Shown: positions 1 to 64,000 of the stretch, in pieces
Layout of the letters: each line of letters begins with the position of its first letter
Numbering within the stretch: position 1 is the stretch's first letter
Assembly: GCA_005222125.1 (NCBI GenBank)
Contig: CP029202.1
Location: 620,001 to 684,000, forward strand
Direction of reading: 5' to 3'
Length of the DNA: 64,000 nucleotides
Origin: Spiroplasma melliferum
Lineage (GTDB): Bacteria > Bacillota_I > Bacilli_A > Mycoplasmatales > Mycoplasmataceae
Program-made: the position numbers and the translations under genes
The notes under the pieces: generated by a model
The model's input: only the letters and a program-made list of their open reading frames with translations
What the model was told of the DNA's origin: nothing
Database searches by the model: none

Positions 1-1
1 T

Positions 2-483
2 TTGTTAGGGCAAAAGGAAGTTAGTGTGATGCCAAGAGCTGGAACAAGTGATTCATTAGAAGTATGATGAAAATATCTTTTAGGAGCAATTATCTTTTTT
101 GGGTTAGGGATTTTACAATCATTAGGAATCGGGATTTATGCCCCAGCAATGGCGGTAACTTATTTAATGGGATTAAGTTCGCTTTGTGCTTTTCCAATTA
201 TGATGGGGTCAGCAGTTTTTTAATGCCAGTTGGTGCCTTTCGCTTTATTAAAGATCAAAATTATGATATTAAAATTGCTACTAGTTTTACCTTAGGAGGT
301 AGTTTTGGAGTTATTGTTTCTTATCTAATAGTTTTTGTTGGCATTCAAAATGGATTAGGGTTAGATAAAGCTAATTTTATTAATGTTTTAAATTGAATTA
401 TTATTGTAGTAATTTGATATACTGCCGGGATGATGTTTTACAATTATTATCAACAACATAAAAAAAGCATCCATCATTCGTAA
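2..483 (+). pseudogene. Membrane transporter, TSUP/TauE-SafE-like, 3' part, frameshifted
   Basis: The 5' end lies outside the window. The reading runs in one frame to a stop at 221-223, but the same protein continues one frame away from about 217 to the stop at 481-483. The break sits in a run of six T (216-221); seven T would restore a single frame. The joined product is very hydrophobic, with Gly-rich helices (GIGIYAPAM, TLGGSFGVIVSY) and a short polar C-terminus. The helix-Gly-Pro pattern resembles the second half of TauE/SafE-type anion exporters, but that is only a family-level guess. It is either a recent pseudogene or a homopolymer sequencing error. Confidence 0.55.
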
Positions 484-612
484 AAGGATTGTTACAAAAC
501 ATGTTGCTAATTACAACAAAATATTATATAAAGTAACTACTGTACATGATTTTAAGATATTAATAATATTTTTAAAATAAATTACTTTAATTCAAATTAA
601 AGGAATGTTTTA

Positions 613-2241
613 ATGAAAAAACTATTAAGTTTATTAGGTATTGGATTATTAACAACAACTGGCACAACAAGTGTTCTTGCTTGTCAAAAGCAACGAACTG
701 ATTATTCTGACAGTAAAGATGATGATAAAAACAATGGTAAAGACGACAATAAAGATAAAGAAAATCAGGACCTTGAAACTTTTAATAACATTATTAGAAT
801 GGCAAAGACTGGTTTTCAAGACCTATTATTTAAGGAAGTAGTATTAGGGAATACTAGTGACTTGTTAAAAGGATATGAATGAGTTAGTAAGAAGGAACCA
901 CGGATAACGTTACAAGGTAATAATTCTGAACATCAAGCTTTAATTAATTATTTTTTAGCAATGTTTCGTGATGTTTATAATATTGTTAATCAACAAATTA
1001 TTAATGAATATCCAAATTATTATTTAAATTCTGATCCATTAAGTTTTAATGATGATGATTATGTTATTAGTCTTAATTTTATTGATTTAAAACAAATGAA
1101 TGAAAGTTTAGACTTAAAGATTGAAGGAATTGAAAAGGTTAAAGCTGTTCGCATTGATTTTAATATTAAATATGATGTTAAATTTAAATCATTAATTTCA
1201 ACACAAGAATGCCAAACAAACTTCAATATGACAAATAATGTTGAAATATTTAGTAAATTATATGATGGTAGTTTTATTTACTTTCAAAATAATTTATTAC
1301 AATGATTATCAAGTATTAAAACTGTTAAATTAAATGAAGGTTATTTTAAATCCTTATATGATGACTTTTATCTTGATTTTGGGATGGATGATTCGAATTT
1401 AGATTCCAAGTATAAAATGACATTAAAAGAGTTTATTAAAAGTAATCAACAATTAGCAAAACTTGATATTTCATATAATGAAGAAAGCTCATTTACATGA
1501 ATAAAAAATTCTCTTATTGAACATCATCGTCCATCGGATAAAGGCCTTGATTTTGACTATTTATCAAGAAATCGGTTAAAACATTGAGGCGGTAATGAAC
1601 CTTCTACAGCTAAAGCGGAATCTTTTGTAAAGCAATATAAACAATTAGTTCCAAAATTAGATCAAATAACAAATAACATGTTAAATTTAGCAACACTTGC
1701 TTTAAAATTAGATTATATTAATATTTATGGAATGACATTAAAAGGATATATGAAAGATTCACAAAATGTTATCTTTGAATCAAATGTTAGGTTATCAGCC
1801 GATGCTCTTAATACAAAGTTAAGTAATTTTGGGAATTTAATTATTACTTTTTTAAAATTTTATAATATCACTTATGATGGGATCCGTTTTAACTTTCAAG
1901 TTAATGCCATTGATTTTGATCAAATTGTTAAAAATGGATTAGAAAATAAAACAATTTTAAAAACATTATTTAAAATTTTTAAATCATCAAATGTGGGACA
2001 AAATTTGGTTGATATTAATTTATTTAATTTTACGCAGGCAAATGGCTATCCTGGTGGGGCCAATTTTGGTTTTAATGGTTCAAATCATCTTATTTTTTCT
2101 ACTCCTGATCCAGGTGGATTTGATGCAACATTTTATTTTGGAAGATCACCATCAATATTTTACTATACACCATTTCAAAAGTTTTTTGGAACAAATAATG
2201 AAGTAATACCTGAAGATCAATATGGGGTTCAAAAAGTATAA
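613..2241 (+). CDS. Hypothetical lipoprotein, 542 aa
   Basis: The N-terminus is a lipoprotein signal peptide: MKK start, hydrophobic stretch and lipobox VLAC, predicting acylation of Cys24. It is followed by a low-complexity acidic linker rich in Asp, Lys and Asn (about residues 30-55), usual in mollicute surface lipoproteins, and then a long mixed alpha/beta region with no motif I recognise. The frame is continuous only when TGA is read as Trp. The start is supported by AAAGGA 8 nt upstream. A strong hairpin terminator follows, so the gene is probably monocistronic. The protein should sit on the outer face of the cell membrane. I cannot assign a function. Confidence 0.85.
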
Positions 2242-2250
2242 AGTATATTA

Positions 2251-2310
2251 AAAGGATTGAGTCCTATTGAATATGGAATAACTCAATCCTAACTAAGTTT
2301 TATTTTTTAT
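2251..2310 (+). terminator. Intrinsic terminator after lipoprotein gene
   Basis: A perfect 10-bp stem (2253-2262 with 2281-2290) encloses an 18-nt loop and is followed by a T-rich stretch ending near 2309. It starts about 10 nt after the lipoprotein stop codon. Confidence 0.8.
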
Positions 2311-2311
2311 G

Positions 2312-2754
2312 TACACTTTTCTTTACATATTCAAAAAAGAGTTGATTTTTTAATGAAAAGAAAACATTATTTTATTTTGCGGTCTTATAAATTAATAGAT
2401 TTGTTGCACTTCATTTTACATAATTCCATTTTAAATTATATATTTTATTATTTTTTCTTGTTTTCTTGCAATCTACAAAATGTGTGTGGTATACTACATA
2501 AATATTTCACACTCGTATTTCTATTTAATATAGTTGTTAATATGATTTTGATAATTTGATTTAAAATTAATAATTTATATATTTATGTGTAGTATAGCAC
2601 TAATCAATAATTATTTAAATTAAGCATTTATAAAGTTTTGAATAACAAGCACATACTTTATTCCAACTTATTCCAACCAGAAGCATCCGAACCCTTTTTT
2701 TCATCTTAATTTTATAGTATAATAAATAGGTAAAAAAGTATGGGGGCTTTAATA
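2312..2754 (+). other. Intergenic region with long imperfect inverted repeat and promoter
   Basis: I see no convincing gene here. A 68-codon open stretch (2353-2559) has no ribosome binding site and reads as AT-rich noise. An imperfect inverted repeat (about 2486-2502 against 2579-2597, built on GTATACTACATAAATA) encloses about 75 nt. A likely -10 box (TATAGTATAAT) at 2713-2723 serves the next gene. Confidence 0.4.
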
Positions 2755-3792
2755 ATGGAGAATAATAAAAAAGTAATTGATTACTGAGATGATTATGACC
2801 CAAATGATTTTGATCCAGCAAAACGACCAACTTCAATTATGCAAGATAAAACAACATTAAGTGATAATAATCAAAATTATGCTAATAAAATTACTAGGTT
2901 AACGAATGATTTTGAAACATATTCATACTATAATGACAAGTTTAATGTTAAACAAAATAATGTTCAAAATGATGTTTTTGACCATAATGATAATTATGAT
3001 GAATTAGATTATTCTGATTTTCAACCAATCGAAGGGGCAGAAATTGACCAGGCAACAGAATTAACTGATTTAGATGAGTTAAATTTAAATAATAAGAATC
3101 GGTTTGTTCCATTTAATGAAAATGATATGGTTGCTCCATCGCTTGATGTTAATAAAATTTATGATCGTTGACAAAAATCAAAAGCTAATTTAATTACGCG
3201 TAAATTAGATGTACTGCGGAACCGAGTTCAAGAACCTCGCATTGAAGGACGTCGAAAATATAGTTTTTATGCTCCTAAATCATTAGAAGAATTATTAAAT
3301 AAACCAGCCCAAGTTGTCTTAGATGCAACTCCTTGTGTTGGGGGTGACGAGGTTTATCCTGACCAAAAATATTTTAATAATCCAGCGTTACTTTCAAAAG
3401 TGCAGGGTAAAAATAATGATAATTTATCATTATCTGACAGCAATGATGAAATAGCATTAATTTCAGATGAACCTTTAGACAATGAACCGTTAACAATGAA
3501 CAACATCTTAAAAAATGCAAAAATAAATCTTGATGCAAGTAAGAAAGAAGCAATCTTTATTAATGATGAAGATGTACTAGATCCCGATAATTTAAATTAT
3601 GAACAACGTTTACGTTTATTAAAATTAGCAGCTGACCCCAATAATGAAGAACGAAAAAAATTGTTACAAATGAAATTAAATAATGGTAGTTTACGTTCCT
3701 TATCCGCAATTGTTAAAGAACGATTACAAAAAGTTCAAACTGGAGAAATTGAATTAGTTGAGGAAACATCCCTTACGAAAGATCATAATTAG
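2755..3792 (+). CDS. Hypothetical acidic cytoplasmic protein, 345 aa
   Basis: The frame is continuous with TGA as Trp (codons at 2785 and 3169). The N-terminal 130 residues are strongly acidic and rich in Asp, Asn and Tyr, which suggests disorder. The C-terminal third is also acidic but more helical (EQRLRLLKLA, RSLSAIVKERLQK). There is no signal peptide or membrane segment. The start is the first ATG after a clear -10 box, with GGGGG 6 nt upstream acting as ribosome binding site. Nothing identifies a family. Confidence 0.75.
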
Positions 3793-3924
3793 AACCATTT
3801 ACAATTTACAAGGAAAAGAAAAAATATTTTTTAGTACAATAACCTATTAATGTTAACACTTTCAAGTTATAATATGAGAAGTATCAGTTTATTTTATTAT
3901 TTATAATAGTAGAGGATGATTACG

Positions 3925-4713
3925 ATGATATTAGGAAATAGTGAAATAGCCTTTATTTTAATTGGATTTTTTATTGCGATTAATATTATTATATTAATTT
4001 TTTTAATTATGTCTTACCGAAATATTTTAGTCCCAATTCCAAATTTAAATAATGCTCCAAGTCAATCAATGATTTCATTAGAAGTTATTGATCGCTATTT
4101 AACGAAAAAGAAAATTACTGGGTTAAAAGTTGTTCGTAAACCAGGCCAAGTGTTAATTACACATTCTTATAAAAAGAAAACATTTTATATTAATGATTTA
4201 CAATTATTTAATCAGTCCTATTTTTTATCAGGAATGGGATTAGATTATGTTTTAGGACGAACATTTTTTGTCACCCAACTATATTTAAAAAATAAACATG
4301 TTCAAACAATGCATTTCTTATTGTATTTAGCTCCACCATTATTACTACTTTTCTTTCTTATTGTTTCATTATTTACAATTATTTTTATTGCCATACTAAA
4401 AACTAACCCCGCCTTGTTAGACCATAATAATTTCTTTTATTTTATTAATCGTTATGGAGTCTTAAACTTATTATTAATTTTTATTATTGCAACATATTTA
4501 ATTTTATTAAGCTTTAATGGCTATTTTAAACAAAATTTAGAAAATTGATATGAAACAGAAATGCGACCATTTGTTAAAAAAGAATTCCCGGAATTATATG
4601 ATGATTGAATTATTGCCCGTAGTTATTCGCGGAGTATTCAGTTTACATATATTTTTGGTTATAATTTTATTTTTAAAAAGATTTATAAGTATACCGGACC
4701 CTTTGGCCTTTAA
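3925..4713 (+). CDS. Membrane protein, possibly a degenerate YugP-like protein
   Basis: The product has 262 aa with TGA as Trp. It has a long N-terminal membrane helix, a soluble segment of about 100 residues, two further helices and a basic C-terminal tail. I chose ATG 3925 because AGAGGA (3911-3916) is correctly spaced for it; the ATG at 3916 overlaps that box. The soluble segment (ITGLKVVRKPGQVLITHSYK...FYINDLQLF) follows the strand pattern of YugP-type zinc metallopeptidases, but the HExxH zinc motif of that family is absent where it would be expected. If related, the protein has lost catalysis. That relation is an inference. Confidence 0.7.
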
Positions 4714-4733
4714 CAGAGTAGGGGAGAGAAAGA

Positions 4734-5990
4734 ATGAAAGTTATTTTTCATATTGATATGAATAGTTTTTTTGCTAGTTGTCATCAAGTTGCTAATCCCC
4801 ACTTACAAGGAAAACCACTCGTTGTTGCCAATTCATCACGTCGAGCAGTTGTAACAACAGCAAATTATGAAGCACGGCAATTAGGTATTAATAGTCCAAT
4901 GCCTTTATATAAAGCAAAAGAAATTTGTCATCATCTTGAAGTTGTTAAGTAAGATTTTGGCTTGTATGTTGATTTTGCTCAAAAATTATTTGATTTTATT
5001 AGTATGCATTATACGAATAAAATTGAAGTTGCTTCAATTGATGAATGTTATATTGATGTAACTGATATTTATTTAAAATATGGTTCGGCAATGCGATTAG
5101 CGCTTGATATGCAACAAAATGTTTTTCAACAAATTGGATTACCAAATAGTATTGGTATTTCATATAATAAATCATTAGCAAAAATTGCTATCGATATGAA
5201 AAAACCAATGGGAATTACCTTAATTCGACCAGAAGATGTTGCTCAGCTAGTTCAACCATTACCGGTCAATAAAATATTTGGTATTGGTAAACAAGCAACT
5301 CATCGCTTAAATGAAATTGGGATTCATACGATTAAAGATTTAGCAGAGTTTGCTGATATTACAACATTAGAAATCATTTTAGGCAAACAAGCGTATGGTT
5401 TTGTTGAACGAGCTAATGGTGGTGGTGAACAACAATTAAGTTTTGAACATAATCAACTAAAACAAATTGGGAATGAAACAACATTTGAATATGACTTAAT
5501 TGATTATGAAGATATTAAGAATAAAATTTATTTATTAGCAAAACATGTTAGCCAACGAGCAACAAAACGAACAATGGTTGGAAATGTAATTTATGTTACA
5601 TTTAAAAATGCTAATCGAAAACGTTTTACGAAACAGCAAACAATTAAAAAATATACTAACTTGCTAGATGATATTTATTCAGTGGCAATTATATTATTTG
5701 AGCAATTTTGATCGGGTCAACCAATTCGATTAATTGGTGTTGGTTTACGAGGAATTATTAGTAAATATGATTTAAAAGAACAACTTTCATTTGAATCATT
5801 AGGAACATTGCAACCAGATACTGTAACAAATAAATTAATTAAGGAAATTAATAAAAAATACTGCCAAGATGTGTTATTAACTGGCCAAAAATTAGAAGAA
5901 ATAAAATACTTATTACATAGTCAAACAAAATATATTCAATCAGATCAGCGGATTTTAGATGAAACAAAATTAAAAGAAAAGGGGAAGTAA
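4734..5990 (+). pseudogene. dinB: DNA polymerase IV, interrupted by an in-frame TAA
   Basis: This is a Y-family translesion polymerase. The N-terminus has HIDMNSFFASC with the first catalytic Asp, and the palm motif SIDECY is present near residue 101. Little-finger sequence follows to the end, and total length is normal (418 codons). The frame is intact apart from TAA at 4950-4952, codon 73, where orthologues read through; a Gln or Lys codon could reach TAA by one substitution. The stop lies before the second catalytic acidic pair, so the truncated product cannot polymerise. The start is supported by GGGGAGAG upstream. It follows the membrane-protein gene by 20 nt. Confidence 0.85.
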
Positions 5991-6020
5991 ATAGTATTAT
6001 TCTCCCCTTTTCTTTTTATT
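5971..6020. terminator. Bidirectional terminator between dinB and minus-strand gene
   Basis: The A/G-rich arm 5972-5985 pairs with the C/T-rich arm 6001-6016, giving an A tract on one side and a T tract on the other. It overlaps both convergent stop codons and can serve either strand. Confidence 0.7.
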
Positions 6021-6776
6021 ATTTTTTTCTTTTGCGATTGCTTTAACAACAGCTTTTTCAATTAAAGCTTCAATTTCTGTCGCAGTTAAGATAATCGTTG
6101 GCTCAAGTGGTTTATTTTTTTCCTTAGTAGTAACTTTATTAGTAACGTTTTGTTTTCTTGTTTGTGTTGAATTAGGTTTACTATTGGTTGACTTTTTTTG
6201 TTTTAATGCGTTTAAAGCGGTTTTTTTTACCTGGTTGGTTTGCATTTCAACATTTAATTGATCTAAGTCATTATTATCAAAATTAATAATTGTTTCATGT
6301 GGTTCTGCTTCAGATGGATTTTTAATGCGTTCAATGCCACGATTAACTTGATAAGCATGATCAATTATTTCTTGTAATCCAGGATCTTTTTTGCTAACAC
6401 GAGTAGGGGAAGAAGATAAATTATTATTATCTTCTTCCCCTACTCCTTGGTGGCCAGTAACTGCAGCACGTAAGCGTGCCATTTTTGCTTTAATATCATT
6501 TTCATCAACACCAATAGTCTTTTCATCTTCATTTTCAATTCCTAATTTGTGTTTAATGTTTTCATTGTTTTTTTTAGCATTTGTTAATATATATTGAATT
6601 GTTCCCTTTTCAACTACTGCCGGTTTAACAGGTGCGCTACTAGTCGTAGTTGGATTTAGCATTCGACTCATTTTTGCTTTAATTTTATTTTCAGTTGCTC
6701 TTGAAATAGCTTTATTACTATTTTCTGGACACTCATGAATTTTTAAATGAATTGGACAAAATGTTGGTACTCCCAT
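5997..6776 (-). CDS. Hypothetical protein with Cys/His N-terminus and repeated IKAKM motif
   Basis: This 259-aa protein has no Trp codons and stays open in either code. Its N-terminus carries CPIHLKIHEC, spacing that could bind a metal. A short motif occurs twice (ENKIKAKMSRML near residue 30 and ENDIKAKMARLR near 95). The middle is acidic and probably disordered, and the last 70 residues are Lys-rich with a helix and a basic tail. A ribosome binding site (GCGGGGAG) precedes the start. It converges on dinB. No known family; a scaffold or nucleic-acid-associated role is only a guess. Confidence 0.7.
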   Translation of the reverse strand: MGVPTFCPIHLKIHECPENSNKAISRATENKIKAKMSRMLNPTTTSSAPVKPAVVEKGTIQYILTNAKKNNENIKHKLGIENEDEKTIGVDENDIKAKMARLRAAVTGHQGVGEEDNNNLSSSPTRVSKKDPGLQEIIDHAYQVNRGIERIKNPSEAEPHETIINFDNNDLDQLNVEMQTNQVKKTALNALKQKKSTNSKPNSTQTRKQNVTNKVTTKEKNKPLEPTIILTATEIEALIEKAVVKAIAKEKNNKKKRGE

Positions 6777-6936
6777 TGTAACTCCCCGCTTCTTTTTAAT
6801 ATCCTTGTATAATTATAACTTAAATTGGCATAAATGTGTATTAGAATAAATTTAATCCTTTTTTATGTAATAAAATAATATTATTATGAATTTATAGTAT
6901 AATGATAAAAAATAAATTAGAAAGTGGCTGTAACTA

Positions 6937-8232
6937 ATGAACATTTTTATTTTTCATCGTGATTTTAGAATTGAAGATAATCTTGGTCTTGCGCAGTTGG
7001 CTAATGAGGAAAACAAAATTTATTTATTATTTATTTTTACAAAAGAGCAAATAAAAGCGAATAATTATTTTTCACCCCGTAGTTTTCAAGCAATGGTCCA
7101 TTGTTTAAAACAGTTAACTAAAAAAGTTCATGTTAATTTTTTAAAAAGTGAAAATGAACAAGCTGGAATTAAATTTTTGTTAGAACAGGGTTATAAAATT
7201 AATAAGATATATACTAACCGCGATTATACCCCATTTGCTCTTAACCGGAGTAAAGCAATGCGCCAATTATCAAAAGAATATAATTTTATTTATCGTGAAT
7301 TTGATGATTATGTATTACTAGAACCGTGAACAATAAAAACTACTCAAAATGGATATTACACTGTTTTTACACCATTTTGAAATAAATTAAAAGGACATTT
7401 TAACGATAATCATATTATTACTTATAAGGTTAACCCCTTTTTGCCCCAACATTTAAAAGATCTTGAGATTTTACAAGACATTACAAATGTTAAATCTAGT
7501 GATTTTAATTTACCATTAGAATTTGAAAAAGTTAAAACAGCAATGTTTCAGTTAAATCAAAACTATCAACAAACTCGTGATTTGGTTGATTTAGAAAATG
7601 GGACAGCAAAAATTAGTACTGCTTTAAAATTTGGTGTTGTTTCAATTCGCCAATGTTACCTTTGAAGTATTGAAAAATTTGGTACTTTTGATAACGCTTT
7701 TGCACGACAATTGGCATGACGAGATTTTTATTATCAAGTAACTTATAATGCTCAATTACATCAACAATGATGTTTTAGTGAAAATTGAAATAAAAAAATA
7801 ACAATTAACTGAACAAATAATCTAGAATGATTTCAAAAATGACAAAATGGTGAAACTGGGTATGATTTTATTGATGCCGGAATGAAAGAATTAAAAGAAA
7901 CAGGTTTATTGCATAATCGAGCAAGAATGGTTTGTGCTTCTTTTTTAGTTAAAAATTTACAAATTAATTGACATAAAGGTGAACAATATTTTGCTCAACA
8001 GTTAATTGATTATGATCCTATTATAAATCAATGTTCATGACAATGAGTAGCAGGGACGGGGTTTGATGCCCAACCATTTTTTCGAATTTTTAATCCTGAG
8101 TTACAACAAAAAAAATATGACCCAACATCAAGTTATTGTAATAAATTTTTAAAAAGCCGCCCCACAATTAATAAAATTGTTGATTATAAAATATCAGTTA
8201 AAAAAGCGTTAGATATTTATAAAGGTGAGTAA
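6937..8232 (+). CDS. phrB: Deoxyribodipyrimidine photolyase (CPD photolyase)
   Basis: This 431-aa class I photolyase uses light to split cyclobutane pyrimidine dimers. The N-terminal antenna domain starts [12 protein letters not shown]. The C-terminal FAD domain has [32 protein letters not shown], and [23 protein letters not shown], the family's flavin- and DNA-binding core. All key Trp residues are encoded by TGA. Length matches the family. A TATAGTATAAT box ends at 6904. The gene is intact, unlike dinB and recA nearby, so light repair may be one of the few DNA repair routes left in this region. Confidence 0.95.
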
Positions 8233-8357
8233 TATGACAAAAAATATAATTCTTTTGTAAAATGTTAATAATACTAATATTTTAATTTTGGAAAAATATT
8301 TTATTTTATTAAAAAATAAAAAAATATTGTATTATTTTAATATTAATAGTATACTAT

Positions 8358-8600
8358 GGGTAAGGAAAAGTATTTTTCCTAAATCTCTAAAGTAAACAGA
8401 ATAATTATATAAAGGATTTATAATTACACTACTATCTCTCCCCTTTAGGTTATCTCTTATCTTTTCTTTTTATTATAAGTTACCATAAAAAAATAATTTA
8501 CATAAATCCTTATTTCGCCAACATAATTATTTTTGTTACCCAAACAGAAAAAGAGCAATCAACTGGTTTTTCCCAACACGTTGATTGTTTTTTAATTTGT
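8358..8600 (+). ncRNA. Candidate structured non-coding RNA with own promoter and terminator
   Basis: A near-consensus promoter (TTGTAT, 17 nt, TATACT ending at 8355) sits just upstream. The 5' end GGGTAAGGAAAA (8358-8369) pairs with TTTTTGTTACCC (8530-8541), closing a 184-nt domain. Inside it, AAGGATTTAT (8412-8421) pairs perfectly with ATAAATCCTT (8502-8511), and TAATTAT (8402-8408) with ATAATTA (8523-8529). An intrinsic terminator follows (CAATCAAC...GTTGATTG then six T, 8557-8594). No open frame fits. The closed rod with a large asymmetric bulge and the length recall 6S RNA, but I cannot claim homology. Confidence 0.55.
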
Positions 8601-9113
8601 TAATTTAATTTGCTCTAAAAATTGAAATGTTTTTTTCCCAACAATAACTTTTTTTTCAATTTCACCATCAACTTTGTAAATAACTTTATTAAACAAACCA
8701 TTGATATCAATGCCAATTACTTGTGATAGCATAATTTCTTCATCTAGAAAGAAAATAGTTTCATCATTTACTTTAATTCATAAACTATTATTAACTAATG
8801 TTTGAATAATTAAATAACTTAAAATTAAGCCATAATTACAAATTGCAATAATTACAAATAAATAAGCAAAAGTATTTGGGATACTTGATAAAGTCATTAA
8901 TAAAATATAATCAATAATAATGAAAATATTAAGTGGAGTTAAAAACAGATAGATGGTAATAAAGATAAAAATTAGCATTGCTTTTCATTTATATTCTTTA
9001 TTTGCTTTATTATTTTCTTTTTGCTTTTGATAATGAATAAAAAATAAAGTATGAAAAGTATATAAAGCTAACATTAGAATTAGTGAAAAAACTAAAATAA
9101 TGTGCATTTTCAT
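8592..9113 (-). CDS. Membrane protein, last gene of four-gene operon
   Basis: The 173-aa product has an N-terminal membrane helix, a short Lys-rich loop, two closely spaced helices and a C-terminal soluble domain of about 60 residues (ending QFLEQIKLTN) made of short strands. It starts 7 nt after the previous gene's stop; GGGGAGG spans that stop. The stop codon lies inside the T tract of the opposing ncRNA terminator. The C-terminal domain resembles those of the two preceding genes in size and position. No family recognised. Confidence 0.75.
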
Positions 9114-9120
9114 TGTTAAA

Positions 9121-9732
9121 TTATCCTCCCCTATTTTGCTGTCATGTTTTAAAAATTGTCATTGATATTTTAACATCATTTGTAATAAAGCGATAAATTT
9201 TTTCAGTAGTACTAATAAAAAAACCGATTTGATAAAAACCATTAAGGTTAAAAACACTTGGTAAAACAAAATTAATATCTTTTAATCAAATGAGAAGATT
9301 TTCATCTTTGATTTGAAAAACTAAGCGGTAATTTGTAACATAAATGATCCCATTAATTGTTTCCTTACTATTACTAGTAGTAAGATTTAAATAACCAGTC
9401 AAGTATTCAACATAATATTGTTCTTTCATTTGTTGAGTTAAATAGTAAACATTTTGTTTAAGTTCTTTTTGCTTTGTTATTTCATAACCACTAATTGGTG
9501 CTTGATAATAACAAATTTCATTTTTTGGTAATTCATATTTTATTTGAATTGCCACCAAGGTAGCATTTAAAAATTGTTGATGATTATCAATCATTGTTTG
9601 AAGTTCGTTCTTTTTTTGTTTGAAATCTTTTATTTTTTGTTGCTGGAATAAAGCTAAAATAGCAACAATAATTATTGCACCACCTAAAATAGTACTAAAT
9701 AAAATAATTCCAATTAAATAACTATGATTCAT
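9121..9732 (-). CDS. Membrane-anchored protein with PH/GRAM-like C-terminal domain
   Basis: This 203-aa protein has one N-terminal membrane helix, a charged helical segment (about residues 30-65) and a strand-rich C-terminal domain. That domain contains NGIIYVTNYRLVFQI, matching the 'G-x-hydrophobic-x-TN-x-R' pattern of bacterial PH and GRAM-type domains. The same pattern occurs in the gene upstream, so the two may be distant paralogues. ATG 9732 lies within the 3' end of the upstream gene (11-nt overlap), with AAGGTG as ribosome binding site. Translational coupling is likely. Substrate or partner unknown. Confidence 0.75.
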
Positions 9733-10324
9733 GTTTTCACACCTTATAAATTAGATATGGCGTTTCTAAGCCTTTTACAATGATTATAAAACGTTTTTGT
9801 TCCGTATATAAATAAAAGCCTTGGCATAGAATATTATTAATCCGAAAAATACTTAATTCAAGATTATTAATTTCCCTTAATGGTCAGATCGTAGTAATTT
9901 CTTCATTTATAATTAAAATTCTTCGATTTGTAATAAACATATGACCATTTTGAAATGGAATTTGATACATTTCTTTAATTCTTTTGCCTTCACCATAACC
10001 AACACTAATCCCATTTTCAAATGGGATTGTATATTTAGAATGAGTTTGACTGCTTTTTAATTTATTCTGAAGGTAAATAGTAACAGGAATATTACTAAAT
10101 ACTTTTTCACCTGGTTCTAATTTGAATTTAACGTTAATTTCTTGCAAAGTTAATTTTGATAAATTATTATTAATATATTCTTGATTTTCAACTTCTAGTT
10201 GTTTGTAAATTTGGAAAAAAAGTTGTTGTTTTTTTTGATAAAATCATCCTAAAAAACCAACAAAAATAAATAATAAACTAAGAAAAAATCCAATTATAAT
10301 TCACCCTAAGATTGTCATTTTCAT
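9722..10324 (-). CDS. Membrane-anchored protein with PH/GRAM-like domain
   Basis: The 200-aa product has an N-terminal membrane helix, a helical linker and a C-terminal beta-rich domain with GHMFITNRRILIIN, the same TN-x-R signature seen in the next gene. Start options are 10324 and 10318 (Met-Lys-Met); AGGAAG is 3 or 9 nt upstream respectively, so 10318 is also plausible. It begins 7 nt after the SEC-C gene ends and overlaps the next gene. The set of a zinc protein plus membrane-tethered PH-like proteins suggests a membrane-associated complex, which is inference. Confidence 0.75.
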
Positions 10325-10331
10325 CAACTTC

Positions 10332-11579
10332 CTATTTTAAAATATTAATACCATTATTAAAATTATTAATAAAGGTTTGAAGCATTAATTCTTCTGCTGA
10401 ATTTCGTGGTTGTTCAAACCGGTTATAATAATAAATATTAATTAAATCTTTTGTTTTTTGATTTAGTTTATCATAATATTTTTTATCAATTAAAAAATGG
10501 GTACCTTGATTAAGAATAATACTTGATAGATAGTTTTGTCATTGTTTGTCATTTTTATTTTTTTCTTCTCATTCAGTAAAGTAAGTATTAAAAATACGAT
10601 TATTTTTATGATAAATAAAATGAACTTCCCCTTTTTTCACATTATTAACTAATCTTGTGTATAAAATTTTATTTGGTAAAAATGGATTATTTGGTGAATT
10701 AATTGCTTGAAAAGTAATTGGAGTTAATTGAGCTAATAAAATGTCATTGCAAACAATTGAATGAATTTCTTTTGGCAAAGTTATTTTTTTAACAACATAA
10801 CTATGTTGTTGATTATCTAAATCATTTAGTAAACGAGACAATTCTAATTGATAAACTAATGCTAATTTCATAATTCGACGAAGTTTAATTGTTAAAATGA
10901 CTTGTTCAGCAACACTTAAACTATAATAATAATTAACATAAGTTTCATAAAGTTCTTGATGATCAACTAAATTATCGTTAATATTCATTAATAATGCTTC
11001 TAACTGTGGGACAAGTGTTTTGTTTGATTTAACATATTCAGTTAAATGTTTTTGACAAAAAACATTAAAAAAATAAGGTGCTTGCTCTGCAATTGATAAA
11101 TCTAAAAAAGATGTCTTAATATTTTTAAAAAAATGTTTAGAATGATAACGATTTAAATAATAATGATTTTTAGTAATATCAAGCGAATAAAGATTATGCT
11201 GAGCCACTTTATTATTACATTCTTGTAAAATACATTTTTGTTTAGTACAATTTTTTAAAACTTGTTGATAATGCTTTGTTTCTTGTTGAATATATTGTTC
11301 TTTTAAAACTAAGTTTCCTACTGCTTGTAAAATTGAAATATATTTGGCGCGATTTTTAGTTGAATTTAATACCTTTGTTTTACAACAATTTGCGTACTGT
11401 TCTTTACTTAAACAAATACATGCTTCATTATCATCAAAAGTAAAAATTGGTCGGTAATGTTTATGCAAATAATCTAATTGATCATCATCTAAATAATAGC
11501 TTTTTAATAAAGCATCAAACATTGCTTGTTCAGAACTTTTAAATGTAGATTCCAACTGCTTTTCTAACCCATTTTGCAT
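10332..11579 (-). CDS. SEC-C-like zinc motif protein, 415 aa
   Basis: Near residue 54 the sequence reads CICLSKEQYANCC. This fits the SEC-C zinc-binding pattern (C-x-C-x-S-x4-Y-x2-CC) named from the SecA C-terminus. Two more Cys pairs lie near residues 110-120. The rest is helical, Gln- and Leu-rich, with no membrane segment. The start is supported by AGAGGGG about 9 nt upstream. It is the first gene of a minus-strand operon with three membrane proteins. SEC-C domains usually mediate protein-protein or ribosome contacts; the partner here is unknown. Confidence 0.8.
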
Positions 11580-11646
11580 ATAAAATAATTCCCCTCTGTT
11601 GTTTATACTCTCATATAATTATAAACTTATCTAGTTAATTTTGCTA

Positions 11647-11929
11647 TAAAAAAAGCGTTTTACTAAAAGTAAAACGCTCAAAGGCAACATATAGATTTTT
11701 TTCACCAACATTGCAATTAGTTATTATTAAATAATTTTATAAACAATTACTTTAAAAGTAATATTTTGGACCGTTAAATGATTATACAATTATAAAGAGT
11801 ACTTACTTGCAATGTTAGTTTCATTTTGTAGTTTTTTACAAAGGAAACATATAATTAAAAACACAATTAATTATTAAGATTGGACCATATTAATAACTAA
11901 TTAGTCTTTATGTAACCTGTTTCAACTAC
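11647..11929 (-). ncRNA. Candidate structured RNA with crossing helices and intrinsic terminator
   Basis: Transcription from the promoter at 11936-11964 would give an RNA of about 283 nt ending at a perfect 11-bp hairpin (11654-11664 with 11668-11678) followed by U residues. Two perfect 12-nt pairings exist: 11891-11902 with 11715-11726, and 11807-11818 with 11705-11716 (counting G-U). In RNA order they cross, so they form a pseudoknot or, because they share two bases, alternative folds. GGUCCAA occurs twice (complement at 11768-11774 and 11880-11886). The terminator lies 68 nt before the SEC-C gene, so it could be an attenuating leader instead of a free RNA. Confidence 0.5.
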
Positions 11930-11935
11930 ATTGTT

Positions 11936-11964
11936 ATTATATTTTATTTGCAAAATTTTTGCAA
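11936..11964 (-). promoter_or_regulatory. Sigma-70-type promoter, minus strand
   Basis: On the minus strand TTGCAA (11959-11964) and TATAAT (11936-11941) are separated by exactly 17 nt. Another TTGCAA lies at 11948-11953. No coding region begins within 350 nt downstream, which points to a non-coding transcript or long leader. Confidence 0.65.
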
Positions 11965-12132
11965 GTATTTTTTAATTTAACAAATTATTTTATAAAAAAG
12001 ACTAAAAAAAATAATTTTTTCTTTTTTTAAAAAATATACCCATAAAGTAGAGCTTTTGAAAAGATATTTAGTTATCAATTATTCATTCTAGAAAAAAATA
12101 AATATGTTAAGATATTAGTAAGGGAGGAAAAT

Positions 12133-12735
12133 ATGAGAATTTTATTGATTGGGGCTCAAGGTAAATTGGGTCAGAAACTTATTAATGAACTTATCAATTA
12201 TAACAACCTTACCATTACTAAATTTGCGGGCAATGCCAGCGATTTTGAACAACTTAAAGCCCAAGCAATTGGACATGATGTTTTAGTTTCAACAGTTAGT
12301 GCTCGTAGTATTGAAGAACTCGTAAAAATTGCAAATAATATGATTAAAATTGCAGCCGAAAATAATCAACGAATTGTTTGAAGTGGTGGTGCGGGGTCAT
12401 TATGAACATGAGATCGCACAAGATTAGTTGATATTCCAATTGATCAATTTCCTACGAATTTAGAAAGTTGAAAACCAGCTATTTATGGTCATTATGAAGT
12501 ATTAAAATTATTACAAAATAGTTCAATTACTTGATCATATATGTCACCAGCATTAGAATTCGAGGATATTGAACCACTAGGATGATATCAAACTAAAATT
12601 AGTGATGATGCTTTATACAACGAAATTAACATTAGTTTTGCTAGTTATGCCAGTGGGGCCAAAGCACTAGCAGCGGAAATTACTAAGCCACAATATTTAA
12701 ACCAACGCTTTACAATTTATGAAATATGTCATTAA
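12133..12735 (+). CDS. NAD(P)-binding Rossmann-fold protein (SDR/NmrA-like)
   Basis: This 200-aa protein begins MRILLIGAQGKLGQKL, the GxxGxxG dinucleotide-binding loop of atypical short-chain dehydrogenases. It continues with a domain like NAD(P)H-binding epimerase-type reductases (VLVSTVSARSIEELV; IVWSGGAGSLW). Length and order fit the small NmrA-like subgroup. Substrate is unknown. GGGAGG lies 6 nt before the ATG. The next gene follows after 28 nt, so they may be co-transcribed. Confidence 0.8.
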
Positions 12736-12763
12736 AACTAAAATAGAATTTTAGTAGTTTTAA

Positions 12764-13096
12764 ATGGCAACTTATGAAATTATTGGTTGAGTTGGGACTA
12801 GTTTAACAAGCATTTATCTTATTCCGCAGAGTATTAAAACAATTATTAAGCGAAATACAAAAGGAATTTCATTATTAATGTATTTATTACTAATAACTGC
12901 TTCATTATTTTGAATTTGTTATGCTGTTATTAGTCCAGAAATTAATTATCAAATAGCTGTCACAAATATTTTACAAGCTTTTTTTGCTAGTATTATCTTT
13001 ATAATTAAACTAATTAATATTATTCGGAAAAAAGACCCGAATGAATTTCGCATTTTATTAGAAAAATGTCATTTTAAAAAAACAAAAAAAGACTAA
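12764..13096 (+). CDS. SemiSWEET-like PQ-loop transporter
   Basis: The 110-aa product has three membrane helices. The first helix ends YLIPQSIKTI with the PQ motif at residues 21-22, and is followed by TKGISLLMYLLLITASLFWI, the usual spacing in bacterial SemiSWEET sugar transporters, which act as dimers. A basic C-terminal tail follows. There is no clear ribosome binding site, so translation may be coupled to the upstream reductase. The fit to SemiSWEET is good; the transported substrate is unknown. Confidence 0.75.
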
Positions 13097-13110
13097 ATAG
13101 AAGACAAAAA

Positions 13111-13153
13111 AAGAAAAGGAAAAGTTATTCTTTAAATAACTTTTCCTTTTCTT
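13111..13153. terminator. Bidirectional terminator between SemiSWEET gene and recA
   Basis: An 18-19 bp A/G-T/C stem (13111-13129 with 13135-13153) with a short loop lies between convergent genes. Confidence 0.8.
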
Positions 13154-13166
13154 ATGTTTCATTTAA

Positions 13167-14198
13167 CTAATCTTGTTGACTTGTTTTAAAATTATTAATA
13201 ATTTGTTGTTGAATTTCCAAAAAAACTGATGGATTCATTTTTAAATATTCTTTTACACGTTCTCGTCCTTGACCAATTTTATTATTTTGATAAGCATATC
13301 ATACCCCAGATTTTGCTAAAATATCATATTTTACTGCTAAATCAATTAATTCATAATATTTATCAATTCCTTCATTGTAATTAATATCAACAAGAGCTGT
13401 TTTAAACGGTGGTGAAACCTTATTTTTAACCACTTTAATTTTTACTTTATTGGCGGTTGCTACTCCCGCTGTTGTTAATGTTTCAGTACGACGGACATCT
13501 AATCGAACAGAAGCATAGAACCGAAGAGCACGTCCTCCCGCTGTTGTTTCAGGATTGCCAAATAAAACACCAACTTTTTCTCGAATCTGATTAATGAAAA
13601 TGACGATTGAATTTGTTTTATTAATTACGCCATTTAATTTTCGTAAAGCTTTACTCATTAAACGTGCTTGTGCTCCAATTGTTACATCACTCATTTCTCC
13701 GTCTAATTCTACTTTGGGTACTAAGGCTGCAACAGAATCAATTACAACTAAATCAATTGCATTTGATTTAACAAGTGTTTCTAAAATATCTAGTGCTTGT
13801 TCACCTGAATCAGGTTGAGCAATAATTAATTCAGCAATATTAACACCAAGTTTTTTGGCATAATTTGGGTCTAAAGCGTGTTCAGCATCAATAAAAGCCC
13901 CTCGCCCACCATCTTTTTGTACTTCAGCAATAGCATGTAATGATAGGGTTGTTTTGCCTGATGATTATGGCCCAAAAATTTCAATAATTCTTCCTTTGGG
14001 ATACCCACCGACTCCAATTGCTTCATCAAGTAATAAACTTCCAGTTGAGACAGCTTCAATTGTGAGATTACTCTTATCCCCTAATTTCATAATAGCTCCT
14101 TTACCATATGTTTTTTCAATTTCTTTCATTACAGTTTTTAAAATTTCATCTTGGTCAAGAGGTTTCGTTTGAGGAGGAACTGGTTTATTATCTTCCAT
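13167..14198 (-). pseudogene. recA: Recombinase A, nonsense codon inside Walker A
   Basis: The full 343-aa RecA sequence is recognisable, including the N-terminal helix, [11 protein letters not shown] (Walker B), the loop region and [14 protein letters not shown]. At codon 78 (13965-13967) the expected Glu of GPESSGKT is TAA, so translation stops before the ATPase site. No frameshift or other stop is present, so the lesion looks recent. Disrupted recA has been reported in the S. citri / S. poulsonii group. AAAGGAG precedes the start. It lies directly downstream of cinA. Homologous recombination should be reduced or absent unless the stop is suppressed. Confidence 0.92.
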
Positions 14199-14218
14199 TC
14201 TTTTATTCTCCTTTCTGT

Positions 14219-14719
14219 TTATTTTTCTCCTTTTTTACTATTAATTCCTTGTTCTTTTTCTAAAATTTGTTGTAAATGTTTAATTATTGTTGTAACAGTT
14301 GCAACTTTAATTTGTTCTCGTGATCAATTTGGATTAAATGTTAATGCGAATGTTGTTGCTTCGTTTTGAAAAAGAATAGTTGCAAATCCCGTTCCAATTG
14401 GTAAATTGTCTAATTGACCTGGACCAGCATTACCCGTAAAACTTACGGCAAGATCACTATTAAATTGTTTTTGACAAGCAAAAGCCATTGCTTCGGCTGT
14501 TTCTTTTGAAACAACACCATATTTTGTAATTATTGATTGAGAAACATGGCCAACTTTAATTTTAATTTCATTGGTATAAGTGACAATACTGCCTAAAAAA
14601 ACTTGACTAGCATTTGGAACATTAGTTATATAATGACTAAACAGGCCGCCTGTTATTGATTCATATGCTGCAATTGTCATTTGTTTTTGTTGAAGTAATT
14701 GTACTAGTTCTTTAACCAT
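14219..14719 (-). CDS. cinA: CinA C-terminal domain protein (nicotinamide-nucleotide amidase type)
   Basis: The 166-aa product corresponds to the stand-alone CinA/PncC domain, with [26 protein letters not shown] and [12 protein letters not shown]. Enzymes of this family deamidate NMN to NaMN in pyridine-nucleotide salvage. I prefer ATG 14719, preceded by GAGGTGAGGGG, over GTG 14731, which lies within that box. It ends 20 nt before recA, the common cinA-recA order. The gene is intact. Confidence 0.88.
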
Positions 14720-14828
14720 TTTTCCCCTCACCTCATAAACTTTCTTTAATATTATACATTTATATAATATAATATGTAAGTAATATTAACATATCAAGAT
14801 AAGATATCTTTAGAAAAGAGGACTTAAA

Positions 14829-15539
14829 ATGAATTGAGCTAATCGTATTACATTAATTCGGATTTTTTTAATCCCAGTTATTATTGCTTTAATGGTAATT
14901 TTTCCATTTGAAAATAGTTCCTTATATAATGGATGAGATCAATGATTAACAATTAAAGGAGATAATGTTACTTATTCATTGCCAATTAGTTATTTAATTG
15001 CTGGGATTTTATTTATTATTGCTAGTTTAACTGACTTATTAGATGGTTTTATTGCTCGTCGTTATAATCAAGTGACAACATTTGGGAAATTTTTTGATTC
15101 AATTGCAGATAAATTATTAACAAATACTGTTTTAATTGTGTTTGCTTGTGCAAACATTATTCCAGTTTGAATGGTAGTGTTGTTAATTGCCCGTGATTTT
15201 GTAATTGATGTTGTTCGCCAAATTTTAGCAACACAAAAAGTAGTAATGGCTGCTAATCAATTAGGACGAGTGCGAGCAGCAATGGAAATGTTTGGAATGA
15301 CAGTTTTGTTTTTTATTGGTTTTCGTATGTTTAATGGCCATTCTTTACAAACAGGACAATGAGATGAATTTGGTTGAGTGAACCAAATTATTATGATTCC
15401 AATGTATTTAGCTACGGTATTATCATTAGCAGCAGCAGGAAATTATATTTTCTTAAATCGTAAAACATTATTTGATATGACAGTTATTAAAAAACCAAAA
15501 TTAGAAAATGGACAAGACAACAATGAAAAAAACAAATAA
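14829..15539 (+). CDS. pgsA: CDP-diacylglycerol--glycerol-3-phosphate 3-phosphatidyltransferase
   Basis: This 236-aa membrane enzyme makes phosphatidylglycerol phosphate, the first step to PG and cardiolipin. The CDP-alcohol phosphotransferase motif is complete: DLLDGFIARRYNQVTTFGKF followed by FDSIAD, i.e. D-G-x2-A-R-x8-G-x3-D-x3-D. About five membrane helices surround it. Several Trp are encoded by TGA, including codon 3. AGAGGA lies upstream. The 3' end overlaps the next gene by 17 nt, so translation is probably coupled. Confidence 0.92.
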
Positions 15540-16323
15540 TAATTTAGGATGAGCTGTTGTTACTGGTGCTAGTAAAGGATTAGGATATTGTTATTGCGAA
15601 GAATTATTAAAACTTGGTTATAATGTTATTGCCATTGCTCGTGATACAAGCCCTATTACAACTTTACAACAAAAATATTCAGCACAAACAATTAAAATGA
15701 TTAATTATGATTTAAGTAATTTAGAGAATTGTGAAAAATTATTTAATGATGTTGCAAAAGATAATGTAACAATCTTAATTAATAATGCTGGATATGGTGT
15801 ATGAGGTTATTTTAGTGAGTCTAGTTTAGAACAAGAAATGAACATGATTGATTTAAATATTAAAGCAGTTCATATTTTAACAAAATTATTTGTGCAACGT
15901 TTTATAGCACAACAACAAGGACGTGTTTTAAACATTGGTAGTTTAGCGGCATTTACGCCAGCTCCAGTTTTTGCTAGTTATTATGCTTCAAAAGCTTATG
16001 TTTGAAGTTTAGGCGTGGCTATTAATACAGAATTGAAAAAAACAAAATCACCAGTTCGAGTTATTACCTTATGTCCAGGACCATTAAAAACTGATTTCTG
16101 AAATCGAAGTAGTAACCAGAAAGATGCAAAATACCATTCAACTGTTAAAGTTATGAAAACATCTACTTATGCTCGAAAAAGTTTATTAAAAGGATTAAAA
16201 GTAAAAAGAAAAAATTATATCATAACGGGAAGTGTTAATAAAATTGTAAAAAAATTAACAAAATGAAGTCCCCAAAGTTGAGTATTAACATCGGTTTACA
16301 ATTATCAAAGAAAACGAAAATAA
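15523..16323 (+). CDS. Short-chain dehydrogenase/reductase
   Basis: The 266-aa product is a classical SDR. It has VVTGASKGLGYCYCEELL (NADP-type TGxxxGxG), ILINNAGYG, IGSLAA (catalytic Ser) and YYASKAY with the YxxxK pair. CPGPLKTDF follows. Length fits the family. The substrate is not evident. It overlaps pgsA by 17 nt; lipid-linked chemistry is possible given the operon but unproven. Confidence 0.9.
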
Positions 16324-16352
16324 AAACAACAATGTTGTTTTTATTTTTTTAT
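16321..16352 (+). terminator. Intrinsic terminator after SDR gene
   Basis: The stem AAAACAACA / TGTTGTTTT overlaps the stop codon and is followed by a T-rich tract. Confidence 0.75.
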
Positions 16353-16423
16353 CTTTTATATTCTTTATCTGATAATTGTTGGCTTACTTTTTTTAAGTTT
16401 GCTATTTTATTAAGGGTTTAATG

Positions 16424-16576
16424 CTATTGTTTTTCTAATTCGGCATTAATTGTTTTTAATTTATTGACTAATTCGTTATAGTCTTCAATATGTTTTTTAT
16501 ATTCTGTTATTTCTTCTTTTAAGAGATAGATAAAATCTCCTAAACTCTTAATAGTTTCAACTTTATCAAAACCCAT
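16424..16576 (-). CDS. Small coiled-coil protein, 50 aa
   Basis: The predicted peptide is acidic and helical (EEITEYKKHIEDYNELVNKL), a likely short coiled coil. No standard ribosome binding site lies next to ATG 16576; the nearest GGAGAG is inside the hairpin at 16585-16647. It lies downstream of one of the shared leader elements described below, like the neighbouring paralogues, which is the main support that it is expressed. It may be a degraded member of that group. Function unknown. Confidence 0.4.
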   Translation of the reverse strand: MGFDKVETIKSLGDFIYLLKEEITEYKKHIEDYNELVNKLKTINAELEKQ

Positions 16577-16584
16577 TTTAATTA

Positions 16585-16647
16585 AAAAGTGATTAATTAA
16601 CTTATCGCGCTATTTTAAAAACTTGCGATAGCTCTCCAATCACTTTT
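16585..16647 (-). promoter_or_regulatory. RNA hairpin upstream of 50-aa ORF, burying GGAGAG
   Basis: The arms AAAAGTGATT and AATCACTTTT pair perfectly, and an inner TATCGC/GCGATA stem forms inside. A GGAGAG box sits in the stem region. It could regulate translation of the ORF at 16576 or be a remnant of a longer gene. Confidence 0.35.
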
Positions 16648-16703
16648 CAACTTACTTTTTGTAGTTTGTTTTTTACTTTTATATTAAAATTTTCTTTTAA
16701 TAA

Positions 16704-16767
16704 AAAGTCATTTATTTTAAAATATTAAATAATATTTTAAAACCATATACAATACATTCATTATATC
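16704..16767 (-). promoter_or_regulatory. Shared promoter-leader element, copy A
   Basis: Minus strand: TATAAT (16760-16765), then TGTATATGGTTTTAAAA (16735-16750), then AAATAAATGACTTT (16704-16717). The same blocks in the same order occur at 18.2, 19.1 and 28.6 kb. Confidence 0.6.
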
Positions 16768-16825
16768 ATATTTTTTGTAAATATTATATTTAATGATACA
16801 AAAAATATCAAATTATATTTTTATT

Positions 16826-17470
16826 TTATCTTGTGTTTTCATCAATATTTTTATTACTTTCATTTTCTTGTTTTATTGAATTTAATTGTTTATTAACCGA
16901 TTTAATTTGCTCTTTTTGTCAATTTGATAAATTTGGTTTAATAGTAGGATTTGGTATTATTATATTTGTAAAACTTCTTGGTTGTGGTTCTACTCTTCTC
17001 AAGTTATTTTTTACTTTCATAATTTCTTCTAATAAACCATTATTTTTAGTAGTTTTCATAACACTATTTGGTTGTGGTTCTACTAATAAACCATTATTTT
17101 TAGTAGTTTTTGTTTGTTCTAAAATTTGATCTGCTCTAATTGTTGCCTTTGTATTTTGATTTTTAATTTCTGCTACATCTTTACTTTGTTTTGAAAATAA
17201 AGTATCAAATTCAGCAAGAATATTTTTATAAAATGCTACAAGTTTTTCGTTATCAATTTCATTTTTACTATCATCATTTTCAACATCTTTATTTTTTAAA
17301 AGTGCTAATTTTTCTAATAATTGCTCTTCATTTTGTTGATTTTTAAGTTTTTTATTTTTTTGAAATTTTAAAATTAATCATGAAATTAAAGCACCTAACG
17401 GACCAAATATAAATGAAGAACAAATGAAAAAAGAAGTTTTATAAAATTTTTTTTCATCTTTATTTGCCAT
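16826..17470 (-). CDS. Membrane protein with coiled coil and internal repeat, 214 aa
   Basis: One hydrophobic segment (about residues 12-32) is followed by a charged helical region (residues 35-120) and a Pro/Asn-rich tail. The peptide KTTKNNGLL occurs twice about 20 residues apart, and EPQP also repeats, showing a recent internal duplication. The start ATG at 17468-17470 has GAAAG upstream. It lies in the cluster of small paralogues but lacks their leader. Probably anchored in the membrane with a cytoplasmic coiled coil. No family recognised. Confidence 0.7.
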
Positions 17471-17637
17471 ATTTCTTGCATTACTTTCTATAATTTTTAA
17501 GTTATTTACTTATAATAAAAGTCATATACTAAATAAATAATACAATATTTAACTATTTCTCGCAATACATTATTGCAAAAGAAAAAAATCAATTAAAAAA
17601 TTGATTTTTTTAAGAAAAAAGAAATCTTGTCTTTTTA

Positions 17638-18144
17638 TTATCGACCATATGATTCGTCATCTTTCGTTTCTGTTGTTAAATTATGATTAAATTTTGTTCG
17701 TGGTAATGGTACTGGTGCTTTTGCTACGGTTTTTGATGATAATTGTTTTTCATTTGCTAAAAAACTATTTAATTCGGTCAACATTTCTTTATATTTATTA
17801 GCTTCTGTTTGACCATTACCATATGTTTTATTTACTTGTGGTTTTAATGGTTCTGCTAAACCTTTAATCGATGGATTTGGTGTAGATAACAAATCAACTT
17901 GTGGTTTTAATGGTTCTGCTAAACCTTTAATCGATGGATTTGGTGTAGATAACAAATCAACTTTTTGCATTTCTTCATTTAAAAATTGAGTTATTTCTAC
18001 TTCTACTGCATTCAAAGTTCGTGCTGTTGCTTCTTGAACTTGACTTTTATTAAGACCAAGTTTTGCTAACATTGTCTTAATTGATTTTTTAATTGATCGA
18101 TAAGATTCTTTTAAAGTTCCTTTAATTTTTGATGTAATTTTCAT
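17638..18144 (-). CDS. Paralogue family protein with tandem 21-residue repeat
   Basis: The 168-aa protein has a basic helical N-terminus (MKITSKIKGTLK...KLGL), a tandem repeat in the middle (two identical copies of the unit beginning VDLLSTPNPSIKGLAE) and a C-terminus ending KDDESYGR. Both termini match the next upstream gene (18427-18996). The two 63-nt units are identical in DNA, so the copy number may vary. It has the shared leader (copy B). There is no signal peptide or membrane helix. Function unknown. Confidence 0.75.
   Translation of the reverse strand: MKITSKIKGTLKESYRSIKKSIKTMLAKLGLNKSQVQEATARTLNAVEVEITQFLNEEMQKVDLLSTPNPSIKGLAEPLKPQVDLLSTPNPSIKGLAEPLKPQVNKTYGNGQTEANKYKEMLTELNSFLANEKQLSSKTVAKAPVPLPRTKFNHNLTTETKDDESYGR
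17834..17959 (-). repeat. Two identical 63-bp tandem units within coding sequence
   Basis: The unit containing AACCTTTAATCGATGGATTT occurs twice in direct succession with no visible mismatch. It keeps the reading frame and adds 21 residues per copy. Exact outer borders are approximate. Confidence 0.8.
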
Positions 18145-18189
18145 ATTAAATTTATTCTTTTTCTATGTTTAATTAATTTAATAAAATAA

Positions 18190-18262
18190 TTAATTAAAGT
18201 CATTTATTTAAAAATATAATTAATATTTTTAAAACCATATACATTTTATAGATTATCATATT
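18190..18262 (-). promoter_or_regulatory. Shared promoter-leader element, copy B
   Basis: Minus strand: TATGATAA, then TGTATATGGTTTTAAAAA (18227-18243), then TAAATAAATGACTTTAATTA (18192-18210). It precedes the gene starting at 18144. Confidence 0.6.
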
Positions 18263-18426
18263 TAATTAAAATTATCATCTAAAATTTTTAATTTTCTAAA
18301 AATAATTTGTTTAATCTTTTAAAACTAGAATTCATCAAATTAGTTGTCAGAAAAAATAATTTACAAATAATTTGACAAAATTAATCTTAAAAAGTAAAAG
18401 CAACAATTAATTGTTGCTTTTACTTT

Positions 18427-18996
18427 TTAACGTTCATATGATTCATCATCTTTTTCATTTGGGGCTATTGTTTCTAACTTTGCAATTGTTCCTTTTTTCT
18501 TATCAAAAAAAATTGTAGTATTAGTTGGACTAAAACGGACTTTCTTTTTAATTTTTGTAACTAATGTTTGTTCTTTTTTATCGATTTTTTGTAATGCTTC
18601 ATTTAACCCTAAATTAAGTTTATTAAGTTTTTGGGCCTGGTCTTGTTTTTGAGCTTGCACATTATTTATCTCATGATTTACTAATTGTTTTGATTGATTA
18701 TTTTTTGCAGTTAAAAATTTGATTGTTTCTGGTGATAAATCATCGAATGTTTCATCACGCAACGAGTTTTCATTTGCTTTATTTTCCGGAATAATTACGT
18801 CTAATAGTTCTTTTAACTTTTGATGTTCTCGTTCAAACCGTAATATTTCTTCTTTTATTTTCTTTTCAATATTTTTTTCTAATTTAATAGTATCATTATG
18901 TTTTAAACCAAGTTTTTTTAAAAATGAATTAATTGATTTTTTAACTGCTTTATAAGTTGATTTTAACGTATTTTTAGTTTTTAAAGTAATTTTCAC
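18427..18996 (-). CDS. Paralogue family protein, helical, 189 aa
   Basis: The N-terminus (MKITLKTKNTLKSTYK...KKLGL) and the C-terminus (EKDDESYER) match the 17638-18144 protein, with a diverged middle rich in Lys, Glu and Gln that probably forms a coiled coil. There is no signal peptide. The start uses ATG 18996 or a GTG just upstream, with GAAAG nearby. It carries leader copy C. A hairpin with T tract lies just after the stop (18397-18426). Function unknown. Confidence 0.75.
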   Translation of the reverse strand: MKITLKTKNTLKSTYKAVKKSINSFLKKLGLKHNDTIKLEKNIEKKIKEEILRFEREHQKLKELLDVIIPENKANENSLRDETFDDLSPETIKFLTAKNNQSKQLVNHEINNVQAQKQDQAQKLNKLNLGLNEALQKIDKKEQTLVTKIKKKVRFSPTNTTIFFDKKKGTIAKLETIAPNEKDDESYER

Positions 18997-19049
18997 GTTA
19001 ACTTTCTTTCTATAATTTTTTAATTAATTATCTATCTTGCTAAAATAAT

Positions 19050-19117
19050 TAATTAAAGTAATTTATTTTAGAAAATATTAATTATATTTTTAAAATCATA
19101 TACAAAATCACTTTATC
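19050..19117 (-). promoter_or_regulatory. Shared promoter-leader element, copy C
   Basis: Minus strand: TATGATAA, then TGTATATGATTTTAAAAA (19087-19104), then TAAAATAAATTACTTTAATT (19051-19070). It precedes the gene starting at 18996. Confidence 0.6.
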
Positions 19118-19203
19118 ATATTCATTTGTAATTATCAATTGTATCAAAGTAATAAAAAATAAAAACGTTTACTTTAGTAACGTTTTTATTTTTTATTTTA
19201 ATA

Positions 19204-21121
19204 TTATTTTCCAGAAATTTCAGATAATTTAGTTGCAACAGCTTCAACATTTAAACCAATAATAATTTGAATGCCCTTTGTTTTAGAAACTAACACTAAA
19301 CCAGCGACTCCGGTTGCTTTGATTGCTGCTTGATCAATTTTCGTGTTGTCTTCAACTGTTAAACGTAATCTAGTCATACAGTTATCAACTTTAACTAGAT
19401 TATCATGACCAATTGCATCATAAATTACTTGTGCTAGTTTTAATGGCCCATTAGGATCTTTTTGAATGTCAATTCGTTGATTAACACTATTTTGTGAAGT
19501 TAAAATATTTTCACTACCCGCTTGACCACTTCCAACAATATTGATATTTGCTGTTTGTTGTTCTTGGTTTGCTTTTTTCTTTGCATTGTTTTTAACTGTT
19601 TTTTCAAATGATTTTGCTAATGCTATTACTTCTTCTTCACGACCAGGTGTTCCTAAATTCATTTTTTTAATAAGATATTTAAAACTAAAGAAATAAGCTG
19701 CTCCCTGGACTAATCCAATTGGAATAATCATTATGGGATTACCTAATACTTTATAAACCCCAGCTTGTAAGTTTGATGATATTGTTGACATATCTCATGA
19801 GGTTTTAATTGATACAACTCAATCAATAAAACCAGCTGAGAAACCAAATCCAACGCGAATTCCAAAGCCAATAGTTAATGCTGAAAATAAACCAGCTAAA
19901 ACAGCATGTAATCCTAATAAAACAGGGGCTAAGAAAACAAAAGAAAATTCAATTGGTTCTGTAATTCCTGTTAAAAAACTAACTCCTGCAGCTGACCCTA
20001 AAATTCCAGCATATTCAGCACGACGCATTTTATCTTTAATTGATAAAATCATTGCTGCACAAGCTGCAGGTAATCCAAACATCATCATTGGGAAGAATCC
20101 TGATTGGAAAATTCCACTTCCTCCTGCTAAACCAAATTTAGCATCAGCATATAATTTTCCTAAAAAGGCGTTAATATCACCATTGACTGTAGTAATAATT
20201 CCAGTTGTATTTCAATCACTAATTCGTAATACACCGTTACTATCAATACTATATACAGCCCATTGTAGCGTTCCATCAACAATTTGTCATAAGTTTGTTC
20301 CTTGATAATTCATCAAATGGCCAATAATTGGTTGTTGGAACCATAAATAAGTGTTTAACACTTGGTGTAAGCCAAATGGTAATAATAACCGGTTAAAAAT
20401 AGCATAGAAGAAAGCTCCTAATGGTGGAATCGCTCCTAAACCATAACCTAAGTATTGTAATCCTAATTGAAATCATGGTCAAATTGCTGCTAATGCAAAA
20501 GAACCTAAGAGAAAATAAACTGCTGTTATCATTGGCACAAAACGACGACCTGAAAAAAATCCTAAGGCTGCTGGTAACTTAATACCAGAATATTTATTAT
20601 AAATTAGTGCAACAAGACAACCAGCTAAAATTCCACCAAAAACACCCATACTTATGTTATATTTTGCACCATAACCTTTAATAGCATTACCAACATTAAA
20701 ATCAAAAACATATAGAATTTGTGAATGTGGTTTTGCTCAAAATTGATTATCTAAAAAATTACCAATTGGTGTATTTCCTAATAAAACATTATTGTAATAT
20801 CATTGTGGGACAATTCCCATTAGTCCTTCTAAAACAGCTCATCCAAAGAAAGCAACTAGTGCTGCTTCTCCACGGAAGTCTTTTGCCATTCCGAAACCTA
20901 ATCCGATTGCAAATAATGGTGCTAAATTACCAATCGCAGCATTACCAACCGCTTGAAAAATTGAACCAATATATCAAATTGCTGACAATGATCCAGTTTG
21001 ATTTAACTCTGGATTGATTGAGGCATCATTCATAACCCCCCAATCGTAGCAACAAAGCAGCAATTGGTAGCACAACAATTGGAAATTGTAATGCTTTTCC
21101 TAATTTTTGTAAATATTGCAT
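19204..21121 (-). pseudogene. PTS EIICB, glucose/N-acetylglucosamine family, frameshifted near start
   Basis: The protein would import and phosphorylate a hexose or amino sugar. Features are GFGMAKDF, FGLPAACAAMI, GITEPIEFSFVFLAP and FSAGFIDW (EIIC), the linker LGTPGREEE, and a C-terminal EIIB with phosphocysteine motif VDNCMTRLR. It has no EIIA domain. ATG 21121 (after AAGGAAC) opens a frame that leaves the EIIC frame at a run of six C on the plus strand (21036-21041); five would restore it. A shorter product from the in-frame ATG at 21033 would lack the first 29 residues. This is either a pseudogene, a phase-variable tract or a read error. Confidence 0.88.
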
Positions 21122-21194
21122 TTTATTTGTTCCTTTTCTTTTTATTTTTTTTAGTTTACATAAGTTGACATGTTATAACTAAATGATTAAAAGA

Positions 21195-21506
21195 TTATAT
21201 ATTAAGTTTAATAATTGTAACTAGACCAACTATTAATGAGATTGCAAATAATGATGATAAAATCAAAAAAATATTTTGTTTAATTTCAAACAAAAAACTT
21301 CGTTCACGTTGAACTCCTAATCGTTGTTCTTTGAACTTAGCATTTTTATTTCGTCAGTATAAAAAGTGAATTAATAATAAAATGATGATGAAAATAATAC
21401 TAATCCCAATTACACCAGCTCAAACTAATGTTTGGGTATGCTTATCTAGTTCTAGCAAATTATTGGTATTAGCAAGTAAGGTTTGATCCAGTAATTTATT
21501 GTTCAT
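21195..21506 (-). CDS. Small membrane protein upstream of PTS gene, 103 aa
   Basis: Two membrane helices (about residues 30-52 and 78-100) flank a basic loop with RNKNAKFKEQRLG. AAAGGA lies 8 nt before ATG 21506. It ends about 70 nt before the PTS start, on the same strand, so they probably share an operon and the palindromic operator at 21580. It may be an accessory protein of the transporter, but no family is recognised. Confidence 0.7.
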
Positions 21507-21579
21507 TTTAAATATCCTTTTCTACTTTTTAACTATACGTTTTATTATCTTTTTGAATACTATTTAAAAAATAATGTTA

Positions 21580-21608
21580 TTTCATTAATTGATGTAACAT
21601 TAATGAAA
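21580..21608 (-). promoter_or_regulatory. Candidate operator: perfect 10-bp inverted repeat with 9-nt spacer
   Basis: TTTCATTAAT and ATTAATGAAA are exact inverted copies separated by 9 nt. The site lies about 75 nt upstream of the small membrane gene and PTS, just downstream of a TATAAA-type box on the minus strand. Its size and symmetry suit a dimeric repressor. It does not match CIRCE. Confidence 0.5.
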
Positions 21609-21819
21609 ACATTGTAAAAATTTATAATAAAAAATAAATATTTTAAATATTCTTTGTTTTATAATAATTTAATTAATATAACTAGTATCATTTTTCATTA
21701 TTCATTTTATTTTTTTATATGAATTAAACAGTTATATTTTAAATATCTATAATCTTTTTTCATTTTTTCTAAGTATAAGTAGTCATACTTATATTTGTAT
21801 TATAACACTTTTGTTTTCT

Positions 21820-21834
21820 AAAAAAAAAAAAAAA
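21820..21834. repeat. Poly-A run of 15
   Basis: Homopolymer in the 21507-21917 gap, which otherwise holds the operator above and a minus-strand terminator at 21873-21898 (AAACCTTCTT/AAGAAGGTTT). No gene seen in that gap. Confidence 0.6.
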
Positions 21835-21872
21835 TTCCTATAAAAAAATTTATATTAGATTTTAAGTAATTA

Positions 21873-21898
21873 AAAACCTTCTTTTTCAAGAAGGTTTA
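21873..21898 (-). terminator. Terminator of Cys-rich protein gene
   Basis: A perfect 10-bp stem with a TTTC/GAAA-type loop, followed on the minus strand by a U tract. It lies 20 nt after the stop at 21918. Confidence 0.75.
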
Positions 21899-21917
21899 AA
21901 TATTAGTTTTCCCTAAA

Positions 21918-22226
21918 TTATTTTTGTAATTGTTGATCATAATATTTTTTTGTTTTATTAATATTGTTTTTGCCAACAAAAACAAAGTTATGTTTTGATT
22001 TAACACAATCTGGATTGATACAATGCAATTTATACTCACAAGGTTTTGAGCGACAGAAAAACACCGGTTGTTCACACATTTGGCATGATAAAATTGATTT
22101 TTGTGATTCTTGCATTGCAGCACATTTTTTACATTCTTCAGCATGTTGTTCGCAGCCAATGAAGACACTATCTGGCATTGCTAATCTTTTTTTTGTTTCA
22201 GTTGAATTGTTATTTTCGAAAGCCAT
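21918..22226 (-). CDS. Cys-rich putative zinc-binding protein, 102 aa
   Basis: The sequence has ten Cys arranged mostly in CxxC-like pairs (CKKC, CQMC, CINPDC) with His residues between, which suggests two or more zinc sites. It lacks membrane segments. AAAGGAG lies upstream of ATG 22226 and a terminator follows the stop, so it is a monocistronic gene. No family recognised; ribbon-type fold is inferred from Cys spacing only. Confidence 0.75.
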   Translation of the reverse strand: MAFENNNSTETKKRLAMPDSVFIGCEQHAEECKKCAAMQESQKSILSCQMCEQPVFFCRSKPCEYKLHCINPDCVKSKHNFVFVGKNNINKTKKYYDQQLQK

Positions 22227-22550
22227 AGTTTTTGTGTTCTCCTTTCATAAAATACTTGTAATAAACACCTCTCTTATCAAAAAATTATCGACGCTAATGG
22301 TAAAACATTAATGCCGATGAATGATAAAACTTATCTTTAAGGGTTAATACAAATTTTAGTATATATTTTTTAATAAAAATTAACAATGTTATTCCTGCCA
22401 ATAATGTTGATTATTAAGGCTTTGATGAAATAATTTGGTAATTTATGGAAAAAATTAAAGAAAATAAGTTATTTTATTTGAAATAATTTATACATATTCA
22501 ATTTAATTTAATTATTAGTTTATAAAATAGAATTTATTGTAAATTTAAAC

Positions 22551-22577
22551 TTGAAAAAAAAAAAAAAAAAATACAAT
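22551..22577 (+). promoter_or_regulatory. Promoter with 18-A spacer tract, candidate phase-variable switch
   Basis: TTGAAA (22551-22556) and TACAAT (22572-22577) are separated by 15 nt, all A. The full A run is 18 (22554-22571). The lipoprotein gene starts 45 nt downst. Length change in this tract would alter -35/-10 spacing. Confidence 0.6.
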
Positions 22578-22622
22578 AAAATTATCGATAACTTTAATCG
22601 AATAGAAAGGAACATATAAAAA

Positions 22623-22940
22623 ATGAAAAAAAATTTAACAATTCTAGGAGCAATTAGTTTTTCTACAGTTGGAGCAAGTAATGTTATTGCTTGTAATTCA
22701 ATACATGAAAATGAAATTAAAAGTCTTCAAAATCGACTATCAACTTTAAAAGGAAAAATTAATAACTTAAAAAATGTTAGCGAAGAGCAAAAAGAACAAC
22801 TAAAGTTTGCATTAATAGAACTTGAAAATGGGTTAAAAGGATTAACTTCAGATGAAATTAAATCAATGCCAAGAACAGAGATTGATTTATTAAAGTCAGC
22901 AATATCTTTCTTAGAAGAGCAAATTAATAAATTAAGTTAA
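22623..22940 (+). CDS. Small lipoprotein with coiled coil, 105 aa
   Basis: The signal peptide ends in VIAC (acylated Cys24). The mature part is about 80 residues, highly charged and helical (NEIKSLQNRLSTLKGKINNL), a likely coiled coil, with no Trp. AAAGGAAC lies upstream of the ATG. It is flanked by a poly-A promoter and a strong 18-bp terminator, so it is a single-gene unit. Surface exposed; function unknown. The promoter suggests on/off expression. Confidence 0.85.
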   Translation: MKKNLTILGAISFSTVGASNVIACNSIHENEIKSLQNRLSTLKGKINNLKNVSEEQKEQLKFALIELENGLKGLTSDEIKSMPRTEIDLLKSAISFLEEQINKLS

Positions 22941-22966
22941 ATAAATATTATTTCCGAAATATTAAA

Positions 22967-23008
22967 AATGTTTCTTTTAACTGGTAATATCCAGTTAAAA
23001 GAAACATT
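22967..23008. terminator. Bidirectional 18-bp hairpin terminator
   Basis: AATGTTTCTTTTAACTGG (22967-22984) is the exact reverse complement of 22991-23008, with a 6-nt loop. It lies between convergent genes. Confidence 0.85.
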
Positions 23009-23029
23009 GTTTTATTTTATTACAAGTTT

Positions 23030-23536
23030 TTATTTTTGAAAAGTATCTAAAAACTGGTAAACTTCCTCATAATTTGGTTCGGAAGAAATTGGTGAAACAA
23101 TTTGTAAATAAATAATTTTATTATCTTGATCTAAAATCATTACGCTTCGTGCTAATAAATTATTAAATGGAAAATATAATTTTGTTTGTGTGCCAAATTC
23201 ACGATAATTAGTATCAGATAATAAAATATGGTTTGCATTAACAAAACCTTCACATGCTCGCTTCAAAGCAAATGGCAAATCACGTGAAATTGTTATTAAT
23301 TGAACATTAGGATACTTGCTAATAATTGTTTCATTAAATTGTTTTGTTTGTGTTAAACAAACACTAGTATCTATACTAGGTACTGCGGAAATAACTTTAT
23401 ATTCTTTTGTTATGGTTTCTAATTCAAAATCTTGTCAATCAACCATATCAGCTTTAAATGATACCTTGTGACCAACTTGAAGATGATCTTTTGCAAGCAA
23501 ATTTTTAACATCGCCACTCATTGTTCCTACTGCCAT
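23030..23536 (-). CDS. tpx: Thiol peroxidase
   Basis: The 168-aa product is a 2-Cys atypical peroxiredoxin that reduces hydroperoxides. It has VPSIDTSVCLTQTKQFNE with peroxidatic Cys60, and a second Cys95 in LKRACEGF, matching the usual resolving Cys. Length is normal. GGGAGGAAAC lies upstream of ATG 23536. It stands alone between a terminator and tlyA. One of the few antioxidant enzymes visible here. Confidence 0.93.
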
Positions 23537-23587
23537 AAAAGTTGTTTCCTCCCTTCTTTTATAAGAATATTATATCCTAAAATATTG

Positions 23588-24397
23588 TTATGATAATAAA
23601 GTATTTCAAGCATTTTCAATTATTGTTGCGATGGCTTCGTCAGTTATATAGTTAATCGGATTTGTTGTTCGTTGTAGTAAACAAATAAATTCAATGTTTT
23701 TCTTTTTATTTCCTAAAATTGGAGAATAGTCGCAATTGCTAACACTAAAACCATTATTAAGGGCTAAAGCAAAGATTTTTTTAATAACATCATAGTGTAT
23801 TGCTTTATGACTAATTTTTCCTCTCTTAACAGCTTCTTTTGTACTCTCAAACTGTGGTTTAATTAAGAAAAAAGCATAATGATTTAATAATATAATATCT
23901 TTTAAGGGTGGAATAATTTTATCTAATGAAATAAAAGAAACATCACAACAAGCAAATTCAATTTCATCAGGAGCAAATAATGCTTTAGTAACATACCGAA
24001 AATTAGTTTTCTCTAATGAAACAACATGCGGATTATTTCGTAATTTTCAAGCTAATTGATTTGTACCAACATCAACAGCATAAACTTTTTTAGCATCATT
24101 TTGTAATAAGCAATCAGTAAAACCACCAGTTGAAGCACCAATATCAAGACAAACGAGATTATTAACTGTTAAATTAAAAGCAGTTAAACCTTTGGCTAAC
24201 TTTTCACCTGCGCGGGAAACATATTTTAATGGTTCACCACGTAATTTAATAATACTATCTAATTTTACCAGTTCACCTGGTTTTAAGGCCGGTACATTAT
24301 CAACTAAAACATTATTTGCTAAAATCATTGCCTTAGCTTTTTCACGCGAAGGAGCTAAATTATTATTAACCATTAATTGGTCCAACCGAATTTTCAT
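23588..24397 (-). CDS. tlyA: TlyA family rRNA 2'-O-methyltransferase
   Basis: The 269-aa protein starts with an S4 RNA-binding domain (IRLDQLMVNNNLAPSREKAK, then GEPLKYVSRAGEKL). The Rossmann methyltransferase domain follows with the SAM motif LDIGASTGGFTDCLLQ and later DVSFISLDKI. TlyA enzymes methylate cytidines in 16S/23S rRNA and were once called hemolysins. The start lies 6 nt after the upstream gene's stop, so both form an operon. Intact. Confidence 0.93.
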
Positions 24398-24403
24398 TAA
24401 AAT

Positions 24404-24928
24404 TTATTCTCCTTTTCATCGACTTTTATTAAATGCACGTTGGTTCTGATAACGAAATAATAACCGTTGTTTTCGAGTTTTTGTTTCACGATAAGTTTCT
24501 AAGATTGTATCTTGTGCTAAAATGTAATTAGTAATTTCTTTAAAAAAGTAAGCCCCATATGATAATGACCATTCTAACGAAATAAAATTTTGATCAATTT
24601 TAGCTTCAATAATTTTTGAATAATTACTAATAATGTAATTACATTCTAGCATAATGTTATTAATATTATTATATTTAAAAAGGTAATATGTTGTTTGTGG
24701 TAATTGATATTTTTGTGCTAAAAAAGCAAGATTTTTTGGAATAATTAATTGTTGAGTATCTAAATCAATTGAAATATCAACTGGTTTTCATAATGGAACA
24801 TAGTGGATTTTTCCCGATAAAGTTAATAAGCGTTGCTTAGTATCTTGTGATATTTGTCACTTTTTTGCTCATTTGTTATTTGCTCAATTATAATAATTAA
24901 ACTTGTTATTTTGCATCTCATCACCCAT
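24404..24928 (-). CDS. Hypothetical protein upstream of tlyA, 174 aa
   Basis: A soluble, aromatic-rich protein with several TGA-encoded Trp in the first 20 residues, a strand-rich middle and a basic C-terminus (RKQRLLFRYQNQRAFNKSRW). Start ATG is 24928 or 24916; neither has a strong ribosome binding site. The stop is 6 nt before tlyA, and AAAGGAG for tlyA lies in its last codons, so translation is coupled. The basic tail suggests RNA contact, but this is a guess. Confidence 0.65.
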
Positions 24929-25232
24929 TTGACTAAAGTAATTATACCAAATTTAACAAGAACAAAAAAGAATTTAAATAATAATTTTATTTTTAATTAA
25001 ATTTAACAATTAATTATATCTTATTTTTAAAAAAAATAAATGACTTTTTTAAATAAAAAAAATATTTTTAAAAGGCAAATTATTTACAGTTCTTAACTCA
25101 AAAGTGGGAAAAAAATTGATATTTTAATAATTATAACTAAATTAATTGTACCCTAAAATGAGAAGAATATAATGAAAGTGTAAATAATATTTATGGCGTC
25201 AATATAGATATTTTTACAGGAGATGATTAATA

Positions 25233-25729
25233 ATGTTTGGTTATAAGAATATCTTAGTTGGTGTTGGAGCAATTGCGTTGGCAACTACCCCGGCATTATT
25301 ATTATCGAATACAGCATTTATCAATAATACATACAATAAAACTGCACATAATAATAAAAAACCGAGGAAAAACTAGGAATAACATATCAACAATTTTATC
25401 AAAATAATAAATCAAATATTAATCTAACAAATATTAAAAATTTAAAAGATGGGATTAATGAATGAGATTATTATTTTGTTTATTCACACTTATACTTAAA
25501 TCATGCTTTATTAACCAAAGTTCAAAATGATTTAGGATCAGTTGGAGGAGTTATTGCAGCATTATTAAGCACAATCCCAGAAATTGCAACTGTCGCTGGA
25601 ATTGTTGCTGCATTATTAATTGCACAATGATATGTCTGAAATATTCCATCATATGATCAGGGTAATGGCGTTGGTATTAACTTAATTGGAGTAGTTCCTC
25701 AACTCATAACTTCTGTTTGAGCACAGTAA
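25233..25729 (+). pseudogene. Exported hydrophobic protein, frameshifted
   Basis: The first frame (47 codons) encodes a signal-peptide-like start (GYKNILVGVGAIALATTPALLL) and ends at TAG 25374. The remaining 120 codons continue one frame away, with a hydrophobic core (PEIATVAGIVAALLIAQWYVW) and Gly-rich end (DQGNGVGINLIGVVPQ). The break is in a run of six A (25356-25361); seven would restore it. ACAGGAGATG precedes the ATG and a terminator follows at 25780. Small exported hydrophobic proteins of this kind include bacteriocin-like peptides, but no motif proves that. Confidence 0.6.
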
Positions 25730-25779
25730 GTTATTAGTTTATTATCAAAACAGACAAGGCCCAGATTTATTATTTACAC

Positions 25780-25806
25780 TACTGCTAGCTGTTGCTAGCA
25801 GTTTTT
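25780..25806 (+). terminator. Intrinsic terminator
   Basis: CTGCTAGC (25781-25788) pairs with GCTAGCAG (25793-25800), followed by five T. Confidence 0.8.
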
Positions 25807-26083
25807 ATATGTTTTTTAAAAAGATTTTACTTGTGTTTTTTTATTTTTTGTAATTTAGTGACTTAAAACATAATTATTTTAAATTTGAAAATTAAAAAGC
25901 ATAAACAATTCTTGGGAAAGATTAAAAAATTAATTAAGTTACTATTAAAGAAGCAAAAAAACAATTTAATACAATTTTTTAAAATAAACATTCTTAGTTT
26001 AAAACCAAAATCAATAATTATTGTTGAAACTTAATTCTGAGAACTTTTCTTTAACATTTTCCACATTAACAATAAGTTACCAA
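25807..26083. other. Gap without a convincing gene
   Basis: A 49-codon Lys-rich frame from TTG 25886 exists but has no ribosome binding site. Nothing else is visible. Confidence 0.4.
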
Positions 26084-26763
26084 TTATTTTATTTTGATGT
26101 ATAAAGTTTTTACTTTTTGTTTAAAATCATAATGTGTTTTAAGATTATTTATAAAAAATAATGAAGGCTTACTATTTTTAGCCCCATAATTTTTAGGATT
26201 AAAATCTGGAACTTTTTTATATAAATTTTCAATTATGACCGAAAATTGTACAAAACCTTTTTTGTTTCATTACTTTTTGTGCTATTATTTTTTACCAATT
26301 CTTTTTTATCATTAGAGGTTTTCGCCTTTAAAATTTTATCAACGCTTATAAATCGATGATAAAGTTTTTTATAATCTTCTGCATTACGAATTACACCGGC
26401 TCCAATCACCGTTTTATTCTTTTGTTTAATTCTTCTAACAATGGGAGCAAAATCTAAATCACTTGTAGCTAGACAGAAACAATCAACATAATCTTTTCTT
26501 AATCATTCCATTACATCTAAAGCAATTCTAATATCAACCGCATTTTTCTGAGTTGAATACGTTGTTTCAACAATAAAATCATTAAAACCATATTTCTTTC
26601 CTTTTTCATTCATTTTTGTATCATTTGAATTGGAATAAAAGGCTCCTTTATAGATCACATTTCCCATTTGTTCTAATTCATCAAATAAAATATTTAAATC
26701 CTCCTCATTATTAAAATTATCAAAATCAATCATCACAACAATTGTTTTATTAGTTATTTCCAT
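26084..26763 (-). pseudogene. NYN-domain RNase with C-terminal LOTUS/OST-HTH domain, frame disrupted
   Basis: The first 176 codons encode a NYN (PIN-like) domain. It has MIDFDNF with acidic residues at 13 and 15, DIRIALDVMEW, and ATSDLDFAPIVRRI, typical of LabA/DUF88 nucleases. The frame ends at TAA 26233. One frame back, the sequence continues as VPDFNPKNYGAKNSKPSLFF, the signature of an OST-HTH/LOTUS RNA-binding domain, to 26084. The switch falls at six A on the coding strand (26258-26263) in the context A AAA AAG, so a deletion, a read error or -1 frameshifting are all possible. The NYN domain alone could still act. Confidence 0.75.
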
Positions 26764-26820
26764 TCAACATTTTATCCCTTCTTAAATTATCATATTCTAA
26801 TTAAGAAAAATAATTTAAAA

Positions 26821-26854
26821 AGGATTAAAGTCTATCAAAGATAACTTTAATCCT
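26821..26854 (-). terminator. Terminator of Cys-rich mini-protein gene
   Basis: AGGATTAAAG pairs with CTTTAATCCT; the minus-strand side continues into a U tract (26811-26820). Confidence 0.7.
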
Positions 26855-26870
26855 AAGTAAAAATTATTTT

Positions 26871-26999
26871 CTAGTCTGTTTTTCTCTTATGATTATCATT
26901 TGACTCACAATTGTGACAATTTGAACAATTGAGATAACCACCACTTTGCTCACAAGTACAATTGCAAGCATAACAAGATAAATTACAGTTTCCTCCCAT
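26871..26999 (-). CDS. Cys-rich 42-aa mini-protein
   Basis: The peptide MGGNCNLSCYACNCTCEQSG... has ten Cys in 42 residues, most spaced C-x-C or C-x2-C, and a charged His/Lys tail. The density suggests metal binding (metallothionein- or zinc-knuckle-like) or a disulphide-rich peptide. A good ribosome binding site (AAGGAAG) precedes ATG 26999, and a terminator follows. There is no signal peptide, so a cytoplasmic metal-binding role is more likely. It is too short for most gene finders. Confidence 0.65.
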   Translation of the reverse strand: MGGNCNLSCYACNCTCEQSGGYLNCSNCHNCESNDNHKRKTD

Positions 27000-27197
27000 T
27001 GTAATTCTTCCTTTTACTTTTCATAGTTTTTGCAAAGTGAATAAAAATTAAGTGAAAAATTTAAATATCATTAATTTAAAATTCTTATATGTGACATTCA
27101 CAATAATATTATATTTCCTAATTATAAAAATAGCAAACCATTTTGTTAATTGTTCTTAATATTTTGCCTCTAATATTTTTCTGTTCCATTACTAAAA

Positions 27198-27725
27198 TTA
27201 ATTCTTCCTTTCCCCAATTCCAAAGGGCGGCGGATATTGCACAACACCGGTAATATTTTGTAAACTATTGGGATATAATTCTTTAACCATAAAATATTTT
27301 GATTCAATAGCAAAGGGAGCATGAATATAATAATTAGCGGCAGGAGTATAATTAAATCTTGTATAATAATTGGGATCACCTAAAATGAAAATTGCTGGAT
27401 ATCCCTTAGCTATTGCCGTTGTTTCTAAATGTTTAATGAGGTTTGTGCCAATTCCTTGCCTTTGCATTTCCGTTTGGACCGTGAGCGGTGCTAAACAAAG
27501 CAATTGATGATGACTAATAGTAACAATACTAAGAAAGGCATGGCCAACAACTTTATTATTAACAATTGCGACAACATCAAAGGCTGGGTCATATTCTGGT
27601 AATAACCGTAAATTATCAACGAGTAAATGTTCGATTACTTCGTGATTATCAACTGTTTTAAAAGTTTCATAAATTAGTTGTCTTGTCATAGTGATTTCAT
27701 TAGCATGAATTGGTCTAATTTTCAT
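27198..27725 (-). CDS. GNAT family N-acetyltransferase
   Basis: This 175-aa protein has the acetyl-CoA loop QTEMQRQGIGTNLIKHLE (Q-x2-GxG/A) and the downstream strand FILGDPNYYTRF, as in the YhbS-like subgroup. GGAGTAACG lies before ATG 27725. The substrate is not predictable. It stands alone between intergenic regions. Confidence 0.88.
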   Translation of the reverse strand: MKIRPIHANEITMTRQLIYETFKTVDNHEVIEHLLVDNLRLLPEYDPAFDVVAIVNNKVVGHAFLSIVTISHHQLLCLAPLTVQTEMQRQGIGTNLIKHLETTAIAKGYPAIFILGDPNYYTRFNYTPAANYYIHAPFAIESKYFMVKELYPNSLQNITGVVQYPPPFGIGERKN

Positions 27726-28032
27726 CGTTACTCCATCTTATTCCTAATAATAAATTATTCCCCTTTATTATAACTTGTTAAATAAAAAAATGATTTTCAA
27801 TTAGCAAATAATTGTAAAAGTTATGGAGCTTTTTTAATAATTCCTATCTTGTTTTATAGTAGCTTAAATTTCTTTTGCCAAATGGTTCTTTTGCTCCTTT
27901 TATAGTTTTAAATTTGGCATATATGATTTAAATTTTGACCTTTTTTGCCATATAAAAATGCACCTTTTATAAAAGTTTAGCAAAATCTTTTCTATTTTAC
28001 TTACTTTTTGAGGTGCAGTCTTTTTTGTTTTT
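27726..28032. other. Gap with transposon-end-like inverted TGCACCT boxes
   Basis: No gene seen. TGCACCTTTT at 27960 and its inverted counterpart AGGTGCA near 28015 face each other across about 45 nt, and the rest is AT-rich with several stops. It may be an insertion-sequence remnant; this is weak. Confidence 0.25.
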
Positions 28033-28569
28033 TTACCTTTCATTTTCAATTTCTTGATTTTGTTCTTGCTGTGTTGTTATATTTTCTTTATAAATTTTTA
28101 TAGTTTGTTCTTTAGTTAATTTTTCTAATCTTGCTGGTTTAGGAACAACATTTGGAACATTTTTTATTCCACCTGTATAAAACATTGAATTACCTGTTTC
28201 TAATACTTTTTCATTCTTGGATGAAATTTTGCCTGCTTCTGGTGCTGGATTTGCCTTTAATTCAAAAGTATTCAGTTTACTTTTTAAATTGCTTAAAGTT
28301 TTTTGTGCTACATTAAGAATATCTGCTCCATCTACAATATTTTCTTTATCTTTATCATTGTGAAAATATTGTAAAACTACCCCATTAAATAAGTCATTAT
28401 AGAAATTTTTAATGTCTGATAGTTCTTCTAAATTTATTGTTTCTTTTAAATTATTATCACTTGCGATAACTTCTTGGTATATTTTATATTTTTCATCTAA
28501 TTCTAGTTTAAAATCTGCATATTCATTAGCAATAACCTTTAAATTATTAATAAATTCTATTCTTTTCAT
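28033..28569 (-). CDS. Helical hypothetical protein sharing the conserved leader, 178 aa
   Basis: The product is helical and charged through residue 115 (IEFINNLKVIANEYADFKLE) with a Pro-rich linker (NVVPKPARLEKL) and a Gln/Glu tail ending ENER. There is no signal peptide or membrane helix. It does not share sequence with the 17.6-19 kb pair, but it has the same leader (copy D), so it may be co-regulated with them. GAAAG lies upstream of the ATG. Confidence 0.7.
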   Translation of the reverse strand: MKRIEFINNLKVIANEYADFKLELDEKYKIYQEVIASDNNLKETINLEELSDIKNFYNDLFNGVVLQYFHNDKDKENIVDGADILNVAQKTLSNLKSKLNTFELKANPAPEAGKISSKNEKVLETGNSMFYTGGIKNVPNVVPKPARLEKLTKEQTIKIYKENITTQQEQNQEIENER

Positions 28570-28613
28570 TGTGATTTTCTTTCTTGTTTTTTAATTATTA
28601 TTTATCAAACAAT

Positions 28614-28676
28614 AATTAAAGTAATCTATTTTAAAACTAATTTTAAAATCATATACTTATTAAGTTTATCATAATT
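28614..28676 (-). promoter_or_regulatory. Shared promoter-leader element, copy D
   Basis: Minus strand: TATGATAA, then GTATATGATTTTAAAA (28641-28656), then TAAAATAGATTACTTTAATT (28614-28633). Confidence 0.6.
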
Positions 28677-28700
28677 TATTAGTCCAAACATTAATAAGCA

Positions 28701-28724
28701 AATAAAAACTCAACATTTGTTGAG
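28701..28724 (-). terminator. Terminator of azoreductase gene
   Basis: CTCAACA (28709-28715) pairs with TGTTGAG (28718-28724); the minus strand continues into U-rich sequence. Confidence 0.65.
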
Positions 28725-28743
28725 CATTTATTATTTTTATTAA

Positions 28744-29346
28744 TTAAAATGTTTTAACAACTTTTTGAATTTCTTCATCATATTGATCAATTAACTCATC
28801 TGGAGTTAGGGCATTGGTTGGAGCAACTTTTGTTCCTGCAACAAGAATTGGTTTATTAACAGTAGCACCAACAAATTCTCATGTTCCTTTTAAATATTCG
28901 GTATGATTTCCCCATGGATATCAACCAAAAGGAGCTCCTTGGGTTGTTAAAATTTGTACTTTTAAATGCGGTAATAACCCTATTGCATCACCTTTTTTTG
29001 AATATTTATATGAAAATGTTTTATCTGCAACTAAAACATGATCTAAGTAATTTTTCATTAATCCAGAAACATTAAAGTTATTCATTGGACATACAACAAT
29101 AACTTTTTGTACTTCTTTTAATTGATTAACATAAACATCAGTATCCTCGGCATTAAAATAAGTACCAAAGTTATCACGAGTAAGTGTTTTAAGCGCCATT
29201 GGGGTTTCGTTTAAATCTAAATGAATAATTTCATCATTTGCGTTTGCTGCTTGATAATATTTAAGAAAACGAGCTGCTAAAGCTTTTGAATATGATTTTT
29301 CATTAGGACTAACCGTTCCATAAATTACTAATACTTTATTTACCAT
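28744..29346 (-). CDS. azoR: FMN-dependent NADH-azoreductase / flavodoxin-fold oxidoreductase
   Basis: This 200-aa flavoprotein reduces quinones and azo compounds with NADH. It has VIYGTVSPNEKSYSKALAARFL (phosphate-binding start), VCPMNNFNVSGLMKNYLDHV (FMN loop) and LTTQGAPFGWYPWG. Length is normal for AzoR. AAAGGAACG precedes ATG 29346. It is the last chromosomal gene before the prophage. Confidence 0.9.
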
Positions 29347-29505
29347 GATTTTCGTTCCTTTCTCGTTTTATTTTATCATATTTTATTCTCTAAACTAATG
29401 AATAATAATTGTTCGTAATTGTTTAAAATGATAATTTTTGATAATTTAAAAAATTTAACAAAATTTTTAAAATAGCAAATGATTTTTAACTTTTTAATAA
29501 TGTAA

Positions 29506-29525
29506 ATTGTAAAACGAATTAGGAC
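29506..29525 (+). repeat. End motif at left prophage border
   Basis: ATTGTAAAACGAATTAGGAC, the inverted partner of 47117-47136. Confidence 0.5.
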
Positions 29526-29528
29526 AAA

Positions 29529-29560
29529 ACAACTCTTATTAAAAGAAAGGAGTTGTTTTT
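29529..29560 (+). terminator. Hairpin with T tract at left prophage end
   Basis: ACAACTC pairs with GAGTTGT, followed by seven T. A similar CAACT/AGTTG hairpin lies near the other end (47057-47075, minus strand). Confidence 0.6.
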
Positions 29561-29704
29561 TTAATTAAAAAATGACTCACTTAACATGTTAAATTATTTA
29601 ATTTCATATTTTTGTAAAATAAACTATTAAAAATTAAATAGTGTTTTAAGTGTGTCAAAATTGTACTTTTTTTAATAATCAATGTTTTTAATGGAGGTTT
29701 TTAT

Positions 29705-29812
29705 ATGTATAGAAAAATTAAGAAAAAAACATTGAAAAAAATCAATGATTTATCAATCAATTCTTCTTATGTAACTAAACAAAAGAAAATATTAGAAGAA
29801 TGAATAATTTAA
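29705..29812 (+). CDS. Phage early mini-protein, 35 aa
   Basis: A very basic peptide (MYRKIKKKTLKKINDLSINS...) starting after GGAGG at 29695. It overlaps the next gene by 13 nt. Its charge suggests nucleic acid binding. It is the first gene of the early block, downstream of a TAATAAT box. Function unknown. Confidence 0.6.
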
Positions 29813-30147
29813 ATAAACCTATAGCAAATATTTTTATTAACAATAAGTTAATAAAATTACGGACAAATAATGCTATTTTTATAAATTTACCAAATCATGC
29901 TAATCATATTGGATGATGACTTAATAAAGTTTTTGTTTATCCAAGTAAAAAATATATTGATTATACAGCGATTGGGATTAAAAAAAATAATACTTTTATA
30001 ATTTGAAAATATGATTTACAGCTGCAAAAACATCAATATTTAAAAATGGATGGTGAAGAGTTAATTAAATTATATGAATCAAATAAAAATAATTATGGAT
30101 CAATAATGAAAAAAGCATTATTTGGAATTGATGATAAGGAGAATTAA
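29800..30147 (+). CDS. Phage early protein, 115 aa
   Basis: A soluble basic protein that begins MNNLNKPIANIFINNKLIKL, with a strand-rich first half containing WWLNKVFVYPSKKYI and a helical end. The ATG lies inside the preceding frame, so translation is coupled. Its layout (operator-like small early protein before RecT) gives no function. No family recognised. Confidence 0.65.
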
Positions 30148-30149
30148 TT

Positions 30150-30335
30150 ATGAATAAAGAAACATTAATTAAATTAATTGATAAATTTAGTGAAATGAGA
30201 AATAAAGCTAATGATGATGTTCAAAATGATAAAACAATTAATAAATTGGATTTTGGTAAAAAAATTGGATATTTTAATGCATTAGTTGATATTTTAATGA
30301 TTTTACAATCAGAATTAATTAAATTGGAGGTGTAA
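30150..30335 (+). CDS. Phage early protein, 61 aa
   Basis: A helical charged peptide (KLIDKFSEMRNKANDDVQN). AAGGAG sits in the end of the previous gene. No Trp, no membrane segment. It belongs to the run of tightly packed early genes. Unknown. Confidence 0.65.
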   Translation: MNKETLIKLIDKFSEMRNKANDDVQNDKTINKLDFGKKIGYFNALVDILMILQSELIKLEV

Positions 30336-30340
30336 ATAAT

Positions 30341-30511
30341 ATGGATTTATTAGCATTATTAAAAGAGTTATTTGATAATTATCCGGAAGCGGCACAAGAT
30401 TATGAAATGGATATTATGGATAGATATGAAGTTGAAGTGTTAAATAAAAAATTAACACCAGAACAATTTGCGAATTTACAAAAAGTTCACTCAAATATTA
30501 TTAAAAAATAG
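30341..30511 (+). CDS. Phage early protein, 56 aa, acidic
   Basis: An acidic helical peptide (LLKELFDNYPEAAQDYEMDI) starting 5 nt after the previous gene, with GGAGG at 30327. Small acidic early proteins sometimes inhibit host enzymes, but nothing here shows that. Confidence 0.65.
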   Translation: MDLLALLKELFDNYPEAAQDYEMDIMDRYEVEVLNKKLTPEQFANLQKVHSNIIKK

Positions 30512-30527
30512 AATTGAGTTAATTATT

Positions 30528-30671
30528 ATGAAAAAAATATGAAAAAAAATACAACAATTAAAAGAATTTAAAAAATTACATGAATATGCTGTTGAATGAG
30601 CATATGATATTCCCCATTTTAATTTTAAAAAAATAAATAGAAAGGAAAAAATAAAATGAAAATTAAAGTAA
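30528..30671 (+). CDS. Phage early protein, 47 aa, basic
   Basis: A Lys-rich helical peptide beginning MKKIWKKIQQLKEFKKLHEY with TGA-encoded Trp. It overlaps the next gene's start by 16 nt. The ribosome binding site is weak (GAGTT). Unknown. Confidence 0.5.
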
Positions 30672-31033
30672 CACGAATTATGAGAGGTACGGAAAGACCT
30701 ATCCCAAATTTTGAATTAGACACAGATTTAATAATTACATATTTTCCAAATTGAAATGGTTATGATGAAACATTAGTTTTTTTAAAAACATTTGGAAATA
30801 ATCCAATTAGTATTGTAGAAACAGTCGAAGAACTTGAAGCTAAAATAAATGGTACATTTAAACCCACTCATTTTGTAGTAATGAGAACTTATAGCAATGG
30901 TTTTAAAGAACATAAAATTTATAATTTAGATCAAAAATCAGAATCAGAAAAAGAATGTAACGAACAAAATAAATTTGGAAGATGAAAATTTTGAATTGAA
31001 CCACGAATATTAGAAACTAAGGAAGTGAAATAA
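30656..31033 (+). CDS. Phage early protein, 125 aa
   Basis: A soluble protein with a strand-rich first half (KVTRIMRGTERPIPNFELD) and a long charged middle, ending with WKFWIEPRILETKEVK. AGAAAGGA lies just upstream of ATG 30656. Its stop overlaps the next ATG (TAATG). No family recognised. Confidence 0.7.
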
Positions 31034-31779
31034 TGAGTGATATTGTTAAAAATACAGTTCAAAATATAGTTTACCCTTTTTACATAAAGGGTAATGATTT
31101 TAAAGAATTAAGTATTAAAGCAAAAGATATTAAAGAATGAATTATTAAAAATGGTCAAGAATTAAAAGATTTTATTTTTAGACATCGTAACCATTATGCT
31201 TTAAATAATTATCAAGAAGTACATTTAAATGATATGCCAAGAACTATTTCAAAAGTAGATATTGTTTTTAGAGAACCATTAGAAAAAATAAAAGCTTTTA
31301 AAGATGATTTAAATAAAATTAGAAATAATATTATATCTTTAGAAAAAGTGCTTGAAAATAATAAAATAGAAATTAAAAATGATATGATTCAAGCTCAAAA
31401 ATATAAGCAAAAACAATTTATTAAAGAACAAGAAGAAATTAAAAATGAACGAATTGAATTTGCTAATAATTTAAAAGAAGATATTGGTTTAGATATGGAT
31501 CAAATCCAGGATGAACAAGTTCGAGCAATGGAAGATGTTGCTGAAATTGATAAAAAAATGGAAAAAGTAGTAAGTAAATTTAGAAAAGATAAATTAAAAA
31601 ATGACCAAATTATTATTAAAGGCTTTAAAAAAGAAATTAGTGCTTTTGATTTATTTGCATTATTAGAAAAAGATTTAATTTTATTGAATGAAAAAGAAAT
31701 TAAAAATATTGTTAAGAAACAATATGAAGAAAATAATTTTTTAGGAATAAGTGGTATAGAAATTGAGGTGCAAAAATAA
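31033..31779 (+). CDS. Coiled-coil phage protein upstream of RecT, 248 aa
   Basis: After an 80-residue globular start, residues 80-190 form a long charged coiled coil (LEKIKAFKDDLNKIRNNIIS onward). The end has DLFALLEKDLILLNEKEI. Phages often carry a coiled-coil protein of this kind (DUF1351 or Gp157 types) directly before the annealing protein, so it may assist recombination. This is inferred from position and shape only. Confidence 0.7.
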
Positions 31780-31780
31780 T

Positions 31781-32725
31781 ATGTCAAATATAGTGGAATT
31801 TTTAAAAACAGATAAAGCTACTGATTGAATTAAAAATAAATTTTCAAATGAAAATGAAATCGCACGATTTAAAAGTAATTTAGTAGCAATATCAAATAGT
31901 AATGATTTATTACAAAAAGCAGATCCAAGAACAATTATGACTGCTTGTTATCAGGGTGTTTTATTAAATTTACCGATGGAAAAACAATTTGGGTATGCTT
32001 ATGTTGTGCCATATAATACAAAAATAGAACGAAAAGATGATTATGGTAAAACTATTTTTGGTAAAGATGGAAAACCTTTATATGATTGAATTAATCAAGC
32101 TCAATTTCAAATGGGTTATAAAGGTTATATTCAATTAGCACAAAGAAGCGGTCAATATTTAGATATGTCAGTATCAGATGTGAGAACTGGTGAATTAGTA
32201 ATTTATGATCGTTTAAAAGGTACTACTTTTAATTGAATACAAAATGAAGATGAACGAGAAAAATTACCAATTATAGGTTATGTAGCATATTTTAAAATGG
32301 TTAATGGTTTTGAAAAAACATTATATATGACAAAAGAACAAATGGAAAATCATTTTATGAAATATTCGAAAACTTATGCTAAAAATAAATCATTTTACAT
32401 TGCTAGTTTTGATGAAATGGCATTAAAAACAGTATTAACATCTTTATTAAGAAAATGAGGTATTATGTCTGTTGAATTACAACAAGCATATAAATCAGAT
32501 CAAGCAGTTATTACTACTAATGATGAAAAAATCTATATTGATAATGATAATAATACTGTCGTTGAAAATAAACCCCAAATTAGCAATAAAAATAAAAAAG
32601 TTGAACAACCTATTATAATTGACCAAGATAGTTATAATAATCAAATTAATAATGTAGTAGTAGAAGATGATATTTCAAATGTAGTACCAACAGTTAATAA
32701 CGATGAGGATATTTACTCATGATAA
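31781..32725 (+). CDS. recT: RecT family single-strand annealing protein
   Basis: The 314-aa protein promotes annealing of complementary DNA strands during phage recombination. It has the RecT core: DPRTIMTACYQGVLLNLPME, FGYAYVVPYN, QFQMGYKGYIQLAQRSGQY, and DEMALKTVLTSLLRKWGI. The C-terminal 80 residues are acidic, Asn-rich and likely disordered. TGA encodes Trp, including the last codon. GAGGTG lies upstream. Its end overlaps the resolvase start. With chromosomal recA broken, this is the only apparent recombinase in the window. Confidence 0.92.
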
Positions 32726-33231
32726 AAATTGGTATTGACCCTTCGGGGTCAGGTACTACTGCTATTGTTATATATCAAGATAATATTTTATTAGACAAAA
32801 AAGAAATTATAAATAAAGATTGAAAAAAACATTATGAATTTATTTATGATTTAGTAGATAAATATTATTATGCTGATGATGAAAATCACTATTTAATTCT
32901 TGAAAGTTGCACAGCAATTGTGAATATTGAAAATTGCTTATATACAAATGCAAATGGTTCAAAAGACCGCGATGATTTATTAAGGTTATTAGGAGTAGCA
33001 GAATGATATTTTACTGAATGAGAAATATATATTAATTGAGTATCACCACGCCATACTAAATCAGTTCTTAAAAATATGGAAAATTTGAGTAAATATAATG
33101 ATAGTTGTTTATGAGAATTTGATAAAGATACTAATTTAACTTATGAATATGGTAAAGGTTGAAAATATAATAATGAAAAAATAAGTAATCATTTACGCGA
33201 TGCTATTATTATTGCTAATTATGAAAGATAA
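32719..33231 (+). CDS. RuvC-like Holliday junction resolvase, phage type
   Basis: A 170-aa RNase H-fold protein. It starts MIKIGIDPSGSGTTAIVIY with the first catalytic Asp, has LILESCTA with a conserved Glu near residue 65, and ends with HLRDAIIIA carrying the last acidic residue. This is the spacing of RuvC-type phage resolvases that cleave branched DNA before packaging. It overlaps recT by 7 nt. Likely partner: recT in recombination-dependent replication. Confidence 0.85.
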
Positions 33232-33235
33232 TATT

Positions 33236-33418
33236 ATGAAACATTCATTTAATCAAAAAACAGGAAAATATTATTCTAAATTAATTCGTAATGTTAATAT
33301 TTACTTAAATGAAAACGAAGAACAAGTTTGAAATAAATTTAATGACTTTACTTATTCACAAAAAATAGAATATCTTATCAATTTTTATATAAAACACAAT
33401 AAAATTGATAAAGAATAA
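33236..33418 (+). CDS. Phage early protein, 60 aa
   Basis: A small basic protein (KHSFNQKTGKYYSKLIRNVN) with a helical end ending KIDKE. It begins 4 nt after the resolvase. Size and charge suit a small DNA-binding protein, but no motif is visible. Confidence 0.65.
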
Positions 33419-33487
33419 TAAAATTAACTAACTTAACCTTGTATATATATATAATGTAAGAAATTAATAGAAAGAGGGTTAATTGGA

Positions 33488-33988
33488 ATGAAAAAGATTT
33501 TAAGTATTTTAGGAGCAATTTCATTAGTAGGAACAAGTACAACAAGTTTAATTGCTTGTAATACACCAATATTATATACACCCGAAGAATTAAAAGAACT
33601 AAAAGAAAAAAATAACATAACTACAAAAGATGGTATTTTAGAATGAATAACACCACAAGAAAAACCATTTATTACTGTTGATAATAAATATTATTATGTA
33701 GTATGAAAAGGTCAAAATTGAAATATTACTAAGTTTAAAAATAATAATCTAATAGATAGAACTCATCCAAGTATTGAAATTGATAAAAAGAATGAAGATG
33801 AAAATTATACTTTAAATTTAGAATGAAAATCACCGATGGTTACAATTGTTATTCGTTCTTATAGCGTTATAAGTGATTGACCTGCTCCAAGATTTAAATC
33901 AGTTTATCGTTGAAATTTAGATACACAAGAACCTAATTTAGAAAATTTAGAAGTTGATAAAGATGGCAATATAATTGTCAATAATTAA
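33488..33988 (+). CDS. Prophage lipoprotein, 166 aa
   Basis: A signal peptide with lipobox SLIAC (acylated Cys24) is followed by a 140-residue strand-rich domain and an end reading VDKDGNIIVNN. It has its own promoter (TATATAATG box near 33446-33454) and terminator, so it can be expressed from a silent prophage. Its signal peptide is nearly identical to that of the second prophage lipoprotein (39915-40289), and their C-termini are alike. Superinfection exclusion or host surface modification is a plausible role, by inference. Confidence 0.85.
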
Positions 33989-33989
33989 T

Positions 33990-34016
33990 AAAAAAATAGG
34001 GCTAAAACCCTATTTT
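33990..34016. terminator. Terminator between convergent early and late blocks
   Basis: AAAAATAGGGCT pairs with ACCCTATTTTTT across a short loop. The stop codon of the minus-strand gene (34010) lies within it. Confidence 0.85.
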
Positions 34017-34432
34017 TTAAATTTAATTCCAGATACTTTATGTGCTTTATGAGTAATGTCTCGTTTTGCTGCTTTATGTTGTAAAGTTGCTTCAATTAAT
34101 TCTTCATTATCGTATTTTTCTAAATCAGAAATTGCTAATTTTAAATCATTAATATCTGCTTCAACACGAGCAATATTTTGAGTACCAACACCACCAAAAT
34201 GATTTTTTAGATCTTGTAGTACTAATCCAATAGATTCAAAAGCATCTTCAATTTCTTCAAAGATTTTTTCTTCTGTTTTTTCTCTAAAATCATCCGTAAT
34301 TCGTTCAGCTTTTAATGAGATTGCTTTATTTTTGATTAATTTTGAAAGATAACCAACTAATAAACTAGCAACAATCCCACCTACTACTGAACCAACAATT
34401 ATAATTATAAACATTGTTGTTGATGTAAGCAT
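34010..34432 (-). CDS. Phage protein with one membrane helix and coiled coil (holin-like position)
   Basis: The 140-aa protein has an N-terminal membrane helix (MFIIIIVGSVVGGIVASLLV) and a long charged helical region. It is the last gene of the late block. In this position phages often carry holin or lysis proteins; a wall-less host needs no endolysin, and none is present. The holin idea is position-based inference. AAAGGTGGC precedes the start. Confidence 0.7.
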   Translation of the reverse strand: MLTSTTMFIIIIVGSVVGGIVASLLVGYLSKLIKNKAISLKAERITDDFREKTEEKIFEEIEDAFESIGLVLQDLKNHFGGVGTQNIARVEADINDLKLAISDLEKYDNEELIEATLQHKAAKRDITHKAHKVSGIKFKK

Positions 34433-34480
34433 AAATTGCCACCTTTCTATCTTTTAATTAACCACACATGACTATCATTA

Positions 34481-35080
34481 TTATACATTATTCCATCTTT
34501 TTTTAATACAATATTGATTTCAACTTTCTACTTGTTCTTCAGTTTGTTTACAATTATGACAAATATTAACATTATGTTTTTTAAGATAATTCCGAAATAT
34601 TAATCAACCAAATAATATTAAATATAATGCATAACTTGGTGTCTTATAAATTTGTTCTAAACATTTACCAACAGGTAATTTAATTGCTGGTATTTTAGGT
34701 ATTTTTGTTGTTAATCAAGCAGTACCATGTAAAATTGGATAAGATATAACAATACCAGTATATCCAAAAAAGCCACCATCAGTTATATTATGCTGTCCAA
34801 ACATAAACTCTTTAACTGGTTCTAATGAGGGAATTCAATTAAAATGTAAACTAGTAAAAAATAAACCATATAAACTTAAAAATGGAGTATGATATAAAAT
34901 TGACATTGCATTATATCGCATAATATACGCTTTTTTGATATGAAATGGATATTTATCATATTTTAAAAACTTACGATTCTTTCAAGCCTTAAAACTTTGA
35001 CTTGGATTTCTTTGTTCAAAACCTACACGCTGTCAATATGTTCCATTATCATTTTTAATTGTAATATTTTTATCAATCAT
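34481..35080 (-). CDS. Phage membrane protein with C-terminal CxxC, 199 aa
   Basis: The first 50 residues are basic and soluble. Several hydrophobic segments follow (ILYHTPFLSLYGLFFTSLHF, GYTGIVISYPILHG, ALYLILFGWLIF), then a C-terminal tail with ICHNC that may bind metal. The start lies 1 nt after the fibre gene's stop. No relatives recognised. It may act in release or membrane attachment. Confidence 0.7.
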
Positions 35081-35081
35081 A

Positions 35082-36418
35082 TTAATTCACCATTTTTCTT
35101 TTAACAACTAATTTAGTAATTTTACCAGATGCATTTTTTGTAATTAATACAATTTTTCCACTTGCTCTTAATTGGGCATATTGATTATTATTATCAGTTG
35201 TAGTAATACCATTTGAAACATTACCTGTAAAATTTTCACATGTTGATAAATAAAAACTATTTAAATATTCATTATCAACTCAAACTTTATAAATATACTT
35301 ACTTTTATCTCAATTTTTAATTTGATATTCATTTGAATTTATAATTAAATCACTAGTATCAACAATTTCTCAAGTAGGTAAATCTTTTTTTGTAAATAAA
35401 ATTTATCAATATATTTTGTAGTCCCAAAAGTATCATCTGTGCTTTCAATACCTGCCACGGTACTATCAATTATATCATAATCAGCTGTATTTTTACCTCC
35501 ACCAAAACTAGGGTCTCAAACTCTTAATTCACCTGTTTCAGAATTAAAATCAGCATTATTACGACCACTAGAATTAGGTAATAAAGTTATTTTATTTTGT
35601 TTTAAATTTGATACTGTAAGTTCATTATTTTCATTTTTTATAATAAATTTATTATCAATTTTAGATTCTTCACTTTGTTTTGCTTTTCATACACCATTTT
35701 CTTCATAAATAGTATCATTATCAAATGGAACTGATAACTCATTATTAGAATTATATATTATTGATTTATTATCAACTTTAGATTTATTATTAGGATTAAC
35801 TTTTAAATCTAATTTTTTTGGAATTGCATCAGATTGATTTAAAAAACTAATTAAAATTGAATTATCACTTGAAGTAATATTATTATTAGCAATATAATTA
35901 TTTCTAACTCAATCATATTGTGCATAACCTGCACCTTCATCAAATTCAAATCTTCATCCATTACCAAATCATGATCTATTTTTTTCTTTTAAATTACCAA
36001 AGCGAATATTTTCATACAAACCAGCATTAATTAATATTTTTTGTACTTCATCAGGTACAAATTGCATATCATCAGGTTGTTGAATACTATAAGATTGACT
36101 ACCTTGTGAAAATGTTGTTGCTTGTAAAAGATATTCAGTACCTTTTGATAATCAATGTAAGGTATATATTGCTGTTGCTCATTTAACACCAATTTGTTGT
36201 TCTTCTGTTAAATTATCAATATTATCAGCATACCCAATATAACCACCAGTTCAATCATTAATTTTAACCGAACTTAAATTAATAGCTTTATTAATTCATT
36301 CATCACTATAAGTTTGTGGATTATCTTCAAAATCTTTTGTTCAAAAACCTGATTCTTTTAATTCTTTAATCGATATATACATTCATTTTAAAGTAATATC
36401 TTTTAATTCAATTGCCAT
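35082..36418 (-). CDS. Phage fibre-like structural protein, frame break at A AAA AAG
   Basis: The frame-0 product is 357 aa and ends at TAA 35345. If the frame shifts -1 at A AAA AAG (35390-35384), it extends to 445 aa. The extension reads as normal protein (EIVDTSDLIINSNEYQIKNW, later GKITKLVVKRKMVN) and its stop abuts the next gene's start, showing it is truly coding. The middle contains two related Asn-rich segments (DNKSIIYNSNNELSVP and DNKFIIKNENNELTVS), typical of tail fibres. AAGGAG precedes ATG 36418. Either programmed frameshifting, a mutation or a read error explains the break. Confidence 0.7.
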
Positions 36419-37305
36419 TATCTTGTTCTCCTTACAAATTTAATTTCTTTTTGTATTTTTTTAGTTGTTTTAACAAATTGTTTTAATAAAGATTGAGTAT
36501 TTCTTATTGTTTTAGCAAATTGAATTGGTTCATTAATTTTAGAATATTTATTTATAAAATCTCTTCTTTTATTTCTAAATTGTTGAGCCTGATTTCTTTT
36601 TCATTTATAAGTACCAATTTGTTTAACACTTCTTCTTTTATCATGACCAATATTATGATAAAAACCTTGTTCAAGTTTTCTAATATATTTTCTTACATCA
36701 TTAACTTCTTTTGGTGAAACTACTAATGCTTGAATAAAAGTATCTGATTTTTTACCATGACGTATATTTTTATCAGTAATTAATCCTAATTTAATATGTC
36801 TTCTAATCATACTTGGCAATCATACTCTTAATCAAATTCTTCAAAATAAAGTTCCAGCATTTGAATTAGCATTTTTTAAAGCTAATCAAACATCTGCCGG
36901 CATTGATGGATAAGTATAAGGACCATATACTTTTGCTTTTGGTTGAAACAAAAATGTTGCACTTCCAGTATTAGTAATTTTATTAGTTAATTCAAATTTA
37001 CCATATTTCATTCAACTTGATTGTAATTGAACTCATTCTTTTGAATCTTTATATTGTTCATTAAATAAATCTTTACCTTGCTGTAAACTTCTTTTTTCTA
37101 TTTTATCTAATAAAGAATTAATTTCTTTTTTTGATGCAACTTTTAAATATTGTAAAATTTTTCGTGGATCTGTTCAATTATATAATTTTTTAAATTGTGA
37201 AGCTTCTTTTTTAATTAATCCATATTGTTCTAAACCTTTTTTTAATAATTCACCAACTGCAGTATCTTGTAAAGCACCAGTTAATAATCTAATTAGTTTT
37301 ATCAT
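36418..37305 (-). CDS. Phage structural/connector protein, basic, 295 aa
   Basis: A basic protein with a helical first third (LLKKGLEQYGLIKKEASQFKK), a hydrophobic patch (MPADVWLALKNANSNAGTLF) and a strongly basic end (KRRSVKQIGTYKWKRNQAQQFRNKRRDF region). Its stop overlaps the next start (TAATG). It sits between capsid and fibre genes, where head-tail connector or completion proteins are found. I cannot assign a specific family. Confidence 0.7.
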
Positions 37306-37336
37306 AAATAAGAAAAGGTAGTTACCTACCTACCTC

Positions 37337-37549
37337 CTAATAAATATTTGTTGGATTTTTAGATTGAATAACACCTTTTAATTTACCATTATCTTTAACT
37401 AAAGTATATTCCATCTGTTCTTCAACTGTTTTATTACTTTTAATTGAACTTCATTGTATATTAGAATTATTAACTTTTTTTGATTTTTTATTTTCAACTT
37501 GTTCTTCAATTTTGTTATCAGATAAATCTGCTATAACTGTTTGTGCCAT
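37337..37549 (-). CDS. Small phage protein, 70 aa
   Basis: A charged soluble peptide (MAQTVIADLSDNKIEEQVEN...) with a Lys/Asn-rich middle. GGAGGTAATA precedes ATG 37549, overlapping the capsid gene's 3' end region by spacing of 9 nt. Possible head decoration or minor structural protein; unknown. Confidence 0.65.
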
Positions 37550-37558
37550 TATTACCTC

Positions 37559-38958
37559 CTATGGATTTAATCTTCCAAATGTTCCTTTAATTTCTAATGT
37601 TCCTTCATATTCACCAGCACCTGTTAATGTTGCTGTATAAGTACCATATACATATGGTGGTCCATCTTCAGGTTTTTTAGTAACTACTACACTATCATCT
37701 GCAATATTAAAATCATTAATAGTTGCATCAGAGTTTTTAGCAATTACAGCATTAGCAATTTGACCACCAACTGGCTTATCATCATTATTTGCTACAGGAA
37801 CATTTTCACCACTTAAATCAGTAGTTTTGATTAAATCTCCGATTGCTTTTTTGCAGGTGGTGTCAACTCCATTCATGGTGCTAATTCAAATGTTATTCCA
37901 CGATTTGCTTGTGCTTTAGTAATATCATCATTACTTGGGTCTCCTGTTACATATAAAGTATGTAATCCACGCATAAAAGTTGGTAATGAATATAATCCAC
38001 GACCCATATAACGAACATTTCCAGTATTTTGATTAATTACTTGTTGTATACTTCTTCAACCTTGAGGCATTGCACAATCTTGTGTATGACCAGTAAATCC
38101 TCAAGCTCCTACTGTTTTATTATAATTTAAAGTAAAATCTAAATCTTTATTAATTCCAGTATCTTTACCTTTTTTAAATTCACGTCCTAAATATCAACTT
38201 TCAAATACATCTACTCCTAGAATCATTTTTTTTCATAATTGACCAGTAGCTAAAGTATCTGCAGCTATTTGTTCTAAAATTTTAATATATGCTTTTGAAA
38301 ATTGAGCAAAAGCTGGCATTGATACATGAACCATTAAATCATCTTTTTTAGTACCAAACATTAATGCACTAACTTTTTGAACTAAATTAATTGAAATATC
38401 ATTAATTTTATAAAATGTATCTTGTGCTGTATCAGTATCAGTTGGTATTGGTAATTTAACAAATTGACCTGTTGCAATACATGAATCAACTACTCCTTGT
38501 AAATAAATTGCATTCATATTTGAATATCAATTACGAGTAATTGTTCTCATTCATTCTCCAATTGTAGTAGTTCGTACTTCAACTGGTGATTCCATAAAAC
38601 GAACAACATCAAATGTAGGAACATCATATTTAAATGTTAACATTTGGTCCATCATAACAGTTGCTCTTCGTACTGCTACAGATTGTTGTTCCATTCCAGA
38701 ATCCATATCATAATCAGTACCTCAAACCATACGTTCTGGAAATACATATTGTCCTTGCTCTCAACCTTCTGCCATAGTTACTTGTTGAGCAGTTAACATC
38801 ATCATTTCAGTAGCATCAATATATTCACTATCTGCTTCTAAAATTCTTTTAATTTGTAAAACAGCAATATCACCAATTGCTTTTTCTGTTGCAGTATTAC
38901 CACCAACTTGAAAAACTGTTGGTAATGCAATACTTGATTTTCCACCTACTTTTGCCAT
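37559..38958 (-). CDS. Major capsid protein with -1 frameshift C-terminal extension
   Basis: The frame-0 product is 375 aa and ends at TAA 37831. Shifting -1 at A AAA AAG (37852-37846) gives 466 aa ending at 37559. The extension is about 95 residues, strand-rich and Ig-like, with VYGTYTATLTGAGEYEGTLE. The base protein has long conserved blocks (GMEQQSVAVRRATVMMDQML, FDVVRFMESPVEVRTTT) and follows a scaffold-like gene, as expected for a capsid. The frame-0 tail after the site is only four codons, the usual layout of programmed frameshifting that adds a surface domain. A single lost A would look the same. Confidence 0.8.
37846..37852 (-). promoter_or_regulatory. Candidate -1 ribosomal frameshift site A AAA AAG in capsid gene
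   Basis: Zero-frame codons are GCA AAA AAG; slipping back one base gives AAA AAA then GCA, matching the open downstream frame. ATGGAG lies about 15 nt upstream, a possible stimulatory Shine-Dalgarno-like element. I see no strong downstream stem. Confidence 0.5.
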
Positions 38959-38976
38959 AGGTTCTTATCCTCCTTA

Positions 38977-39462
38977 TTATTGTCATGTTAAACTTTTAGC
39001 ATAATCAATAATATCTTGGTCAGTTTTAGCACCATTTTTCTTAATTTCTTCTAATCTATTAGTTTTAATCTCTTCACTTCTTTTAAGCATTTGGTCAATA
39101 ACTGACCCACCATCAACAGTACCATCTACTTGATCAATATTATATTCTTCTGCTATTTTGTTTATTCTTTCTTGTTTTGATAAATCTTTATATTCATCAT
39201 TATTAATTAACGAAGAAATAATCTTTTTATCTTTATCTGTAAAATTTTTTAAATATAATTCATTTTCTAACGAATCACTTTTATTTTTTAATTCTTGTAA
39301 TTGATTAGTAACATTTTCTAATTCTGTTTTATCAACTACATTTTCTCTTTTTTTAACTGATTCACGAATTTGTTTAGCTTGAGCATCTAATAATTCATTA
39401 ACTGCTTGTGCTTTTTCATCATCAAGTTCTAAAATTTCTTTAATTTTTTCTAAATTTGCCAT
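38977..39462 (-). CDS. Phage capsid scaffold protein
   Basis: The 161-aa product is a charged helical protein with a long coiled coil (residues 30-75, KKRENVVDKTELENVTNQLQ) and an acidic start (LEKIKEILELDDEKAQAV). It lies directly before the capsid gene, the usual position of GP20-type scaffolds. The last codon before the stop region reads TGA as Trp. AAGGAG precedes ATG 39462. Confidence 0.8.
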
Positions 39463-39552
39463 ATTATTTACTCCTTATTTAAGTGTTGGATTAACACTTT
39501 CTAACAAATTAAGATTTAAGACTCTTTTTAAGGAAGATTAACCTTTAAAATT

Positions 39553-39580
39553 ATTATATACTCATATTTTATAAATACAA
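39553..39580 (-). promoter_or_regulatory. Promoter for scaffold-capsid operon
   Basis: Minus strand: TTGTAT (39575-39580), 16 nt, TATAAT (39553-39558), about 90 nt before the scaffold start. Confidence 0.6.
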
Positions 39581-39637
39581 TATATTTTATTTCTAATTTA
39601 TACCTTAAAATGTCTAATAATGGTATTTGTATTAAAA

Positions 39638-39674
39638 TAAAAAATTAAACTATTAAAGTTTAATTTTTCTTAAC
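39638..39674. terminator. Terminator separating two late operons
   Basis: AAAAATTAAACT pairs with AGTTTAATTTTT. It overlaps the stop of the 81-aa gene (39660) and ends the terminase-portal operon. Confidence 0.75.
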
Positions 39675-39905
39675 AATCATTGTATATAAACAATCTTTTA
39701 ATTCTTTATTTTTTTGTTGCATATATAACATTGTTTCTTTCATTTTAATTTGAAACTCTTTAAAATGTGTAATACATAATTGCACAGGTCAATCACCTTG
39801 CATTTGTCTTACTAAATCACCATTTTTATCTTTTTTAAATCTCGCTAATACCTTACTTTTACAATCAGGCATTTCACAATCTAACCATTTTTGAATAACT
39901 GCCAT
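39660..39905 (-). CDS. Small Cys-containing phage protein, 81 aa
   Basis: A basic helical protein with four Cys, including CEMPDC near residue 10 and LCITHF near residue 45, possibly a zinc knuckle. Start ATG 39905 lies 9 nt after the lipoprotein stop, whose end holds AAGGAAATATT as ribosome binding site. Last gene of its operon. Unknown. Confidence 0.7.
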
Positions 39906-39914
39906 AATATTTCC

Positions 39915-40289
39915 TTATTCTAAAACAATATTTCCTTGATCATCAATGTTTGGAACATCATTATCTGTTGGAACTGAATTTTTTGTTCAAATATAAACTT
40001 CTTTTCAATTACTTGATCAACCCAATAAATCAGGTCTTCATTTATTATCTCCTTCTGTTCCATCTCAAAGTTTACGATTTATATGATATTTATTATCATT
40101 AGTGCGATGTATTAATAAATATCATTTATCAGTTGGTTTATTTTCATTAAATGGTTTATCTTTTTTGCATAATTCTTTTCAATTTCCAATTATTTTATTT
40201 TCACATTTATCATGTGTACAACTTATTAAACTTGTTGTGCTTGTTCCTACTAATGATATTGCACCTAAAATACTTAAAATCTTTTTCAT
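39915..40289 (-). CDS. Second prophage lipoprotein, 124 aa
   Basis: The signal peptide MKKILSILGAISLVGTSTTS ends in SLISC (Cys24) and matches that of the 33488-33988 lipoprotein at 21 of 23 positions or more. The mature part differs but is again small and aromatic, ending VPNIDDQGNIVLE, similar to the first protein's VDKDGNIIVNN. Many Trp are TGA-encoded. It is embedded in the late operon, so it may be made with structural proteins. Role unknown; immunity or release are possibilities. Confidence 0.85.
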
Positions 40290-40340
40290 ATTTGAACTCC
40301 TTAATAATTTAATAACTCCAATGAATTATAACACAATACA

Positions 40341-43300
40341 TTAATTAGACGGAACTAATTTAATATTAAAATTTGTACTTTGACTATTATTTTTTAAATC
40401 AATTCCTCCAATATAACTATATGTTTTTGATTTTCCATTATATATTGCACCTTTCCATAATTGACCATTTATTACTACTTCTTGCATTACTTTTTTAGAA
40501 AATATTATTTTCATTCTTAATGGATTATCATATAAATAAAATGTAATTGTAGCATTTTGACTATTTTGTTGTGGAGATGTTAATAAACTATAAACTTCTA
40601 CTGTCATATCATTATTTGCTAATGTTCAACTCGAAGAAATTACTTTATTATCTGTAGTAGAATTAGCACATGTAAACGATTGAGTATATCCTGTATCTGT
40701 GATATTAGCGATAGATACACTTTTAATATTTCATGTAATTGAAGATGATTGAGAATTACCTATTCTATATTCTTTTGCATTTAAAATTTTATCCTGTGAA
40801 CCATTACAGTTAGTTGATCCTGTTCCTAGTAATAAATTATTTATTGAATTATCATCAAAACCATTATATATTTCTCCTGATGAACTAGTATATTTTAATA
40901 ATGTTGGTGGTATCATTGTAAATTGTAATGATAATTGGTTTGGAAAAAGGATAGTACTATACGCTCTTTTAAACTGATTTACTGTTTTTATTGTTGGATC
41001 AACCATATTTGCTAAATCAATATCTATATTAAAATCAATATTCATATAATCCAATGTTTTACTTGAAGGAATTATAATTCCTAATTGCTGACATTTAAAT
41101 GTATTTGTTGCTATTGTATCATTTGGGGCACCTTTTAATATTCCTTGTGGTTTTATTAAATCAATTATTATTTCTTTATATGTAAATGGATCTGGTGGTA
41201 ATACTGCTTTTGGATAAAAAAATGTTGTTTCTTCTGATAAGTCATAGTCTAAGGCACTTGTTTTAATAATACTATTTCATGCTTGGACATTTCCATTTGG
41301 TTTAATAAACTTAGCCATTGTTTGTCATTCACCTTGAAAGTTTTGAAAAGCAGTAATATTATCATTTAAAGTAAATGGATTTTCACTATAAGTTGTAATC
41401 TTAAAATTAGTTTTACCAATTGTTTGTAAATTAATTAAATCAATAACATAACTTTCTAATGTTCCATCAACAGTTGGATTAAATTCTAATTTATTATCTA
41501 AATTAGTTAATTTAGTATCTTTATCTAATGCTTGAAAATCTTGTGATAATATAACTATTTCATCATTTCCACCATTAATATCTATTCTATTTTGACCTAA
41601 ATCAATTGTAGAATATATTTTTGTTCCTAAATCATCACCTGTTGAAGAATAATAATGGGTTCTAATTTTATCTGTTAGTTTTAACATACAACCAAAAGTT
41701 AATGAATTACTTCCTAATAACGCCCCTACTTGGTCTTCTGTTTCATTTCGAAACATATCATATGGAATATAACCTTGACCAGCAATATCAAATTTTCCTC
41801 TTCTATCACCTCATAAACTTTCTTGTATAATTTCATAACTTAAATAATCAATAAAAGCATTTAATTGTGCTATTTTTGGTATTAAACTAGTATTTTTTTG
41901 ACTCATTAATTTAACTGGTAAACCTAAATCAAAAAATGAGATTATTTTACCAACAATAGGTAAATTATTAATACTAAATTTAGTAAATTCATTAACATCT
42001 CATGGTAATAATGAAATTGAAGAATGCGTATAACGATTAGCATTTAAAATATCATGAAATGATGATGATTTTAAAGATGAATAATCAAATGAAGCAACAC
42101 CAAATGGAGCCTTTTTATATTCAGGGTCTTGATAGATAAATTTACGAATTTGTCTAGTATCATATACACCTGATGGTTTAAATTGTAATCCACTATCTCA
42201 AAAAGGTATTTTATTAGGATTTGTTTTTCTAGTAGATTCTAGTTCACTTTTTAATACTCCCTCAGCATTTTTCTTTGCTAATGGGTCTGCTAACGCATTA
42301 AAAATATTAGTTCATTCACCATATGTTGTTTGATTAACGGGTTTTAATCCTTGTAGATTATATAAAACATTAGCAGGGTTTGAATTAGTTAATAAAGTAT
42401 CAGGCATTCCACTTAATTCATCTGAAAATAATAAATCTCGTGGCTGATATACTCTTGTATTAATTTGTCCTGCTTTTACAGGTCTTCCTATCATTGTTAA
42501 AGATGTAAATGCTGTTAAACCTAATACTTTTAAATCAATTCATTTAACACCAATATCTTTTGCTAATGCAGGGTCATAATCAACAACACCATTAATAATT
42601 CTTGGAAAAAAATAACCTTCACCAATTGCTCCGTGTTGTATTTTTTGTCATATTGCCATACCAGATTTACTTAATTGGTCATTAACACTACTAAATGTTA
42701 TTTCTTGGAATAAAAACTTTTTATTATCAAATGGGTCATAGTAGTCTGTAATATTACTAATATATAATCATTGAATACTTTGATTATATTCATAAGTATT
42801 AATAGTTTCTCCACCAATATTTTCATTATTATTATTTAATACAATATATAAACTTAATTCATCATTTTGACCAAATTGTTTTTCAGTTGATAATAATGTA
42901 TATTGTCGTTGAGTTGAAATACCTTGAAATACTGGATCAGGTGTACCTTGATTACTAAAATATGCATCACTTGTACTATTTTGTAAATATGCTTCATACA
43001 TATCACCACGATTAGTAGGATAATTCATTGGATTAATAATTTTAGTATAAAAATTATCAGCATCTTTAAAATTATTTTCTTTTGTTCCTTTATTAACTTG
43101 TTCTAATTTAAATGCATTTTTTCATTGAGCAATAATAGTTGCATTACCAGTAATTGCTAATGTAAAATCTGAATAATCTTGGGGAATACTATTAATTGGT
43201 TTATATCCACTAGTAGTCATAGGAATAACTCCGTTTGTAATAACAAAGGGAAATATAAATCATTTATCTAATTCTTGTATTTTTCTTTTAATAACTTTAC

Positions 43301-43388
43301 TATCAGTTGAAGCCATTCGCATTGCTGTATATAATACTTGGTTATTAATTTGTATTGCTTCTTTTGAATTATTTTTGTTTAAATTCAT
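40341..43388 (-). CDS. Large phage structural protein, 1015 aa
   Basis: A continuous 1015-codon frame with TGA as Trp. The protein is soluble, strand-rich and Asn-rich, with blocks such as ITGNATIIAQWKNAFKLEQV, STEKQFGQNDELSLYIVLNN and AGQGYIPYDMFRNETEDQVG. It overlaps the portal gene's end by 20 nt and is the largest late gene. Position and composition suggest a tail tube, tail knob or baseplate component. There is no long helical stretch as in a tape-measure protein. That fits a short-tailed phage, but only weakly. Confidence 0.75.
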
Positions 43389-44739
43389 CTTTTATACCTC
43401 CAGTATTATTATTTTCATTATCTTTATCATTTTCATTATCAATATCAAATTTAGCATTAGTTTCTAATTGTTCTTTATCAATTCTTTCAACTTCTTTAAT
43501 AGCAAATGTCATTGGAATACTATCAACAATATGAATATATTTTGCACGAGACATTGTGGCATTTTCTAATCGTGTATTATTTGTATCAACTAAACGCATT
43601 TGGTCAATAATTCCTGCTTGTTTAAATTTTAATGAGTATGGTCTTTCACTTTTAAATCAATTATTATTATCAACTTTTCAATATTTATGAAATATTCATC
43701 AACAATCAAATAAACGATATAAATAATCTAATAAAAATTCTTGTCATACTGCTTGTGATTCAATATCTTCTGCTTGCATTATTAATGTTTGATTTTGATT
43801 AGTATAAGTTCCTTGTTCATCTGCTTGCCATGATAATCCAATTCCACGAAATACTAATTTTAAAATATGGTCAGTATCTAAATTATAATCAATAGAATTA
43901 TATTGTCCCTGCGTATAATTAACAGTAGATCCACCACCTTTGGCATCATAATTATTTTGAACAGTTTGAATAACAAAATCACTTTCATAATCATCTCAAG
44001 CATTTTTTTTATTTTTTACATTATCAGCTTCTTCACTTGTAGCCTGAATATAACCTCTTGCCCTTGAAAATCTTCTTGTTTTCTTTTTAATAAATAAATT
44101 ATCTTGTAAATCTTCAATTAATCACATTGTAGGATATATATCAGGGTAAGCATTTAACATAGTACTACTTGCTTGTCCTTGTTGATTAACACGAATAAAA
44201 TTAGGAATTTGTATTAATGGAAAACGACCTAATTTATTAATATATGTTCTTTTTTCAATTCTTAAACTTTTATCTATTTTACCACTAACTGCTCCTGCTT
44301 GAGTATTTTCATCATTAGGATATGAATCAATTTGAATATATTTATCATTAATAATTACATGAAATATATAACCAGTATCATCTTGGTTAGGTAATATTCA
44401 AATATCTGCAGATTGTTCTTCTTCATTAATTTTAGATACAAAATTAGTAAATAATGCTGTTCCTAACATAATATCTAAATCACCATCTCGTGTTTCATAT
44501 ATAAACATAACAGCCACACCTAATAATGATTTAGTTCATGACATTTTAATTAATTTTTCATATATTTTTCTTTTATGATATCAATTTTGTCAATGTATTA
44601 ATGCTTGTTCATTTTCACTATCGCATAATAATCCACGACCAATTTCCATTCTTACTTTTCTTTGAGCAACAATTAATGGAACATGTAATTTTCAATTACG
44701 ATTATTAAATTCTAATCATTTATCAATATTTTTATTCAT
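43369..44739 (-). CDS. Phage portal protein
   Basis: The 456-aa product forms the ring through which DNA enters the capsid. Position between large terminase and structural genes, length, and segments such as LGRFPLIQIPNFIRVNQQGQ, MWLIEDLQDNLFIKKK and SMTFAIKEVERI-type helix fit portals. The last 40 residues are very acidic and Asn-rich. It starts within the preceding small gene (8-nt overlap). Identification rests on context and general pattern and not on a catalytic motif. Confidence 0.75.
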
Positions 44740-44917
44740 TTTTATTTACCTCAAGTCTAGCAACATGACATATTAATAAATTACTTTCTTTTTCTATTTT
44801 ATCAACTTTTAATACTTTATATTCATTTTTATATTTATAAACAAAAATCTTATTTTTAGGAATTCTTCTTTTATATTTTCCAATTATTTTATCTAATTCA
44901 ATTAAATATATATACAT
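44732..44917 (-). CDS. Small basic phage protein, 61 aa
   Basis: A basic peptide (MYIYLIELDKIIGKYKRRIP...) forming short strands, starting 1 nt after the terminase stop with AAGGAG in the terminase's last codons, and overlapping the portal start. Unknown. Confidence 0.65.
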   Translation of the reverse strand: MYIYLIELDKIIGKYKRRIPKNKIFVYKYKNEYKVLKVDKIEKESNLLICHVARLEVNKNE

Positions 44918-44918
44918 T

Positions 44919-46352
44919 TTAAATATACTCCTTTATTAATTGATTATTTACTGATTTAACAATATCTCTAATATATTCGCTTAAAGCATAATAATCAGAA
45001 TCAAATTCATCATCATATAAATCAATTATTTCTTCTTTACCACCATTTGGTTTTTCTTTTCACTGAATCATTGGATATTCAGTATTACTTGCTTCTAATA
45101 TAATATCATGTGTCATTTTCCCACTAATCATAGCACCAATAAATGCATTAACTCTATCAACAACTATTCATATTGATTTATCTACTTCTTCAAATCTTAA
45201 TAATCTACCATACCTATATTTTAATTTTTCACGGTTTAAAACATCAATAAATGCTCTTCCACCTGCACCTAAATCAACATTAATAGTTAAACCACTTTCA
45301 ATAAATATAGTACTATTTTTTAAACTAGATAAATAAAATTTAATAATATCATTTGCTTGTTCAAAAACATCTTTATATTCCATTGTTGCATTTGAATGAG
45401 TATATTTACCTATTTTATGTACTTTTTTTAAAATTGAATTATATACTCATAAACTAGCACTTGTTTTATGCCCATTAGGACTATCTGCTTGAGCAAAATC
45501 AACACCAGCAAGTATTTTATAAAAGGACCATGTTAATTTAGTAAATTTTAAATATCTATCAAATACAGCACCTTGAACTTGTCCAGGTAATCCTCAACTT
45601 CATACTCTTGCTCTTGCTGGATCTAAATGTTCTAATTCTAATAATGTATTTTTAACATCAGCAGATAACATATTATTCATTCTTCAAGAACTATAATGAT
45701 TTATTATTTTACGATTAAATCGATTAAATTTACCAATTTGCTCATATTTTGATTTCATTATTTGTTCATTAAATGGCATTAAATTATTACAATAATCAAT
45801 TAAATATCTTCGAAGAGATTCAGGATTACATGTATTAATTTCTATTTTCTTTTTAGCACCACGCAATGCAAATCTAATTTCTGAAAAATCATTTTTATCA
45901 TATTGGTCTGATTCTTCTCTTCAATCAATTACTAAAGCATATTTTTCTAAATCAGCAAAAGCTTTTAATTTTTCTCTTTTTGTTTGAGTATGCAAGCCAC
46001 GACAAATAATTGTAGTTCCATTCGATAATGATAATTCATAATTACTTAAATTAACATTATAATTAATATTACTCTTATTAAGAGTATTAACAATATTTTG
46101 AAAAATACTACTTCTTACATCTTTATTCATTTTCATACTAGCAAATATAAAAATAGGTTTTTTAATATATAAACTAATTCCAACTGATAAATCAATAATA
46201 TCTAATACTGTTCAAGTTTTACCTGAATATCTTGTACCAATTAAATTATATTCATCAGCAGGTTCATATAATTTATTTCAAATATTTAAATTAGTATTTT
46301 CTTGTAATAATCATCGTGGTATTTCTTCCAAGTAACTAAAATTTAATAACAT
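44919..46352 (-). CDS. terL: Terminase large subunit
   Basis: This 477-aa DNA-packaging motor has an ATPase domain with Walker A GTRYSGKT (residues 39-46) and Walker B LVIDWREES (about 140-148). It also has a C-terminal RNase H-like nuclease with AGVDFAQADS, NVDLGAGGRAFIDVL and later acidic residues. Length fits the family. It starts within the small subunit's stop codon (TAATG). Intact frame with many TGA Trp codons. Confidence 0.92.
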
Positions 46353-46691
46353 TATTTTATTTCTCTAATTTCTTTACTAAAAGAAATATGAATTGGAACA
46401 TCTTGCTCTATATTTTTTTCTTTGCTTTTCATTTGTAAATATGCAACACGCCCCCCCCTTATCATTTAGTAATTGTAAATTATATTCAATTTCTAATTTT
46501 CAAATAGCATTTTTAATTAATTTAAAAGCTTTATTATCAATACTTTCTAAATTAATATAATCTTCATTTGTTAATTTTAAATAATAAAGTAAATCATCTT
46601 TATATGATATTTTATCCCCTTTTTCATCAAAAAATAACTTAATTTTATTATAAATTGTAGTTTTTTTAGGATATTTTTTAATTTTTTTCAT
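46352..46691 (-). pseudogene. terS: Probable terminase small subunit, frameshifted at G8
   Basis: The first 80 codons encode a small helical protein (MKKIKKYPKKTTIYNKIKLF...). At a run of eight C on the plus strand (46451-46458) the frame breaks; with seven, the protein continues GGRVAYLQMKSKEKNIEQDV and ends in TAATG overlapping terL. Position directly before terL and a basic N-terminus fit a small terminase. G runs of this length are rare in this genome. It may be a read error, a mutation or a slippage switch on DNA packaging. Confidence 0.65.
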
Positions 46692-46892
46692 ATTTTATTA
46701 CCCCTTTTTATTATATTTTACAATTAAAATAAAAAAAGTAATATAAAATTACTTTTTTTATCAAAAACTTATGTCATGTTGCGATTTTAGGCTAAATACT
46801 TAACCTTATTGTAATATTACTATTATTTTTAATATATGCAATAAAAAAAGACTTTTATCAAGTCTATATTTTTTTGTAATCATTAAACAAGT

Positions 46893-46928
46893 TAAGGGTC
46901 GGAAAATCCACAACTGCTAATTATTACA
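46893..46928 (-). repeat. GGGTCGGA element, copy 1
   Basis: Reads TAAGGGTCGGAA, then ATCC, then CTGCTAATTATTACA on the plus strand. Similar to 47105-47134. Confidence 0.55.
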
Positions 46929-47104
46929 CTTTTATTATTGCATATTTTTTTAAAAAAGCAATATTTTTTTAAAAAATAATGTATAAATAATAACAATTAA
47001 TTTAGCAAAGATAACTCGTGCTATGGGTAGGAGTAAAAATGAAGAAAAATAAAAAAACAACTAAAAAAGAGTTGCATTCTTATTTTTAAATGTTATTATT
47101 TTAA

Positions 47105-47136
47105 TAAGGGTCGGAAGTCCTAATTGCTATTACAAT
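47105..47136 (-). repeat. GGGTCGGA element, copy 2, and end motif
   Basis: Reads TAAGGGTCGGAAGTCCTAAT then TGCTATTACA on the plus strand. Its inner 20 nt (47117-47136), read on the minus strand, match 29506-29525 at 17 of 20 positions. Confidence 0.55.
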
Positions 47137-47178
47137 CTGCATAATATAATAATGTTATGAAAAGGAGAAAAAAATATT

Positions 47179-47499
47179 ATGTATGATAAAAAAAGCAAAG
47201 TTATTGTTAAAATAACAAATATAACGCCGTTTGGTGCTTTTTGTGAATTAAAAGATGCAGCCGGTTTAATTCATATTAGTGAATTTTCCGATTTCTTTGT
47301 CCGAGATATTCGAGAATTTGTTAATGTTGGTGACAGTGTTGAAGTAGAAGTTCTTGATTTTGACCCTGTTAAAAAACATGTCAAATTAAGTTACAAAAAT
47401 TGCCGTCCAGAATTATTGAAAAAGGACAATAATTCAGTGGAAGAAACACTGCCAAATTCAGAATCATTACCTAATAAGCATGATTTATTATCAAAATAA
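47179..47499 (+). CDS. S1 RNA-binding domain protein
   Basis: The 106-aa product is one S1 OB-fold domain (VIVKITNITPFGAFCELKDA, LIHISEFSDFF, VGDSVEVEVLDFD, KHVKLSYKN) plus a 30-residue acidic tail. This is the architecture of the YugI / general stress protein 13 group, which binds ribosomal RNA or mRNA. AAAAGGAG precedes the ATG. It marks the chromosome right of the prophage and is followed by a bidirectional terminator. Confidence 0.9.
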   Translation: MYDKKSKVIVKITNITPFGAFCELKDAAGLIHISEFSDFFVRDIREFVNVGDSVEVEVLDFDPVKKHVKLSYKNCRPELLKKDNNSVEETLPNSESLPNKHDLLSK

Positions 47500-47527
47500 A
47501 TAAACTAGTAAAAAGTATAAAAAAGGT

Positions 47528-47552
47528 AAAAAGTAGTTTGAAACTACTTTTT
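47528..47552. terminator. Bidirectional terminator
   Basis: AAAAAGTAGTTT pairs with AAACTACTTTTT; it overlaps the convergent stop at 47551. Confidence 0.8.
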
Positions 47553-48486
47553 ATTTTGCTAAATTTAATTGGTTTTGTAATCGCTTTGTTTTTTTACTAC
47601 TAATTTTATTTTGTGCAAAATAGAATCCAAAGTAACAGCCACTAATAATTAAGGCAAAGGTAGTGTAAACAACAATTGTTTGGACCGCCATTAAAACTTT
47701 ACCATTTGTATAACTAGCTTTTGGATTTGTAAATTCCATAAAATCATATGGGAAATAACCTGAGAATGACATATCTGGCATTGGTTTTCAACTATGCGTT
47801 GCTTTTAAAATATAACCAAGGATAGTAAATACTAAGAAATATCCTAGAATTGTTGCTAAACTATAACCTCATCAACGTAACATAGTTATTTTATTATAAC
47901 TTAAATTATGATGTTGATAACAAGTAAAATAATAAATCACACCTAATAGTGGAATTAAAGAATGTTGTAAAAACATACTCATTCATTGAATTGGTAATCA
48001 GGTTTTAAAATCACCTGTAATCGGTAAAGAAAGATTATAAAAGAATAAGGTAAAGCAAATAACTACCATTGCTAATAGTCCAACTTTACTATTATCATAT
48101 CGTCCTTGCCCTTCTTTTAAGGTATTAAAAGCAGAATTAAGGAAGAAGGCAGAAAAAATAAAAGTTGAATATGAGGTATATAAGGTTAAATTCCGAAAAA
48201 TAACCATAAAACTAATACTAATATCTGATCAACTTTGTAACTCTGATAATTTTGTTTCATATTTTGGTACTCAACTTTTTGGAAATATTCCCTGATGTTT
48301 ACACCATAATGTTAGTGATAAACTAACACTAGTAAAAATAATAATTGAAATAATTGGTAAAAGACCAATTATTAACTTAAATCAAAATCGTCAGCTTTTA
48401 GTTAAAGTCTTAATATTATTTTTTAATATTCAAGTTTTATTATTATTTAGTTTTAATATTGTTTCGTTGTTTGTTATATTTTCCAT
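47551..48486 (-). CDS. Polytopic membrane protein, 311 aa (possibly DUF1600/Pr6Pr type)
   Basis: About six membrane helices with short loops. Features are an N-terminal cytoplasmic stretch, NLTLYTSYSTFIFSAFFLNS, and QHSLIPLLGVIYYFTC in the fourth helix, plus a basic C-terminal tail. This pattern resembles mollicute DUF1600 / Pr6Pr membrane proteins, of unknown function. There is no clear ribosome binding site beyond GGGCC-like sequence. Family name is a guess; membrane nature is certain. Confidence 0.8.
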
Positions 48487-48713
48487 TTTTAGGCCCTTCT
48501 AATACAATATTTATCATTTTACTGGTTTTCAGTAAGAAAAGCAAGATTTTAATAATTTTTGTAAACAAAATATTAATATAAATTGTTAATTCATTTTTAA
48601 AAATGTTCAAACCTTATTTTGAATTATTTTATTTTTAATAGAAAAAATATTTTTAAATAGTTCCTTTTAAAGAAATACTATAACGATATTTGTTCGTTTG
48701 TTCTACTGTTGCC

Positions 48714-51689
48714 CTATCGAATTCTTTTCTTAAATCGAAAGTAAAATCATATTCCACCAATCATTATTCCAATAATTGGAATAATAATAACGGGCAGCAA
48801 TCATCGTAAATATCTTTTATCCGAACCATCATTTGAATTATCTCCCGGAATAATTGGTTTATTAGGGTCAATTGGATCAATTGGACCTGGTGGAATATCT
48901 GGTGGAACTATGGCATTAACATCATTTTCAAGACTAAAAGATGTCATTCCGGTTGTTAAATCACTAGCATTATTTGCATATAAAAAAACAGTTATTTTCT
49001 TTGTTTGTGTTGTATTATCTAAAAAGTCTTTAAAAATGATATCATCAAAATATCCGGGAACATTATTATGACTATCATCCTCAGGCGGAATGTTATTAAT
49101 TGAAATTCCATAATCTTGGTTAAAAACTAATTGAGAATATTTTGGGTATAAACCTTTATTAATATTATCAATAATTCATTGTTTTAATTTTTCAATCGTA
49201 TAACCTTCAAAATTATATTTCCCACTTTTAAACTTAATTTTTGATAAATCTACGACTTTCTCTGGGTCGTAATTTTTTGAATTTTTAATGTTTCCCTTTG
49301 CTTCACCAATTAGTAATGATGATAATGGTTTTGCTTTAATTTTGATATCAAGATATTTTGGACTTGTTGCATTATCTAATAGTGATTGTAAAGCATCAGG
49401 ATTACTATTAATATCAACGCCTTCTTTGGTAACAACCATATAGTCATTTCCTAAAACAGCGCCACTTACTTTTTGATTAATATAATTTTGGGCATAACTT
49501 AAAACTAAAGTACGGATTTTATTTGTATCAATTTCGTTCATTTTAATTGCTGGGAAATTACCTGAAATATCATAATAATTTGCTGGATTTGGATCTGGTG
49601 GAACTTTTTGAGCAATAATATCACTTGCATATTCTTTTCAATAACTAGCAACTTGTTCGTAGTTTAAAGCTAACATTTGTTCAGTATTTAATTTTTTAAC
49701 ATCAACTAAATAATTTTTTAAATGCATTCCATGAATAGTTGATCAAAATTCAACAGCTTGATTATTGTCAATAGTATCTAAAAAGCGTGGATATTTATTT
49801 TGATATTCTGCTCCAATAATCGCATACTTTTGGGCAGTTGTTCCATCAGCCATTGTAACAGTATAATGTCAAATTCCAGTATCTGCTCAATAGTTTCCTG
49901 TTTGATCAGATTGAATTTGTTGGTTCTTTTGTCGGTCCGTGGGACTAGCAACACCTAATAAATTGCTGGCATTAACAGCACGCCGATAAACTGAAGTAAT
50001 ATTTTGATCATTAAAAACTTGGTTCACACCCATTCCCGAAATTGAACCTTCTGCAATAAAACCTAAGTCATAATCTTGTGGATTTTTCTTTGGATTAATT
50101 ACTTCTCCGTTTTTATTTAACGGATCAAGTGGCGTTGGCACTTCTGACTTATGTTTAACTCACAAAATTTGAGTTTTAGTTCCTGTACTTGGATTAATTT
50201 CTGAATCATATTTTGGATTAGGTTTACCATCTGGTAAGGTTTTTTTCACAAGTTCAGCTTGATCGGGATTATTATTTGGATCTCAAGCATATCATTTTAA
50301 TTGCAAATTAGGAACAAGCGTTTCAATTACAATTTCAATGGTATATTGTTCTTGATAAGTTCTGTCCTTATAATAAATATCAATTCGATAACTATGTTGC
50401 TTATTTGTTCCAGTAATTCGGTTATCTTCTAACGTTGCACTAAATTTATTGTCTAGCACTGAAACTGGTTGACCATTAATTTCGACATATTCAGGATTAA
50501 TTGTTCCATCATCAGCTCGTTTTAAAGCATCAAATTCCATTCCAACCGAAGTATGATAACGATATTTTCCACCATAACTCTCGGCGATATTTGGTGGTGC
50601 TAATGTTTCTGGTTCATCAGTAACCATCCCTTTTGTTGAATCATTTTTATCAACAATTTTTCCTGGAATAATATGTAATCGTTTTGAAATTATATTTGCT
50701 CAATAACCACTACTTAAGCGAAGATTAATGGGAGTAACAAATGTTCATACTTCTTGTTGGCCAGTTTCTGGGTTCCGAAATTTAATTAAAGTTGTTGCTT
50801 TCCGTGTTTTATCAGAAAAGGACGGTGGTTGAATAAAACTTGCTCAACTGTCATATTCATTACCTAGTTGTTTTCTTATGATTTCATTTAATTTTGTTGG
50901 TAAATCATTTCCCTGGCCAGTTGGATCTTTAATATTACGATGATCTGTTAAACTACCAGAATAATTCGATGTAAAATCTAATGTTTTACTTAATGCAGAA
51001 TTTAACTTATTTTTTAATTTATTAACATCATGGCTAGAATTAAAGGTTAACGATTTAATGTTTACTCCGGCGCCAGCACTAGTTACCTTATCATTTCCTC
51101 CGGCAACAACGACAATATAAACATAAAAATAAAACATATTCCCACTAACACGATAATCTCAAGCAATTCCTTCATGGGTATTGGTATCATCATCAAAACT
51201 TCTACTATAAACCGCTAAAAAATCATTTCAATTAGTACTTCAACCTCCATTTGCTCCACGAGAATTAACTTGTGAAATAAAATAACTATAGTTATCGGGA
51301 TAAGCACTACTTTTATTTTGAATTCTTTTTGTTAACGTATCATTATAATTATTATGGTGAAAAAAACTTAAACTAAAGTTTATATTAATTGAATTATAAT
51401 AATTAAAAAATTGGTTATTATTGTTGGCATACTGTGAAATATCAACCGCATATTCATATCGTTTAACAGCTGATTGTTGTTGGCGAACTTGATAGCTATA
51501 AACACCATTATTAAAAGTTTTCGTAAAAGTTGGATAAATTGGGGCAACAGACTGTGTCTGCATTAGTTTTAAATTATTTATTGAATAATTGTCTTGCTGT
51601 AACTTGTTAGTTTGGTTTTGCAAATAATAATATGTCATTGAATTTGGAAATAATGTACTTGCCAGCAAGAATAAAATAATTGCTTTCAT
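48714..51689 (-). CDS. Large surface protein, 991 aa, P123-adhesin-like architecture
   Basis: An N-terminal signal peptide (ILFLLASTLFPNS) is followed by 900 residues of strand-rich extracellular sequence. The C-terminus has a Pro-rich segment (PPGPIDPIDPNKPIIPGD), one membrane helix (LLPVIIIPIIGIMIGGIWFY) and a basic stop-transfer RFKKRIR. This is the architecture of Spiroplasma adhesins such as P123 and the ScARPs. The frame is intact with many TGA Trp codons. AAAGGA lies upstream of ATG 51689. A role in attachment to insect cells is plausible but inferred. Confidence 0.75.
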
Positions 51690-52094
51690 TTTTCCTTTCC
51701 AAAATCTAAATTAAAAAACATTATAAATAATTATTATTTTAATTTACTTAATATAAATGTTATTAATTTAAATTTTTATAACTAATCTTCATTTACCAAG
51801 TAGTGTCTAAACATGGTCATATATCTTAGATGTTATCATATTTTCAAGTTTAATTTCATATGAATTTATTAAAATTAATAGTATTCAATATTTTTTTTGC
51901 TTACTTATTCATAAATTTTCTTTATATCTACTAAATTTAAATTACAACAATACTTTTATATTCGTTAATAATACATTAAATATATTTTATTGTCTTATAT
52001 CATCTAAGATTTTTTTATACAACAACTACATATTTTTATATACTCATCAAATTGATGATATTTTCTCAAAAATTATAAATATTTTGCAATTATA
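51690..52094. other. AT-rich gap without recognisable gene
   Basis: Stops in all frames; probably promoter sequence of the surface protein gene plus decayed DNA. Nothing else seen. Confidence 0.4.
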
Positions 52095-52455
52095 TTAAAT
52101 ATATGTAATATTTTTGAATTAATACTATTTTTTCTAAGTCTTTTGAAGAAACTGATGTTGATATAACTTTTCAGCAATCAAGTTTATTTAATTCTTTTAA
52201 TTCTGCTATATTTGATATTTTATAAATTATATTTTCAATTAAATTTTTTGTTATTTTAATTTGTTTCAGTTTTGTTCTATCTGTAGTAAATAAATAATTT
52301 ATATTTTAAAAAAACTAGACCTCTATTTTTGATTTTTGTAAATTTTTAAGTAGGTATTGTCTATCCATGTACAAATGTATATTAATGTATATTATAGAAT
52401 CCAAATGTGTATTAAAATTTTTAAAAACATTTTTACATTCAGATTCATTACTTTA
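52095..52455 (-). pseudogene. Decayed gene fragment next to R-M system
   Basis: One minus-strand frame reads like protein over about 115 codons (NTHLDSIIYINIHLYMDRQY; then TDRTKLKQIKITKNLIENII) but has TAG and TAA in the middle and no start. It probably is the remnant of an accessory gene of the restriction locus. Confidence 0.4.
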
Positions 52456-52551
52456 TTTTTCTTCATCTTTGGGTTAAATTGAATATTTATTCCATTTCTA
52501 CACAATAATATTTTTTGCCATATTTAATTTGACACATTTCTATATTTTTAA

Positions 52552-53751
52552 TTATTTCGCTTCTATAGTTTTTCTATATATAATAAAATTTTCTTGATGC
52601 TTTGAACTAATTTTTATCTTTAAATTACGTTCACTATTATTTGAGTTAACACCTTGCTTAAAATCTTCTACATATTTTAAATTCTCTTTATTAATTTCTA
52701 ATACTAAAAATTTAGATAATAATAATCTATTTTTCATTTTCTTGCCATAACTATATAAATCATCAGTCTTCCCTAATTTAGTATTTCAAAATTTAGTAAC
52801 TTCAAAATCATAATATTTATCTAAAACTGCACTATATTCTAAAACTAAATACCAAATTTTTCCATAATTAGTAACTGCATCCATTACACTATTTTTGTCA
52901 TTTCCTAATACCGATAAAGAAGTTAACGAATGTGCTTTTAAATCTCCATAATATGAATTTGATATTCATAAATCAAAATCAAGTTCTTTAACATTACCTT
53001 TAATATTTAAATACTTTAATATATCACTAGATATATTATTAATTTTTAAAAAGTTATGAAAAAGAAATTCTAAATAAAAGCCAGGCCATTCTGATTGAAA
53101 TTTATCTTTAAAATCAGCATTAATCATTTCTTGATAACATGACTTCCCATATCAAATTTGGTTTGTATTTAAATTTTCATTAACAAATTTTTCTAAAACT
53201 TTTAATGACTCATTAGGTTCTTCATATGTATTAGTAATTAAAAAATCAAGTAAGTCAGTTAATTTTTTAAATAAATAAATATCATTTTTCTTAGAATCTG
53301 TTTTTTTAAATTTTCCATTAATAGTACAATTAATTAAATCAATAGTATGAACATACGCAATTGATGAATTGTTTCATCGGCGTTCTTGAATTTTTTTAAA
53401 AAGTTTAGGTAAAATAAATATAATATTATCTTTGTAATTATATATTCCGATAATAAATAGTTTTTGATTAATAAATTCTTGTAATTCAACTTCATTTAAA
53501 CCTACTTGCATTCTTTTTTCATGGATTGGATGAGGATTTCCAGAATAAGTTAATTTTTTAAAATATAACTTTAAGTTTTTATTTTTATAATTAAAATTAA
53601 TATATTTATCTAATATATCAAATTTTAAATTAGGTTGATTAAAATTTTTATATAATAATGTATAAATGCTTTTTATACCCTGGATATTACTATCATAATC
53701 ATTTACAATTACGCTGTCTAAATTAACTTGCTCCACTAACACTTTTTTCAT
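52552..53751 (-). CDS. Type II restriction endonuclease, PD-(D/E)XK type
   Basis: The 399-aa product follows and overlaps the methyltransferase gene by 29 nt. Near residue 258 it reads LDFDLWISNSYYGDLKAHS, which fits the PD-(D/E)XK nuclease core: Asp260, then D-L-K at 270-272. Other parts are not recognisable, as is usual for restriction enzymes. The target is unknown but must match the partner methyltransferase. The frame is intact, so the nuclease may be active. Confidence 0.8.
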
Positions 53752-54937
53752 AAAAACTTAATAATCCTTTCAAAACCACTTCTGCTATATTAATAGTTAT
53801 TGTATTTCCTAATTGTTTCATTGAAATATTATCATTTTTTGCTAATTTAAATTCTTTGGGAAATCCCTGAATTAGTTTAACTTCTTCTGGAGTAATATAT
53901 CTTTTATATTTTCCTATTATTTGCGCATGATTCATAGCTACTAAAGTAGATAAAATATCTGCTTTTTTAACTCTTATCCCAGATGGTCTAAACTGAATCA
54001 TACCATTTCAAATTGAATTAATGGATTCCCCAGCTTGTCATTCAAATTTTTTATGTGCTATGTTAGTTACTCAATTTAAATTATCATTTTCTTTAAGTCA
54101 TTTATCAATAAAATTTTTATTTCTTTTATATAAATCCAAATTTTTTGATATTATTCTTCATTTTCAATCTGGAAAATATTCCTTATTACTTTCATAATTT
54201 CTATTATTTATAAAAATATCTGCTCAAATTGGAAATCCAATAATTTTAATATCAATATTATTATAAAATTCATTTCATAAATTTAATAAGTTTATTTCAT
54301 AATCATTTAAATAATATTTATTATTTAAATCTTTACTTGATAAAAATGATCAGATATCTTGTGAAACTTTTGTTTCTTTAACCTCTTTCATAATACTATT
54401 AAACATTTCAATTCCATTTGAATTGCTTAAATCTTTTCTAATCCCTGGAATATAAATTCTTTTTCTATGCATTGGTATTCCAATATCCGTAGGAGTCAAT
54501 ACTAATGGTTTGGAAGGAAAAATATAGCCTAATCTTGTTAATTCTTCTGTTATAACTCTATATGTATTACCATTATCATGACTAACTAAATTACTAACAT
54601 TTTCAAGTAAAAGAAAAATTGGTTTTTTTGCTTGCAAAATTCTAACTATTTCAAAAAATAAGGCTCCTCTTGTATCATTAAATCCTTTTTGAAAGCCCCC
54701 TTTTGAAAACGGTTGACATGGAAAACCAGCACATAATAAATCAAAATCAGGGATTGTATTTTCATCTATTTCTTTAATATCGCCTAAAATCTTATTATTA
54801 AAATTATTTAAATAAACTTCTCTACAATACTGATCTATATCACATGCAAATATTAATTCTGAGTTTGAGATTTTATTCAAAGCTAAATGAAAGCCTCCTA
54901 TACCAGCAAACAAATCTACAAATTTTATTTTTTCCAT
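53723..54937 (-). CDS. DNA (cytosine-5) methyltransferase, type II
   Basis: The 404-aa enzyme has all core C5 motifs. These are I (DLFAGIGGF, residues 8-16), IV (GFPCQPFS with catalytic Cys74), VI (ENV, 112-114), VIII (HRKRIY) and X (KQLGNTITINIAEVV). The target recognition region contains IRVKKADILSTLVAMNHAQI followed by RYITPEEVKLIQGFP. It is not a CpG-type M.SssI homologue by gross features. AAAGGTGG precedes ATG 54937. It protects host DNA from the overlapping nuclease gene. Confidence 0.93.
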
Positions 54938-55287
54938 AAATATTAATCCCCACCTTTAATTACAACTCTATCATTATATAATTTATCTTAATTAAATTCA
55001 CTACATTTATTTAAAATTCTTTATTCTTTAAAAGGATATTAATTTTTTTATAAGCCAGCATATTACCTATTATGAACATTCTTAATATATGCCTTAACTA
55101 TTAACTCTATACTTGTTCATACTTTTCATTAGTTACCCTGGCAGTTCAAATATATTAAAATAATAGCATAAAAAATAGAAAACGATAATTTTTGTTTAAC
55201 CTTTATCTAATAAAAATTTTTCCATACTATTTAATTATAATAAATAAACTCCATTCCTTTTTGAAAATAAAAATCCCTACTATTTCA
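54938..55287. other. Intergenic region with R-M promoter
   Basis: A minus-strand TATAAT box lies near 54974-54979 upstream of the methyltransferase. The rest shows no gene. Confidence 0.45.
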
Positions 55288-56950
55288 TTATTCTGGTTCA
55301 ACTTGCAAATAACTCCCAATTGTATTTGTTATAATTTTTCAGCCATGTTGTTGCGTTGTTCCAAAATGGTGATCTATTGTTAAAAAATGATTAAAAATAG
55401 TTTTAATTAAAATATCAATATCAGTTGATAAAATTGTTCCTCCTCAACCACTATGATCTTCTTGATGAAAAGCAAGAACTTGGGTTTTTATCTTTTTTTT
55501 AAAAGCATTAAAATCATAATAATATGTTTGATAAATAATTTTAATTATTGTTCATTATTTAGTAGAAATACTAATTTTTAATTTGTCATGTGCCAAAAAT
55601 TGGTAATATTTTTCAATTTCATTATATTGATTATTCGATTCGTGTTTAACAACACTATTATCATTAAAAATTCAATACAACAAACCTGTTCCAGCTAGGA
55701 TTAACCCACCAATGACTAATGATAATCCTAACGTCTCAGGAGCTAATGCGGTACTAACCGTCGCTTCAGTGCCAATGATTGTGCCTTCACTGATGACAGT
55801 TGCTGTTGTTTCTGCTGTTAATGTTTCTGCCATAGTTAATTCTTCTGGAGCAGTCGTTGTTAATAATGGCGTTAGTTCCATTGTTTCTTCACTTTCAATT
55901 GCTGCCGTAGAACGAGGAGAAAATATCATATTTTTAAGATAATTAGCAGTTGTTTTTAAACCTTCGGTTGGTGAAATACCAGTCATTTTTGTCATTCCCC
56001 CTAATCCAAGAGCAGAAATTGAGCTTGATGCAAGAACTGATGATGTGTTATCAATGTGATGATTGTTGGTAACTGGTGAAGGATTGGCAGTTATTTTTGT
56101 CTTACTAGCATTAATTCCCTGAGCAAGAGCAGTTGTACCAATTGTTTTTAATTGTTCTTTAAATATTTTTTGTTTAGGTTTAGATAAAGTTTGGAAATGA
56201 TTATTTATTGCATTAAATCATTTTTGTTTTTCAGCAGAGGGTAGAGAATTATACTGTTCTATGATTGGATTATTTTTTAGCATTAAATTAATTCCTAAAT
56301 TTTTATTGTTTTCTAAACTAATTTTTTCTATCTTTTGATTTAAAAAATGATACTCATAATTTGTTAAGGTCCGGGGTAAATTTATTGGTGGTACTTGAAC
56401 TGGATTTACCACTACATGTTGTTGAAATTGCGATGATATAACTTGAAAATGTATTAACACTACTGATGTATAATTGGAATTTGTAGCTGGATAAATTAAT
56501 CAAAAAATATTACCTTCCCTATCCGTTGTTGCTCAGTGTCCATAAATTTCATTAATATTTAAACTAGGATATAATGTTTGAAGTTGCTGGAAAATAGTTA
56601 TTCTATCATTATTTGGTAAAAAACCTAAATTAGTTACAGGAATAATATTTGTTAAATCTTGCTGATTAGTTTCTTCTTCATTACTTAGTTGTTTTTCTTC
56701 TTGATCACAAATAACAAATTGGTTAGTTTGTAACCCACTAGGACCTGGTTGATTTTCATCAGGAATAAGTAAAGATGGAGAATGAAGGGAATTCTTTGAA
56801 CTGGCATCTTTTTCTAAAGTAAAAAAAACATAAACTGAACCACAATAAGACGTTCCAACACCTAATTTTGCTCGGACTCGTATTGAATAAGTCCCATTCC
56901 TTCTATGAAAAAATTTAAAGTGTAAAGTTATTTGGCTTGGATCAAAATCA

Positions 56951-57040
56951 GGATTTAACCTTGTAACTGCCGTTAAAATTGTTTCCGGACTACTATCCGC
57001 CAATAACCCTAAATCACGAACTTTGATTACATCTGCTAAT
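56951..57040 (-). repeat. Coding repeat copy 1 of near-identical 70-90 bp block
   Basis: Contains GTTTCCGGACTACTATCCGC, shared with copies at 57209-57299 and 57464-57533; spacing about 256 nt. Confidence 0.85.
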
Positions 57041-57208
57041 GATATTCTTTTGTCATCAATGCTATCTGTTGCTTGAATTTTAAAACTGATATTTAGTGTT
57101 CCTGAATAAATTGAATTCTTACTTCGACTTGCTCTAACAATTATTGTAATATTACCATTAATATTTTTTCTATAAAAAGTTACTGTTGCATATGCTGGGT
57201 CAAATTCA

Positions 57209-57299
57209 GGATTTAACCTTGCCACTGCCGTTAAAATTGTTTCCGGACTACTATCCGCCAATAACCCTAAATCACGAACTTTGATTACATCTGCTAATG
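57209..57299 (-). repeat. Coding repeat copy 2
   Basis: Almost identical to copy 1 over about 90 bp, differing at only a few positions. Confidence 0.85.
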
Positions 57300-57463
57300 C
57301 TTTTTTCTTATATTTAAGAGTGACTCCCGCTATTAAATTAAAGCGAACTCTTATTGAACCGTAGTATGGCGAACAAAGAGATTTTGCAATAATATCACAT
57401 CAAAATAATCCTTCTTTGTAAATTCCATAAGTCCTAATTCGTACTTGTTTTTGTTGAAAGCCA

Positions 57464-57533
57464 GGATTTAACCTTGCCACTGCCGCTAAAATTGTTTCCG
57501 GACTACTATCCGCCAATAATCCTAAATCACGAA
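57464..57533 (-). repeat. Coding repeat copy 3
   Basis: Almost identical to copies 1 and 2 over about 70 bp. Confidence 0.85.
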
Positions 57534-58290
57534 CAACAATAATATTTGACAAAAGCATTTGTTTTTTTACAGAAGAATCATCCATTAAATTAAACCGAAT
57601 ATGCAATATTCCCGAATAAATGGCAGCGCAATTTTTTTTCGCTCTAATTTGATATAAGATACTACCCGTTTTAGTTCTTCCTAAATTTCTTAGTGTTACT
57701 TGTTCTTGATTAAAATTAGGATTCCATTTTTTAATTGCTTTAAAAACAGTATTTTCTTTATCATTTGGTAATATTCCTAAATTTCGTTTTATAATTACCT
57801 TGTCTAGTGGAATTCGTGGTTCAAGATGCGAACAATTAGTTAGTTCTGGTCGAGATGAACTATCAGTTTGTGTTTGCAAAAGTGAACTCATTTGTTGTTG
57901 TGGTTCATCAATATTATTACTTTCATCAAGCATTTGCTCTCTCTCATTTGTTGTATCTGCTTGATCTGAATTATCAACCAAATTATTACAAAGTTGATAA
58001 AACTGTGATGGAGAGAATTGTTCCGATGAAATTAATGATATTTCGTCATCAGAAACATCATTATTATTTTCATCTTGGTCCTCTTTTAACAAATCATAAT
58101 TGCTAGTTGTTTGTCTTTTTCAAATGTTTTTTTCTCATAACTTCTTTGTTCATGGGTAAATCATATTATTACTTCTAAAATTGGTAAAGGTTGGTTGGAA
58201 TGATTTATAATAAATACTAGTAACCGTTACATGTGAAATTATATTACTCATAACAAAAATTATTCCTAATCATCCACAAATTTTTTTCAT

Positions 58291-58691
58291 ATTTTATGTT
58301 TAGTTCCTTTCTCTATGTTGTTATTTTTTAAAATATTTATTTTAATAAACTAAGATATTAATAGTTATTGGTAATTAATGAATCATTTGTAAAAATATTG
58401 TTTATTATAATAAAAAAACGAAATAATTCTTTGCTATCCATCAATTAATTGAAATATGAAATTAACTTGATAAATTAAGATAAAAACTTCGGAGTGTTTT
58501 TATATTTGTTTATCTCATATTTTTATTATAATAGTTTTTTCAAATAGTTAATTTCAATGGTTAGATACCTATTTTAAATTATATAACAAAAATAAAACAA
58601 TTATTTATTTTTTAAAGGATGTTCTAAGTTATTATGAAAAAATATTATGATAAAATTATTATATGTTAAGGCCTTTTAGGAGAGCTATAAA
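58291..58691. other. Intergenic region with divergent promoters
   Basis: Promoters for the minus-strand surface protein and the plus-strand J-domain gene should lie here; a TTATATG-type box precedes the latter. A hairpin AAAAACT-TCGG-AGTGTTTTT at 58482-58502 may be a terminator or regulatory stem. No gene seen. Confidence 0.4.
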
Positions 58692-59648
58692 ATGAGCTGA
58701 TGAATATATTTAATAATAATTTTAGGAACTATGCTTGTTTCTTTTTTTCTAGAAAGATGATTTTCAACTAAATCATTTTATAAAAATAAAAATGAAGAAG
58801 AAACATATATTGAAGATGATTATGAAGATGATTATAGTGATTATTTTACTGAATGAGAAATTGAAGAAGCAGACTGAGGATATTGAACGATTAATCAATT
58901 AACTGATTATACAAATGAATTAAGAACTAATAATTCTGAAGCAATAGATTTTGATTATTCTGGTTCAAATGAATATAACATAAAAAAAACATTTCAAGTT
59001 TTAAATTATTATGATGACTATAAAAAATATATTTTTAATTCACAATTATTAAAACTGGAAAAAGAACTTAATAAAAAATATGATGCTATTCTTACACAAA
59101 TTATAATTGTAGCCTTATTAAAATTTAATTATTATGCTGCATTATCAACAAATAATCTCTTATACTTTCTTTTTGAGGAAGATATAAAGGTTGATTCTAG
59201 TTTTGAAAATTTTATAAATAAAACAAATAAATTAGTATCAGATTATCTTGGCTACATTACTACTGGTATCTTAGAAGAAATTGATCTTACCGAACAATTA
59301 GATAGTTATAATAATCATAACCAAATTGAAGATCTCTTAGATTTTGGTAGCAATTTTATTAATGACTGATTTGAGGAAATGATTACTTTAATTCATGAAT
59401 TAGGATTAAATTTTGATGATGATGAAGATTATACTTTTGAACAAAATAATGTTGAAGAAGCTTTAAACTATTTTAGTTTAACAAAAGATGATACTTATCA
59501 TTCATTTAAGAAAAAATATCGTTGATTTTCAACAAAATATCATCCTGATGCAAACCCAAGTCATAAAAAATTTGCTGAAACTGAAATGCAAAAAATTAAT
59601 GGATTTAAAGATATTTTAGAAGAATATTTTCGTAATAAAAAAACATAA
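58692..59648 (+). CDS. Membrane-anchored J-domain (DnaJ-like) protein
   Basis: This 318-aa protein has an N-terminal membrane helix (WWIYLIIILGTMLVSFFLER), a very acidic segment, a long helical middle, and a C-terminal J domain with KYRWFSTKYHPDANPSHKKF. The HPD tripeptide needed to stimulate Hsp70 (DnaK) is intact. The many TGA Trp codons hide it from standard-code gene finders. AGGAGAG lies upstream. An inverted membrane-to-J layout suggests recruitment of DnaK to the inner membrane face. It is followed by a 17-bp terminator. Confidence 0.85.
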
Positions 59649-59673
59649 CAAGTTTAGATAATATTTTGATTAA

Positions 59674-59710
59674 AAAAAATGCTATTAAGATTATCTTAAT
59701 AGCATTTTTT
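59674..59710. terminator. Bidirectional 17-bp hairpin terminator
   Basis: 59674-59690 and 59694-59710 are exact reverse complements with a 3-nt loop, flanked by A and T tracts. The convergent gene's stop lies at 59709. Confidence 0.85.
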
Positions 59711-61211
59711 AACTAATTGTCTCTTCAAAAATAGTTTGAATATTATTTAGTAAGTTTCCTTTAATATATGTTAATTCATTGTCTAATAAATGACAACTAG
59801 TTTTAACATCATATCATAAGACATGATCATTAATTGTTGTCTTTTTAAAGTTAATTTTATTAATATTTTCTTTTAATAATTCTAATAGTTTATCACTTTC
59901 CAAATGATCAATAATTAAATTAATTGCTTGTTGATTTGAAGTAAATTTATAGCCTTCAAAAAAATTAATAAAATTCATTGCATATTCTTCTTTTCATTTT
60001 GGGTTTGTTGAAAAAATATAATCTTTAAATTCAAATAAATGCATTTTTTGATTAAATGATCAGTAAAAAGCTTTAATTTGATTAATAACTTCTGGACTAA
60101 TTTGTAATTTTTTTTCATTAACATTAAAAGTTGAACTTAAAAATTGCATAAATAAATTAATTATAATGTTTTCAGCAGCTGTTTTAACTTCTTTATGATA
60201 TTTATCAAGGTTTTTTTGAATTAAAGGAACATCATAAAATAAATTATAATCAATTAAAAAAGCATACTTAATTCGGTTTCGTAAATAATTATCATATAAA
60301 GCTTGATAAATTTTTTTATTCACAATTACATTACTATAATAATTCATAATTAATTTATCATTAATTGGTAAAGCTAATAAATAATCAATAAAAAACTTAT
60401 TTAATCCTTGGTACTGAAATTGCATAATTTGATGATATGATAAAAAATATTTTCGATATTGACTAACACTCATTTTTCGTCAAATGGCTTCTGAACTAGT
60501 TGGATTAGAAAAATCAAAGGTCAACTTTTCTGGTTTAACAGTTGTTCATTCCGAAGGTTCTTCTACAGTTGGTTCAAATTCATCTTTTAAAATGATATTT
60601 CGTTTAGTTGGATCAATATAATTATCGTCATCGTTTGACATACTATGTTGTTTGTTAAACTTAAAATATTTTTCTTCGTTCGAAGGATTATTAACGATTA
60701 AATCGGGAATATCATATAAAGCAATTACTGGTTTTTCTTTTTCATTTTTAATTGGATATAATAACTGAATAAAATTAAGATACCGGTCTGGAAAAGATAA
60801 ACTACTAAAATCAATTATTTTGCGTGGTGTTACTACTTTTGCTTTTGGTTGCGGTTTTTCTTTTTGTTCAGAAATAGAACTTAATTTTTCAATTGGTTTT
60901 GTTGACGGTAATATGGCAGGCTCAATTTCTCCTGGTTCTTCTTTTTCTTGATCTTGACGACTAAATGATTCTAATGTTTCATTACCAACATAATGATATC
61001 CGCGCAGAAAAACAACCCGATTATCTTTTAATAACGTAATAAATTGATTTGCTTGCTCAGAAGTTACAGTTGAGAAATACATATGAATTAAATTTAATAA
61101 CTCTGCTTTAATAATCCGATTACCATTTTTTGGTAAATATGTTTTAAATAAATATATTTCTAAATCCTTAAGATTTTTCATTTTTTTAATTTTAGTTAAA
61201 TCAAATTTCAT
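59709..61211 (-). CDS. Hypothetical protein downstream of helicase, 500 aa
   Basis: The N-terminal 70 residues look like a winged-helix unit (LKDLEIYLFKTYLPKNGNRI). An acidic, Pro-rich linker follows (residues 85-140), then a helical C-terminal half. No membrane segment. It starts 8 nt after the helicase stop, so the two are co-transcribed and may work together on nucleic acids. The frame is continuous with TGA as Trp. No family recognised. Confidence 0.75.
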
Positions 61212-61219
61212 AAGGCCTC

Positions 61220-64000
61220 CTATTTACCAATAATTTTTTGTACAATCCTATTAATAATATCTACTTGGTAATTTTTAAATAATCAATTACTATGTAAAAT
61301 TGCTTCAATTTTTCATCCGCGGTCAACTAAATACTTTTGACGATAAAAATCATATTCTTTTTGTTCAACTCCAATTGGATATGTTAAATCATCACAAATA
61401 ATTCCTAATACATAATGGTCCTTTTTCTGATCATATACCGTAACATCAATTTGATAAGTTCCTTGCACTGTATATGTTGCAATTTGATAACGCTCATGGC
61501 CACTTAAGGCTGCTGTTAAAGCTGCTGCAACTTCTGCTGTAAATTGTCGATTAATTTTAGAAACTTGTTGTTCTTGAGCATAACTTTTTGCTGTTGTTAA
61601 CTTTGCTAATACTTTGTCTTCTTGATCTTTTCCGCGGTTTAATTGCTCAACATATTCTAAATAATATTTAAAGTATCGTGGGCCAGGATGTTTTGAATCT
61701 TCTGAAATTAATGATGATGGAAATGACTTAACAATATAAATTTTTTCTTTTGCCCGAGTAATTGCCACATTTAAACGGTTTTCACCACCAGCTTGCGATA
61801 AAGGACCAAAGAATTGCGTAAATTTATTATTCTCGTCCCGCGCAAAACCAATTGAAAAAATAATAATATCGCGTTCATCACCTTGAATATTTTCAAGATT
61901 TTTCACAAATAAACCTTCATTCCGCCCATTATGCACTCGATGTAATTCTTGTTCTAACGCTGGTGTTTTTTCAAATTCTTCCGTTAAATATTGTCAAATT
62001 AAGTTTTTTTGTACTTCGTTAAAAGTAACAACCCCAATTGTTTCTTGTTGTTTTCGAGTTGTAATAATTTCTTTTAATAAAGCAACAATTCGTTTCGCTT
62101 CAGGAATATTACCCCGGTTTTTTCATACCCCATCAGGAACATCAATTAATTTTAACGGAAAATCCTTTTTTGTTTTATTTGAAATCATAATTAAATTATT
62201 ATCATAAAAGGCAGCATTTGAAAAATTAATTAACTCACTATATTTTGACCGGTAATGAAATCGTAACATACTAGAATTATATTGTTTACTAGCAAAGTCA
62301 AGTAAACTCTTATCAGTTAAGGTTGTTTCAAGGGCTAACAATTCTTCGTTTTGTTCTCACCCATCATAATCAAACCGTGATGAAAAGAAATTTGTTGGTC
62401 CTAATTGTTTTTTATCCCCAGCAACTAAAATTCGTTCTGCACGATAAATAATTGGAATTGCTCGTTCCACAAAAATTTGTGATGCTTCATCAAAAATTAA
62501 TTGGTCAAACTCTTGATGATTTAATGGTAATAATTGGGATGCAATATCCGGAGTTACCATAATAACGGGAAATAAAACTTTAATTAATTCATAGTTATTT
62601 TTAAAAAAATAAGTAATTGATCGTTTTGTTTTTTTTCGACATTCTTCGATAAGTTTAGGTAACGTTTCAATAAAATTTGCTTTAATAACATCCCGAATTT
62701 GTTGATGGTATAAATAAGTTAAATATTCTGTTGTATTAAGCATTGATTGATTGCTTAATTTAGTTAGTTCTTCACGTCAATTTAAAGTTCCAACTTTTAA
62801 TAACTCAGCATGTTCTGTTTGATAGCAATGAACAAAATAATGTTGATAAATTAATGGCAAATCTGCTTCAACTTTAACAACAGTTCCTAAGTAAGCATAT
62901 AGTTCATAATTTTTATCTTCACGACGCAAGCGATCATTTTGGTCAATCAATTCTAAACGATTAACAAAATAATCAATATTTTTAAATTCCGTTGTTAATG
63001 CCTCAATTAAAGTTGTTTCTTCAATTTTAAATAAATTAAATTTATTCTCATCAACACTATTAATCGTATAACTAACAATATTATTTTTTAAGACATTAAA
63101 TATTAATGCTAAAAATTTATGTGGTTTTAATCCTTCAGCTTTTTTTAACATTTTTTTAAATTCTTTGACACGAAAACGATGATAAATTTCTGCAAAATGG
63201 GGAAAATCATTAAACAAGGCTAAAAATTTTTGAACGATCATCGTATTTTGATAAATTCGATGACAATGACGAGAATAATCATCATATTCTAATTCAAAAT
63301 AATAAAACTGACTTAATAATTCAAAATCTAATGTTAATGGCTGATTTTTAACATTATTTAAAAATTGTAAATAATCTTGATAAGCATCTTGACGTGCAAA
63401 TATTTTATATTTCTTAATATTATCAAATAACTGATCCATTTTGCTTAAATACATTGCGCTTTCGACTTCTGGATATAATTGATTAATATTATTAATACTA
63501 TCTAAAATTTTTTGATAAAAACTCTCCTTTTCTTCTAAGTTAGTAATCATTAAACAATAATTTTGAATTTTTTTCATATTATTATAAACTACTTTAATTG
63601 CATCTTGTTTTTCCGCACAAAACAAAACTCGTTCCCCACGGCATAAATTATTAACAATTAAATTGCTAATTGTTTGTGATTTTCCAGTTCCAGGTGGACC
63701 TTGAATAATCGTATTTTTTTCTAACGATTTCTTAATGGCCACTTTTTGGGAAATATCATAATTGTTAATTGCCATTACTGTTCTTTCATTTAATTCTTCT
63801 TGATACCGTAGTTGGTTTTCCGCTCAATCCTCTTCAATACTATATTCATTTTGAAAAATTTGACTAACAGAATTATCAGTAACTTTCTCTAAATCACAAT
63901 AATCTCGATATAACGTTGTTGATGAAATATTATACATTCCAAGATAGCAATCAAATACTAACCCTAAATTATTAACTTGATAATTATTGGCTAAATATTT
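61220..64000 (-). CDS. Superfamily 1 helicase, DUF4011/AAA_11-AAA_12 type (5' end off window)
   Basis: At least 926 codons, with the start outside the window. Motif I is TIIQGPPGTGKSQTISNLIV, motif II LIFDEASQ, motif III AGDKKQLGPT, and motifs V/VI are IQGDERDIIIFS and GGENRLNVAITRAKEKIYIV. A large helical insertion lies between motifs I and II, and a C-terminal domain (QGTYQIDVTVYDQKKDHYVL) resembles a PD-(D/E)XK-like end nuclease of this group (D-x-T-V near the C-terminus; a clear E-x-K is not seen). Such proteins unwind DNA or RNA; some act in defence. The frame is intact. Confidence 0.88.

What the first reader, a model, noticed from the sequence alone, without database searches (positions are those of the whole stretch)
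22551..22622. Lipoprotein promoter with an 18-A spacer: likely phase-variable expression switch
The -35/-10 spacer is entirely A (15 nt between TTGAAA and TACAAT, 18 A in total). In Mycoplasma hyorhinis, changes in a poly-A tract next to the -10 box switch vlp surface lipoproteins on and off. The gene downstream is also a small surface lipoprotein.
Basis: partly seen in the sequence, partly recalled or inferred. Interest (0 to 1): 0.65.

Follow-up and report, generated by a model that had tools for sequence, protein, structure and literature searches.

The report
Poly-A promoter before Spiroplasma lipoprotein gene
A run of 18 A's sits exactly between two promoter-like boxes in front of a small surface-protein gene of a Spiroplasma bacterium; it looks like known mycoplasma on/off switches, but close relatives have only 7 or 8 A's there, so it may be a recent accident rather than an evolved switch.

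Summary
In detail: TTG + A18 + TACAAT at 22551-22577, before a 105-aa lipoprotein gene (22623-22940). Read as TTGAAA/TACAAT, the spacer is 15 A, two short of the usual 17.

Against it: at the same site three sister species have A8, A7 and A7, so TTG and TACAAT are not at promoter spacing there; two of the three have a broken gene, and the third is intact with A7 and no TTG. The genome holds 34 A-runs of 15 or more, mostly not at promoters.

Verdict: a plausible single-gene vlp-like promoter, made recently by A-tract expansion. Slippage is likely; an evolved on/off switch is possible but unshown. No within-species length data could be obtained.

The parts
22551..22556 (+). -35-like hexamer TTGAAA (its last three letters are part of the A-run)
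   Evidence: TTG kept in 3 of 4 species
22554..22571 (+). A18 run; 22557-22571 is the all-A spacer of 15
   Evidence: A8, A7, A7 in G002, G004, G006
22572..22577 (+). -10-like hexamer TACAAT
   Evidence: identical in 4 of 4 species
22577..22582 (+). overlapping alternative -10-like hexamer TAAAAT, 20 nt from TTGAAA
22604..22611 (+). ribosome binding site AGAAAGGA
   Evidence: sequence
22623..22940 (+). lipoprotein gene, 105 aa, lipobox VIAC
22967..23008 (.). terminator-like hairpin, both directions, between the convergent genes
21921..22226 (-). divergent neighbour, 102-aa cysteine-rich protein, syntenic in the sister species
23030..23536 (-). convergent neighbour, redoxin-family protein

Best explanation
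The A18 run is a slippage-prone homopolymer that expanded recently in this species, from about 8 A, inside an older promoter-like region. The expansion placed a TTG upstream of a conserved TACAAT at near-promoter distance and so made a vlp-like spacer. Because the spacer is only A, each gain or loss of an A by polymerase slippage (no MutS in this genome) moves the two boxes relative to each other, so transcription of the lipoprotein gene should drift or flip with tract length. At A18 the spacing (15 nt to TACAAT, 20 nt to the overlapping TAAAAT) is off the 17-nt optimum, so the sequenced clone probably expresses weakly from it. Shown here: anatomy, recency by comparison of species, absence of MutS, tract-length variation at comparable sites elsewhere. 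Inferred: promoter use, within-species slippage, effect on expression. Not claimed: selection for switching.
For: Anatomy. Site alignment A18 / A8 / A7 / A7 with TACAAT kept in 4 of 4. No MutS_V domain in the own genome, found in 11 of 14 control genomes. Second long tract of the window (21820, A15) is A7 in G002, so expansion is a habit of this lineage. Long tracts differ from the G002 copy by 2 A in one orthologous pair and 0 in another. Same architecture before paralogous lipoproteins in G285 with tracts A14-A21 and in G057 with A13 and A14 followed by GTACAAT. TTGAC-polyA sites precede surface-type genes in 19 of 29 sites against 6 of 30 control sites, 13 of 16 against 6 of 29 genomes.
Against: No transcript start or within-species length data. 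The site ranks third among candidates in an ad hoc scoring of its own upstream region and is not listed by the consensus scan. It lacks the TRTG element and the TAWAAT consensus reported for S. melliferum promoters (PMC5138195 passages). TTGAA-polyA (7 of 26) and A12-TANAAT (11 of 29) are not clearly enriched before surface genes.
Confidence: 0.45

Rival explanations
1. An evolved phase-variation switch: the tract is kept long by selection because reversible on/off expression of this lipoprotein pays off in the host, as for vlp.
For: Spacer-tract anatomy and surface lipoprotein; the only tract of its kind in the genome lies at a surface gene; order-wide link of TTGAC-polyA with surface genes; dN/dS 0.35 against S. 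phoeniceum suggests that the protein is kept.
Against: Tract short in 3 of 3 sister species and gene broken in 2 of 3. No paralogs with the same promoter. Long A-runs are common in this genome without promoters.
Confidence: 0.2
2. A neutral A-run in an intergenic region; the real promoter uses other boxes, so tract length does not matter.
For: S. phoeniceum keeps an intact gene with A7 and without TTG. Other candidate boxes score as well or better. Consensus matches are expected by chance in this AT-rich region. The vpma T-tract next to a -10 box does not vary expression (PMC2268961).
Against: TACAAT is conserved in 4 of 4 species directly after the A-run, and this is the only one of the genome's 34 long tracts that ends in a -10-like box.
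Confidence: 0.3
3. The length of 18 is a sequencing or assembly error.
For: Homopolymers are a known weak point of several sequencing methods (general knowledge); no reads were available.
Against: Runs of 15 or more occur in 14 of 14 genus genomes, and two orthologous tract pairs agree within 2 A between the own genome and G002. An error of 10 A is unlikely; an error of 1-2 is not.
Confidence: 0.05

Closest known systems
vlp promoters of Mycoplasma hyorhinis (Citti and Wise 1995, seen only through passages of PMC10502178 and PMC2268961)
   Same: poly-A tract between -35 and -10 of a surface lipoprotein promoter
   Different: vlp is a multi-gene family with shown on/off switching; here one gene, no shown variation, spacing off the optimum, tract recent
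maa2 of Mycoplasma arthritidis and vmm of Mycoplasma mycoides (passages of PMC2268961, PMC10502178)
   Same: insertions or deletions in the -35/-10 spacer switch a surface protein
   Different: vmm uses dinucleotide units; switching was shown in those, not here
vpma T-tract of Mycoplasma agalactiae (PMC2268961)
   Same: homopolymer directly upstream of the -10 box of a lipoprotein promoter
   Different: the paper reports that this tract does not generate variation: a warning that anatomy alone does not prove a switch
   Same: -35-like TTG joined to poly-A before lipoprotein genes; in G057 also TACAAT
   Different: TTGAC rather than TTGAA; several paralogs with different tract lengths in one genome

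Membership tests
vlp-type spacer-tract phase-variable promoter | homopolymer fills the spacer between -35 and -10 | tested here: met
   TTGAAA + 15 A + TACAAT, as sequence; that the boxes act as promoter is not shown
vlp-type spacer-tract phase-variable promoter | downstream gene codes for a surface lipoprotein | tested here: met
   NF038029 above cut-off
vlp-type spacer-tract phase-variable promoter | tract length varies within a population or species | not testable with these tools
   one genome per species, no reads; between species A18 / A8 / A7 / A7
vlp-type spacer-tract phase-variable promoter | tract length sets transcription | not testable with these tools
vlp-type spacer-tract phase-variable promoter | spacing near 17 nt at one of the lengths present | tested here: inconclusive
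   15 nt at the one length sequenced; not listed by the 16-18 nt scan
vlp gene family (multi-gene system) | several paralogous lipoprotein genes each with the same tract promoter | tested here: not met
   single A12-TANAAT site in the genome; full-length paralogs not found, weak matches cover mostly the signal peptide or coiled stretch

The most novel reading that the evidence does not exclude
Spacer poly-A promoters are an order-wide, repeatedly arising way for Mycoplasmatales without mismatch repair to make surface genes noisy or switchable, and this Spiroplasma locus is caught at birth: the tract has just expanded from about 8 to 18 A and turned a fixed promoter into a length-dependent one.
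Probability: 0.2. Interest if true: 0.7.

Novelty: new member of a known kind. Interest (0 to 1): 0.38.

Why it matters
Phase variation by spacer homopolymers is known from animal mycoplasmas. Three literature searches that paired Spiroplasma with phase variation or slippage listed no paper whose title or shown abstract start reports it there. If real, it would extend the mechanism to a helical, arthropod-associated mollicute and show how such switches can arise from a genus-wide habit of growing long A-runs. The survey also gives stronger candidates, above all the G285 array.

Tried and rejected
Terminator reading of the tract: rejected, because the left neighbour is divergent and the right neighbour convergent with its own hairpin at 22967-23008. 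Genome-wide sharing of the promoter by other lipoprotein genes: not found. A second TTGAC-A18 site in the own genome (C3:457879-457896, minus strand) has no ORF of 60 aa or more within 300 nt, so it does not support the idea; it stays in the counts as a miss. The one scan of genome contigs gave only S. phoeniceum. Pfam and NCBIfam gave no function beyond 'lipoprotein'.

The surface-gene test rests on simple rules (longest ORF starting within 200 nt; hydrophobic stretch or lipobox near its start). Rows left out: 9 of 39 TTGAC sites had no locus, and one of the 30 loci was dropped for flanks identical to another; 15 of 45 control sites had no locus; 29 of 32 TANAAT sites were used; 26 TTGAA sites came from the 30 loci that one search gave, a part of all its matches. 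In one search identical-flank sites were not dropped and one G057 site was counted twice, which does not change the by-genome count. The first version of the test (300 nt, hydrophobicity alone) gave 17 of 29 against 6 of 30, p 0.003; the second version was made after seeing the first. A -10-like box at 14-19 nt was found in 11 of 29 TTGAC sites against 5 of 30 controls (p 0.08, not significant).

Full report
Check of the observation. The sequence at 22551-22577 is TTG, 18 A, TACAAT; with TTGAAA as -35 and TACAAT as -10 the spacer is 15 A. An ORF of 105 aa starts at 22623 behind AGAAAGGA. Its first 24 residues match NCBIfam LP_plasma above the curated cut-off, so it is a lipoprotein; Pfam shows nothing above cut-off. 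The left neighbour is divergent and the right neighbour, a redoxin-family protein, is convergent, with a strong terminator-like hairpin between. The tract is therefore not the T-run of a terminator.

Is it more than chance? By a Markov model an A18 run is very unlikely (0.0025 expected on the + strand). But this genome does not follow such a model: it holds 47 A-runs (both strands) of 10 or more, of which 34 are 15 or more. The same two-peaked pattern is found in some relatives, for instance 38 of 40, 44 of 45 and 66 of 69 in G003, G009 and G010, but less so in others, for instance 12 of 39 in G004 and 3 of 25 in G007. In the window there is no A- or T-run of 9-14, but there are A15 and A18. 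A long A-run is thus ordinary here. Its position is not: it is the only A12 followed by TANAAT in the genome, and 1 of 46 RBS-led ORFs of 80 aa or more in the window has an A-run longer than 8 within 120 nt upstream. Of 32 own tracts of 15 or more that I examined (of 34), 20 have no ORF of 60 aa or more starting within 200 nt on the strand of the A-run; several of the others are weak ORFs. Many of these tracts lie beside short hairpins on the T strand and look like terminators (my reading of the flanks; not counted).

What organism. The window is C3:620001-684000 of a 1.41-Mb genome; TGA falls inside many of its reading frames, and Spiroplasma phoeniceum P40 has the orthologous locus. From memory, the chromosome lengths of G002 and G004 fit S. 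citri and S. kunkelii, and the own genome would then probably be S. melliferum; that is recall and elimination, not a tool result.

The same site in relatives. The conserved neighbours allow an exact comparison. TACAAT is kept in 4 of 4 species; TTG in 3 of 4 (absent in S. phoeniceum); the tract is A18 here, A8 in G002, A7 in G004, A7 in G006. In the three relatives TTG and TACAAT are 7-8 nt apart or TTG is missing, so this -35/-10 pair exists only here. The gene is frameshifted in G002 (one base missing), has lost its middle in G004, and is intact in S. phoeniceum. The other 10 genus genomes have no match to the protein at E 1e-6. Own against S. phoeniceum gives dN/dS 0.35 (15 synonymous, 24 nonsynonymous changes); own against G002 gives 0.76 on only 8 changes. 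The simplest history is a recent expansion from about 8 to 18 A in this lineage. The other long run of the window (21820-21834, A15) is A7 in G002, so expansion happened at a non-promoter place too.

Does the promoter work? Mapped promoters of Mollicutes including S. melliferum have -10 TAWAAT, a TRTG element and, in S. melliferum, a pronounced -35 TTGACA (passages of PMC5138195). Our site has TTGAAA and TACAAT, no TRTG, and a 15-nt spacer. The standard scan does not list it. In an ad hoc scoring of the native sequence it ranks third in its own upstream region, and an overlapping TAAAAT lies 20 nt from the same TTGAAA. So the sequenced length is not optimal for either box. This fits a weak or 'off' state, and equally well no promoter at all.

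Survey across the order. A12+TANAAT occurs 32 times in 26 of 320 genomes, the reversed pattern 16 times. TTGAC followed by A13 or more occurs 39 times in 16 of 320 genomes, the reversed pattern 13 times. Of 29 TTGAC sites analysed, 24 have an ORF of 60 aa or more starting within 200 nt, and in 19 it looks like a lipoprotein, membrane or secreted protein; for a scrambled control (RTWAC-A13) the numbers are 14 and 6 of 30 (p 0.0006). By genome it is 13 of 16 against 6 of 29 (p 0.0001). The sets closer to our own site give no clear signal: TTGAA-A12, 7 of 26 (p 0.75); A12-TANAAT, 11 of 29 (p 0.16). These tests rest on simple ORF and hydrophobicity rules and on related genomes.

Two loci show what a stronger case looks like. 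In G285, 12 sites of TTGAC-polyA were found; 11 lie between 739758 and 783311 on one strand. All 12 lie before a lipoprotein-like start, most with near-identical flanks, and tract lengths are 16, 15, 21, 17, 15, 14, 21, 15, 16, 19, 16, 15. In G057 two adjacent paralogous lipoproteins lie behind TTGAC-A14-GTACAAT and TTGAC-A13-GTACAAT, with the same -10 letters as our site. These support the idea that such tracts slip in Mycoplasmatales.

Mechanism. No MutS_V domain is found in the own genome, while the same search rings in 11 of 14 control genomes, so slipped-strand errors are probably not corrected. Comparable tracts elsewhere in the genome differ by 2 and 0 A from the G002 copy in two clear orthologous pairs (A19/A17 and A16/A16). 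I infer that the A18 slips and that each step moves the boxes. Whether RNA polymerase uses these boxes, and whether cells differ, is not shown. Known spacer-tract switches are vlp, maa2 and vmm (passages of PMC2268961 and PMC10502178); the vpma T-tract next to a -10 box is a reported counter-example.

Literature. I saw the outline and passages of PMC5138195, and passages of PMC4198240, PMC10502178, PMC2268961, PMC11868660 and PMC2831843; nothing of Citti and Wise 1995 itself. Searches pairing Spiroplasma with phase variation, homopolymer or slipped-strand mispairing, and with antigenic variation, listed no paper whose title or shown abstract start reports such a switch in Spiroplasma; the library is open-access only.

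Verdict.

Noticed in passing
G285:C1:739758-783311 (L228, L231, L233, L255-L262), plus L218 at 377933: Array of lipoprotein genes about 2-9 kb apart, each behind TTGAC-polyA; 12 sites in the genome with tracts of 14-21 A and mostly near-identical flanks.
   Followed up: partly
G057:C11:188079-189307 (L159, L160): Two adjacent paralogous lipoprotein genes behind TTGAC-A13-GTACAAT and TTGAC-A14-GTACAAT.
   Followed up: partly
whole genus (14 genomes): Two-peaked A-run lengths: in several genomes nearly all A-runs of 10 or more are 15 or more (38 of 40 in G003, 44 of 45 in G009, 66 of 69 in G010), so long tracts do not thin out with length.
   Followed up: partly
window 21820-21834: A second long run, A15, downstream of the divergent 102-aa gene; A7 at the same place in G002, while G010 and G009 have T19 and T17 near the corresponding place.
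   Followed up: partly
L127-L136 (genomes G034-G045, genus g25): Repeated motif TTGAA-A15-17 followed by T(A/G)(C/T)TTGGTC... and TATAAT about 25-30 nt on, with no ORF found within 200-300 nt in most; the A-run may lie upstream of a -35 box there.
   Followed up: no
G000:C1 (L009-L014): 57.6-kb contig with near-identical segments about 23.3 kb apart, similar to Spiroplasma plasmids; possibly a duplicated plasmid assembly.
   Followed up: no

Follow-up and report, generated by a model that had tools for sequence, protein, structure and literature searches.

Frameshift-derived C-terminal (Ig-like) domains have been described in the capsids of phages T3, Lactobacillus A2, Listeria A118/A500 (-1 shift) and PSA (+1 shift), and it has been proposed that chance decides whether a domain brought in by recombination ends up in frame or out of frame (PMC5009743). 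A_AAG is recorded as a minimal -1 site, and in bacteria where A_AAA_AAG is slippery, tRNA-Lys(UUU) is the sole lysine tRNA (PMC5009743). We analysed 64,000 nucleotides of Spiroplasma melliferum DNA (CP029202.1, positions 620,001 to 684,000; hereafter the window), in which a gene that appears to encode a prophage capsid has this heptamer near its 3' end. A literature search that covered few subscription papers found no report of such frameshifting for Spiroplasma. The kind of mechanism is already known; the host group, the type of domain and a portable cassette are the new part.

The capsid gene and its prophage

The ORF at 38958-37831 on the minus strand encodes 375 aa when TGA is read as Trp. 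It lies in a head gene block with the following features:

44919-46352, upstream of the capsid: terminase (Pfam match, Terminase_3)
43369-44739, upstream of the capsid: portal-like protein (from position and homology to G006)
37831..38958, - strand: frame-0 capsid ORF, 375 aa, with a conserved core that ends at about residue 368

Two more upstream genes encode proteins of 1015 aa and 161 aa, the latter scaffold-like. The capsid gene adjoins the scaffold-like gene and is downstream of the terminase, the position expected of an HK97-fold capsid. These upstream genes match a prophage in S. phoeniceum P40 (G006) that is homologous to this one, and in S. poulsonii phage MaM-2019a a homologue of the ORF product is annotated as the capsid. 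We modelled the structure of the G006 homologue, which is 79% identical, and obtained a poor model (mean pLDDT 49); its 22 best-ranked PDB matches, which include Che8, PhiM1, T7, phi29 and P22, were all HK97-fold capsids or encapsulins, although these matches were weak, with none below E=0.049. Together, the upstream genes, the annotated homologue and the structural matches support the view, already taken in an earlier note on this DNA, that the predicted product of 38958-37831 is a capsid protein. Capsid homologues were found in 13/149 genomes searched, and a search of IMG/VR returned one partial relative only.

Two genes within the prophage, at 33488-33988 (+) and 39915-40289 (-), encode proteins with near-identical lipoprotein signal peptides (MKKILSILGAISLVGTSTTSL..). 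One of them sits within the structural block, and related prophages have one there too. S. phoeniceum G006 has three related prophage copies close together, at 1.636-1.694 Mb (L034, L035, L036), two of which have decayed through numerous small indels that often fall in homopolymers.

A -1 reading frame follows the conserved capsid core

The 3' end of the capsid gene has the following features:

37867..37870, - strand: GGAG, a Shine-Dalgarno-like motif 14 nt upstream of the heptamer, encoding Met-Glu (from sequence only)
37846..37852, - strand: slippery heptamer A_AAA_AAG, in phase (from sequence)
37559..37846, - strand: -1 frame extension, 95 codons plus TAG, with a predicted beta-alpha-beta4 domain (from sequence, codon usage and a structure model)

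The heptamer consists of an A6 run (37852-37847) followed by G at 37846, where frame 0 reads GCA AAA AAG CAA TCG GAG ATT TAA and so ends at a TAA (37833-37831) four codons past the heptamer. An open -1 frame extends from 82 nt 5' of this stop to the TAG at 37561-37559, which is directly followed by AGGAGG and then the ATG of the next gene. The earlier note had given this arrangement, with 95 codons of -1 frame running to the next gene, correctly to the base. Codon usage indicates that the extension is coding (0.56 per codon, versus 0.43 for the capsid). The capsid core terminates in ..LTPPA with the A-run directly after it, placing the heptamer at the boundary between the conserved core and a variable domain; the window capsid itself lacks the cassette described below. 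Plain capsid has 375 aa, and the fusion product would have 466 aa. We found no relatives of the tail in 60 genomes, phages, plasmids and viral contigs (the last searched as a DNA pattern), and so no homologue against which to assess selection. A search for a downstream pseudoknot or stem-loop at the A_AAA_AAG sites of the window and at the cassette found nothing significant, the best hairpin downstream of the capsid heptamer being weak (z=-1.9). The GGAG motif may be a weak stimulator or may be there by chance.

Relatives carry a conserved frameshift cassette

Intact capsids in genomes of the S. poulsonii type are single ORFs with a domain that we call B fused in frame 0, and the intact capsid of g16, from another genus, is a single ORF with a different domain, A, fused in frame 0. 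The closest capsid relatives, in G003 and G006, are 78% identical to the window capsid and have domain A in frame 0; an overlapping 227-codon -1 ORF starts at the frame-0 stop and provides 219 codons from the junction, encoding two B domains. Comparing the heptamer among related prophages, as the earlier note had proposed, shows that this site is not conserved: a C-terminal module does lie in the -1 frame, but it is joined at a different place and by a different kind of junction, and some fusions are in frame 0.

A cassette is formed by a frame-0 domain A, the junction ATTCA_AAG_TAA_GTAG and, in the -1 frame, ~219 codons that encode two B domains. A search with the B region found it in several Spiroplasma genomes, including those of S. 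citri (on plasmids) and S. phoeniceum, where it makes up the 3' end of genes for four distinct capsid-like proteins:

Carrier 1: window-type capsid, ending FELAPW..
Carrier 2: 383-390 aa type, ..VVEPKGIIKH..
Carrier 3: type of ~500-617 aa
Carrier 4: S. poulsonii type, ..VPIDYTIGKPA..

The junction is present in 22/22 distinct copies (G001, G003, G006 and S. citri plasmids), and inspection of the overlap shows A_AAG as the sole Z_ZZN slip site common to all of them. The -1 ORF is full length in 15 of the 22 copies, with no stop and no indel over 219 codons, and is shortened or broken in the other seven. Cross-species omega for this ORF ranged from 0.38 upwards and was mostly 0.4-0.7 (median 0.64), with a value of 1.83 for one near-identical pair. 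Differences were distributed over the three codon positions as 2028/1375/2143, such that second positions vary least, and in a neutral simulation of one cassette pair the probability of no stop was 0.0055. There is no ATG in the first 111 codons of the -1 ORF, and no start codon in the first 105 other than one TTG, at codon 40 of one copy; this near-absence of early start codons rules out separate initiation. The cassette thus combines the hallmarks of programmed -1 frameshifting, namely a conserved overlap with a slip site and a constrained -1 ORF without a start of its own. We conclude that, for the cassette of the relatives, there is good support for programmed -1 frameshifting, and likewise for the broader view that adding C-terminal domains by -1 slippage is a habit of Spiroplasma phage capsids.

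In the public annotation of the S. citri plasmids, the -1 B region is called from an internal start codon as a 'hypothetical protein' (L042 9334-9675, L043 6316-6660), and so loses its first half and the connection with the capsid. A further arrangement is seen in G010, whose capsid, of the S. poulsonii type, ends ..PSPTPRTIR* (L013, from ~2550-2600 onward) and is followed in the +1 frame by B-type domains spanning ~220 codons. Where the frames overlap there are two rare CCC codons and an AGG, and a +1 shift at CCC_A would join the frames.

Fold and likeness of the C-terminal domains

The earlier note called the window tail Ig-like. We found no Pfam match for the tail, including among Ig-like families and spiralin (PF05215), and its AlphaFold model, of low confidence at a mean pLDDT of 53, shows five strands and one clear helix in the order beta-alpha-beta4, with non-Ig matches in the PDB. 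The tail is therefore probably not Ig-like, as far as this model can be trusted; confidence was low for both structure predictions (the tail and the G006 capsid), and statements on fold rest mainly on the order of elements. Domain A in the model of the G006 homologue has a similar order of short strands, helix and two long strands. Comparison of the tail with domain A by hhalign gave a short motif only (P=0.006, probability 6%), comparison with domain B gave no match, and likeness between domains A and B was not detectable.

A B domain of the S. poulsonii type resembles spiralin (PF05215) weakly (E=0.003, 18.4 bits, below the Pfam cut-off of 25). The depositors of MaM-2019a likewise compared its capsid C-terminal domain with spiralin (OL689226/OL689227), and spiralins are described as membrane lectins (PMC12453411). 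In G001, a 1,260-codon open frame on the small contig C3 (~2066-5695; L098, L101, L104) contains ~16 domain-A-like repeats with a period of 228 nt, 65-71% identical to the capsid domain A. The predicted protein looks like a plasmid-borne adhesin, and its make-up of repeats suggests an adhesin-type role. We infer that the capsid C-terminal domains bind something at the cell surface.

For Spiroplasma phages and plasmid-borne phage remnants, we lean towards a reading in which a portable cassette has been grafted onto four different capsids, a fraction of the shell subunits displays adhesin- or spiralin-like domains, and the A_AAA_AAG of the window capsid and the +1 arrangement of G010 would each have met the same need independently.

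Slippage or base loss at the window heptamer

Two other genes in the window are interrupted at the same heptamer:

35345..36418, - strand: structural gene of the prophage, encoding 357 aa in frame 0, where the in-phase A_AAA_AAG appears again; it bears on whether the capsid break is an indel
26233-26763, - strand: NYN-type gene whose frame 0 also closes after A_AAA_AAG in phase and whose -1 continuation reads ..IENLYKKVPDFNPKNYG..

Both breaks are <12 kb from that in the capsid gene, and both -1 continuations are coding. For the structural gene, the -1 frame goes on for ~100 codons (KKDLPTWEIVDTSD..) to the next gene, the whole stretch being 35090-36418, and the homologues in G002 read in one frame (L180, L188). 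For the NYN-type gene, a relative belonging to another genus has the continuation in frame (L177).

We scanned 1.264 Mb of the 1.32 Mb host chromosome, which has a GC content of 27%. The heptamer occurs in phase 130 times in 324,287 host codons (~1 per 2,500). The chance of finding one within a 27-codon overlap is ~1%, a figure that cannot be treated as independent of the indel explanation because deletions in A7/A8 runs can themselves create an in-phase heptamer, as 15-18% of single-base deletions in such runs do. Coding ORFs contain ~4,900 A/T runs of six or more, and a non-exhaustive scan found ~13 homopolymer breaks. This genome-wide count weakens the idea of uniform assembly error, although errors can still cluster. 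The only lysine tRNA found in the scanned sequence is tRNA-Lys(UUU).

Our main reading, to which we give an even chance, is that the 95-codon -1 ORF encodes the C-terminal domain of the major capsid, reached by -1 slippage at A_AAA_AAG. The ribosome would slip back one base at the heptamer and add the domain, yielding plain capsid as well as capsid with the domain and decorating part of the shell; both forms would enter the virion, with the window copy slipping at a useful rate. The likely origin would be recombination that swapped the 3' domain module out of frame, followed by retention through slippage. This reading is favoured by the in-phase heptamer at the edge of the conserved core, by the coding tail without stops, by the 78%-identical relatives, in which the second C-terminal module lies in the -1 frame, and by the recurrence of that cassette on four capsid types. 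Against it stand the lack of conservation of the site, the absence of significant downstream RNA structure, the lack of a relative of the tail in the genomes searched and the two neighbouring genes, which share the break and are single-frame in relatives, making a local process that loses one A credible. One base of the A-run may have been lost, either undercalled in the assembly or removed by a recent mutation as the prophage begins to decay; the true or ancestral gene would then encode a single-frame capsid of ~466 aa with the domain on every subunit. The earlier note's caution that a missing A gives the same picture was apt, and the in-frame C-terminal domains of the S. poulsonii-type and g16 capsids, other homopolymer breaks in the host genome and the indel-degraded prophage copies of relatives all favour base loss. 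However, few homopolymer breaks occur across the genome, the remaining genes of the structural block match a relative's prophage without breaks, and the tail shows no decay. Moreover, all three local breaks fall at in-phase heptamers, which a random A7/A8 deletion would yield in only the 15-18% given above, suggesting that such sites are tolerated because they slip. Weighing the two local A-run breaks against the rarity of breaks genome-wide, the three heptamers and the single tRNA-Lys(UUU), we regard base loss as a real possibility that falls short of an even chance. The earlier note's canonical -1 site stands as an in-phase heptamer within a two-frame overlap, at which slippage is plausible.

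Two further explanations seem improbable. Transcriptional slippage, in which RNA polymerase makes mixed mRNAs, some in the tail frame, would give the same protein products; an A-run in a 27% GC genome would suit it, and slippage at homopolymers is documented in the literature, including in Buchnera. We consider it unlikely, since an A6 run is short for this process, and the junction of the relatives has just three A before G, such that the family habit is independent of long runs. Even less probable is that the -1 ORF is a separate gene, for which the ATG at 37876 (43 nt ahead of the frame-0 stop) would serve as start. No ribosome-binding site precedes this ATG, whereas the neighbouring genes have AGGAGG, and the relatives' -1 ORF lacks an early ATG.

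If ribosomal slippage at the capsid gene is correct, frameshift-decorated capsids extend to the Mollicutes. The related capsids would form a natural series of in-frame, -1 (with two kinds of site) and possibly +1 arrangements, offering a direct test of out-of-frame recombination followed by rescue through slippage. Current annotation drops or truncates the -1 domains. Should the domains prove to be spiralin-like lectins, they may reveal how phages attach to insect- and plant-associated spiroplasmas.

Comparison with known systems

The arrangement in Spiroplasma resembles that of T3, A2, A118, A500 and PSA in that the 3' domain of the capsid gene lies in another frame, two forms are expected, and the direction of the shift, or fusion in frame, varies between relatives; the G010 capsid is like that of PSA in its candidate +1 shift on a proline codon. 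By contrast with these phages, the window phage is a mollicute phage in which TGA encodes Trp, and its domain is beta-alpha-beta4 in a low-confidence model rather than Ig; the domain of the Spiroplasma relatives is weakly spiralin-like, and the frameshift part is a cassette common to four capsid types. MaM-2019a (OL689226/OL689227) has a homologous capsid core (~24% identity) and a C-terminal domain, but that domain is fused in frame 0, and likeness to spiralin PF05215 is confined to the weak match of the S. poulsonii-type B domain, the window tail having none. The A_AAG site of IS1222 (PMC5009743) is the same minimal Z_ZZN slip as that of the relatives' cassette, where, however, it stands directly before a stop codon in phage capsid genes. 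The window heptamer differs from that of E. coli dnaX (PMC5009743) in lacking significant downstream structure, in having only a weak SD-like GGAG 14 nt upstream and in its putative function; it shares with dnaX the same heptamer, in the same phase, in a host with a single lysine tRNA (UUU).
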